The translations under genes were made by a program, and so were the position numbers. From a virus: a DNA stretch of 39,290 nt. The stretch's first letter is position 1. The number at the start of each line of letters is the position of its first letter. The notes under the pieces were generated by a model, which was not told the origin of the DNA, did not search any database, and saw only the letters and a list, made by a program, of their open reading frames with translations. Below, one piece after another: positions 1-39,290 of the stretch. The stretch is from positions 1-39,290 of IMG/VR virus record IMGVR_UViG_3300028581_000097. One strand, given 5' to 3'.

Positions 1-162
1 GTGGGTTCTGGTGGTACATACCCAACCACCATCACAAAAGAAAACGACTTCCTGCTTGCAAACGGAACAACCTGGACGGCTCTGGCTGGTTCAGAAATAA
101 CATTCCAGGCTTTCAAATCGGATACTGATGCCTGGAAATTCCTCGAACTCTCACGGAAATAA
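1..162 (+). CDS. C-terminal end of an unidentified, probably structural, phage protein (partial)
   Basis: Reading frame 1 is open from the first base to a TAA at 160-162, giving the last 53 residues of a protein whose start lies outside the window. The fragment is rich in Gly, Thr and aromatic residues and ends WKFLELSRK. That composition is usual for beta-rich tail or fibre proteins, but no family can be named from it. An intrinsic terminator follows 24 bp later, so this is the last gene of an upstream operon. Confidence 0.6.
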   Translation: MGSGGTYPTTITKENDFLLANGTTWTALAGSEITFQAFKSDTDAWKFLELSRK

Positions 163-186
163 CCCGACATAGAGATTCTTTCATCG

Positions 187-215
187 AAGCCCTGCCTTGT
201 GCGGGGCTTTTTTTT
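187..215 (+). terminator. Intrinsic terminator
   Basis: A 9-bp stem (AAGCCCTGC with GCGGGGCTT, one G-T pair) around a 5-nt loop is followed by eight T residues. It ends the operon whose last gene stops at 162. Confidence 0.85.
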
Positions 216-232
216 CGCATTAAATCACTAAA

Positions 233-418
233 GAGTACTATGTCCGCTTCGCTTTGTTTATCCCGGCTTCGCCTTTGTTTTTCATCAATGAAGCACCAGA
301 GAGTACTATGCCCGCTTCGCTTTGTTTATCCCGGCTTCGCCTTTGTTTTTCATCAATGAAGCACCAGAGAGTACTATGCCCGCTTCGCTTTGTTTATCCC
401 GGCTTCGCCTTTGTTTTA
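233..418 (+). repeat. 68-bp tandem repeat, about 2.7 copies
   Basis: Copies begin at GAGTACTATG at 233, 301 and 369, so the period is exactly 68 bp. The third copy stops early, near 418. Copies differ by very few bases (TGTCCGC in the first, TGCCCGC in the others). Each unit also holds two related halves around GCTTCGCTTTG and GCTTCGCCTTTG. No gene is supported across it, and there are no unique spacers of the CRISPR kind. It lies between a terminator and the packaging operon. Confidence 0.85.
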
Positions 419-467
419 AATATTTTATGTCCTTTCGGACATTGCATTGTCATTGCATCTTTGATGC

Positions 468-1415
468 ATGAAAGAAAAAATACCAGAAAAAACAAAGCAT
501 ACTCCTTTAGTCAGGAAATTTCCAAAATACGGGAGAAACGAACCTTGCCCTTGTGGCAGTGGCAAAAAGTTTAAACATTGCTGTGAGCTTGCCTACAAGC
601 TCAATCTGGCTAAGAAAATCACACAAATCAGACAAAATCACATGAAAGAACAAATTATTACTTATCTGCGCACCGATCGTAGTTTTGAATCAGGCGCCAG
701 GCTTTATCACAAACTTGGGCATAACCTTGCCCTTATCAGAAAATTCAACATTCAGGGAGAAAGCAAATCCAATCTTGAGATGCTTCACTACCAGTTATGG
801 AAGCTCACAGGATTGCCTGAAAAAGAATTTAATGATATCATGATGCAACCGGTTTCAAAACCAAAACAACCGGAAAACATCCTAAAGCAAATTATTGAAG
901 CTGCTGAAGCTGCTCCATCAACAATTTCAGTTACCGAAGCTGTAAAATTTAAGCTCCGGGAAGAGTTTCCATTCCTGGCTGATAAATCCTGTCCGGATGC
1001 TTTTAAAATCCTGGTTGCCGACATGATGACGGCTCATGACAATTACATACAGGCTCACGAAGAACTGTTCAATATAACCAACGAACAGGAAGCCTTTGAT
1101 GCTGCTGATACACTCATCAACAATTACCTGGATAACCAGGCAATCTGGAAAGAGCTTAATCATTATAAAACTACCGGAGCCATCCTGGGCAAGCATCCTT
1201 ACTTCCAGGATCAGAACCGCCAGAAGGAGCTGACTGCTAAAAGTGTTCCAGACCTGATGATCATGCTTCGAAATATCGAACATTCGATCTGGCGGGTTAC
1301 AAAGAAAATGAAAGACGATCCCAAACCGGAACTTGTTGCCAAGCGAGAAAAAACAATCCGGGATTATGAACGTGACAAGAAGATCATCAAATCGTTGCTG
1401 AATCTTAATGAATAA
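468..1415 (+). CDS. SEC-C motif protein, first gene of the packaging operon
   Basis: This 315-residue protein has a SEC-C zinc-binding motif at residues about 22-43 (NEPCPCGSGKKFKHCC). This is the metal-binding module known from the C-terminus of SecA and from many stand-alone proteins. Here it sits at the N-terminus, so this is not SecA. The rest is mostly helical, charged and of unknown fold, with a long Lys/Glu-rich C-terminal helix. The ATG at 468 is the first start that keeps the motif, and AT-rich DNA precedes it. The next gene overlaps its stop by 8 bp, so the two are probably translationally coupled. Its place before the terminase genes suggests a packaging or DNA-binding accessory role, which is inference. 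Confidence 0.8.
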   Translation: MKEKIPEKTKHTPLVRKFPKYGRNEPCPCGSGKKFKHCCELAYKLNLAKKITQIRQNHMKEQIITYLRTDRSFESGARLYHKLGHNLALIRKFNIQGESKSNLEMLHYQLWKLTGLPEKEFNDIMMQPVSKPKQPENILKQIIEAAEAAPSTISVTEAVKFKLREEFPFLADKSCPDAFKILVADMMTAHDNYIQAHEELFNITNEQEAFDAADTLINNYLDNQAIWKELNHYKTTGAILGKHPYFQDQNRQKELTAKSVPDLMIMLRNIEHSIWRVTKKMKDDPKPELVAKREKTIRDYERDKKIIKSLLNLNE

Positions 1416-2013
1416 ATTCTTTTCGATAAAAGATATTACCACAGAGGCTGATCCGGTTCAGGAAGATAAAAACGCCATTCAGCCGCTCAGGTTTACCGGC
1501 CTTCATGATATGAAGGTCGGTAACCTTTCTGAATTGATAAAACGCTATCCTGATGACCAGGAAGCTTTTTTTATATGGACAGTGAACAGCTTTAATGCAT
1601 TCACCTTTATTCCTTATCTTATCAAAAATTCAGGAACGATCAAAGAACTGATCATTTCAACCTATTCCATCAACATCAAAATCATTGATGCTTTATCCGG
1701 GTATCTTCATAAAGGACTGGTTGAATCGGTTTACATATTAATCAGTGATTCAGCTAAATTCCGAATTCCAACGGTGATTGATCACCTTGAACAGTTTGCC
1801 TCAAACAACCAGGATAATGTTACTGTTCGCTATGCCTGGAACCATTCGAAGGTGACGCTGATCAGGACGGGTGAACATTATTTTGTTATCGAAGGATCCG
1901 GCAACTTTTCTGAGAACTCGAGGCATGAACAATACATTTTCCTAAACGCTCAGGAGATATTCAATTTTCGCAAAAAATGGATAACTGATGAAATTCACGG
2001 ACGAACAACTTAA
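1408..2013 (+). CDS. Phospholipase D-like (HKD-type) protein
   Basis: A 201-residue protein. The C-terminal part carries a PLD-like signature: HSK near residue 150, followed by GSGNFSENSRHEQY. This corresponds to the HxK...GSxN pattern of the PLD/nuclease superfamily. The usual Asp four residues after the Lys is not present (HSKVTLIR), and only one HKD half is seen, so activity would need a dimer or may be lost. The N-terminal half is alpha/beta. It overlaps the SEC-C gene by 8 bp and the next gene by 26 bp, placing it firmly in the packaging operon. Single-HKD proteins of this kind can be nucleases, and a role in DNA processing is a guess. Confidence 0.65.
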   Translation: MNKFFSIKDITTEADPVQEDKNAIQPLRFTGLHDMKVGNLSELIKRYPDDQEAFFIWTVNSFNAFTFIPYLIKNSGTIKELIISTYSINIKIIDALSGYLHKGLVESVYILISDSAKFRIPTVIDHLEQFASNNQDNVTVRYAWNHSKVTLIRTGEHYFVIEGSGNFSENSRHEQYIFLNAQEIFNFRKKWITDEIHGRTT

Positions 2014-2290
2014 CGAAATTGAGCAGCTTGCTGGGCTAAATTACAGTGTGAATCAGGTTGCTATGTACCTCAATGTCGAGATACAATTAATCAAAGATGA
2101 ATATCAGAATAAAGATTCTGAATTCAGATATCATTATGAGCGTGGGCAGCTTGTTTCACAGTATGAAATTGATAAAACAACTTTAGATTCCGCCAAAAAA
2201 GGCAACATCACTGCACAACAGCGATATGATAAAAAAGTCAAAGAAAACAGACTCCGTCAGGCTAAAGAGCGGATTTTCGGAAGAGATTGA
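1988..2290 (+). CDS. Small HTH protein, candidate terminase small subunit
   Basis: A 100-residue protein. The N-terminal 35 residues fit a helix-turn-helix (EIEQLAGLNYSVNQVAMYLNV), and the C-terminal half is a basic helix ending KENRLRQAKERIFGRD. Size, DNA-binding N-terminus and position two genes before the large terminase match small terminase subunits, which recognise the packaging site on phage DNA. No family-specific residue proves it. It overlaps the preceding gene by 26 bp and the next reading frame by 65 bp. Confidence 0.55.
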   Translation: MKFTDEQLNEIEQLAGLNYSVNQVAMYLNVEIQLIKDEYQNKDSEFRYHYERGQLVSQYEIDKTTLDSAKKGNITAQQRYDKKVKENRLRQAKERIFGRD

Positions 2291-2903
2291 GCATGTTGAC
2301 ATTAATGTACTTCAACATTACATTAAAACAGGCAAAACAAAGGCGATGCCCGCCAACATGGTCAGGTACCTCGAGATTATCGAGATCATCCGGGCTATGT
2401 ATTCAAAATACGAAACAAAGAGTTTTATCATCAATACCCTGATGACGCCGGTGTATGGTTTCTGTCGGCGTGATTCCAACCGCCTTTATTATGATTCCCT
2501 TAATTTCTTTTTCGCCGACAACGATGTAAAACAAAAGGCCTGGCAGAATATCTACGCCGAGCACATCGAAAACCTAGCTTATTATGCGCTCGAGCGTGAT
2601 GAGCTTGACATTGCCAGGCGTTGCTTTATGGATGCCGCAACTATGAGGGGCGTTGGTAAAGACGAAAAGAATGAAATACCTGCAGAGATGCTTAACCGCC
2701 CGGTTATCATTTATACCATCGACCCCGAAAAGGTTGGAATCCCTCAGGCTTCCAGGCGTGAGCTTGCCCAGTTTATTGATAACCTTCCTGAGATTTCTGA
2801 ACGTGAACGTGTTCGTGTAAAGCGGGATGCCGGCATTATCGAAACCACTTTATTCGAAGATATCATCACCAACGATAGCAAACCCGATGATGCTAAAGAT
2901 TGA
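2226..2903 (+). CDS. Unknown protein between small and large terminase candidates
   Basis: A 225-residue protein of unknown family, mostly helical and charged. The middle (about residues 55-150) has several Tyr-, Phe- and Asn-rich helices, and a Pro-rich stretch with VIIYTIDPEKVG follows. The ATG at 2226 gives a 65-bp overlap with the upstream gene. A later start at the Met near residue 40 would remove it, so the true N-terminus is uncertain. The stop overlaps the start of the large terminase. It could be a second packaging subunit: some phages of this host group seem to place an extra protein here, which is inference. Confidence 0.7.
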   Translation: MIKKSKKTDSVRLKSGFSEEIEHVDINVLQHYIKTGKTKAMPANMVRYLEIIEIIRAMYSKYETKSFIINTLMTPVYGFCRRDSNRLYYDSLNFFFADNDVKQKAWQNIYAEHIENLAYYALERDELDIARRCFMDAATMRGVGKDEKNEIPAEMLNRPVIIYTIDPEKVGIPQASRRELAQFIDNLPEISERERVRVKRDAGIIETTLFEDIITNDSKPDDAKD

Positions 2904-4590
2904 TGAAGTAAACGCCGAGATCCGTTATGCCAACCTGGTAAAAATGACCATCGACCTGGTTAAACCCAAAAACCTGGTCTTTATCGGCGGGCGTGGTACC
3001 GCAAAATCAACTGATATTATTGCCGAACGTTCGATTGATATCTGCTATGATATGCCCAGGGCACCTTTTGCCTTTGTGGCAGACACCTATGTTAACCTGA
3101 TGTCGAATATTGTTCCAGCGATACTGCTTGGTTGGGAGCGTAAAAAGTGGTTCGAATTTGACCCATCAACAGGCTTCGGGCATTACGTTGTTGACAAGCA
3201 ACCACCGGATAGCTGGCCTAAACCTTACATCAAAACCTTTGATTACAAACACACCATTTCGACGCATCTGGGTAATAAATTCTTCCTGATTTCGCTCGAC
3301 AGAGCATCCATCAGCGCGGGTATCTCGGTAGTTCATCATTTTATTGATGAATGCAAGTTTGCCCGGGAAGATCGTGTGAGCAGGTTGTTCCCGACTTTGC
3401 GTGGTGATGCGCTGCTGTATGGGAATTCCAACTATTTCATGGGCCAGACTTTTTGCACCGACATGCCCAACCCAAATATGGGTGAGTATGATTGGATATT
3501 CAGGCTAGAAAAGAACATGAACAAAGAGCAGATTGTTAAAATTATTCAAACTTCACTTTTAGTAAATGAATTGAATATTACGCTGTACAATGCACAACAG
3601 TCGAATAATGAAAAGCTGATCAAAGCCACAAATTTTCAATTACAGAGATGGACCGCAAGGCTCAAGAAGATCCGGCAGGGATCGACATTCTTTTATATCG
3701 TAAGCTCCTTCGCCAATGCTGATATCCTTACCCTTAATTATTTCAAGAACCTTTTTGAATCGCTTGATTTTGAAGAATTCAAATCTTCAGTGCTTTCCAT
3801 AAAAGCAAGCCTCGAAAAAAATGCCCGGTTTTATGGCAATCTCAAAGCCACTCACTTTTATGATGATTCTTATGATTATGCCTACTATGATCAGTTTAGC
3901 CTACTCGACAACATCAAGCAAAATAGCCTTGGACTTAAATATGTCAGGCATGATCAGTTACTCGAAGCGGGATTTGATGCAGGCAACATGATGTCTTTGG
4001 TGATAGGGCAGGAGCAAGGCTCAACTTATAGAGTGCTCAAGAACATGTACATCCTTTCGCCAGAATGGATCCGTGAGCTTGCTAACAAGTTTCTCGAGTT
4101 CTTTGCTAAACATAAGCGCAAGACCTTACATCTTTACTATGATCGTTCAGCAAATCAGTACAGCAAAGCAAAGCAGGACTTTGCTTCAAAGTTCAAGCAG
4201 AACATTGAGAAAGATAATGATGGCAAAGCAACCGGTTGGAATGTTGTACTGATGAGCGTAGGACAGTCCAACATAACACACTCAGAAGAGTTCGATCTGA
4301 TGAATGAGTTGATGGGTGGAAATAATAGGCATCTTCCAAATTTACAGATAGATTATCACGAATGTCGTGAGCTTAAGAGTAGCCTTGAGAATGCTCCATT
4401 AATAAAGGATGGCCGAGGCAACATTAAGAAAGATAAAAGCTCAGAAAAACTGGCAGCACAGCGCCTGCCTATGGAATCAACCAACTTCTCTGATGCATTC
4501 AAGTATCTCTTATGTCGTAAGAAATACCTGAAGGTAGTGAAGCACAGACATCTTACCACTACGCTTGGTGATGCTAAGATCAGAGGTTGA
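2887..4590 (+). CDS. terL: Terminase large subunit (packaging ATPase-nuclease)
   Basis: A 567-residue motor that drives DNA into the procapsid and cuts it. The Walker A motif GGRGTAKST is at about residues 34-42. A Walker B-like HHFIDEC, with the acidic pair DE, lies near residue 155. The C-terminal nuclease half shows the spaced acidic residues expected of the RNase H-like fold: GFDAGN, then LYYDRS, then FSDAFKYL near the end. The paired ATG codons at 2887 and 2890 are preferred over an upstream in-frame ATG at 2827 because they reduce the overlap with the previous gene to about 17 bp and keep Walker A at the usual depth. No gene follows for about 650 bp, where the RNA-cassette region begins. 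Confidence 0.93.
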   Translation: MMLKIDEVNAEIRYANLVKMTIDLVKPKNLVFIGGRGTAKSTDIIAERSIDICYDMPRAPFAFVADTYVNLMSNIVPAILLGWERKKWFEFDPSTGFGHYVVDKQPPDSWPKPYIKTFDYKHTISTHLGNKFFLISLDRASISAGISVVHHFIDECKFAREDRVSRLFPTLRGDALLYGNSNYFMGQTFCTDMPNPNMGEYDWIFRLEKNMNKEQIVKIIQTSLLVNELNITLYNAQQSNNEKLIKATNFQLQRWTARLKKIRQGSTFFYIVSSFANADILTLNYFKNLFESLDFEEFKSSVLSIKASLEKNARFYGNLKATHFYDDSYDYAYYDQFSLLDNIKQNSLGLKYVRHDQLLEAGFDAGNMMSLVIGQEQGSTYRVLKNMYILSPEWIRELANKFLEFFAKHKRKTLHLYYDRSANQYSKAKQDFASKFKQNIEKDNDGKATGWNVVLMSVGQSNITHSEEFDLMNELMGGNNRHLPNLQIDYHECRELKSSLENAPLIKDGRGNIKKDKSSEKLAAQRLPMESTNFSDAFKYLLCRKKYLKVVKHRHLTTTLGDAKIRG

Positions 4591-5002
4591 TCTACTGGTT
4601 ACCTATTACATTATTTATGGTTTAGCTTAACAGTGGTTGCACTTCTGCACCACTGGTGGGGCTGTCTGTCACATTTCGCCTTTTTGGCCTCTCTGTCATG
4701 ACCACATAGGGACAGGGCGGGTCGTCAATAACTAACGTAAACGCCAACTTTTGAAAAGTTGGCGTTGGTTTAAATCCTGAAAGTTTGAGATTTACTCCCA
4801 TAATGTGTATTTTTTTAATGCTGTTTTTACAGATTCGCGCCGCTTTTTTCTTTTTGGAAAGAAAAAAGCTTGGCAAAAAAGAAAACTTCGCGCAATGGCT
4901 GAGAATTAATTGATGCGCGCCACTTTTTTTCTTTTGATGTAGCGACAAAAGAAAAAACCTGGACTAAAAAAGAAAACCCACCCTGCGTTTACTCAATTTG
5001 AT
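4591..5002 (+). other. Intergenic region with an inverted repeat, no gene seen
   Basis: No supported gene lies here. A perfect 10-bp inverted repeat with a 5-nt loop occurs at 4741-4765 (ACGCCAACTT / AAGTTGGCGT). It has no T-tract on the + strand, so it is a weak terminator at best. The right half holds the paired pyrimidine/purine element described separately. The box ACTCAATTT just before 5003 matches the ACTTAAATT box found before the other RNA copies. Confidence 0.6.
4836..4977 (+). repeat. Two related copies of a CTTTTTTCTTTT...AAAAGAAAA element
   Basis: Copy a (4836-4886) and copy b (4915-4977) share the order GCGC, CTTTTTT-CTTTT, AAAGAAAAAA, a short CTTGGCA- or CTGGACT-like core, then AAAAAGAAAAC. 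Each can fold as a long T-rich/A-rich hairpin. Similar pyrimidine-purine hairpins are, from general experience, common in intergenic DNA of Bacteroidota. The function is unknown. Confidence 0.55.
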
Positions 5003-5238
5003 GGCAAAGGTACAGCCAGCAAAATATCTATGTAAAGCCCGGACGGACAATGCATTTTTATTTTTAGCTGACATTGCCCGACCGCCCGTTGGGTTTTTTC
5101 AGATATTTCTTAACGCTGCGCTAAAATATCTGACCTAAAGGCTTGACTTAGAATTTTTCTTAGCTGTGGTTTCTGGCCATAAATTTTTTAACTCACCGGC
5201 GCGCCAGATGCCACAATAAGCCTCCGTGGGCAGGAGCA
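5003..5238 (+). ncRNA. Structured RNA element, copy 1
   Basis: First of four full copies of one RNA family. It starts GGCAAAGGTACAGCC and ends GCAGGAGCA, seven bases before the ATG at 5245. It keeps the helix ACAGC/GCTGT, the helix AAGCC/GGCTT, the first hairpin around a T-rich loop ending TTTTTAGCTGA, the CCCGTTGGG mini-hairpin, and a long second hairpin. In that hairpin TTTT/TAAA replaces the TGGC/GCCA of the other copies, a compensatory change. Its terminal hairpin is CTCC/GGAG in place of CCGC/GCGG, again keeping the pairing. Two mismatches occur in the first hairpin. Confidence 0.85.
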
Positions 5239-5244
5239 ATAATT

Positions 5245-5388
5245 ATGAAAAAATTTAAAGGTCTTTATGATGCTTTTGTTGAATTTCTTGATGGTCTTTA
5301 TTTTGAAGGCTACGCTGAACGGCTTAAAGACGAGGATCCTGAATTGTTTTATTTTGAATGGGAACAATATCAGGGGCTTTTTTCTTAA
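5245..5388 (+). CDS. Small acidic protein behind RNA copy 1
   Basis: A 47-residue protein, rich in Phe, Tyr, Asp and Glu (for example LYFEGYAERLKDEDPELFYF). It starts seven bases after the terminal hairpin of RNA copy 1 and is followed within 7 bp by a strong terminator, so it is a closed single-gene unit. No family is recognised. The strong codon logic (MKKF start, TAA stop) and the same placement as the other cassette genes support a real gene. It could be a small inhibitor or DNA-mimic protein, but that is only suggested by its acidity. Confidence 0.65.
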   Translation: MKKFKGLYDAFVEFLDGLYFEGYAERLKDEDPELFYFEWEQYQGLFS

Positions 5389-5394
5389 GATTTC

Positions 5395-5428
5395 GAGCCA
5401 CGTCGGGGGACGTGGCTCATTTTTTTTA
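5395..5428 (+). terminator. Intrinsic terminator closing cassette 1
   Basis: A perfect 10-bp stem (GAGCCACGTC / GACGTGGCTC) with a GGGG loop is followed by A and eight Ts. It lies 6 bp after the stop of the 47-residue gene. Confidence 0.9.
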
Positions 5429-5448
5429 TTCGTACGGCATATTTTTTA

Positions 5449-5484
5449 AAAATCCCGTGAACATCGGGTTCCCGGGATTTTTTT
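5449..5484 (+). terminator. Second terminator-like hairpin before RNA copy 2
   Basis: The hairpin AATCCCG-T-GAAC / GTTC-C-CGGGATT is followed by a T-tract. A near-identical hairpin (ATCCCGTGAAC / GTTCACGGGAT) lies at the same place before RNA copy 3, so it appears to belong to the repeated unit. It would insulate each cassette from the previous one. Confidence 0.7.
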
Positions 5485-5516
5485 AGGAGCCACCCGCACT
5501 ATTACTTAAATTTTAT

Positions 5517-5747
5517 GACAAAGGTACAGCCAGTAAAATATCGTAAGTAAAGCCCGATTGGACAATGTTTTTGATTTTTTAGCTGACATTGTCCATTCGC
5601 CCGTTGGGTGGCTTCAGAAATATTTTAACGCTGTGCTAAAATTTCTGACCGCCAGGCTTGACTTAGAATTTTTCTTAGCTGTGATTGGACGTCATAAATT
5701 TAATTAACCGGCGAGCCAGATGCCAAAATTAGTCCCAGGGCAGGGCA
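5517..5747 (+). ncRNA. Structured RNA element, copy 2
   Basis: The same architecture as the other copies, starting GACAAAGGTACAGCC and ending CAGGGCA, seven bases before the ATG at 5755. The first hairpin is GATTGGACAATG / CATTGTCCATTC, different in sequence from copies 3 and 5 but still paired apart from one site. The terminal hairpin shortens to CCC/GGG around the invariant AGGGCA loop. The segment TCTGGCC of the other copies is replaced here, so the predicted TCTGGC/GCCAGA helix is not supported in this copy. The box ACTTAAATT lies 12 bp upstream. Confidence 0.87.
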
Positions 5748-5754
5748 AACACAC

Positions 5755-5958
5755 ATGACAAAATCAGAATATCAGGATTACATCAGTGACATCATGGAAA
5801 TGTCGAACAACGGAGCTGACCTTGCTGCAAAGCATTTGGAAATTGTAGAGATTGTAAGAGTTAAACTGGATGATTGCTCACACAGAGAACATCACACGTT
5901 GAAAGACATCCGTGAAGCTCTTAATTCAGGCTTTTACGATAAAGCTTATTTTGAATAA
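5755..5958 (+). CDS. Small unknown protein behind RNA copy 2
   Basis: A 67-residue, acidic, mostly helical protein (HLEIVEIVRVKLDDC in the middle, two His-rich positions after it). No family is recognised. Its ATG lies seven bases after the terminal hairpin of RNA copy 2. A terminator starts within 3 bp of the stop, so it forms a single-gene unit. It shares no sequence with the other cassette proteins, which makes the RNA and not the protein the common factor. Confidence 0.7.
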   Translation: MTKSEYQDYISDIMEMSNNGADLAAKHLEIVEIVRVKLDDCSHREHHTLKDIREALNSGFYDKAYFE

Positions 5959-5960
5959 TA

Positions 5961-5985
5961 AAAAAGGGGCGAAAGCCCTTTTTTT
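5961..5985 (+). terminator. Intrinsic terminator closing cassette 2
   Basis: An eight-pair stem AAAGGGGC / GCCCTTTT with a GAAA tetraloop runs into a T-tract directly after the stop at 5958. Confidence 0.85.
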
Positions 5986-6009
5986 ATGGTCGTAACTGAC
6001 AAGGTAAAA

Positions 6010-6046
6010 ATCCCGTGAACATTGAGTTCACGGGATGTTTTTTTTG
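6010..6046 (+). terminator. Terminator-like hairpin before RNA copy 3
   Basis: A perfect 11-bp stem (ATCCCGTGAAC / GTTCACGGGAT, loop ATTGA) is followed by G and eight Ts. It is the counterpart of the hairpin at 5449-5484. Confidence 0.85.
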
Positions 6047-6083
6047 TGGCTCGCGTACTAACTCTACTGTTACTTAAATTTTC

Positions 6084-6307
6084 GGCAAAGGTACAGCCAG
6101 CCAAATATCTAAGTAAAGCCCGACCGGACAATGTTTTTAATTTTTTAGCTGACATTGTCCGGTCGCCCGTTGGGTGGCTTCAGAAATTTTTGAGGAAATT
6201 TCTGACCGCCAGGCTTGACTTAGAATTTGTCTTAGCTGTGGTTTCTGGCCATAAAATTTAACTAACCGGCGAGCCAGAGGCCAAAAATAGTCCGCAGGGC
6301 AGCGGCA
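6084..6307 (+). ncRNA. Structured RNA element, copy 3 (best-formed copy)
   Basis: Helices read by eye: ACAGC 6093-6097 with GCTGT 6235-6239; AAGCC 6116-6120 with GGCTT 6212-6216; hairpin 1 at 6121-6133 with 6153-6165 (13 perfect pairs); mini-hairpin CCC-GTT-GGG at 6166-6174; TGGC 6175-6178 with GCCA 6208-6211, continuing into 6180-6189 with 6196-6205; TCTGGC 6244-6249 with GCCAGA 6273-6278; terminal hairpin CCGC 6292-6295 with GCGG 6302-6305 around AGGGCA. The ATG of the SymE-like gene begins seven bases after GGCA. It resembles no riboswitch I know. Structured RNAs that end at an ORF start are known as HEARO/omega RNAs of IscB, but no IscB follows. Confidence 0.88.
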
Positions 6308-6314
6308 TCATTCT

Positions 6315-6515
6315 ATGTTAAAATCGCGCTCACTGAAAACTCAGTGTTATGTTATTCCCGGGAAACGAGGAAAACGGACTAAGTTTTTTCCTCAATTAAC
6401 CCTCAGGGGCCGCTGGCTCGAAGAGGCCGGTTTCCCACCTGATTACTTTGTTGAAGTTCATGTTCAGGATGGCAGACTGATCATTGAACCTGTTGGTGTT
6501 CCCTGTACCGCATGA
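6315..6515 (+). CDS. SymE-like protein (type I toxin family) behind RNA copy 3
   Basis: A 66-residue protein whose core reads LTLRGRWLEEAGF, followed by VEVHVQDGRLIIEP. This is the SymE signature (LxLxGxWLxxAGF then VxVxxxxGxLxIxP) of the AbrB-fold superfamily. SymE of enterobacteria is an SOS-induced RNA- or DNA-acting toxin controlled by the antisense RNA SymR. The N-terminal 20 residues are basic. Here the gene lies seven bases after a structured RNA leader and overlaps the next gene by ATGA. Whether it is toxic in this setting is unknown: many phage SymE-like proteins have no tested role. Confidence 0.85.
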   Translation: MLKSRSLKTQCYVIPGKRGKRTKFFPQLTLRGRWLEEAGFPPDYFVEVHVQDGRLIIEPVGVPCTA

Positions 6516-6706
6516 ACCGGCCTCCCTATCAAGGGGAACCCAGGCTGACAAAAACCCGCTATCCGATAATCTGCCACTGTGGTGCGCGGGTAAAGGCCGG
6601 AGATTTCATAATCCATTTTCCGATTTCACAAAATGCCAAGTGCTATAAGTGCGGCAAATGGGATTATGAATCGGTTTTCCGGAAAAAACTTTCACTTCCT
6701 ACTTAA
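6512..6706 (+). CDS. Small zinc-ribbon protein coupled to the SymE-like gene
   Basis: A 64-residue protein with two Cys pairs, CHC near residue 22 and CYKC near residue 47. These would form a zinc ribbon around the segment GARVKAGDFIIHF. It overlaps the SymE-like gene by 4 bp (ATGA), so the two are one transcriptional and translational unit, and it may be the partner of the SymE-like protein. No family name is assigned. The stop codon TAA lies inside a TACTTAATTTT box that resembles the box before the other RNA copies. Confidence 0.75.
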   Translation: MNRPPYQGEPRLTKTRYPIICHCGARVKAGDFIIHFPISQNAKCYKCGKWDYESVFRKKLSLPT

Positions 6707-6756
6707 TTTTTAAACCGGCGTGCCAGATGCCAACATAAGTCCGCAGGGCAGCGGCA
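6706..6756 (+). ncRNA. Structured RNA element, copy 4, reduced to its 3' end
   Basis: Only the 3' domain is present: ACCGGCG-TGCCAGATGCCA, then GTCCGC-AGGGCA-GCGGCA with the terminal hairpin intact, followed after seven bases by an ATG at 6764. It is fused directly to a TACTTAATTTT box like the one normally found upstream of the full element. This looks like an internal deletion of about 180 nt. The frame from 6764 gives only 13 residues and runs into a terminator, so no cargo gene remains. Confidence 0.75.
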
Positions 6757-6777
6757 TTTTATTATGTTTCAAGAATC

Positions 6778-6802
6778 AGGGGCCTCCGGGCCTCTTTTTT
6801 TA
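6778..6802 (+). terminator. Intrinsic terminator after RNA copy 4
   Basis: Seven paired bases (AGGGGCC / GGCCTCT, one G-T) with a TCCG loop run into a T-tract. It closes the cassette of the deleted RNA copy and the SymE-like operon before it. Confidence 0.8.
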
Positions 6803-6804
6803 TA

Positions 6805-6909
6805 ATTAGTTATAAAGCTAATATTTAACATCGTTTAACAAAATAAAGCTTGCATATATTAGTTTTATGACTAATTTTACAATGTATTTAAAACGAATAA
6901 TTAACTAAT
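6805..6909 (+). promoter_or_regulatory. Promoter with repeated ATTAGT/ACTAAT operator-like sites
   Basis: A Bacteroidota-type promoter is suggested by TTG at 6850-6852, a 19-bp spacer and TAATTTTA at 6872-6879 (consensus TAnnTTTG). The inverted repeat ATTAGT-tttatg-ACTAAT (6858-6875) lies across it. A second inverted repeat, ATTAG(T)...CTAAT, lies at 6805-6822, and a half site ACTAAT at 6904-6909. Such a set of sites is typical for repressor control. The HTH-ended protein encoded at 7264 is the nearest candidate regulator. No RNA copy precedes this gene pair, unlike its neighbours. Confidence 0.5.
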
Positions 6910-6923
6910 AAAAATTACGAATT

Positions 6924-7226
6924 ATGAAAACTTTAATCGAAACAACAACAGGCACAATTTCAAGTCAAATGATTTTAGACCACTGCGGCGACTATGCAGG
7001 TAAATTTCAAGACACTGCTTTTGACTTACTTTCAACAGTATGTAAATTACCAGAATTTGAAGACAATCAGTGGTGCGACATCATGTTTGACCATGATGGA
7101 GATGTTTATGCGATCTGGGCTGAAGATGCTTTGACTTGCTCAAATGCAGATGCAAAATATATTCAGCTTGATCGCGAAGATTGCGAGGCAGCGTTTGACG
7201 GTATGAAAGAAAAAATGGAAAACTAA
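6924..7226 (+). CDS. Small acidic protein of unknown function
   Basis: A 100-residue strongly acidic protein (about a quarter Asp plus Glu, few basic residues), with four scattered Cys. The segment DIMFDHDGDVYAIWAEDAL is its most regular part. It is not recognised. It follows the operator-bearing promoter and is separated by 37 bp from an HTH-ended protein. Acidic small phage proteins can be DNA mimics or anti-defence proteins, but nothing here proves such a role. Confidence 0.75.
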   Translation: MKTLIETTTGTISSQMILDHCGDYAGKFQDTAFDLLSTVCKLPEFEDNQWCDIMFDHDGDVYAIWAEDALTCSNADAKYIQLDREDCEAAFDGMKEKMEN

Positions 7227-7263
7227 ATTTAACTGCTGCGCTATCGGCAATACGGGCAATTTT

Positions 7264-7755
7264 ATGAAAGACGAAGCAATAAACATTTTAGATCAAATCT
7301 CAAACCTCATAACTTCATATCAGTATTATGAGGAAGCAGAAGAGCAGGCAGGGGAAAGTATCCAGGAAGATGTTCATGAGTATTACAGAATACTGAATTT
7401 TGCTTATGATTTACTAACCAGGACAGCATTAATCAGTTCGATAAAGGTGAAAACACCTGAAGAGATGAAAGAACCTGGCTTTGAGGAAGAATATATTCAA
7501 AGTTATGGTATTGCAGCCGATGAGTTTGCTGATTTTTCGTTTGCTCTTGCAACCCAAAAGGGCGAAATTTCGCTTCGCAGATTGCTGCGAACGATGATTA
7601 ACCGCGCCGGTTTTGGTGATAACCCAATTACAATGAAAGATGTTTGCACGCAAACTCATCAGGGTTATCCGAATATGAGCAGGTACCTTTCCGGAAAACA
7701 GTCGCTATCGAGCGATAATTATGAGAAAGCTTTGAATTTTGTTTTAAAAAAATAG
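7264..7755 (+). CDS. Putative regulator with C-terminal HTH-like segment
   Basis: A 163-residue protein. The first 110 residues are acidic and helical. The last 45 resemble an XRE-type helix-turn-helix: ITMKDVCTQTH, then NMSRYLSGKQSLSSDNYEKAL. Proteins that pair an acidic N-terminal domain with a C-terminal HTH of this kind are often antitoxin-like or autoregulatory. It shares an operon with the acidic gene before it, whose promoter carries inverted repeats, so autoregulation is a reasonable inference. A strong terminator follows. Confidence 0.7.
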   Translation: MKDEAINILDQISNLITSYQYYEEAEEQAGESIQEDVHEYYRILNFAYDLLTRTALISSIKVKTPEEMKEPGFEEEYIQSYGIAADEFADFSFALATQKGEISLRRLLRTMINRAGFGDNPITMKDVCTQTHQGYPNMSRYLSGKQSLSSDNYEKALNFVLKK

Positions 7756-7775
7756 CTTTTATCTATTTTTATTTA

Positions 7776-7808
7776 AAGCCTCTGAGTTACTCAGGGGCTT
7801 TTTTTTTA
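7776..7808 (+). terminator. Intrinsic terminator
   Basis: An 11-pair stem (AAGCCTCTGAG / CTCAGGGGCTT, one G-T) with a TTA loop is followed by nine Ts. It ends the acidic protein/HTH operon. Confidence 0.92.
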
Positions 7809-7846
7809 TCTCACCCGACACTGAGAGATGATCACTTAAATTGGCT

Positions 7847-8084
7847 GGCAAAGGTACAGCCAGTCAAATATCATAAGTAAAGCCCGGACGGCCAATGCCT
7901 TTTCAATTTTTTAGCTGAGCATTGGCCGTCCGCCCGTTGGGTGGCTTCACGCTTTAAGGCGTGACCGCCAGGCTTGACTTAGAATTTGCCTTAGCTGTGA
8001 TTTCTGGCCATCAATTTAAATGATTCATTTTTCAAAATTAAACTGGCGTGCCAGATGCTAAAAAAAGTCCGCAGGGCAGCGGCA
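7847..8084 (+). ncRNA. Structured RNA element, copy 5
   Basis: A full copy, from GGCAAAGGTACAGCC to GCGGCA, seven bases before the ATG at 8092. Hairpin 1 (GGACGGCCAATG / CATTGGCCGTCC) is perfectly paired with bases that differ from copy 3 (ACCGGACAATG / CATTGTCCGGT), which is direct covariation. Hairpin 2 is shorter but different in sequence and still paired (TCACGC / GCGTGA). The segment after TCTGGCC is about 15 nt longer than in copy 3. The ACTTAAATT box lies upstream. Confidence 0.87.
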
Positions 8085-8091
8085 AATAATT

Positions 8092-8505
8092 ATGACAACC
8101 GGATCAGCAAATGCAACTCCGAAAAATGGTTCAGCATCGAAAGCTGACAGTACTCAACCAAAAGTTGAGAACGTTCAAAATGCAACGGCTCCTGCCGAAG
8201 TGAAAATTCCTAAACCGGAAGCTCCGGTAATAAAGAATTTTACTTTGCATGAGATTGAGCAAAAGACCGAGTTCCTGAACACGCTTTTTACGAAAAGGAT
8301 GCGGCTTCACGAAGCTAAACTGAAGCTGGAAAAGTTCAGGATCGGATCGGACGATTCGCTTACGGTTCGTTTTTCGGACAATGACGGGAATTCATTTACC
8401 ACCGCAAACAAGGAGCCTATTGAGAAAATGCTCAGGATGGTGAAGGATGGAATTTCGGTTTCGCTGATGGAAGTTGAAGCACATATCAAATCGATATTTG
8501 AGTAA
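8092..8505 (+). CDS. Unknown protein behind RNA copy 5
   Basis: A 137-residue protein. The N-terminal 45 residues are low-complexity (Ala, Thr, Asn, Lys, Pro-rich) and probably disordered. The C-terminal 90 residues are a charged alpha/beta domain starting NFTLHEIEQKTEFLNTLF, with a long helix RMRLHEAKLKLEKF. No family is recognised. It starts seven bases after RNA copy 5 and is closed by a perfect terminator, so it is again a single-gene unit. It could be a DNA-binding or scaffold-like protein, but this is not shown. Confidence 0.75.
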   Translation: MTTGSANATPKNGSASKADSTQPKVENVQNATAPAEVKIPKPEAPVIKNFTLHEIEQKTEFLNTLFTKRMRLHEAKLKLEKFRIGSDDSLTVRFSDNDGNSFTTANKEPIEKMLRMVKDGISVSLMEVEAHIKSIFE

Positions 8506-8525
8506 GCTGCAACTTCGGATTAAAA

Positions 8526-8559
8526 AACCGGATCCGGTTTTCCGGATCCGGTTTTTTTT
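8526..8559 (+). terminator. Intrinsic terminator closing cassette 5
   Basis: A perfect 12-bp stem (AACCGGATCCGG / CCGGATCCGGTT) with a TTTT loop is followed by eight Ts. It ends the RNA-cassette region. Confidence 0.95.
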
Positions 8560-8648
8560 ATGGGCGTAGGCTTTTTTTGTCCTTTCATCTCCTCTATTAT
8601 CCTCTTAATCTTGCTCATCATTTAGTATTCACTAAAATTTATTACAAA

Positions 8649-9434
8649 ATGAAAAAGTACTTTGGTAATTTTAAGATTGTGCTGCTGTTTGCAGCGATGC
8701 TGGCCTTAATGGCCTTTACACCTTCGGTGTTTCCGGCTTCATCTTCACCGCCTGGTGAGAACCCTTTAGGATGGAACGAAGGGAACTTTCCGTCAACACT
8801 CTATCTTATCGACCCTGCTGATAATGACTGGTACACGAAAGGTGACAGCATTTATTCGATGTTCAAAATCAATGACGAATACTACGCTTCAGGTGTAAAG
8901 TGGAGCAAATCAAGTATGGGTTTTGCGATGGCCTTTGCAAACGTACACGGCATGCCTGTTAAGGTTGGATTTGGTACTGATGAACAAGTCTATTGGGGAG
9001 TTTGCCGAAAAGGCATTATTTACCAACTCTCATTACAAACTACATACAAAGGAAAGTATGATACAAACGCAGTGTTTGCAATGACTGATGAAGTTCTTAC
9101 GGTGCTCGATAATCCTTATTACTCTTTAAATCCTGTCTGGCCTGATGTAACCGACTTCAAAATTAAACCGCCAACAGCCGGTAAATGGGTGTATTTCAGG
9201 GATATTATTTCATACAAAAACATGCTACCGAAATACATCGAATGCACCACAAAACTTACTGTTTGTGATGGGTGCGCCCTGGTGAAATACGGGAAATACT
9301 TTAACGAAACAAAGTTGAAATTCAGTGATGCAGATATTGCGAAAGGATATATCTCGATAACAATTTTCGCTCAGCCACTTAAGAATAGCAACTCAAAACA
9401 AACCTCCAAAACTTACAAGCTAAGCTGGAGCTGA
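8649..9434 (+). CDS. Exported protein of unknown function
   Basis: A 261-residue protein. Start 8649 is chosen over an upstream in-frame Met at 8577 because it gives a proper signal peptide: MKKYFGNFK, a hydrophobic stretch VLLFAAMLALMAF, and an Ala-Ser cleavage area before SSSPPGE. The mature part is beta-rich and aromatic, with a CDGC pair near the C-terminus. Export in a phage context suggests an envelope-located role such as superinfection exclusion, or a lysogenic conversion gene. No family is recognised. Confidence 0.75.
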   Translation: MKKYFGNFKIVLLFAAMLALMAFTPSVFPASSSPPGENPLGWNEGNFPSTLYLIDPADNDWYTKGDSIYSMFKINDEYYASGVKWSKSSMGFAMAFANVHGMPVKVGFGTDEQVYWGVCRKGIIYQLSLQTTYKGKYDTNAVFAMTDEVLTVLDNPYYSLNPVWPDVTDFKIKPPTAGKWVYFRDIISYKNMLPKYIECTTKLTVCDGCALVKYGKYFNETKLKFSDADIAKGYISITIFAQPLKNSNSKQTSKTYKLSWS

Positions 9435-9490
9435 CTGAGCAGCGCCAACATAAAAATAACAGGTCTTTAAAACCTTTGAAATAAATAAAA

Positions 9491-9772
9491 TTGAACAATA
9501 CAATTAACATTTGGGATGCCATCCGGCAGATGCGCGAGCTGAGCAAACAAGGCGGATCGTTTTCGATCACGTTTATGAGCTATTCCAGGGAGCGCTGTAA
9601 GTCGGATGGCATTATCGAAGTTACCAACGCCAGGCTTCGGCCTCAAGATTCGCCTGCAGGCGAATATTCTGATTACATGCTTAATTACGTGGACATTGAC
9701 AGCGGCGAAGCTTACCATTTTTGGCAACCCTGCCTGATGTATTTTAACCAACAAAGAGTTACGATAAAATGA
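9491..9772 (+). CDS. Small conserved-looking protein directly before the portal
   Basis: A 93-residue protein. The frame has no ATG near its start, and an in-frame TAA lies 9 bp upstream, so TTG at 9491 is the likely start (the first Met inside is residue 14). Sequence features are WDAIRQMRELSKQG, then FSITFMSYSRERCKSDG. It overlaps the portal gene by 4 bp (ATGA). I know no function. The position suggests a head or portal accessory protein. Confidence 0.7.
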   Translation: MNNTINIWDAIRQMRELSKQGGSFSITFMSYSRERCKSDGIIEVTNARLRPQDSPAGEYSDYMLNYVDIDSGEAYHFWQPCLMYFNQQRVTIK

Positions 9773-11115
9773 TAGTAAGAAATGGAAACGGTGGGATAAT
9801 CGAACTGGCTGATGTGGCCTATTCGTTTCATATTGCCAGCGCCGACAATGGCGTTAACGATTTTGAATTCTTTAATGGCAACCTACAGAAGCGCTGGGAA
9901 AGTAACCCGCTTTCGGTGGGACCTTACCGGATAGTGCCTTTCGGCGAAACCAACAACCTCCCGGTTGTTTTGCGCGATATTATCGAAGACAATAACCTGG
10001 CCGAAGGGATTATGAAACGGCAGCGCGGCCTGATATGGGGACAAGGCCCCGAGCTTTACCGCACTGAGTTTAAAGAAAACAAGCGTGAAAAGATTTGGGT
10101 GAACGATCCTGAAGTATTATCCTGGTTAAAATCGTGGGATTTTGAAACCTACCTGCAGCACATCATTATTGATTATTTCCATTCGGAATGCTGTTTTACA
10201 AAAGTATTTCGTAATCGTGGTACCCGGATTGGTGCTCCTGGTATGATACCAAAACTGGAATATGTTTCGGTAAGCCGTGCCCGCCTGGAGTGGCCGGATG
10301 ACCGCTTGAACCCAAAACGCGCCATTATTGGCGATTTTGATGAGGAGATTTACAACTACCTTTCGGCTTACCCGCTTTTTGATGAAAACGACCCGTTTGC
10401 CCATCCAATTGCAGTAAAGTTTGACAACATGGCGAGCTTTGCCCGCCGTTTTTATGGTGTTCCGGCCTATTATGGCGCCCTGAACTGGATAAAAAAGGCT
10501 TCGCAGATTCCTAAGATCCTGCAGGCGCTCACCGACAATTCACTAAATATTAAGTGGCACATTGTTTCTCCTGCAAGTTATTGGGAAAACAAGAAAGAAA
10601 TGCTGATGGAAAACTGCACACTCAAAGGTGAGCAGTACAATCCAAAAATGCTGGAAGATTTGAAAGACGAAATTTTTGATAAGCTGGCTAAGGTTTTGGC
10701 CGGGGAAACGAATGTTGGAAAGTTTTTCACCAGCGAAAAGGTGATGAACGAATTTCAACAGATGGAAAACTGGGAGATTATCCCGATAGACCAGAAAGTT
10801 AAAGATTTTATTGATTCGCAGATCAGCATTGCAAACAAGGCTGATTCGGCAACAACTTCCGGGCTTGGGCTGCATCCTGCCTTATCGAATATTATGATTG
10901 ATGGCAAACTTGCATCCGGATCAGAACAACTTTACGCGCTCAAACTTTACCTGGCGACCGAGATTGACATACCTGAGCTGATTATTACAAAAGCTGTGAA
11001 TGCTGCCATTGCCGCCAACTGGCCGGGTAAGGGTTTGAAACTTGGCTTTTATCATGACATCGTGAAAACAGAAGATTCGGTAACTTCAAACGAAAGGGTT
11101 AAAAATGCTGTTTAA
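9769..11115 (+). CDS. Portal protein (probable)
   Basis: A 448-residue protein placed after terminase and before the head-tail genes. Portals form the ring through which DNA enters the capsid. Supporting features are the N-terminal segment with IVPFGETNNLP, LAEGIMKRQRGLIWGQGPELY, the WE-rich central region, and a C-terminal helix-rich domain with VKDFIDSQISIANKADSATTSG. These fit the wing-stem-clip order of portals in Bacteroidota phages. The call rests on gene order and overall pattern, since portals have no catalytic motif. Confidence 0.75.
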   Translation: MIVRNGNGGIIELADVAYSFHIASADNGVNDFEFFNGNLQKRWESNPLSVGPYRIVPFGETNNLPVVLRDIIEDNNLAEGIMKRQRGLIWGQGPELYRTEFKENKREKIWVNDPEVLSWLKSWDFETYLQHIIIDYFHSECCFTKVFRNRGTRIGAPGMIPKLEYVSVSRARLEWPDDRLNPKRAIIGDFDEEIYNYLSAYPLFDENDPFAHPIAVKFDNMASFARRFYGVPAYYGALNWIKKASQIPKILQALTDNSLNIKWHIVSPASYWENKKEMLMENCTLKGEQYNPKMLEDLKDEIFDKLAKVLAGETNVGKFFTSEKVMNEFQQMENWEIIPIDQKVKDFIDSQISIANKADSATTSGLGLHPALSNIMIDGKLASGSEQLYALKLYLATEIDIPELIITKAVNAAIAANWPGKGLKLGFYHDIVKTEDSVTSNERVKNAV

Positions 11116-12157
11116 AACCATCGACGAATTAAAGAAAGCAACAGGTTTCCTGTATGCTCAAAACAATATCGAAAACATAACCACCGACCTGGAGCTTGCC
11201 GAGGAAGATTTGCGTGGGGTTGTGGGTGATGAGATTATTGATGCGGCTTTGGCTCACTATGACAGTGAAAATTACGAAAGTCAGAATCCAGTCCCGGCAG
11301 ATCCGCCGGCAGATCCACCAGTGGACCCGCCAAATTATGAAATTTGGACAAAACTTGTCAAATACATCCAGTTGCCGGTGGCATATTTTGCAATCCATTC
11401 TTTTTATCAGAATACAGATGTTTCGCATGAGGACACCGGACGTAAAGTAAAGATTGATGCCGAGCGTGAGAAACTCCCGTGGGAATGGATGCTTGAAAAA
11501 GATGAAAAGGCTATCCTTAAAAAAGCACACCGCACCACCGACCGGCTGATCAACTTCCTGGAGCAAAACATTGACGCGTTTCCAGAATGGGCTGGATCGG
11601 ATGCCAGGAAAGAAATCAGATGCCAGTTTATTGCATCGGCAACGGAGTTTCACACGGTTTACCCGATTGATTATTCGCGCCGGTTTTTCCTGACCATCAG
11701 CCCGTTTATCCGTGAAGCCGAACGGAAATACATTAAGCCGGTTTTGGGCGAAGATGTTTTTGATGTGATGAAAACCGCCATGGGAACGCTTCCCGATCCG
11801 GATGCCGAGCCACCGGTAACCGCTTATGCAGATACCGACGGCTTGCTTCCGCTTATCCGTGTGCCGCTGGCTCTGTATGCGATGAGTATTGCAGTGACCA
11901 GGCTTTCGTTGGAAGTACTTCCCGAGGGCGTTTTCCAGAATCTTGTTTCAGAAAGATTAACGCAAAATGCAAAGGTTCCGGCAACGGCTCAGGACAGGTT
12001 TGAGATTTCGAAGAGCCTGCAAACACGGGCAAATGATGAGTTAAGGTTTTTGCAGGAAAAAATCAGGAAAATTGCAGCCGCCAGTTCAGAAACTGAATTT
12101 ATTGCTGCTGATTTGACACAGGGATTGTTGGAGACGAACAAATTTGCGAGGATGTAG
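11105..12157 (+). CDS. Head-tail adaptor candidate with internal duplication
   Basis: A 350-residue protein that overlaps the portal gene by 11 bp. Two similar modules can be seen. Module 1 has LAEEDLRGVVGDEIIDAAL, a Pro-rich linker of PADPP-type repeats, then LVKYIQLPVAYFAIHSF. Module 2 has FIREAERKYIKPVLGEDVFDVM, a DPDAEPP linker, then LLPLIRVPLALYAMSIAV and a helical end. The pattern recalls a DUF6712-type phage protein, a name given from memory. Helix-rich duplicated modules next to the portal fit an adaptor or connector. It ends with TAG, followed by the palindromic insertion at 12160. Confidence 0.65.
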   Translation: MLFKTIDELKKATGFLYAQNNIENITTDLELAEEDLRGVVGDEIIDAALAHYDSENYESQNPVPADPPADPPVDPPNYEIWTKLVKYIQLPVAYFAIHSFYQNTDVSHEDTGRKVKIDAEREKLPWEWMLEKDEKAILKKAHRTTDRLINFLEQNIDAFPEWAGSDARKEIRCQFIASATEFHTVYPIDYSRRFFLTISPFIREAERKYIKPVLGEDVFDVMKTAMGTLPDPDAEPPVTAYADTDGLLPLIRVPLALYAMSIAVTRLSLEVLPEGVFQNLVSERLTQNAKVPATAQDRFEISKSLQTRANDELRFLQEKIRKIAAASSETEFIAADLTQGLLETNKFARM

Positions 12158-12159
12158 CC

Positions 12160-12222
12160 TCCCCCCGACCCCCTCCAATTGGAGGGGGAGGAAGAGCCCC
12201 CCGCATCGGGGGGTTGGGGGGC
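12160..12222 (+). repeat. C-rich/G-rich palindromic intergenic element
   Basis: The element sits exactly between two structural genes. It holds the palindrome CCCCTCCAATTGGAGGGG and then CCCCCCGCATCGGGGGG followed by TTGGGGGG. Elements of this build (CCCC..AAT..GGGG hairpins) are scattered through many Bacteroidota chromosomes, which is general knowledge. Its compositional contrast to the flanking DNA suggests insertion. An in-frame TTG inside it could give the next gene a false early start. Confidence 0.75.
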
Positions 12223-12243
12223 AAAAAAAGAAGGAAGATTATT

Positions 12244-13119
12244 ATGACAAAACTTGAGATACCAGCCATTAATTTTGAAAAGGAAATCCCGGCAAGTTTC
12301 GATGAAATGAGCAGCGAGGAGTTTATCCGGTTTGCACATCTTTACCTGGAGCTGCAAAAAGGTGCCATAACTCTTAACCATCTGAAAACTGAAATGGTAT
12401 TCCAGTTCCTGGGACTGAAATACAGCAAATGGCGCTTCGAGCTGATGCTTGAAGAGGACAAGGCAAAGATTTATGAGAATATTTACCTGATCAGTGAGAA
12501 ACTTGATTTCTTGTTCGTGCAGGAACCCACCGACGACGGGAAAATTAACTTAAAAGTTAATTTCCCGTTCACCAAAAATCTTATCCCGAAATATCAGGGC
12601 TTTATTGGTCCGGATGACATCATGAATGATGTTACATTTTTGGAATACAAAAATGCGCATGTTGCAGCCATGGAGTTTTTGAAATCGTCGGACGAGACTG
12701 ATTTAAACTGGTTCGTGGCTACGTTATATCGGAGGCCATGGCTGCGATGGCTTAAAAAACCGAGCTATGACGAGTTTAAAACCAAAAAAAACGCCGAAAA
12801 AGTAAGTTGCTGGCCTGTTTCGGTGAAATATGCCATACTACTTAATTTTTTAGCATGGGAAGAGTACATCCGGACGGGCACTTTTACGATTGATGGCAAC
12901 GAGATTAGTTTTTCGATACTGTTTAAATCGTCTGGGGATGATGAAGGTAGCGATGCCGGAACCGGATTAACCGGCCTGCTTTTTACGATAGCCGAAACCG
13001 GAGTGTTTGGAAACGTGAAAGCTACTTCGGAACAGAACCTGTATGATATCCTTTTCAGGCTTTACCAGGTGCAGCGTGAGAAAATGGAGATGGAGAAACG
13101 AATGAATAAAAAGAAATGA
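12244..13119 (+). CDS. Unknown structural-operon protein
   Basis: A 291-residue protein. The ATG at 12244 is preferred to a TTG at 12214, which lies within the G-rich palindrome. The protein is helical and charged at the start (FDEMSSEEFIRFAHLYLELQKG). It has a central region with LNWFVATLYRRPW and a GDDEGSDAGTG acidic loop near residue 245. The end is a basic helix, EKMEMEKRMNKKK. It overlaps the next gene by 4 bp. Head-tail connector or assembly protein are possible readings, but nothing decides it. Confidence 0.75.
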   Translation: MTKLEIPAINFEKEIPASFDEMSSEEFIRFAHLYLELQKGAITLNHLKTEMVFQFLGLKYSKWRFELMLEEDKAKIYENIYLISEKLDFLFVQEPTDDGKINLKVNFPFTKNLIPKYQGFIGPDDIMNDVTFLEYKNAHVAAMEFLKSSDETDLNWFVATLYRRPWLRWLKKPSYDEFKTKKNAEKVSCWPVSVKYAILLNFLAWEEYIRTGTFTIDGNEISFSILFKSSGDDEGSDAGTGLTGLLFTIAETGVFGNVKATSEQNLYDILFRLYQVQREKMEMEKRMNKKK

Positions 13120-13562
13120 TAACGATTGCACAACTTGCGGCATTTGCTGCGCGCCTGAAGGATAACACCGATTTGAATCATGTTATCCTGGTAACTACCG
13201 AAAGTGAGCTTACTAAAAAAATGCAGCAGGTAAAACAGGAGCAGTTCCCGATACTTGTTGTTGTGATCCCAAGTTACGACGCTACAGGAAGCCGCGACAG
13301 CCTGAGCATGATGGCGCAAATGATAATGTTTGTGCTTAAAAAAGACCGCGCCCAGGGAGCTACCGAAACAAACCAGATGTCCGACATGGAAGAAACCCTT
13401 GCAATTACTAATGCTATCGCCGGTTTCCTGCTTAATGGCTTTGCTGATTACGAGGATTGTATTTTTTATCAGGGAATACAACCCGCTTCGATACACATCG
13501 ATCCTGAGTACAACTACCTTGGCTGTAGTGGCTGGAGCCTGGGATTTACAATTAAAAATTAA
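13116..13562 (+). CDS. Possible tail terminator or neck protein
   Basis: A 148-residue alpha/beta protein, overlapping the previous stop by 4 bp. It has a ILVVVIPSYDATG strand-turn segment and a C-terminal strand WSLGFTIK. Its size, its alpha/beta build and its place between connector candidates and the tape measure match tail-terminator or neck proteins. No residue-level signature proves this. Confidence 0.6.
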   Translation: MITIAQLAAFAARLKDNTDLNHVILVTTESELTKKMQQVKQEQFPILVVVIPSYDATGSRDSLSMMAQMIMFVLKKDRAQGATETNQMSDMEETLAITNAIAGFLLNGFADYEDCIFYQGIQPASIHIDPEYNYLGCSGWSLGFTIKN

Positions 13563-13575
13563 AACAAATTATTAT

Positions 13576-13875
13576 ATGACAGACACTATGAAATCAGAAT
13601 GGAGAAAAGCTTTGTGGACTGTGGTAGTTGCAGGGATTATTGCTATTGTGAGTAATTTCATTCAGAATATTTCGGCGCAATCATCGATGAATGAACAATT
13701 AAAAGTCATGCAGAGTGAAATAACTCTGATCCGCTCAAAAATTGATATTATTCAGATCCAGATGGGTAACAAGGTTGACCGGGAGACGCTTGACAATAAC
13801 ATAGTTATTATGAACGGAAAGCTGGATGAGATGGGTACCAGGATTTTTGAAATTTACAAGGAAGTTAAACGATAA
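13576..13875 (+). CDS. Small membrane-anchored coiled-coil protein
   Basis: A 99-residue protein. One N-terminal membrane helix (ALWTVVVAGIIAIVSNFI) is followed by a heptad-like coiled coil (QLKVMQSEITLIRSKIDIIQ) and a second helical segment. Start 13576 is chosen because a longer upstream frame would run inside the previous gene. It lies 11 bp before the holin-like gene. This build, one membrane anchor with a coiled coil facing the periplasm or cytoplasm, is common among spanin- or holin-accessory proteins. The role is inferred from position. Confidence 0.7.
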   Translation: MTDTMKSEWRKALWTVVVAGIIAIVSNFIQNISAQSSMNEQLKVMQSEITLIRSKIDIIQIQMGNKVDRETLDNNIVIMNGKLDEMGTRIFEIYKEVKR

Positions 13876-13886
13876 ACTCTTAAAAA

Positions 13887-14378
13887 ATGGGAAAATTTAA
13901 AGACGAAAACGGAAAAACCCGCGTAGGGGCTTTCCTGGAGACCGTTGCTCCAACTGTTTTAGACCTGGCTGGAGATCTTACCGGGGTTGGCGCCCTTAAC
14001 AAGCTTGGCGAATTGATTGACAAAAGCCCTGATATGAGCGAGCAGGATAAAAACATTGCGCTGGAGATGCTCCGTTACGATGTTGAAGACCGGAAGAGCG
14101 CACGTGAGATGCAGGTTGCAGCATTGGCTCAGGATGATGTTTTCTCGAAAAGATTTAACTACTACCTGAGTAGTGCAATAATTATTATTTTTGCTGTGCT
14201 GATGGTACTTTTGTTCTTTGTTACGATACCTGAAGGAAACAGCGAAATAGTTTACATGGGATTTGGAACGTTTATCGGGATTGTTGGCACGGTTGCAGCC
14301 TTTTATTTTGGCAGCAGCTCCGGAAGCAAAGACAAAACAGAAGGATTAATGCAGGCTCTAAAGAGCCGACGAAGATAA
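13887..14378 (+). CDS. Holin-like protein (GTA-holin 3TM type)
   Basis: A 163-residue protein. The soluble N-terminal half has ALEMLRYDVEDRKSAREMQVA. It is followed by two clear membrane helices (SSAIIIIFAVLMVLLFFV and GFGTFIGIVGTVAAFYFG) and a basic tail, SGSKDKTE...KSRRR. The FYFGSSSGSKDK ending is a hallmark of the three-helix holin group found in gene transfer agents and prophages. A third hydrophobic stretch near the N-terminus (VAPTVLDLAGDLTGVGAL) may insert. Holins time lysis by opening the inner membrane. No endolysin is recognised near it. A terminator follows. Confidence 0.75.
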   Translation: MGKFKDENGKTRVGAFLETVAPTVLDLAGDLTGVGALNKLGELIDKSPDMSEQDKNIALEMLRYDVEDRKSAREMQVAALAQDDVFSKRFNYYLSSAIIIIFAVLMVLLFFVTIPEGNSEIVYMGFGTFIGIVGTVAAFYFGSSSGSKDKTEGLMQALKSRRR

Positions 14379-14424
14379 CCACCAGGGCCGGAAGAAACAG
14401 AAAAGTGCCCGCTATGTGTTTTAT

Positions 14425-14456
14425 AGCTCCGGATTAATTTCCGGGGCTTTTTTTTT
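14425..14456 (+). terminator. Intrinsic terminator inside the late region
   Basis: An eight-pair stem (AGCTCCGG / CCGGGGCT, one G-T) with an 8-nt loop is followed by nine Ts. It splits the head/holin genes from the tail genes, so the tail genes either need read-through, antitermination or their own promoter. Confidence 0.85.
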
Positions 14457-14505
14457 GCTGTAAAACGTCCTTTTCTCATCATTAATGAGGGTTTATTTTC
14501 GCTGC

Positions 14506-14970
14506 ATGGAAGGTAAATATAATGATGTTGAGCTGCTTTTTATCCGTGAAGTTCTGGATGAATTCGGTGACGACCTGGTTGACAGGCTTACCGAGGAAGT
14601 TGAGAAACGCGAGTTAAAGAAATCGGGCGACCTGGTAAACAGCCTCTCGGCTAAAGTTACCAACGAAGGCATTAATCCAAAACTCGAAATAAGCTTTTTT
14701 GGCTATGGCCGTGCGATTGAGATAAAATGGCATAAACTCCGTAAGAACCGGCGTGCTTTTAACGAAAGTACAGAGGTTTATTTGTGGGGACACCGCAAAA
14801 AGCGGTTGAAAAGCAGCAGTAAAAAGGCTAAAGACACGCTCTGGTATTCGCGCACGGCTTACGGTAGTATCAACCGGTTATTATCCATCCTATCCACCAA
14901 CTACTCAGAACATGAGCAGGAACGATTAAAGAATTTGCTTAACCGCCAAAAAATAAGGCTTACACCATGA
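14506..14970 (+). CDS. Possible tail completion protein (HK97 gp10-like)
   Basis: A 154-residue basic protein from the ATG at 14506; an in-frame ATG at 14485 would add seven residues. The N-terminus LDEFGDDLVDRLTEEVEKRELKKSGDLVNSL is like the helical start of HK97 gp10-type proteins, which finish the tail-to-head joint. The C-terminal half is Lys/Arg-rich. It stands directly before the tape measure, with a 4-bp overlap. Confidence 0.6.
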   Translation: MEGKYNDVELLFIREVLDEFGDDLVDRLTEEVEKRELKKSGDLVNSLSAKVTNEGINPKLEISFFGYGRAIEIKWHKLRKNRRAFNESTEVYLWGHRKKRLKSSSKKAKDTLWYSRTAYGSINRLLSILSTNYSEHEQERLKNLLNRQKIRLTP

Positions 14971-17900
14971 GTTTAAAAATAGACCGGCTACAGCTTGATA
15001 TCGTGATCAACAACGACCAGGCGCGTAAATCGTTACGCGAGCTGGAAGATCATTCCAGGGAACTACAACGGCAAATGTCGAAGGTTCCAAAAGGCTCTGA
15101 AGAATGGAACAAGATGAACACCCGCCTGAAGGAATTAAAGGTGCAGCATGATAAGGTAATTGAGAGCATCGGGATACAGAACCTGACGATGAAGGAACTT
15201 TCGGCCAGGCAAAGGGAGTTAAATGCTATTTTGCTTAATATGAGGCCTGGCATGAAAGGCTATGAGGACTTGAAGCAGCAGCAGATCGAGGTTGGCAAGC
15301 GACTAAAGGAATTGAAAAGCGGAGCGCAAGAGACATCGTTCTCGATTGATAAACTTGCCCAGGGTTTTAATAAGTATTTTGGATTGCTTACTGCTGGACT
15401 TGCCTCACTCACCGGCGTATATTTCAGCTTACAGAAATTGGTAACAGGATCGGCCGAATTATCGGACGCATTAGCTGATGTGCGAAAAACTACCGGACTT
15501 ACCGATGTTGAAGTTAAGCAACTTGCCAAAGATTTAAAAACGATTGATACAAGATCATCGCGCAGTGAGCTTTTAGAACTTGCCAGAATAGCCGGTAAAC
15601 TTGGCGTTACAGGAAAAGATGATATCCTTGGGTTTGTTCGCGCAGCAGATCAGATAAGTGTGGCTCTGGCTAACGATCTGGGCGGTAATGTTGAAGAGGC
15701 CGTGAACCAGATCGGTAAATTAGTTGATATTTTCAAGGTTAAAAATGAGTATGGCCTGGAGGCCGGGTTACTTAAAACCGGATCAGCAATTAATGCACTT
15801 GGCGCAGCATCGACAGCTAATGAGGCTTACCTTGTAGAGTTTGCAAAACGTATGGGTGGCGTTGCCAACCAGGCAGGAATTTCGATACAGCAAATACTTG
15901 GCCTTGGTGCAACTCTGGACCAGCTTGGCCAAACTTCGGAGGTTTCTTCGACCTCACTGATGGGATTATGGGTTGATATGTTTAAGAAACCCGGCGAATA
16001 TGCTGATATCGCGAAGATGAGCATGAAGGAATTTACCGACCTTTTGAAAACGGATGCCAACGAAGCGTTTATCCGCTTACTTGACGGACTTAACGGCAAC
16101 AACGACGGCTTAACGGCCATGGCCAATAAACTTGATGGCCTTGGCCTGGATGGCAAACGCTCGATAAGTGTACTGGCAACACTTTCGCAAAACACGCAGA
16201 TGCTCAGACAACAGCAAACGTTATCGAACCAGGAATTTGAAAAAGGTACTTCGCTTACCAAGGAATTTAATGTAAAAAATGAAAACCTTGGAGCAACAAT
16301 GGCTAAAATAGGCAAAGCGATAGGACAATGGTTTGTTAGTTCGAAAATGGTTGATATCATTGGAAATATTGCTACCAGAATACTTGATATTGTTAAAAAT
16401 AGTGGCACACTAAACGAGCAGTTTACAGCTCAAGCCAAAAAGGTTGATGAGTTGCAGCAAAACATAAATCCTTTACTGAGCAGGTATGATGCATTGAAAG
16501 ATAAAGCCATACTAAACAGCGCTGAACAGGCTGAATTAAAAAATATTATTGAACAGGTAGGCGCTGCTATTCCCAATGCGGTTACCCAGTTTGATAAATA
16601 TGGCGTTGCCATTGGGTTAAATTCTGATGTTGCCCGAAAATACATCGAAGATCAGGCTGTGTACATGAAGTACATTAATAAGCAGGCTATTGAAGAGGAA
16701 GAAAAAACACTTAAGGACCTTGAAGAGAAATACGCAAACATGACCCAGCGTATGGAGGAACTAAACAGCACGGGTAAATTGTCGGTTTACGTAAAAGGTT
16801 CTCAGGTGGACAATCAGGCTACTGAAGAAGAGATAACCGAATTCAGGCGGCAATATGCTTTACTTGAAGGTGATGTACAAGGATCGAAAGAAACCATCAA
16901 GAAACTCAATGGCGAAGCATTGAAGGAAGAGATAAAAATGCGTGAAGATGCTGTGGTGCAACAACAGGAAGATGTTATAGTGATGAGTGATGCCGACAAA
17001 AAAGCCCAGGAAAAACTTTTGGCAGATAAAAAGAAGGCCCAGGAGGATTACTATAATGACGTTGCCAAACTTGCTGATGATGCGTTTAAAAAGTCGCTGA
17101 GCAAAGATGAACAGGAACTACTTGCGATTGATGAAAAATACCAGGCACTTTATGCCAAAGCTGATTTAGCCGGACAGGATACATCAGCTTTACAACAGCA
17201 ACATGCTGATGAGCTTTCGGCAAAGCAACTGGAAATTGAAGAGCGTACCCAGCAGGCAATTCTTGAGTTAAAGCAAAAGTATGGCATTGATGTTACTGCC
17301 GAAGTGATGGCGTTGGAGCTTGCACAGCTTTATGATTTGAAAGCTAAAGAACTAATTACGGAAGACCAATTCCTTCAAGCAAAACAGGCTCTTATTGATA
17401 AGTACAATAAAAAGGATTTAAAGGCAGAAAAACAGGCTGCAAAAGATGCTGTTCAGATTGAGAAATGGAAACAGGAAGGGAAGATGGCTGTTGTTGAAGC
17501 TACTTCGAATCTTGTGCAGACGATTTTTAAATCTGAATCGATTGCGGCAAGGATTGCAGCTTCGGCCATGGCGATTATTAATACCTGGGCAGCAGCAACA
17601 GCGGCCTTAGCTCCACCACCATTTGGCGCTGGTCCCATTGCCGGTATTCCGTTTGCAACGGCAGCAGTGATAAATGGCTTGGCAAATGTTGCCAGGATAA
17701 ATGCCGTTCAGTTTGCCGGTGGCAAGTACGATGTAATTGGCGCCAGCGATGGAAAGACTTACCGCGCTGATTATGCGCCAACTTCAAAAACAGGAGTTTA
17801 TAATGCGCCAACGCTCATCGGCGACGGTGCGCCGGAGCTTGTGATTGACGGTCCAACCCTGCGAAACATGCAGATGAATGCACCGGGATTAATCCAGGCG

Positions 17901-18140
17901 ATACTTCAAATGAGAGTGCCGCAATACAGCTCTGGCAATTATGGCAGCGTGAGTGATCAAAAGGTTCAAAAGGTTCAATCCGTTCAACCATCTGACAACG
18001 TAGCATCTGCTATGATGCTTACATTGCTTGCTGAGATTTCGGCAAAGCTCGACAATCCTACCAGAGCAGCAATCAGTTACAGCGATCTGGATAAATCAAT
18101 TAAGGAAGTTGAAACAATTAAAAATAGTGTCAGTAAATGA
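14967..18140 (+). CDS. Tail tape measure protein (TP901 type)
   Basis: A 1057-residue protein that sets tail length and threads the tail lumen. An N-terminal coiled coil (about residues 20-125) leads to a hydrophobic segment, then the TP901 core at about 168-430 (ALADVRKTTGLTDVEVKQLAKDL, GLGATLDQLGQTSEVSSTSLMGL). Long coiled coils rich in Glu, Lys and Gln cover about 480-840. Near the C-terminus are a hydrophobic stretch AARIAASAMAIINTWAAATAAL and the typical APTLIGDGAPELVIDGP motif. By the common rule of about 0.15 nm per residue this length implies a tail of roughly 160 nm, so a long-tailed virion. Confidence 0.95.
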   Translation: MSLKIDRLQLDIVINNDQARKSLRELEDHSRELQRQMSKVPKGSEEWNKMNTRLKELKVQHDKVIESIGIQNLTMKELSARQRELNAILLNMRPGMKGYEDLKQQQIEVGKRLKELKSGAQETSFSIDKLAQGFNKYFGLLTAGLASLTGVYFSLQKLVTGSAELSDALADVRKTTGLTDVEVKQLAKDLKTIDTRSSRSELLELARIAGKLGVTGKDDILGFVRAADQISVALANDLGGNVEEAVNQIGKLVDIFKVKNEYGLEAGLLKTGSAINALGAASTANEAYLVEFAKRMGGVANQAGISIQQILGLGATLDQLGQTSEVSSTSLMGLWVDMFKKPGEYADIAKMSMKEFTDLLKTDANEAFIRLLDGLNGNNDGLTAMANKLDGLGLDGKRSISVLATLSQNTQMLRQQQTLSNQEFEKGTSLTKEFNVKNENLGATMAKIGKAIGQWFVSSKMVDIIGNIATRILDIVKNSGTLNEQFTAQAKKVDELQQNINPLLSRYDALKDKAILNSAEQAELKNIIEQVGAAIPNAVTQFDKYGVAIGLNSDVARKYIEDQAVYMKYINKQAIEEEEKTLKDLEEKYANMTQRMEELNSTGKLSVYVKGSQVDNQATEEEITEFRRQYALLEGDVQGSKETIKKLNGEALKEEIKMREDAVVQQQEDVIVMSDADKKAQEKLLADKKKAQEDYYNDVAKLADDAFKKSLSKDEQELLAIDEKYQALYAKADLAGQDTSALQQQHADELSAKQLEIEERTQQAILELKQKYGIDVTAEVMALELAQLYDLKAKELITEDQFLQAKQALIDKYNKKDLKAEKQAAKDAVQIEKWKQEGKMAVVEATSNLVQTIFKSESIAARIAASAMAIINTWAAATAALAPPPFGAGPIAGIPFATAAVINGLANVARINAVQFAGGKYDVIGASDGKTYRADYAPTSKTGVYNAPTLIGDGAPELVIDGPTLRNMQMNAPGLIQAILQMRVPQYSSGNYGSVSDQKVQKVQSVQPSDNVASAMMLTLLAEISAKLDNPTRAAISYSDLDKSIKEVETIKNSVSK

Positions 18141-19717
18141 TAACGATAACAAAATATCCCGAGCCGGTGGTTCTGGCTGGCAATAAGGTGCTGGTAAATG
18201 CTACCGGTACAAAAATGTACAGCAATGCCGGGCAACATAGCATTTTTAGAATACGATGCTATCTCAGCGAAGCTATAACTGCCGGAAGCAGCGTAACACT
18301 GTCATGGGGCAATAAATCTGTTACTATAATTTTCCAGGGGGCAAATCCTGATAATTCGCCGTTTATTTTCAGTCCTACATTGGCAATAACCCAGTATTGG
18401 GCTGAGTACTTTTTCCAGTTCCTTCAGAATATTTATCAGTTTGATGCTGATTTCATTTTGTCGCTTGATATTTCGTCAGGAGTTTATTTCGATATTACGT
18501 TTACTTCACGCGAAAAAGGCAGCAATTACACCATTACTTCAACCCCTGATGTTAACCTTACATTTGTAAATGTGCAACAAGGTTTGGACCCGGTTATCCG
18601 ATCAGGCTATCAACACATTTTCCAGGTTAAAGACACCGACGGAAACATTATTGGCGAGGAAGCCATAACCCCGGATGCAAACCAGCAGTCAGTTTTCGAT
18701 ACTTCGGAATACCTTTATAACAGGCTCGAACTGAACAGGGCTGCCGTTGAAGGCTTTTCGTTTCCGGTGCAGGAAGACAAGATTTTTGAGCGCGGCGCCC
18801 AGGCACTCCGGTTTTTTGTGCGCTATGCCGAAAAATGGGATCAGACGGTGCAAACAATGTACAGCGGCGCAATATGTACCGCGCTGATGGGCGGATTAAG
18901 CAAAGTTAAAGAGGCAGAGTTTACAGCTTACGGAACAACGTTTTCGGCTTTGCTGGATGATGAACAGTTTTTCCTTACCTGGCAACCGGTTACAAAACGT
19001 AACTCGTTGTCTTCGACTGAACGGCTTTACTTTTACAACAACGCAAACCGTACAATCTATCTAAAATTCAAAGTCTATTTTTATGATGGAACCACTTCAA
19101 CCACAACCAACCCCGATTTCCTCACTATTCAGGCAGTAGTAGGAAAGGTTTACGAATTCGATACTTCAGCAGGTTTCTTCCCAAATCCGACTTCACCTAT
19201 CGAAAAATATGAGGTATGGCTTGAAACTACAGATGATGAACGCATCAGCGAAATACGCACTTACCAGGTCGATTATACTTTTTACCGCAATGAGCAACAC
19301 TTTATTTTCCGTAACAGTCTGGGCGAATTTGATACGGTAAGATGTACAGGAAGGTTAAAAAGGCAGGGCGAATTTAACCGCGAAACCTTTACCGACGACG
19401 ACAATGAGCGTCATCAGCTTACCAATTTGATTGATGCTACCTACAGCATAGAAACAGGCAGCATCCCGGGAGACCATGCCAGGTGGCTCGAAGATATGAT
19501 GTTGAGCAAGGAAGTTTACTGGCTCACGCAAAACCAGTCGCTGCCGATCATCGTCACGAATAAGAAAAGCACGGAGCAGGTTGACGACCAGCGCCGGTTT
19601 AATGTTTCGTTTGATTTCGCCCTTTCGGCAATCGAAACGTACAGCGCCGCGCCATCAACACGCAATGCAGTTTTAGAGGAATTAACCGGCAACAATAACG
19701 GAAACATCAATGCTTAA
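18137..19717 (+). CDS. Distal tail protein candidate
   Basis: A 526-residue, strongly beta-rich protein directly after the tape measure (4-bp overlap), in the usual place of the distal tail protein. It has many short strands with aromatic residues (for example YAEKWDQTVQTMYSGAICTAL, FRNSLGEFDTVRCTGRL). It ends with a Gly/Asn-rich tail, LTGNNNGNINA. It shares no recognisable motif with characterised Dit proteins, so the call rests on position and fold type. The stop overlaps the next gene by 8 bp. Confidence 0.6.
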   Translation: MITITKYPEPVVLAGNKVLVNATGTKMYSNAGQHSIFRIRCYLSEAITAGSSVTLSWGNKSVTIIFQGANPDNSPFIFSPTLAITQYWAEYFFQFLQNIYQFDADFILSLDISSGVYFDITFTSREKGSNYTITSTPDVNLTFVNVQQGLDPVIRSGYQHIFQVKDTDGNIIGEEAITPDANQQSVFDTSEYLYNRLELNRAAVEGFSFPVQEDKIFERGAQALRFFVRYAEKWDQTVQTMYSGAICTALMGGLSKVKEAEFTAYGTTFSALLDDEQFFLTWQPVTKRNSLSSTERLYFYNNANRTIYLKFKVYFYDGTTSTTTNPDFLTIQAVVGKVYEFDTSAGFFPNPTSPIEKYEVWLETTDDERISEIRTYQVDYTFYRNEQHFIFRNSLGEFDTVRCTGRLKRQGEFNRETFTDDDNERHQLTNLIDATYSIETGSIPGDHARWLEDMMLSKEVYWLTQNQSLPIIVTNKKSTEQVDDQRRFNVSFDFALSAIETYSAAPSTRNAVLEELTGNNNGNINA

Positions 19718-21401
19718 AATCAAAGTTGGCACCGAATATCTGGACATGGGAAAGTTCTCGGTTTCCTTTGAGCTGCTTTCGCCGGTTTTTAACGACGTTG
19801 GCAGTTTCAGTTATCCGTTCACACTTCCGGCCACAGCCAAAAATAAGCAGGTTTTAGGCTTTCCGGCAAAGGTTAACTACGCAAATTTCACCACGCAAAA
19901 GGTAGCCGTTGAGTTGTTCCTGAGCGGACTTTTCTGGAAACGCGGCAACCTGGTAATCACCGAGGCCAACAAAGACAGCATCCGGGCAAACTTCACTGTT
20001 TCGGAAGGTTATTTTTATTCGACGATTAAGGATTTGAAGCTGGCGGATTTAGATTTGGGGGGAGAGCGCTGGCATTTTGATTACGAAACGGCACCATTCA
20101 GCCCGTTTAATGCAATTTTCGATAAATCATATCCTGAAGTTGATTTCATTTTATTCCCTGTTTTTTGGCCTGAATTTTATGGAGACACAGCGAAAGGAAC
20201 ACTGCTGAATGATACGTTTTTCGGTTATGTTAACTGGTTTAATCATGAATTCCCGTTTTATGGCGAAGAAGCAAATACGCTTGTTTTGTTCCCATTCCTC
20301 AATTACGTTATGAAACAAGCATTTGCCAGGTTAAATATTAACCCGACAAAAAACATCTTTACACAGGATCAGTACCTCAGACAACTGGTGCTTTTTAATC
20401 ATATTTCGTGTAATGTATGGACCGTTGAAGAAGAAGGCGTTACTCCTGTTACAAATACAGAACACCGGTTTAGTCTGAATAATTATGTTCCGGATCTCAC
20501 GGTTTCTGAACTGTTCGATTTTCTAAACAAAATATTCAAAAGCATCGTTTTTTATAATGATTTTTCAGGTGATATTTCGATAATCCTGTTGCGCGACATT
20601 TTACAGAGCAACGATATTATTGGTCTGGATGCACCTTTTAAAATGAATTATCTAAAGCTGAATGAGTATGATGGTTTTACGATGAGTTATGTTATTGATT
20701 CGTCGGATAAATCGGCAGAACAGTATTTTAAAGATATTTCAAAGTTCAATTTTAAAGGTGAATTATCAACCCTGGCCGAGCTGCCAGACAGTAATAACCT
20801 GCTTTTTGATTTGTACTTTATCCGTGATATTCACAAATATTACTATTACAATGTTACCTATTCGATTGGTGGAGATGTAGGCGAATTTGTGGAATATTCG
20901 GATGATCTTTTGACGATAACCGAAGGAAATGGCGATTTTGAATTTGAGATTCCAGGCGTTTTTGCAAAATCAGCACGAAGGCAGATTTGCGCAAATGACG
21001 GCGCTTTTCAGGAATATGAAGTCCCTTTGGTTTTTCCAGATAAGCCAGAGCCACGATTGATGTTTTGGCATGGTTTACAGCCAAATTTCGGGACACCCGA
21101 TAAACCTTTCGGCAGCGCTTTTAATGTTTTGCCATTACAGCAAACAATTATTTCGCCATATTCTCTGGAATGGGAAGGTGAATATGGCATCAAAGAAAAC
21201 TTCCACAAAAAATTTCTCGAATTCAAAAAGACTACCCGCGAGACGGAAATCAGCATGATACTTAAAGCATCGGAATTGAAAAACATTGATTTTTCGCGCA
21301 AATACCGCTTTGCCGAAGCCAACTGGCTACTATCCTCAATAAAATTTACGGTAACGAATGACAGGATTTCACCGGCTACAATTATTGCTTACAAGGTTTA
21401 A
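19710..21401 (+). CDS. Tail hub / tail-associated protein candidate
   Basis: A 563-residue beta-rich protein. The N-terminus MLKIKVGTEYLDMGKFSVSF and the segment FSYPFTLPATAKNKQVLGFP look like a tail-hub entry domain. The rest is aromatic and acidic, with an alternating strand pattern, and no peptidase motif is visible. The position after the distal tail candidate fits a baseplate hub or tail-tip protein that holds the fibres encoded next. Confidence 0.6.
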   Translation: MLKIKVGTEYLDMGKFSVSFELLSPVFNDVGSFSYPFTLPATAKNKQVLGFPAKVNYANFTTQKVAVELFLSGLFWKRGNLVITEANKDSIRANFTVSEGYFYSTIKDLKLADLDLGGERWHFDYETAPFSPFNAIFDKSYPEVDFILFPVFWPEFYGDTAKGTLLNDTFFGYVNWFNHEFPFYGEEANTLVLFPFLNYVMKQAFARLNINPTKNIFTQDQYLRQLVLFNHISCNVWTVEEEGVTPVTNTEHRFSLNNYVPDLTVSELFDFLNKIFKSIVFYNDFSGDISIILLRDILQSNDIIGLDAPFKMNYLKLNEYDGFTMSYVIDSSDKSAEQYFKDISKFNFKGELSTLAELPDSNNLLFDLYFIRDIHKYYYYNVTYSIGGDVGEFVEYSDDLLTITEGNGDFEFEIPGVFAKSARRQICANDGAFQEYEVPLVFPDKPEPRLMFWHGLQPNFGTPDKPFGSAFNVLPLQQTIISPYSLEWEGEYGIKENFHKKFLEFKKTTRETEISMILKASELKNIDFSRKYRFAEANWLLSSIKFTVTNDRISPATIIAYKV

Positions 21402-21456
21402 ATTGTCCTTTTCTTAAACTTAAATTCATAACATTTTTGCTTAAAATAAAATTCGG

Positions 21457-22752
21457 ATGGCGAAGTACACAAAAGCACAGGTTGATGAAAAGATAGCCTT
21501 AATTTTGGATAATAATTCAAAATTGGTTAACGCTGCCATAGTACGGGCAGTTTTGGCTACTTTGCGCGATATGGAGCAACTGGCTTCGTACATCAAACAC
21601 GTAAACCTTACCCTCGACACGCTTACCGTCGAAGATGCGCTAACAGCCATTACCAACGCCAACATTCCGGTTTTTAACGTCAACCGCCCATACAAGGCCG
21701 GTTTTACGGTTTACTGGCAATACATCCTTTACGTTGCCAACATCGACATCGTTACGGGTGGACAAACGCCTGATATTTCGGCTAACTGGATTCCGGTTGC
21801 CGGTGGATCGGGTGGCACCATGACGGCAGGGCAGATAAAAGCAGCCCTGGAAACTTTGCAAGGAACGGCCCGCCTGAGTGCTTCGGCAATTAACGGTTTA
21901 CTCACCGATGCCGACCAGCTTACTTACGATGATCCTGCTTTTGGGTTTATCGGTTCAGCGCTCAATTACCTGGTTTTGCGGCAAAATATGGACTATTCGC
22001 AAACTTTGGCTTACAAAGTTGGGAATATCGTTTTTTACAACAGTAAACTTTACAGGTGTAAACTTGCCTGCGTAAATGTACCGCCAACCAGCACAAACAA
22101 TTGGGAGCTTGCAGTTCCGGCGCCAACTTCCGAAGCCGATTTTGTGGCATTTTACAACGATTTAGAAAAGAAAACCGATTTTGTGGTTACAACCGGAGGC
22201 ACTGTTTCGTTTGACGAACGCTGCCTGTTAAGCGTAAAGGGAATAAGCTACATCTGGGAAATACAAAATGAGGCCGAAAACTCGCCGATAGTTTACAAAA
22301 TCCGCAAATCGTTTGATTATGATTTTGATACGGCAGGAACATACACCATCAGGCTTTCGGTTTTTAATTCGGAAGGCGGGCTGATAGATTCCATCGAAAA
22401 GCAATCGTTTATTGAGGTTGCCGATACCATCCCGGATTTTACGGTTTATTATGGTACTTCGGAAGACACAAGCGTAAGCCAGGGCGAAGTTGAAGCAGGG
22501 ACAACCTACATTGATACTACACCAATTGAAACTCAGATTGACTACAACATAACAACCCCAGCCGTTCCGTGGTTTGCTGCACCAGCTTCTAACGAATACA
22601 CGCATTTTCAGGGACAGATAGCCGGATGGATGCCAATATCTGACGGATGGACAAAATCACAACTGTACATCAACAGCATTCTTTACACGCTTTATGTTTA
22701 TACTTATCCTACACAAGTAAATTATTTCATGTTTAAAAAAATAACATCTTAA
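21457..22752 (+). CDS. Tail fibre/appendage protein with carbohydrate-binding-like modules
   Basis: A 431-residue protein. After a helical N-terminus come two short modules of the chitin-binding (CBM5/12-like) pattern: FTVYWQYILYVANIDIVTGG...ISANW near residue 85, and YKVGNIVFYNSKLYRC...NNWEL near residue 188. A PKD-like beta domain follows (GTVSFDERC...FDTAGTYTIRLSVFN). A C-terminal domain from about residue 330 is shared with the next gene (PWFAAP, then LYINSILYTLYVYTYPTQ). Together this suggests a receptor-binding appendage. The domain names are by pattern only. Confidence 0.7.
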   Translation: MAKYTKAQVDEKIALILDNNSKLVNAAIVRAVLATLRDMEQLASYIKHVNLTLDTLTVEDALTAITNANIPVFNVNRPYKAGFTVYWQYILYVANIDIVTGGQTPDISANWIPVAGGSGGTMTAGQIKAALETLQGTARLSASAINGLLTDADQLTYDDPAFGFIGSALNYLVLRQNMDYSQTLAYKVGNIVFYNSKLYRCKLACVNVPPTSTNNWELAVPAPTSEADFVAFYNDLEKKTDFVVTTGGTVSFDERCLLSVKGISYIWEIQNEAENSPIVYKIRKSFDYDFDTAGTYTIRLSVFNSEGGLIDSIEKQSFIEVADTIPDFTVYYGTSEDTSVSQGEVEAGTTYIDTTPIETQIDYNITTPAVPWFAAPASNEYTHFQGQIAGWMPISDGWTKSQLYINSILYTLYVYTYPTQVNYFMFKKITS

Positions 22753-22756
22753 CAAA

Positions 22757-24094
22757 ATGCCAATAGCACGAATACCATTAGGTACAGGAATTTCGATAAA
22801 TGCCCCGGCCGGTCCTGATCATAAAATGAATGTAGGAGGAGCCGATTCCGTTTATTCAACAAAGGATGGCGCAACTGGAATACCTTCTTATTGGAGATAT
22901 GAAGGGATGCCGGTTTGGGCTAAAGAAGAAGGTGTTTGGAATAAATACATCCTGGCTGCTGATCTTACTACATGGATACCAGACATTGGCGGAGTTTCGC
23001 AGGAAGATTTCGACGAGCACGTTGCAGCTGCTAATCCTCACGGAACAACGGCTGCGGATATTAATACCTTATTTGCAAATCAAACCGTTGAAGAAGCGCT
23101 TATTTATCTTTCAGGATTAGCCGAAAACGCGGCCACACAAGCATCATTAACAGCACATACTGGCAATAAATCTAATTCTCATGAAGTAAATGCTTCGCAA
23201 ATTCCAACATCAATTTTATTATCAAGTGTTCAAACATTGCTGGATTTATTGCGTACTGATGTTGATTTAAAAGCTACAATACAGTCGCTTACTACTCACG
23301 CTAATTTAAAAATTCATGCCGGAGCTACGGCCAGCGACTTACCTTCAACAGGAACATGGGCAACAGTTCAGGCAGCAATTACAGGCTTGCAAAATTTAAT
23401 CCTGGCAATTGACACGCTTAGCGAATTAACCGGAGCAGCTGCATCAAGCAATGTAACGAATTTATCATTTCTTAAAGGTTTAAATGGTACTCCTTATACT
23501 TTAGCAACTGCAAATCCTACATCATTAAACTTTACAGCAAAAAACATCTATAAAGCAAATTTTTCGGCTGATACTACAATCACCCACATTACAAACCCAG
23601 TTGATGGAGGATTGTACTGGCTTGTTTTAGGATTTACAGCGACGGCAACAGTAACTTTTAATAATACAGCCATATCTGGATTAGACCCGATTAAAGGATA
23701 CGCCGGGACAACCTGCCTGCTTACCGGTGTTTATTACGACAGTAAATGGCACTTTACCAGGAGTGAGTTATTCGACCTGAGATTTACCTATTATTATGGG
23801 GTTTCGACTGACACAACAGTTCTCGCACCCGAAATTATTTTACAAGGCACATCAGCAATATCCGGTAAAATCCAAAATATTAAGGTTAACTACAATATGG
23901 CTGATATAGCCTATCCGTGGTTTGCTGCACCGCAGGCAGTTCCTTTTACGATGGTTCAGGAAGTATTGGGCGACCCAATGACGATTGAAAGCAGGTTTAC
24001 AATCACAACCGTCCTTATAAACTCGGTTACATACAATGTTTATGTTCACAAATCATATCCTACACAGATTTCAACTTTAACATTTATACTTTAA
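22757..24094 (+). CDS. Tail fibre protein sharing its C-terminal domain with the previous gene
   Basis: A 445-residue protein. The N-terminal region carries GTGISINAPAGPDHKMNVGG. The middle is a collar-like helical part with short repeats of the HxxxxNPHGTTAADI type (near residue 90) and HANLKIHAGATASDL (near 180). The last 110 residues match the end of the previous protein: YYGVSTDTT, YPWFAAP, VLINSVTYNVYVHKSYPTQ. A Gly/Thr-rich strand region lies between. The two proteins likely form or extend the same receptor-binding tip. It starts 4 bp after the upstream stop. Confidence 0.75.
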   Translation: MPIARIPLGTGISINAPAGPDHKMNVGGADSVYSTKDGATGIPSYWRYEGMPVWAKEEGVWNKYILAADLTTWIPDIGGVSQEDFDEHVAAANPHGTTAADINTLFANQTVEEALIYLSGLAENAATQASLTAHTGNKSNSHEVNASQIPTSILLSSVQTLLDLLRTDVDLKATIQSLTTHANLKIHAGATASDLPSTGTWATVQAAITGLQNLILAIDTLSELTGAAASSNVTNLSFLKGLNGTPYTLATANPTSLNFTAKNIYKANFSADTTITHITNPVDGGLYWLVLGFTATATVTFNNTAISGLDPIKGYAGTTCLLTGVYYDSKWHFTRSELFDLRFTYYYGVSTDTTVLAPEIILQGTSAISGKIQNIKVNYNMADIAYPWFAAPQAVPFTMVQEVLGDPMTIESRFTITTVLINSVTYNVYVHKSYPTQISTLTFIL

Positions 24095-24097
24095 AAC

Positions 24098-25039
24098 ATG
24101 GCAAACGAAATAAATATCGGGGTTCAGATAAAATCCCACGGACCCTGGCCTGACATCAGCAAAATGTTTGTTGGATTCGATTTCAGCGATTACGCAAACA
24201 AAGAGGCTATCCCGGTTGAGCTTCGGTTTAAAGACATGGTTGTTTTTGAGAATTTAAGCGGCACCGTTAAGGAATATCAGCTTAAAACTGCTACTGCCGA
24301 CGAAAACTTTGTGGAAACAACCAAAATCGACAAAGCCACCCAAGCTGCAAAAGCCGCCGAAGGAATTTCGATTGGTGGGTTTTACGCATACGATCAGGGT
24401 TTAACTTTCGGAATTACCAAAGCCGATACAATTCATCCGGTGCTGGATGGTACTGAAGCAGTTTTACTCCAGGGTTATAACGAAAAGATTTCGTTTAACG
24501 CCGGAAAAGTTGTCGATGCAAACATCACAGCCGAAGCAAACCCCAGCGCCGACCTGCTCGAAATCGAATGTTCGGCAGTTCACGGACTTTCGGATGGCGA
24601 CCTGGTTGTTTTGACAAACATGAACAACGCTGCACACGACGGAACTACAAAGGTTACAGTTGTAAATACTACGAAATTTACCTGCGACGACATTGATTAT
24701 GTTGCCGGAGCGGGCGCATCGGCTGGATCGGTATTTATGCCGGCATTTTTACAGATTCCGGCAAGTGGGAGCGATGGCGCTTACAAGATCGACCTGAGCA
24801 TCACGGGGACACCTGGAGCAGCCGGCAAAAACTGGCAGTTTGCAGTTTATGTTGATAACTCGATTCAGGATCCGCTTGTTACCGAAATCACCACCATTGC
24901 AGTGCTCACAAACATTTCGTTAACCGGAATTGTGTTGCTGGCAGCAAACCAGCGGGTTTGGGTTTCGGCAAAAAACATTACCGACAACAGTGATTTTACA
25001 ATCAGTTACATGAGTTTTTCAATACATAAAATCAATTAA
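24098..25039 (+). CDS. Tail appendage protein with FCCH-like segment
   Basis: A 313-residue beta-rich protein. The segment ECSAVHGLSDGDLVVLTNM, followed by GTTKVTVVNTTKFTC, matches the HGLxxGDxVxI...VxxTxFxL pattern seen in many phage tail proteins and in the FCCH domain of ubiquitin-activating enzymes. The C-terminus is Ig-like. It starts 3 bp after the previous fibre gene. It may decorate the tail or act as a hinge between tail and spike. No enzyme motif is visible. Confidence 0.65.
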   Translation: MANEINIGVQIKSHGPWPDISKMFVGFDFSDYANKEAIPVELRFKDMVVFENLSGTVKEYQLKTATADENFVETTKIDKATQAAKAAEGISIGGFYAYDQGLTFGITKADTIHPVLDGTEAVLLQGYNEKISFNAGKVVDANITAEANPSADLLEIECSAVHGLSDGDLVVLTNMNNAAHDGTTKVTVVNTTKFTCDDIDYVAGAGASAGSVFMPAFLQIPASGSDGAYKIDLSITGTPGAAGKNWQFAVYVDNSIQDPLVTEITTIAVLTNISLTGIVLLAANQRVWVSAKNITDNSDFTISYMSFSIHKIN

Positions 25040-25040
25040 G

Positions 25041-25286
25041 ATGAACACAGTAAAAAGTGGAGAAACACCAGCACGGATAAAAACAGTAGGCGATTACACC
25101 TACTTATGTTTCCCGGATTTTGGCGTTGACGACCTCGATGCAGCCGGCTGGGCCATCAAGCGCATAGATAGCACCGACAGCGACGATGTGATTATTACCT
25201 GGGCAAACGGATCGCTTGATAAGGTATTGAACGCCGCCGATGTAATTGCCGGCACCGAAGTAGTAATCTGGAAAAACATTGTGTAA
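25041..25286 (+). CDS. Small tail-region protein of unknown function
   Basis: An 81-residue protein, acidic and probably beta-rich (GDYTYLCFPDFGVDDLDAAGW, then KVLNAADVIAGTEVVIW). It starts 1 bp after the previous stop and lies 9 bp before the spike gene, so it belongs to the fibre/spike operon. It could be a small spike-linked subunit or a chaperone. No family is recognised. Confidence 0.7.
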   Translation: MNTVKSGETPARIKTVGDYTYLCFPDFGVDDLDAAGWAIKRIDSTDSDDVIITWANGSLDKVLNAADVIAGTEVVIWKNIV

Positions 25287-25295
25287 TTTATCGTT

Positions 25296-27575
25296 ATGCC
25301 AATAGTCAATATTTCACGAACTGGTCAGGTAGAGATAGGAGAACTCGTTTCGCTTATTGATAATCATTTGTATTTTAGTAAAGGAAGTGGCAATTTAATT
25401 GAGGGTGATTTTAATATCGAAACCATTCCGTTTCAATCTGATGCTTTGTTTTGGCTTAATGGTGAAATCATTGATGTAGGTGAAAGTAAGTATTTCAAAG
25501 ATCAGTTAAACGATAAACATTTCCTGATAACAGGTTATGATTTTGATACAGCATGGACTATTGGTATGCCGTACAAAAGTGCTGCAACAATATCTGCTCC
25601 TGCTGATGATGCTGCGCTGATAGCTGCTGACATTAATAACTATCTGTATGCTGCGGATGGCACACCAAACCAGATTCCTGTTGTTTCATTATTTCAAGAT
25701 GTTGATTACGAACATAAGTTATTCTGCCGACATGCAGCGCAAATAGTTGATGAAAATGGTGTTGAGACTTCTGAGCCACGAGTTTTGGATATTGTGCTTT
25801 ATGGTAATATTAAAGCAACTACTGATTTAACAACTTGCCAAACTTATTTTGGAGTACCAACAGAGGATGCAAATTCTTATTGGGTTGATGCGGTTAATGG
25901 AAGTGATACTGCGCCTGGGGATGGCTCTAAAGCACACCCCTGGGCTACACTTGTAAAGGCCGTATCTACTGTTACTGATGGGAAAGTAATTTACTTAAAA
26001 ACAGGCAACGTATTAACATCTGGCTATCTTAATGACACAAGAGATCATAATGTCATTGGATTGGGATTAGTTATTACAACTCCTGATGGAGCAACTAACG
26101 GATTAGCTATTTCAAGATACTCAGAAGTATTTAATGGAGTTTACAGTAAGCCATCAGTTAATGCAACAAGAAATATATACCCGAGTGCTTCAGCATTAAG
26201 CATCGTTTTGAGCAAAATGTATTTGAGTGCAACCGGAGGCGGAGCCGTTTCTGGTACGGCAAAAGAATTTAAGTGGAATGTTATAAAGGGAACATATATA
26301 ACTGGTATTAATTTTTCTGGTATTCCTGTAAATCAAGATATTGATACTAATTATGCTAATGTAATAGAATCAGCCGGATATTTCTTAATCGTTGCAGCAA
26401 GTGGAATATGTAATATTAAGAATAATAAAATGATTGTTAATGGAAGTTTCTCCTATCTGGCTATGTTAGGGGCGGTTAACATATTTGGCAATTATTTTGA
26501 AGGAAACGGTAATTTTTCAGTCAGAAACGACGGTCTTGTCGATATTCACCATAACGTTATTAAGATGAACAGCCTGAACCTTCCTTATAACAATAATACC
26601 AACATTTCACATATCAGAAATAATACTTTTATTAATACGCTCATTGATTCCGATTGTCCAGCTTTAATAGAAAACAACTTACTTACATTCACTGAAAACG
26701 GAGGATTGATTGGGTTTACTCTATCAGCCGCAAATAACATACAATCAGCTATAATTCGCAACAACACACTAATATCTTCTGAAAACAGAGGTGGATATGT
26801 AATCGGTAGCGATTCAAGCAATTCGGCGGATGGTAAAGTAACGTTGTCTCTATTTGAAATGAACAAATTAATTTCAAATGGATCTCCTCATGGGTGTCTA
26901 ATGGGCTATCAACACAACCCCGTAGCAAGATATAATAAGATCGTGGTTGCTGGAGGATATGGGTTTGTGATGGAGGGAAAATATGGACAAGCTGAATGGG
27001 ATTCTGGTGGTATCTATGGTAATATTGTTAAGAGTGATTTCAGATTGGTGGTTACAAACATGGATGGATTGAAAATCTATAATAATACAATGATTAGTTC
27101 ATCTGTAGAACCAATAGCCACCTATGCTTCACAGTCTCACACTGTAACTCCGATTAACTGTAAGATAAAAAACAATATTATAATTTCCCTATCAAGTGAG
27201 GCTAATTGTCGGGTAATTGCTTTTGAAAGTGCGACAAATGAAGTTGATTATAACATTTATTATTCACCAAATACACCACTAAAATTCAAAATAGGGGCTA
27301 CTTATTACACTTTTGGTGAGTGGCAAGCATTAGGATTTGATACTCATTCAATCGTTCTTACAGAAGAACAATTTAATGGACTTTTTACGGATTTTGTAAA
27401 TGGTGATTATTCGCTTAAAAATGATTCACTTGCAATAGGTTCTGGAGTTGCTTTAGACGCTGCTTATGATGATGGATTGGACACTTCAACAGAATGGGGT
27501 GCTGATACTGATTTACCTATTATTGTAACTAAACAGCAAGGTGCTAATTGGGATGTTGGGGCTTATGTTCATTAA
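25296..27575 (+). CDS. Tail spike with right-handed beta-helix
   Basis: A 759-residue protein. The first about 190 residues form an N-terminal attachment region. From SYWVDAVNGSDTAPGDGSKA (near residue 200) on it shows the start motif of pectate-lyase-like beta helices (a VD..NGSD..GDGSxxxPW.T pattern). It then has many short repeats with Asn ladders (IRNNTFIN, IENNLLTF, IIRNNTLISS). It ends TKQQGANWDVGAYVH. Such spikes bind or cut surface polysaccharide; catalytic residues cannot be placed by eye. The coding DNA is more AT-rich than the preceding tail genes, which suggests exchange of the host-range module. A terminator hairpin follows 44 bp after the stop. Confidence 0.85.
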   Translation: MPIVNISRTGQVEIGELVSLIDNHLYFSKGSGNLIEGDFNIETIPFQSDALFWLNGEIIDVGESKYFKDQLNDKHFLITGYDFDTAWTIGMPYKSAATISAPADDAALIAADINNYLYAADGTPNQIPVVSLFQDVDYEHKLFCRHAAQIVDENGVETSEPRVLDIVLYGNIKATTDLTTCQTYFGVPTEDANSYWVDAVNGSDTAPGDGSKAHPWATLVKAVSTVTDGKVIYLKTGNVLTSGYLNDTRDHNVIGLGLVITTPDGATNGLAISRYSEVFNGVYSKPSVNATRNIYPSASALSIVLSKMYLSATGGGAVSGTAKEFKWNVIKGTYITGINFSGIPVNQDIDTNYANVIESAGYFLIVAASGICNIKNNKMIVNGSFSYLAMLGAVNIFGNYFEGNGNFSVRNDGLVDIHHNVIKMNSLNLPYNNNTNISHIRNNTFINTLIDSDCPALIENNLLTFTENGGLIGFTLSAANNIQSAIIRNNTLISSENRGGYVIGSDSSNSADGKVTLSLFEMNKLISNGSPHGCLMGYQHNPVARYNKIVVAGGYGFVMEGKYGQAEWDSGGIYGNIVKSDFRLVVTNMDGLKIYNNTMISSSVEPIATYASQSHTVTPINCKIKNNIIISLSSEANCRVIAFESATNEVDYNIYYSPNTPLKFKIGATYYTFGEWQALGFDTHSIVLTEEQFNGLFTDFVNGDYSLKNDSLAIGSGVALDAAYDDGLDTSTEWGADTDLPIIVTKQQGANWDVGAYVH

Positions 27576-27578
27576 AGG

Positions 27579-27656
27579 CTACTTCCCATAATCCTGGATC
27601 GTCTTTTTAAGATATTCCAACCTCGAAGCTACCACTTCGAGGTTTCTTTTTTCGAC
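27579..27656 (-). pseudogene. Duplicated 3' end of the neighbouring minus-strand gene
   Basis: Read on the minus strand, this gives VEKRNLEVVASRLEYLKKT followed by IQDYGK and a stop. It copies the end of the gene at 27764-28276, where the last residues are IEDWGK. A 53-bp block (27604-27656) is identical to 27789-27841. No start belongs to this fragment, and a stop precedes it a few codons upstream in the same frame. It is a leftover of a duplication. Confidence 0.75.
27619..27652 (+). terminator. Intrinsic terminator of the tail operon
   Basis: A perfect 10-bp stem (AACCTCGAAG / CTTCGAGGTT, loop CTACCA) is followed by TCTTTTTT on the + strand. It stops transcripts of the spike gene, although the bases are a copy of coding sequence of the convergent gene. 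Confidence 0.75.
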
Positions 27657-27664
27657 TTCGTTGC

Positions 27665-27760
27665 TTAGTACCCCTTAAAGGTCTTCACAAACTTATCGGA
27701 TGCTTTGCGTCGGAATTTATTGAGATACTGCTGCGTTTGATCGAGCGAGTAATGACGGTT
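27665..27760 (-). pseudogene. Small gene remnant on the minus strand
   Basis: Between the two duplicated blocks a short minus-strand frame encodes 31 residues, rich in aromatic and basic amino acids (RHYSLDQTQQYLNKF, then RRKASDKFVKTFKGY), and ends with TAA. A TAG stands immediately upstream and there is no start codon. The sequence looks protein-like, not random, and may be the end of a lost gene. The family is not known. Confidence 0.4.
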
Positions 27761-27763
27761 CTA

Positions 27764-28276
27764 CTACTTCCCCCAATCTTCAATTGTTTTTTTAAGATAT
27801 TCCAACCTCGAAGCTACCACTTCGAGGTTTCTTTTTTCGACGTAGTTGGATTTTGTGCGCTGTACGTCGATCATCTCCCGCAAAATACCTTCAAACATCG
27901 TAATAATGTTGCCCAAATGTTTAAAAACCATCCAATTTCCGTTTTCCCATCCAGACCTGTCGATGATTAGGGTAAAACTTTTATTGATAAACTGCAAATC
28001 TTCATCAAAACGCATGGCAATGATTTCTCGCTGCTCATTGTCGAAATAGAACCACATTTTTCGATACTCGGTAAAAACTTCGATGTAAATTTTGTTAAGC
28101 TCGAAGAGTTTTGTCTTTAGAAACTCATTTGTCTCAGCCAGAAATTTTGTTAAGTGCTTCCGGTTTGAAAATGTGTTGGTTGAGTTGTTACCGAGCACAA
28201 CACGAAAACTATGATCCCTGGTAAGAATCGAATTTTTATTCTTTTCATCAAATCTTTCAATTTTCGCAGCTTTCAT
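27764..28276 (-). CDS. Unknown helical protein on the minus strand
   Basis: A 170-residue, mostly helical and charged protein with long amphipathic helices (KHLTKFLAETNEFLKTKLFEL, LGNIITMFEGILREMIDVQ). It converges on the tail spike gene. The 3' end of its coding sequence contains a perfect hairpin that is an intrinsic terminator on the opposite strand. The same block is duplicated at 27604-27656. No family is recognised. Its place between the late region and the repressor suggests a lysogeny-expressed gene. Confidence 0.75.
   Translation of the reverse strand: MKAAKIERFDEKNKNSILTRDHSFRVVLGNNSTNTFSNRKHLTKFLAETNEFLKTKLFELNKIYIEVFTEYRKMWFYFDNEQREIIAMRFDEDLQFINKSFTLIIDRSGWENGNWMVFKHLGNIITMFEGILREMIDVQRTKSNYVEKRNLEVVASRLEYLKKTIEDWGK
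27804..27837 (+). terminator. Second copy of the tail-operon terminator, inside a coding sequence
   Basis: The same 10-bp stem and T-tract as at 27619-27652. It lies within the last codons of the minus-strand gene 27764-28276, so these bases serve as codons on one strand and a terminator hairpin on the other. Confidence 0.65.
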
Positions 28277-28630
28277 TTGAGGTAAAGTATTGATTGTTAG
28301 TTTCCTTGCTTTTTGTAAGTTATTGATTATTAGTATTGTTTTGGTATTGGAAATGTCCTATAATTAATACTATGAAATTCCTTTCAGTTTAATTATCAGG
28401 GCGTAACAAGCAGTAGGGCAGGGCATAACAGGACGTTTGCCTGGTAATAATTTTCAGTTACGATTTTTTAGGGTGTCTCTCATATCCCTTTTGCTTTTTT
28501 TTTTGCAAACCAATCATTTTAAAGAACTTAAAAAAGCGAAGTGGGGATGTGTGGGAGTAAGAACACTTACCGTCGCGGCACGCTGTGATTTGTGTATTTA
28601 GCTTCCTTGAATGGATCCCCATTCGCTATA
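28277..28630. other. Intergenic region between two minus-strand genes
   Basis: No gene is supported. The left part is AT-rich and likely holds the promoter of the minus-strand gene 27764-28276. The centre has a run of ten or more Ts near 28497 after ATATCCCTTTTGC. The right part, near 28571-28605, carries CGTCGCGGCACG and GTATTTAGCTTC, both of which recur near 30914-30936. Confidence 0.5.
28571..28605 (+). repeat. Repeat pair member: CGTCGCGGCACG plus GTATTTAGCTTC
   Basis: CGTCGCGGCACG (28571-28582) is repeated exactly at 30925-30936 in the same orientation. GTATTTAGCTTC (28594-28605) is the exact reverse complement of GAAGCTAAATAC at 30914-30925. The core is itself an imperfect palindrome. 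Two linked 12-base matches in one place are unlikely to be chance. Confidence 0.65.
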
Positions 28631-29026
28631 TTATTGTCTCATTCGTGGCGTTTTGTAATTTCCATTATGTGTTGCCATTATCAAATCGTCTTTATCAGAT
28701 GTGCTATTTTTTTCGTAACGATCAATTTCTTTTTCTAATCGTGATATCAGTTTTTCCTGACTTTTAATTTGTGCCCTTAATAATTCGACTTCTACCTTAG
28801 AATAAGCAGGCAATGGGTCTTCCACAATATTATTAAATTCTTCATTCCACCAATACGATGGTGAAACGCCTAAAGCCTTACTCATTTTTTCGAGATCAGA
28901 AACCCTGCAATCATTCCTTTCAAAAATCTGGTAAAATACCTGCTTATCTCTTCCAAGCATTTTTGCAAGCTTTGGAACGCTGATATTTTTTGACTCAGCA
29001 TATTTTTGTATCTTATTGATTACCAT
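28631..29026 (-). CDS. XRE-type repressor with coiled-coil tail
   Basis: A 131-residue protein. An N-terminal helix-turn-helix covers about residues 1-60 (ISVPKLAKMLGRDKQVFYQIF, then DLEKMSKALGVSPSYWW). It is followed by a coiled coil (EVELLRAQIKSQEKLISRLEKEI) that would make a dimer. It is transcribed away from the small HTH gene at 29168 across a 141-bp region with repeated AAATTATTT sites. This is the arrangement of a phage lysogeny switch, and it is the likely CI-like repressor. It lacks a LexA-type peptidase domain, so induction would be indirect. Confidence 0.85.
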   Translation of the reverse strand: MVINKIQKYAESKNISVPKLAKMLGRDKQVFYQIFERNDCRVSDLEKMSKALGVSPSYWWNEEFNNIVEDPLPAYSKVEVELLRAQIKSQEKLISRLEKEIDRYEKNSTSDKDDLIMATHNGNYKTPRMRQ

Positions 29027-29036
29027 TGTTTTTAAA

Positions 29037-29117
29037 ATTAAATAATTTAGAAATAAATTAAATTACAACTTTTTGAAATTATTTCTTGACTTTTATGAAA
29101 TTATTTAATTACGTTTG
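29037..29117 (+). promoter_or_regulatory. Rightward early promoter with operator-like repeats
   Basis: TTG at 29086-29088 (in TTGAC), a 21-bp spacer and TACGTTTG at 29110-29117 match the Bacteroidota promoter pattern TTG...TAnnTTTG. GAAATTATTT occurs at about 29075-29084 and 29097-29106. The reverse form AAATAATTT lies near 29039-29049, towards the repressor gene. The repeated sites within and next to the promoter are good operator candidates for the divergent HTH pair. Confidence 0.65.
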
Positions 29118-29167
29118 CAATTCAAATATAACATTCATTTATTGATTTAACAAATAATATTCCAAAC

Positions 29168-29395
29168 ATGTTAAAACAGGACATAATTAAAAAAATAAGG
29201 ACAAATACCCGCTTAAAGCTAGAAATTGCCCTGATGCTCGAACGCAGCATTCCTACAATTGAGCGGATGCTCAACAAAAACCACCTGATGCTTACCAGGT
29301 TTGACGTCCTCAAAAAACTGGCTGCCGAACTGAATATCGAAAACTTTGAAGACCTGTTGGAAAAATCAGAAGCTTACTTCTCAAAATCGGCGTAA
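29168..29395 (+). CDS. Small Cro-like HTH protein
   Basis: A 75-residue protein with an HTH-like centre (LKLEIALMLERSIPTIERMLN) and a second helix pair (DVLKKLAAELNIENFEDLLEK). It is the first gene of the rightward operon, divergent from the XRE repressor. Small size and location fit a Cro-type protein that turns down the repressor. It lies 3 bp before the next gene. Confidence 0.75.
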   Translation: MLKQDIIKKIRTNTRLKLEIALMLERSIPTIERMLNKNHLMLTRFDVLKKLAAELNIENFEDLLEKSEAYFSKSA

Positions 29396-29397
29396 TT

Positions 29398-29760
29398 ATG
29401 AAAATAGAATTCCTGAAGGACCGAAAAGGCGTGTTGAAGCCGGTAATTTATTTTAAATTCATCGGACAAACATTCGACACCATCGAAACATTAACTCCCG
29501 AGCAGTTTGAGGCCATTTTTGAACAGGTAAATAAACATCCCGAAGCTCACATGGCATTGATCAGCCTATCGAAACATTTTCCGGGTGATAAGCGTAAAAT
29601 CCTTTCTCAGTTTATCGAATGTAATTGGGCCGAACTGGACGATAAAGTTGACATATCTGAAGATAAGTTAAACTATGAGTTTGTTTCATGCCCTTTGCGC
29701 GCAACTGGAAACTGCCCATTTGGTGAGAATATTTGTATGATTAAATCCTGCCACCAATGA
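29398..29760 (+). CDS. Early protein with C-terminal Cys cluster
   Basis: A 120-residue protein. The C-terminal 25 residues hold four Cys, SCPLRATGNCPFGENICMIKSC, a likely zinc-binding knuckle. The N-terminal part has a short strand pair and a helical middle (TLTPEQFEAIFEQVNKHPEAH). It starts 3 bp after the Cro-like gene and overlaps the next gene by 4 bp. A transcription- or replication-linked DNA-binding role is plausible, but no family is named. Confidence 0.7.
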   Translation: MKIEFLKDRKGVLKPVIYFKFIGQTFDTIETLTPEQFEAIFEQVNKHPEAHMALISLSKHFPGDKRKILSQFIECNWAELDDKVDISEDKLNYEFVSCPLRATGNCPFGENICMIKSCHQ

Positions 29761-29993
29761 TCCAGCCCATCACACTCCAAAGCATCATAACTTTTCAGCA
29801 AAAAAAGCTGAAAAAGGCAAAGCGCACCGAAAACGAAACCGTGGTGTATGCCGAGAAAATGATCCTTGAAATCCTGAAAGAACATGAGGCAATGGTAAAA
29901 AATATTGATGGCAACGTGGTTGTAACCATGTCGCCGGAAAGATTTAAACTGATCGAAAACATCAGGCCAAAAATTGTAGAGAATTCACTTTAA
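29757..29993 (+). CDS. Small basic early protein
   Basis: A 78-residue Lys-rich protein, with a helix around ITFQQKKLKKAKRTENETVVYAEKM followed by a short beta part (NIDGNVVVTMSPERF). It overlaps the upstream gene by 4 bp. No family is recognised. Confidence 0.65.
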   Translation: MIQPITLQSIITFQQKKLKKAKRTENETVVYAEKMILEILKEHEAMVKNIDGNVVVTMSPERFKLIENIRPKIVENSL

Positions 29994-30005
29994 AAATTTA
30001 ATACT

Positions 30006-30692
30006 ATGAATAAGAAAGAATTACATGTTTTAAAAAATGAAATTAGCGACGTATCTTTTATGTTGCAAACGCTTAAAAATGAATTTAACTCAAACCTTGA
30101 GCTATCAAAATTAATTGGCATTAAAAATTATGAAATTACGAATCTCATAAAAAACGCAAAACATTTTAGCTCAGATCGGTTTATTGATAATTATGATAAG
30201 GTACTAAAAGCCTACAATGTTTTGAAACCAAAGGATATTGAAAACAAACCAATAACTCAGGATTTCACTTCAAATTCAATAGCTTTAGAAGCTAAAGTAG
30301 GTTCATTTTTAATAGAAATACATGATTTCCTTGGCATTAAAGAATTTAAGCATTTTAATTTACGGAAATTATCGGATAAATATCATATAGGATCTGGTAT
30401 TTGTCAAGTCGTTAGAAAACATGCTTTAGACCGAAAAGTACAAGGAATTTATAAATGGAAATCAAATGTTACTTTGAATAAAGAATTTGTTGATTTTATT
30501 TTGAATGAATACAGAAAATTTGACCCAGCCTATGCGCCAACATACAAAAAAAACATGACAGGTGTAATACCTGGAACAGTTCAAATTAATCCACTACAAT
30601 CAAACTACTCTGATAAAAAATATGGATTAATTAGAACGTTTATTTTTTACATCTTAAAAATATTCAAAACATTTATAAAATGGATTTTTTAA
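30006..30692 (+). CDS. AT-rich early gene with C-terminal membrane segment
   Basis: A 228-residue protein. The N-terminal part is helical and Asn/Lys-rich, and could hold an HTH-like fold (ELSKLIGIKNYEITNLIK). The C-terminus is hydrophobic and basic (LIRTFIFYILKIFKTFIKWIF), probably a membrane anchor. Its DNA is clearly more AT-rich than that of its neighbours, which suggests recent acquisition. It is followed by the structured, gene-free region at 30711-31014. Function unknown. Membrane-anchored early proteins often act in exclusion, but this is inference. Confidence 0.7.
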   Translation: MNKKELHVLKNEISDVSFMLQTLKNEFNSNLELSKLIGIKNYEITNLIKNAKHFSSDRFIDNYDKVLKAYNVLKPKDIENKPITQDFTSNSIALEAKVGSFLIEIHDFLGIKEFKHFNLRKLSDKYHIGSGICQVVRKHALDRKVQGIYKWKSNVTLNKEFVDFILNEYRKFDPAYAPTYKKNMTGVIPGTVQINPLQSNYSDKKYGLIRTFIFYILKIFKTFIKWIF

Positions 30693-30710
30693 AATATCAG
30701 GCCCACCGGG

Positions 30711-31014
30711 GTGACGTTGGATGATCACTCCGATTAGAACTCACTGATTTCTTAGTGAGTGATGGCCGTGTTCCCCGTTTTTGTAATCCACTTTTTTAGG
30801 GGCAAACCTGTCGGACTGGGGAAACGTAAATTCCTAAATATATCAGCTAAACACGGCAAAGAATGATGACAGGAAAAAACCTGTGACAGGAGGCAAAGAC
30901 CCCGAAATTGTATGAAGCTAAATACGTCGCGGCACGACTGTAACAGCTTCCAGTTCTTTCGAATACCAGTGTTGGAATCACGCTTCAGGGCGTGATCTCC
31001 AGCTTGGTTTTTTT
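30711..31014 (+). ncRNA. Candidate structured RNA leader or non-coding RNA
   Basis: About 300 bases without a gene but with many paired stretches: ACTCACT/AGTGAGT (30739-30760), GCCGTGTT 30765-30772 with AACACGGC 30850-30857 enclosing CCCC/GGGG pairs, ACAGG/CCTGT (30869-30884), GAAGCT 30914-30919 with AGCTTC 30945-30950, and ATCACGC/GCGTGAT (30977-30996) with an outer TGGA/TCCA. A T-tract at 31007-31014 follows the last stem, like an attenuator, and the ATG of the next gene is only 8 bp further. It is not related to the five-copy RNA family by eye. Confidence 0.6.
30914..30936 (+). repeat. Repeat pair member: GAAGCTAAATAC and CGTCGCGGCACG
   Basis: Partner of the site at 28571-28605. GAAGCTAAATAC is the exact reverse complement of bases 28594-28605. 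CGTCGCGGCACG is an exact direct copy of 28571-28582. Here the two words abut, sharing one C; at the other site an 11-base gap separates them. Confidence 0.65.
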
Positions 31015-31021
31015 TATCACA

Positions 31022-31234
31022 ATGAAAAAAATAAGGTACAAAACCGGACAAAGCAGCTACGCAAAAAGGATGATGCGACGAAACCTGATCATCGTTCACG
31101 CGCTGAAATTGATGGAAAAGGATTTGAGATGGAAATTAAAAAGCCTTCCGCGTGGTAGCGAGCTACGAAGCTACTTTAAAGATGAAATTTCGATAACTCA
31201 AAATATTTTAGAACAATACAAAAACCGAATTTAA
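31022..31234 (+). CDS. Small basic early protein
   Basis: A 70-residue, very basic protein (MKKIRYKTGQSSYAKRMMRR, then a helix NLIIVHALKLMEKDLRWKLK). Start 31022 is chosen over an in-frame start at 30992, which would lie inside the terminator-like stem. It could bind nucleic acid. The next gene starts 1 bp after it. Confidence 0.65.
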   Translation: MKKIRYKTGQSSYAKRMMRRNLIIVHALKLMEKDLRWKLKSLPRGSELRSYFKDEISITQNILEQYKNRI

Positions 31235-31235
31235 C

Positions 31236-31397
31236 ATGTACACAACAATTGGAATTATGTTTTTAGTAGGGATCATTATTTTGATCGGCTTCGCCTACAT
31301 GCTTGATAAGCTCACCGAGGCCAACGAACGCAACAAAAACATCTATCGCGATGCAGCCCGCGAACGGTGGCAAGCCGAAAAAAAAGAATCGCTATGA
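31236..31397 (+). CDS. Small single-membrane-span protein
   Basis: A 53-residue protein. One membrane helix near the N-terminus (IMFLVGIIILIGFAYML) is followed by a charged helix, EANERNKNIYRDAARERW. It overlaps the next gene by ATGA and lies 1 bp after the previous stop, so it is an integral part of the early operon. It may be a small membrane regulator. No family is known. Confidence 0.7.
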   Translation: MYTTIGIMFLVGIIILIGFAYMLDKLTEANERNKNIYRDAARERWQAEKKESL

Positions 31398-31840
31398 TTT
31401 TCCGGGTAGATAAATTTGAGAGTTGCCAGGTTACCGGAATCACAGATTTTGAACTGACCTGGAATGCCGGAAGAGGCGAATACAGCGAAAAGCTGTTCGA
31501 TATCCAAATCGCACAAGCTGTTGATTACATTTTTTCGATGGCACGCGACGCCATCCTGCTAAGGCTTGAACTTTTTTTGAAAAAGGTTATTCCAATAACC
31601 GACCGCGCCGATGATGCAGCCTTTTTGTGGGGGAAACTGGCCGAATTAAACGCTAAGGATTTTAAACCAATTTGCCAGAACATTAACTTTTTAAAAGACC
31701 GCATTTACGCACTGATCCCCGGTAAAAAAACCGACATCGAAACCGCGCTTCACCGCGATGCACAAGATATTATCGACTTCGCAAAAACCAACTGCGAAGC
31801 AAAATTTGAAAATTTTATTAATCATTTAATAGCAGCTTAA
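31394..31840 (+). CDS. Early protein of unknown function
   Basis: A 148-residue helical protein (AQAVDYIFSMARDAILLRLEL, then DAAFLWGKLAELNAKDFKPI). The ATG at 31394 overlaps the previous TGA; a GTG at 31367 would lie deep inside the upstream gene. No motif is recognised. Confidence 0.7.
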   Translation: MIFRVDKFESCQVTGITDFELTWNAGRGEYSEKLFDIQIAQAVDYIFSMARDAILLRLELFLKKVIPITDRADDAAFLWGKLAELNAKDFKPICQNINFLKDRIYALIPGKKTDIETALHRDAQDIIDFAKTNCEAKFENFINHLIAA

Positions 31841-31842
31841 TT

Positions 31843-32121
31843 ATGAAAACTGACAAGAAAAAAATTGAAAAGGAAAGATTGGACATTTATAATGCAATAA
31901 AGCATGAAATTCATAAACGAATTAAAGATGGAGAAGTAAACTCTTACTGTCGGTCATAGTGGGTTAATTCAAATAATGTAAATTATGGTTATGAAATGAT
32001 GAGTGCAAAGATTAATTATCGCATGAAAAAGTTGGTAGATGAAGGCTATTTAACTATCGAATCAAATATTTATGGGGTAAAATATAGGCTAACCAATAAA
32101 ATTTATGGAGGCCAGCAATGA
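31843..32121 (+). pseudogene. Winged-helix-like gene interrupted by an in-frame amber codon
   Basis: The frame starts with ATG at 31843 and encodes KKKIEKERLDIYNAIKHEI-like sequence. It meets TAG at 31957-31959 (after NSYCRS), then continues open for 54 codons (WVNSNNVNYGYEMM, then INYRMKKLVDEGYLTIESN) to TGA at 32119-32121. That TGA overlaps the ATG of the next gene. The second half reads like a winged helix. TAG ends other genes here (for example at 7755 and 12157), so a recoded genetic code is unlikely. Either a nonsense mutation or read-through would explain it. Confidence 0.6.
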
Positions 32122-32774
32122 AAACACATCCAATAATTTTCAGCACCAAAATGGTGCAGGCCATCCTCGAAGGCCGCAAAACGATGACGAGAAGGATTGT
32201 AAATACAACAATGCATGGTTGGGATGCACAGAAAATGCAGTTTACAATAGTTGAAAATCATAAATCTGAAACAATCGGTTGTCAGGCATATTTTAAAGAT
32301 AAAGAAAACCATTTCCATTTAGGAATAAAATGCCCTTACGGCCAACCAGGCGACGTGCTTTGGGTGAGGGAGACCCATCAGTTTAGATATAATGACATTT
32401 CTCAGCCAGCTTACAAAGCTGATTTTCCTGATAGCTTAAAAAATCAGTGCAATAGAGTTTCATGGAAACCCTCCATCCACATGCCAAAAGCCGCCTGCCG
32501 TATTTTTATACAAGTAACCAGCATCAGGGTTGAAAGGTTGCAGGATATTACTAAAAAGGATTCGATTGCTGAAGGCATTTTAAGTGATCACACTGATGGC
32601 GATTATTACTATTTCTACCCATGTAACGATCTTAGAGACGATACTTATTTGGATAACCCGATAACATCATTCTACTCACTTTGGAAATCAATCAATAGTG
32701 AAGAATCCTGGAACTCCAACCCCTGGGTATGGGTAATAGAATTTAAACGGATTGATAAACCTGAAAACTTTTAA
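32118..32774 (+). CDS. ASCH-domain protein
   Basis: A 218-residue protein with features of phage ASCH-domain proteins: MKTHPIIFSTKMVQAILEGRKTMTRRIV at the N-terminus, CPYGQPGDVLWVRETHQF in the middle (the GxxLWVRE motif), then CRIFIQVTSIRVERLQDIT and a C-terminal WVWVIEFKRI strand. ASCH domains have a PUA-like beta-barrel that binds RNA or modified nucleotides. The phage versions may act on tRNA, DNA or modified bases; the substrate is unknown. It overlaps the interrupted gene upstream by 4 bp. Confidence 0.85.
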   Translation: MKTHPIIFSTKMVQAILEGRKTMTRRIVNTTMHGWDAQKMQFTIVENHKSETIGCQAYFKDKENHFHLGIKCPYGQPGDVLWVRETHQFRYNDISQPAYKADFPDSLKNQCNRVSWKPSIHMPKAACRIFIQVTSIRVERLQDITKKDSIAEGILSDHTDGDYYYFYPCNDLRDDTYLDNPITSFYSLWKSINSEESWNSNPWVWVIEFKRIDKPENF

Positions 32775-32778
32775 AACT

Positions 32779-33099
32779 ATGCACAAACTTGAAAAATTGG
32801 GATTCGTAAAAAACACTAAAACCATCAATGGGTTTCGGCCTAATTACATTAAAGACAATAAACTGGTTTTTGTTTTCAATAAGTCGTATTGGTTGGGAAG
32901 AATAGTAAGTCTTGGATGGGCTTACAGAAATTCACCTTACACAATTATCGGAATTTTAACTGAAGATTCACCATCATTAGCAGCTTTTGATTGGGTTATT
33001 GGTCAAGGTTCAACACTGTTAACATTAAATCCTTTATCAAAAGTAGTCTATAATAAAGAGACTCAGCAACTCGACTATGTACCAATAACTGAAATTTAA
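32779..33099 (+). CDS. Small early protein of unknown function
   Basis: A 106-residue protein, beta-rich with aromatic residues (LVFVFNKSYWLGRIVSLGWAY). It starts 5 bp after the ASCH gene. The leader just before its ATG reads CCTGAAAACTTTTAAAACTATG, and a nearly identical leader precedes the next gene, which suggests a duplicated start region. No family is recognised. Confidence 0.65.
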   Translation: MHKLEKLGFVKNTKTINGFRPNYIKDNKLVFVFNKSYWLGRIVSLGWAYRNSPYTIIGILTEDSPSLAAFDWVIGQGSTLLTLNPLSKVVYNKETQQLDYVPITEI

Positions 33100-33119
33100 A
33101 CCTGAAAACTTTTAAAATT

Positions 33120-33341
33120 ATGATCATCGAAAAAATTGAAATCGCGGAGCTTCTTCCAAGCGATCTTAAACAAGGGCACCGAATAATAAATGTTGGCATT
33201 GTAAAAAGTGTGGAAGAATGGAAAAATTGCTTTAAAGTAGAAATTTATGGTAACGATCCATTTATTATTCAAAAACCATATATTTCAATAAAAGTTCTAT
33301 CCGAAAACGGAAGGCCAAAAATAGAAAAACCCATCCTCTAA
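33120..33341 (+). CDS. Small early protein of unknown function
   Basis: A 73-residue protein with an alternating strand pattern (KVEIYGNDPFIIQKPYISIKV). The leader CCTGAAAACTTTTAAAATTATG repeats that of the upstream gene. It lies 1 bp before a zinc-finger gene. No family is recognised. Confidence 0.65.
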   Translation: MIIEKIEIAELLPSDLKQGHRIINVGIVKSVEEWKNCFKVEIYGNDPFIIQKPYISIKVLSENGRPKIEKPIL

Positions 33342-33342
33342 T

Positions 33343-33591
33343 ATGACAGCCAGTAAAATCAAAATCCGCAAGCCACAGGTTGAAGAAACCAAACCAACAT
33401 GCCTGGCACCCGAAATGTTCTGCATGTTTTGCAACACAAAACTTCCACCGTTTCACGAAACGGTTGTTTGCAAAGCTCCAGCCTGCCGAACCAAACAGGC
33501 ACAACTCCAACAACTTCGCCGCGACCATCGCTGGAATGGCGAGATAGAACCTGGCTACATTTTCCAGTGTACCCAGGCATGTATTTTTTAA
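33343..33591 (+). CDS. Small zinc-finger protein
   Basis: An 82-residue protein. Cys pairs CMFC (near residue 27) and CKAPAC (near 43) would bind zinc; the helix TKQAQLQQLRRDHRW follows. A basic N-terminus (SKIKIRKPQ) supports nucleic-acid binding. It stands 30 bp before the primase-helicase gene and may assist replication, which is inference. Confidence 0.7.
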   Translation: MTASKIKIRKPQVEETKPTCLAPEMFCMFCNTKLPPFHETVVCKAPACRTKQAQLQQLRRDHRWNGEIEPGYIFQCTQACIF

Positions 33592-33621
33592 AATGATTTC
33601 CCAACCCAAATAATCTAAACT

Positions 33622-36600
33622 ATGATCAGCCCTGAAAAAAAACAGGAGGTTTTGCGTGTCGCCAGGATAGAGGATGTTGTAGCAAAATACTACGATCTTA
33701 AAAAGTCGGGGGCTTCGCTTTATACTACCTGCCCAAAATGCGGCAAATCGGGTAAAGGAAAAGGCTTAATCGTTACCAAATCGAAACAGGTTTACAAATG
33801 CTTCTCATGCGACTTTGCCGGAAACAACGCCATTAGTTTTGTGATGGAAACTCAGAACATCACCTTTCCGGAAGCTACAAAGCAGGTTGCGTCCTTGTAC
33901 AACATTGATGTTGATGAGCGCCCCGAACCCAAAGGACCGCAAAAGCGTGGCGGAAACCTGCCTGAGTCGTTCAGGAATATTCAGCTTAAGCAGTCGGGTT
34001 TGGATGAAAACGACCAGAAAGCTACCGTGTTTGTTGCCGACGATACCGAAAAGATTGTTGATACCATCGTTGCCGGTACGCGCAACCAGTATGGCGCCAT
34101 CGCCGATGGCGACGACATGATTATCTGGTATTACGACCTCGAGGGCCGGCCGGTTGAGTTTAAAACGCCAAAGCGCGACAAACTGGAGCACCTTTGGCGG
34201 ATCCGCTGGCAGAACCCCGACCTGCATTGCGATAAAAACGGCAATCCGATGAAGTACAGCAGCCCTTATGGCTCTGGTACCCATCTGTATATTCCGGAAA
34301 TCATGCGCAAAATGTACAAGGAAGGGCGCATCATCAAGCGGCTGTACATCCAGGAAGGCGAAAAGAAAGCAATAAAAGCCTGCAAACACGGGATGCCTTC
34401 GGTGGGCATTATGGGCATCCACGCGCTGGGAAGCCATGGCCAGTTACCTTACGACCTGCAGCTACTGGTGCAGCGCTGCCAGGTGGCCGAAGTGGTTTTT
34501 GTGTTGGATGCCGATTGGGACGAGCTTTCGCACTCCATCCAAACCGGATCGAAGGTTGATAGCCGCCCATGGTCGTTTTTTAATGCCGTTAAAAGCTTCC
34601 GGGAATATTTTAAAACCTTCGTTAACCTTGGGCATTATCTTGAGATTTATTTTTCACATATAAAAGCCAACGAGAATAAGGACAAAGGCATCGACGACCT
34701 GCTGACCAATTCACTTCCCGGAAAAGAGATTGAGCTTTTTGAAGATTTCGAGAAAAGCATCAACCTGAAGGACGGCGCCGGGAAGTACATTGATCTGCAT
34801 AAGATCACCACCACGAGCGATGGCAAACTGATGGAGCTTTGGTCGCTGCAGTCTGCCGAAGCTTTTGCCGAGCGTTACCGTGAGCAGCTTGAGGAAATTA
34901 AAGAATTCAAAATTGGCAAGCACCTGTGGCGCTTCGGAGAAAATAAAAAGCTGGAGCTTGCACAGCCTTTGCACGACGACGAAATATTCTGGAGTGTTGT
35001 TACTAACCAGGACAGGTCGGGGAATGACAGGCAAACCATTACTTTCGATTATGAGAATGCTTACAACTTCCTGCGCAATCGTGGTTTTGGCCGCATTATG
35101 ATGGCCAATGGTCAGTATTTCTTCTGCCATCTGGATGGGAAGGTTGTGGAGATTGTGGAGCCGTTCCAGGTAAAGGATTATGTGCTCGAAATCATGCAGG
35201 AGATCTGCCCCAAAGAGGTTCGCAACATGCTTTACCGGGGCGGCAGGATGTATCTTGGACCAGAAAGCCTTGGTTCGCTCCGGTACTTCGTCCCGGAGTT
35301 CATCAAAGCCAACCAGACCAGCCAGCGGCTGTTCTTTAAAAACAAATACTGGCAGATATCAGCAGGTGGCATCGAAGAGAAAGCCATCACTAACCTCGAT
35401 TACCATGTTTGGCGCGACAAAATCATTGATTTTGACGCTACCAAACTGAGCGAACCGATTGTAAAGATTGATAAACGCGACGGCAATTTTAGTATCAGGT
35501 TTTCGAAAGAAGGCGCCAACTGCCACTTTGCACGCTTCCTGTACAACTCATCAGAGTTTAACTGGCGCAAGTTTATTAATCCCGAAACCCGCGAAAAGAT
35601 TATGGACGAGCGCACCGCCGAAGAGCGCTTTGAAACGAACATGCACTTTGTGAGCAAAATGACGGCCATCGGGTACCTGCTGCATAAATTCCGGGATAAG
35701 AGTTGTGAGAAGGCTGTGATTGCCATGGATGGCAAGATAAGCGAAGTTGGCGAGAGCAACGGACGGACAGGTAAATCGCTCCTGGGCTTCGCCATCGGGC
35801 AGATGATCCCGCAGAGCTACATCCCGGGCAAGAGTAAAAACCTTACCGAAGATCCATTCATCTGGGAAGAAGTTACCGAGAAAACCGACAACGTATTCCT
35901 GGACGACGTGCGTACCAACATCGACTTTGAGTTCTTTTTCCCGATCATCACCGGGCGCATTACCATCAACGTTAAGGGTAAAAAGAAGTTTACCCTTACC
36001 GACGAACAAACACCCAAGCTATTCCTCACAACGAACCACGCAATAAACGGCGATACTTCATCATTTCGGGACCGGCAGGCTATTATTGTGTTTTCTGACT
36101 ATTACAACGAAACCCACAAGCCTGTCGACGATTTTGGCACCAACTTCTTTGTGGAGTGGGACAAGATACAGTGGAACCTGTTTTACAACTTCATGAGCGA
36201 TTGCCTGCAGCTATACTTTATGGCCCGCGACAATGGCTGGGGACAATCAGGATCCGGACTGGTGCTTCCACCCATCGAGCGCATCGAGATGCGCCGCATG
36301 CGCCAATTTATTGGCGAGGACTTCCTGAGCTGGGCAAACGAGTATTTTGGTATATCGGATTTCGATTCGCCTGAAGATTTAAAACAGGTTAACAGCCCGA
36401 ACCTGAACGTGCCCATCCCGCGCCAGGAGCTGTTTAATAACTTCCTTGATAAAAACCCATTCCACCGCAAGCACACCACGGCATATCGCTTTAAAAAGAA
36501 GATTACAACCTGGTGCAAGTTCCGTGGATTGCAGTTTAATCCCCTCAATTTCGACAACCAGAGCCGCCCCGGTGCCGACGACAAATCCGGCGGCGTTGAA

Positions 36601-36630
36601 AATTTTACAATAAGCAATGGAAAGTATTGA
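33622..36630 (+). CDS. Primase-helicase (CHC2 zinc finger, TOPRIM, helicase)
   Basis: A 1002-residue replication protein. A CHC2-type zinc finger lies at residues 37-63 (CPKC and CFSC). A TOPRIM-like core follows with LYIQEGEKKAIKA near 240 and VVFVLDADWDE near 295. The C-terminal NTPase has Walker A ESNGRTGKSLLG near 710, Walker B NVFLDDV near 757, and the sensor-like segment LFLTTNH near 800. This last part is close to the D5/superfamily 3 helicases. It would make primers and open the fork, so the phage would recruit the host polymerase, as none is encoded here. It overlaps the methyltransferase gene by 1 bp. Confidence 0.9.
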   Translation: MISPEKKQEVLRVARIEDVVAKYYDLKKSGASLYTTCPKCGKSGKGKGLIVTKSKQVYKCFSCDFAGNNAISFVMETQNITFPEATKQVASLYNIDVDERPEPKGPQKRGGNLPESFRNIQLKQSGLDENDQKATVFVADDTEKIVDTIVAGTRNQYGAIADGDDMIIWYYDLEGRPVEFKTPKRDKLEHLWRIRWQNPDLHCDKNGNPMKYSSPYGSGTHLYIPEIMRKMYKEGRIIKRLYIQEGEKKAIKACKHGMPSVGIMGIHALGSHGQLPYDLQLLVQRCQVAEVVFVLDADWDELSHSIQTGSKVDSRPWSFFNAVKSFREYFKTFVNLGHYLEIYFSHIKANENKDKGIDDLLTNSLPGKEIELFEDFEKSINLKDGAGKYIDLHKITTTSDGKLMELWSLQSAEAFAERYREQLEEIKEFKIGKHLWRFGENKKLELAQPLHDDEIFWSVVTNQDRSGNDRQTITFDYENAYNFLRNRGFGRIMMANGQYFFCHLDGKVVEIVEPFQVKDYVLEIMQEICPKEVRNMLYRGGRMYLGPESLGSLRYFVPEFIKANQTSQRLFFKNKYWQISAGGIEEKAITNLDYHVWRDKIIDFDATKLSEPIVKIDKRDGNFSIRFSKEGANCHFARFLYNSSEFNWRKFINPETREKIMDERTAEERFETNMHFVSKMTAIGYLLHKFRDKSCEKAVIAMDGKISEVGESNGRTGKSLLGFAIGQMIPQSYIPGKSKNLTEDPFIWEEVTEKTDNVFLDDVRTNIDFEFFFPIITGRITINVKGKKKFTLTDEQTPKLFLTTNHAINGDTSSFRDRQAIIVFSDYYNETHKPVDDFGTNFFVEWDKIQWNLFYNFMSDCLQLYFMARDNGWGQSGSGLVLPPIERIEMRRMRQFIGEDFLSWANEYFGISDFDSPEDLKQVNSPNLNVPIPRQELFNNFLDKNPFHRKHTTAYRFKKKITTWCKFRGLQFNPLNFDNQSRPGADDKSGGVENFTISNGKY

Positions 36631-37703
36631 TGAAAACGACTCAATTTGAAATACCATACCCTGATTTCAAATTTACCTATGCTGAGTTCTTTGCCGGCTG
36701 TGGTGGTTTATCATTAGGATTTGAGCGGGCTGGATTGAAATGTGTTTCAGCTCTCGAAAGGGATGCAGCAGCGGCAAACACATTCTATCATAATCTTTGC
36801 TATGAAGGCTGGACACATGTTTGGGTTGATCCTGAAGATGAGAAGACAATTAAAAACATTAATAAATGGGACCACACAACGTCAAATTTCTTGTTTCCTG
36901 ATGGTGTTGATGATAACTGGCTAACAAGTAGCAATCCTACTCCATGTTTAAATCTTTTCGTAATGGATATTATGAAATTGGATCCTGAAAATTGGATGGA
37001 ACTTTGTAAAGTGAGACCAGGAGACATAAGGATTTTCGCAGGTGGGCCTCCATGCCAGGGGTTCAGCACTTCAAACGTTAATCGTAATATTCTCGACGAA
37101 AGAAATCAGTTACCACTCCGATTCATCCATTATTGTAAAGTATGCAAGCCTGATATTGTTTTCATGGAAAACGTTCCTGGAATTGTATCGCTCGGTAAAA
37201 AGAAGGGTGATAAAGAAGGCCCATTTATTCATTGGATCAGGGAAGCTTTTGATGAAGCAGGATACGAAATGCAGTATGAAATATTGAATGCAGCAGACTA
37301 TGGGGTTCCACAGAATAGGAAAAGAGTAATATTTATCGCCAGTCGAAAGGAAATTAATTTCAAATACAGTTTTCCTGAGCCAACCCACGGTATAGGAAAG
37401 GAGGACTATGTTTCTGTTCGTGAGGCAATTTGTAGTTTGCCCCCTGTACAATCAGGAGAATCTTATGAGGGTAAGCCATATTATATTAAACCAGAGGCAG
37501 GACACGTATTGTGTTGTGGATGTCACAATTATGTGAAAGAAACACGTGTGAACTGTCAAATCTGTGGTCATTCGACTGTGAATGCAATTAAGGGTGGAAT
37601 TTTAATAGCTCCTGAATTAGGCCTCACAATGCTTGATATTAACGAAGAAAATTTAAATATCGAAGAGGCTTTAAAAGAATTCATGATAATTGAAGAAATG
37701 TAA
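36630..37703 (+). CDS. C5-cytosine DNA methyltransferase lacking C-terminal motifs
   Basis: A 357-residue protein from the ATG at 36630, which shares its A with the upstream TGA. Motif I is FAGCGGLSLGFERAG, motif II ALERDAAA, motif IV GGPPCQGFS with the catalytic Cys near residue 140, motif VI ENVPG, motif VIII QNRKRVIFIA. The usual motifs IX and X (target-side Arg block and GN.VP) are not found. Instead the chain ends with a zinc-ribbon-like CCGCHNYVKETRVNCQICGH and an acidic tail. The gene is AT-richer than the primase gene, which suggests it came from elsewhere. It may protect phage DNA from host cutting, if it is active. Confidence 0.85.
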   Translation: MKTTQFEIPYPDFKFTYAEFFAGCGGLSLGFERAGLKCVSALERDAAAANTFYHNLCYEGWTHVWVDPEDEKTIKNINKWDHTTSNFLFPDGVDDNWLTSSNPTPCLNLFVMDIMKLDPENWMELCKVRPGDIRIFAGGPPCQGFSTSNVNRNILDERNQLPLRFIHYCKVCKPDIVFMENVPGIVSLGKKKGDKEGPFIHWIREAFDEAGYEMQYEILNAADYGVPQNRKRVIFIASRKEINFKYSFPEPTHGIGKEDYVSVREAICSLPPVQSGESYEGKPYYIKPEAGHVLCCGCHNYVKETRVNCQICGHSTVNAIKGGILIAPELGLTMLDINEENLNIEEALKEFMIIEEM

Positions 37704-37728
37704 ATGTTTCACTAAAAAATAGAAAATT

Positions 37729-38088
37729 ATGCTTAAAATGATTGTAACCGAAAAACTAAACAGCGCACCTGCAAAAGCTGTTAAAATCCTGCTTGAATAT
37801 TGTAAGAAAGAAAAAATCGAAAACCCAATGCTTTTGGCGACTATTGGTGTTAGTGATGGATCCAGATACAAGCTAACTTTTGAGCGGGTTGATTTGGAAG
37901 AAAAGGAGGCTACGAAAAGGGTAAGATTTTTTCCGACTGATACAGACGAAACATTTGATGGAACTGTAATAGATGAAAAGTCTAATTTTTATGTGGTAAT
38001 TCCTGACCAAAATCGTGCATTAAGGCAAAACTGGAATAAAAAAAGGTGTAAAGAAATTGCTTTGGAAGAAAAGGAGGCTACGAAATGA
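37729..38088 (+). CDS. Small early protein with repeated LEEKEATK segment
   Basis: A 119-residue protein. The word LEEKEATK appears near residue 57 and again at the C-terminus. At DNA level a 25-bp block (37893-37917) is repeated exactly at 38061-38085, the second copy including the end of the gene. The rest is alpha/beta (RYKLTFERVDL, NFYVVIPDQN). No family is recognised. It overlaps the next gene by 4 bp. Confidence 0.65.
   Translation: MLKMIVTEKLNSAPAKAVKILLEYCKKEKIENPMLLATIGVSDGSRYKLTFERVDLEEKEATKRVRFFPTDTDETFDGTVIDEKSNFYVVIPDQNRALRQNWNKKRCKEIALEEKEATK
37893..37917 (+). repeat. 25-bp direct repeat with second copy at 38061-38085
   Basis: The block begins TTTGGAAGAAAAGG and ends GCTACGAAA and is identical in both places, 168 bp apart, in the same reading frame. 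The interval is a multiple of three, so recombination between copies would shorten the protein without shifting the frame. Confidence 0.85.
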
Positions 38089-38447
38089 AAACCACAGTAA
38101 CAGCAATCTTCCCGGGAGGAATTGGCGAAGTTGAAATAAGCCGTGAACGTGCAGATCAGATTTTGAGACTGCAAAAGATCATCAGAGAGCAAAGAGAACT
38201 AGAACTACAACCATACCAGGTAACACAATCGTGGCGCACTACCACTTATGATTATAAAACCAGAAAATGGAAAACCTATCCGGTTTTTTATGTTAAACAA
38301 ACCGAAAACGGACCAACAAAGCGGGTTTCATTAGAGACTGGTATTAAGTTGATAAAGAATAAAAGGTGCGGGCTTACTGGCGATATGAAAGTGTGGATGA
38401 TGGAAAATGGTTATGGTGAAGTTGTTAAAGATTTACTGCACTCGTAA
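38085..38447 (+). CDS. Small early protein of unknown function
   Basis: A 120-residue basic protein with a helix REQRELELQPYQVTQSWRT and Lys/Arg-rich middle strands. The start overlaps the previous stop by 4 bp. No family is recognised. Confidence 0.65.
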   Translation: MKTTVTAIFPGGIGEVEISRERADQILRLQKIIREQRELELQPYQVTQSWRTTTYDYKTRKWKTYPVFYVKQTENGPTKRVSLETGIKLIKNKRCGLTGDMKVWMMENGYGEVVKDLLHS

Positions 38448-38448
38448 G

Positions 38449-38727
38449 ATGGAAAACACAATTACAAACCCAGTAAGAAAAACAACTAGTGTTGACTTTC
38501 TAACCAGACATTTTGAGCAAATGACACCGTTTCGTAGGCAGTTACATTTGGCACATTATACCAAGCTTATTGATATTGAAGAAGGAAGGTTGATTTCTAA
38601 GTTAATGGTAACAGGTAAGATTTTTTACTACCAAAAAATGCCTTGGATGTTTGTATCCTGGAAAGAAGGTTTGAGTATTTTGAAAGAGGTAATGATAGCC
38701 AAAGGAGAGATAACCGATGAAAGTTGA
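38449..38727 (+). CDS. Small early protein of unknown function
   Basis: A 92-residue protein. The ATG at 38449 is chosen over an in-frame ATG at 38407, which lies within the previous gene. It is helical with a hydrophobic and aromatic end (GKIFYYQKMPWMFVSWKEGL). It overlaps the next gene by 11 bp. No family is recognised. Confidence 0.6.
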   Translation: MENTITNPVRKTTSVDFLTRHFEQMTPFRRQLHLAHYTKLIDIEEGRLISKLMVTGKIFYYQKMPWMFVSWKEGLSILKEVMIAKGEITDES

Positions 38728-38986
38728 AGATTTACGATTTATCGTTTTTGTGCTCGATTCGAAAATTGAACAGCACGACGGCAAAGTATTTACCAGCATG
38801 TATGATGCACGTAAATTTGTAAAGGATTGCATTGATGAAAAGTGGGGCAGCAAAATGATTATCGGTTCATTTGTTTTTAATCAGGAGCACAAAGAAATGA
38901 ACATCGAATTTATTGAAACGTACGAATTTCCCTTCAGTAAAAAGAAGATCAGCCAACTTAATCTTTTTGAACATTATCAATTATAA
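38717..38986 (+). CDS. Small early protein of unknown function
   Basis: An 89-residue alpha/beta protein (FIVFVLDSKIEQHDGKVF, then YDARKFVKDCIDEKWGSKM). No family is recognised. It lies 13 bp before the next gene. Confidence 0.65.
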   Translation: MKVEDLRFIVFVLDSKIEQHDGKVFTSMYDARKFVKDCIDEKWGSKMIIGSFVFNQEHKEMNIEFIETYEFPFSKKKISQLNLFEHYQL

Positions 38987-38999
38987 CAACAGAACTATT

Positions 39000-39191
39000 A
39001 TGAACGAAAAAACGATTTTAAGAGCGCAGTTTGACGGGTGTAAAGGAGCATGGAAGATTGTGAAAAAGACTTTTAACGGTGCTGGTGGATGGGCAAAGTT
39101 TGCCGAATGGTATCTTAATAAAGAAACGGATGAAAGATATATCGACAGCTTGGTTGCTGATTTTCCGGAACTGTACGAAAAGGAGCCTTAA
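39000..39191 (+). CDS. Small early protein of unknown function
   Basis: A 63-residue protein from the ATG at 39000; an in-frame ATG at 38913 would overlap the previous gene. It has a compact aromatic helix pattern (GAWKIVKKTFNGAGGWAKFAEWY). No family is recognised. Confidence 0.65.
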   Translation: MNEKTILRAQFDGCKGAWKIVKKTFNGAGGWAKFAEWYLNKETDERYIDSLVADFPELYEKEP

Positions 39192-39192
39192 T

Positions 39193-39290
39193 ATGAAAAA
39201 ATGTACAAAATGTGGTATTGAAAAGCCTTTGAGTGAATTTGGAAAAGATTCACACCAAAAATCAGGTTTGAAGCTTAGATGCAAAGAATG
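39193..39290 (+). CDS. N-terminal part of a zinc-ribbon protein, probably an HNH endonuclease (partial)
   Basis: The frame opens with MKKCTKCGIEKPLSEFGKDS and runs past the window end after RCKE. The CxxCGxxKPLSEF start with a Cys expected next is the zinc ribbon that often stands before HNH nuclease domains in phage genes. The catalytic part is outside the window, so the nuclease call is inference. Confidence 0.6.
   Translation, partial: MKKCTKCGIEKPLSEFGKDSHQKSGLKLRCKE

Follow-up and report, generated by a model that had tools for sequence, protein, structure and literature searches.

A candidate structured RNA in a gene-free gap of a phage early operon is complementary to the likely 3' end of a repressor message

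Introduction

What might a gene-free stretch that ends in a strong terminator be doing inside the early operon of a phage? The question is raised by a 39,290-base IMG/VR virus record (the window, analysed here at its full length), in which a gap separates an ORF ending at 30692 from the next one, ORF71, starting at 31022. An earlier note on this DNA had read the gap as a structured RNA, with an attenuator, an antitermination site, an anti-defence RNA or an origin region as its possible uses. The host is probably a Bacteroidales bacterium, since relatives of the window primase occur in several Bacteroidales MAGs. To our knowledge, the choice between lysis and lysogeny is little understood in Bacteroidales phages. 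Our analysis bears out part of what the note observed and lends support to part of its interpretation. Three points are absent from it: how the terminator ranks in the window, that the 5' end is a remnant of coding sequence, and that a repressor transcript is matched in antisense.

Results

Borders of the gap

A single relative with the RNA was found, the contig IMGVR_UViG_3300033519_000251, to which the loci cited below as L082, L083 and L103 all belong. The features at the gap are the following.

30691-30737, plus strand: coding remnant; in the relative, the last codons and TAG stop of an ORF homologous to 29757-29993
30738-31015, plus strand: candidate structured RNA of about 280 nt, gene-free, 91% identical in L082, no Rfam match, fold z -2.69 (window) and -2.99 (relative)
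30966-31015, plus strand: intrinsic terminator, with stem 30966-31007 and T8 31008-31015, dG -24.8
31022-31234, plus strand: ORF71, a basic protein with no assigned function, directly after the terminator; ATG at 31022

The gap is gene-free as had been claimed, in that 30738-31021 holds no plus-strand gene and no plus-strand ORF of at least 50 aa lies wholly inside it; a GTG-start ORF (30992-31234) that contains ORF71 overlaps its end. Its left border had to be moved. The segment 30691-30737, identical to L082 at 46 of 47 bases, matches the last codons and stop of the relative's ORF, so these first 47 bases are leftover codons and the non-coding part begins near 30738. A 5' stem, GGGGTGA/TCACTCC (from 30707), was rejected because it was once coding sequence and because a C to G change disrupts it in the relative; it was perhaps counted as the first stem in the earlier note. 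A minus-strand ORF of 115 aa (30752-31099) was likewise rejected as a conserved gene, its frame shifting in the relative through indels of 10, 1, 2 and 1 bases.

ORF71 is 99% identical to its counterpart (L082 4001-4213), in which one TGG-to-TAG change creates a stop; the other three differences look synonymous by eye. With the RNA it forms a mosaic block (30691-31230), whose match to the relative is better than that of the left-hand gene (82%). A 25-nt repeat (72%) between the RNA and ORF71 is probably due to chance. Between the two parts of the former ORF, the window alone carries an ORF of 228 aa (30006-30692) that had no relatives in the viral scan and is flanked by 13-base direct repeats, AAAAYATCAGGCC (29956-29968 and 30691-30703), resembling a target duplication. 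The early operon of the relative has an insert of its own, an ORF with a KilA-N domain (L082 2922-3485), which has no equivalent at that place in the window.

Termination and the early promoter

The terminator-like last stem and its T-tract were found as the earlier note described them, except that the T-tract ends 6 rather than 8 bases before the ATG. This stem is the strongest intrinsic-terminator candidate in the window, and the relative keeps it at dG -24.9 (L103 12296). Elsewhere in the window, nine plus-strand terminator candidates lie among the small ORFs of 5094-8552, together with extremely stable folds (z -8 at 6101-6260) and a hairpin beginning AAATCCCGTGAACAT that recurs at 5478 and 6038. 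The elements to the left of the operon are two.

29085-29117, plus strand: early promoter candidate, with CTTG, a 21-nt spacer and TACGTTTG (Bacteroidetes type TTTG / TAnnTTTG)
28631-29026, minus strand: C1/Cro-type HTH repressor candidate (PHROG transcription regulators, E 2.6e-5)

Judged by the Bacteroidetes consensus TTTG / TAnnTTTG, as given in the available part of PMC7366714, the promoter candidate is the only exact match on the plus strand of 28901-33700. It lies 1.6 kb upstream of the RNA and has a near-match at the corresponding place in the relative (L082 2299). Within the same interval and strand, no promoter of this type was found at the RNA itself. Because no promoter is nearer than 29085-29117, the RNA is probably part of the rightward early transcript, ending at its own terminator. 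In B. thetaiotaomicron, intra-operonic sRNAs end at terminators, according to the same part of PMC7366714. A TAnnTTTG also occurs on the minus strand at 29130, opposite the promoter candidate, and 29085-29130 with the HTH repressor to its left looks like a divergent switch. The repressor candidate additionally matched Pfam HTH_26 at E 0.0014, below the curated cut-off.

Fold of the RNA

The predicted helices discussed below, all on the plus strand, are these.

30739-30760, plus strand: hairpin ACTCAC/GTGAGT, 6 of 6 pairs unchanged in the relative
30765-30857, plus strand: P1, 8-bp long-range pair (30765-30772/30850-30857) enclosing P2 and P3
30773-30776/30799-30802, plus strand: P2, inside P1
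30819-30823/30832-30835, plus strand: P3, inside P1, holding the only compensatory change (A-U to U-A, columns 133/142)
30807-30890, plus strand: possible pseudoknot, CCTGTC (30807-30812) with GACAGG (30885-30890)
30914-30951, plus strand: P6 hairpin (30914-30919/30945-30950, inner 30926-30929/30935-30938, loop CGGCA)

The long-range pair that had been singled out, GCCGTGTT/AACACGGC, is present as P1 but does not exceed chance alone: the region has 2 inverted repeats of 8 bp or more, where 0.8 are expected (P 0.18), and 19 of 6 bp or more, where 11 are expected (P 0.015). The claimed stems are there, with a pairing strength only mildly above chance. As a whole the region folds with a z of -2.69, 1 of 100 shuffles being equally stable, and the relative's copy with a z of -2.99. 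When 490 windows were scanned, the 3' part (30901-31060) ranked 17th with a z of -3.96 and the middle (30741-30900) had a z of 0.04; several other windows were far more stable than the RNA region. The predicted pseudoknot would stack on the hairpin ACAGG/CCTGT (30869-30873/30880-30884), and its pairs are identical in both sequences, so that no covariation signal is possible.

Aligned over 279 columns, the two copies show 18 substitutions and 4 indel events. A model of 60 pairs (9 helices) was built from stems common to both sequences, so its 100% paired cells are expected and circular. Fair tests use window-only structures and randomly placed changes, and gave P 0.04 to 0.16 by measure. On window-only predicted structures, 3 to 7 of the 18 substitutions hit a paired base, where 6.7 to 10.7 would be expected (P 0.04 to 0.055); the corresponding tests for broken pairs and for energy gave P 0.04 to 0.16. 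The two-sequence consensus fold reached -73.8, against -64.9 with randomly placed changes (P 0.04). Covariation amounts to one compensatory pair change in a comparison of two sequences. These measures lend moderate support to selection on the fold, and the idea of a structured RNA in the early operon is moderately supported by the second phage, the conserved terminator, the fold-sparing substitutions and the compensatory change. A resemblance of some bases to 23S rRNA, noticed by eye, was dropped for want of an Rfam match.

Distribution of the RNA

Searches for homologues returned the one relative. Rfam 15 (4,227 models, with phage RNAs such as GOLLD and ROOL if curated there) gave no gathering-score match in the window; at E up to 5 there was none in 30650-31060 and three chance-level matches in the relative. 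Identity as a tRNA or tmRNA was rejected. Among 13 viral loci with related primases, the RNA occurs only in L082/L083, which are one contig, and 11 further distinct records are without it. None of 80 distant loci with the phrog_874 neighbour protein has it, and ORF71 had one relative in the viral scan. DNA pattern scans of viral records recovered the same relative and chance matches only, one pattern missing even this relative through a single-base difference. An exact 21-mer was not found in the genome scan, and a gapped motif was found in 0 of 393 Bacteroidales genomes. Covariance model R1 matched 33 of 393 Bacteroidales genomes at E up to 0.1, with about 39 expected. The lowest-E matches that were examined overlap long open frames and were rejected; three of the covariance matches (L117, L119 and L121) lie within a protein gene whose product, read from its translation, is outer-membrane lipoprotein carrier-like. 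With blastn, 395 Bacteroidia genomes gave short matches only, and phage and plasmid collections gave none at the default limit and chance-level ones at E up to 10.

Complementarity of P6 to the repressor message

When segments of the RNA were searched elsewhere in the window, a match was first seen as two 12-mers, 12 bases apart, at 28571-28605. They fall in the following element.

28535-28627, minus strand: structured 3' UTR and terminator of the repressor transcript, with the outer stem AGCGAA-TGGGGAT / ATCCCCACTTCGCT, then T6

This hairpin lies 4 bases after the repressor stop and is followed by T6 on the minus strand, so it is likely the 3' end of the repressor message. The 93-base hairpin is very well conserved (L083 1514-1604 in the relative), an island of identity between diverged flanks, and folds with a z of -4.33 on the plus and -3.31 on the minus strand.

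In both phages, P6 and the repressor tail share CCGTCGCGGCACG (in the window RNA, ACGTCGCGGCACG), CTGT and AGCTTCC in the same plus-strand order. The blocks in P6 are CGTCGCGGCACG (30925-30936), CTGT (30938-30941) and AGCTTCC (30945-30951); those complementary to them in the minus-strand message are 28570-28582, 28583-28586 and 28600-28606. Complementarity between the repressor message and P6 thus extends over three collinear blocks of 12-13, 4 and 7 bp, or 23 to 24 antisense bases in all. The spacer between the blocks differs and the blocks themselves are constant. Position 30924 (A) of the window is a mismatch to the target G, and no compensatory changes between RNA and target were found in the two sequences. 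A search for the 11-base core, GTCGCGGCACG, in 15 phage and genome records found it in 2, precisely those that carry the RNA.

We compared P6 (30905-30960), a segment picked after the match was noticed, with all 3,924 sixty-base windows on both strands. The best duplex outside its own locus was with the repressor 3' end (minus strand 28551-28610), at -44.2 kcal/mol (z -5.0). Apart from its own locus, the P6 of the relative likewise paired best with the repressor 3' end of that phage (-44.8; 1,354 windows). On the repressor target, no shuffled P6 among 500 came up to the real values (the best were -35.0 and -37.9). The net gains on cofolding, -11.1 and -16.2, were matched by none of 200 shuffled targets. 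In both RNAs the CGGCA loop of P6 is free of pairing with a probability of at least 0.9. Its partner in the target, UGCCG, is entirely or for the most part unpaired in the window and less free in the repressor tail of the relative. The P6 hairpin has to open for the full duplex. The complementarity to a phage regulator message goes beyond chance and is kept in the relative, with the qualification that 1 of 40 P6 shuffles, each compared with the entire window, gave an equally good duplex somewhere (-44.4). In a scan with the full-length RNA in the window phage, the repressor site was not among the 12 best windows. What sets the match apart from chance is its place, its collinear blocks and its presence in both phages.

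The integrase region of the relative

The relative has a third copy of the 12-base block, CCGTCGCGGCAC (L083 1296-1307), 20 nt upstream of the integrase ATG (1275). UGCCG in this leader is mostly unpaired, and the duplex with it (-31.9) is inside the shuffled range (best -34.5). No PF00589 integrase was found in the window, where the integrase seems to have been replaced by an ORF of 170 aa without family match; the window nevertheless retains both the RNA and the repressor-tail target. Two further observations concern this region. In the relative, L083 1385-1398 is tRNA-like by eye, a candidate attachment core adjoining the integrase gene and lying between copies of CCGTCGCGGCAC and TTTGTCGCTTTT. 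In the window, 27579-27848 holds an 85-base direct repeat (89%) and a short match to the C-terminal end of the relative's integrase gene.

Alternative explanations

We tentatively favour antisense pairing between the RNA and the repressor message, because it accounts for the strand, for the hairpin contexts and free loops, and for the position on the lytic side. Its main rival, which we regard as unlikely, holds that a phage protein binds the repeated blocks as double-stranded DNA, either as arm-type sites of an integrase or excisionase or as sites of a regulator, the RNA fold around P6 being secondary. The 12-base block of the relative does flank the tRNA-like candidate core (copies at 1296 and 1548), and the CTGT-AGCTTCC spacing is not the same in RNA and target, the difference of 9-10 bases being close to one helical turn. 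Yet the window, lacking a PF00589 integrase, retains the other two copies in extended form. The attachment region repeats only the 12 bases, whereas the RNA and the repressor tail share two more blocks, and the divergent promoters (29085-29130) have no copy. The setting of the target, a hairpin with T6 behind it on the strand of the repressor, is in keeping with a role as RNA.

Quite unlikely, in our judgement, is a cis-acting element for processive antitermination or gating, in which a modified polymerase or a recruited antiterminator would let the primase operon be read through the terminator only in the lytic state. The RNA lies 1.6 kb past the early promoter and ends in the strongest terminator, behind which the primase operon continues without a consensus promoter. 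Across 18 other primase-related loci, no comparable terminator was found within the scanned 3.3 kb before the primase (less where the locus was shorter), and 3 of the 18 have a terminator further upstream. Against this reading, the relatives manage without the element; moreover, we found no conserved antitermination motif and recognised no antiterminator protein among the neighbours.

That the block is a replication origin, or a plain accessory insert with no RNA function, appears improbable. The mosaic block is indeed closer to the relative than is the gene to its left, but the fold is better preserved than random, and the origin that the earlier note allowed for found no backing in iterons (short two-copy repeats only) or in a GC-skew turn in the region. 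A simple attenuator or riboswitch controlling ORF71 through terminator and antiterminator folds is very improbable: the terminator stands directly before ORF71 and a weak alternative helix exists (TTCCAGT/GTTGGAA), but two competing folds of similar stability were not found, nothing competes with the terminator (probability 0.998; forbidding it costs 13.4 and 15.6 kcal/mol), and in the relative TAG interrupts ORF71 but the RNA persists. For an anti-defence RNA we found no evidence.

Discussion

The observed position, terminator, conservation in two phages, complementarity and free loops lead us to propose, as a possibility held with some reserve, a regulatory RNA that acts by base pairing, is made from the early promoter and links the early operon to the repressor message. 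We infer from sequence that a discrete RNA of about 280 nt would be transcribed from the early promoter and end at its own strong intrinsic terminator. The free CGGCA loop of P6 would serve as a seed and pair in the cell with a repressor message made from the opposite strand 2.3 kb away, at the loop of its structured 3' end. Firing of the early promoter would in this way lower repressor expression and favour lytic growth. In the relative, the RNA could also mask the integrase leader, 20 nt ahead of the start codon. The opposite direction is also a possibility, with the tail of the repressor message binding the early RNA in the lysogen. A bolder version, which we consider rather doubtful, is mutual antisense: the early RNA and the repressor 3' end would inactivate each other by loop-loop contact, the integrase leader being a second target in integrase-bearing members, and the whole would form an RNA-to-RNA immunity switch of Bacteroidales phages.

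Antisense RNAs control immunity in other phages, the CI RNA of P4 being one. The c4 RNA of phages P1 and P7 and the sar RNA of P22 exert antisense control of this kind, and the OOP antisense RNA of lambda pairs with a lysogeny-regulator message and favours lytic growth (all as described in the available part of PMC12197685). The RNA described here shares with OOP the complementarity of a phage RNA to a lysogeny-regulator message and, as proposed, a pro-lytic effect. OOP is encoded opposite its target with full complementarity, whereas this RNA (30738-31015) lies 2.3 kb from its target (28535-28627) and matches it in three short blocks; at about 280 nt it is also more structured, and it would act on the repressor's own 3' end. 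The c4, sar and CI RNAs act on antirepressor or early leader messages, whereas the partner here would be the 3' end of a C1-type repressor message. IsrK of the Gifsy-1 prophage is a terminator-ended RNA in a phage operon whose promoter also gives read-through, and it pairs in trans (available part of PMC4825925). A terminator-ended RNA within a phage operon is the likeness, read here from the DNA letters; IsrK activates translation of its own read-through message, whereas the complementary site here is the tail of the repressor message. In phage HK022 the put RNAs, structured RNAs in an early-promoter transcript, have about 70 nt and two stem-loops (available part of PMC9378689). This RNA is likewise structured and within an early transcript, but with about 280 nt, 9 model helices and its own terminator it does not have the put format. 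By analogy, it may work like the cis antisense kind typified by OOP without being a member of it, and in architecture it recalls IsrK.

Our literature search, limited to full-text listings, revealed no account of an RNA of this kind in a Bacteroides phage. The reading proposed here shows why an early operon may contain a large gene-free gap with a strong terminator at its end. If it is true, the lysis-lysogeny decision of these phages would have an RNA layer, acting through a short loop-loop contact that is open to direct test.
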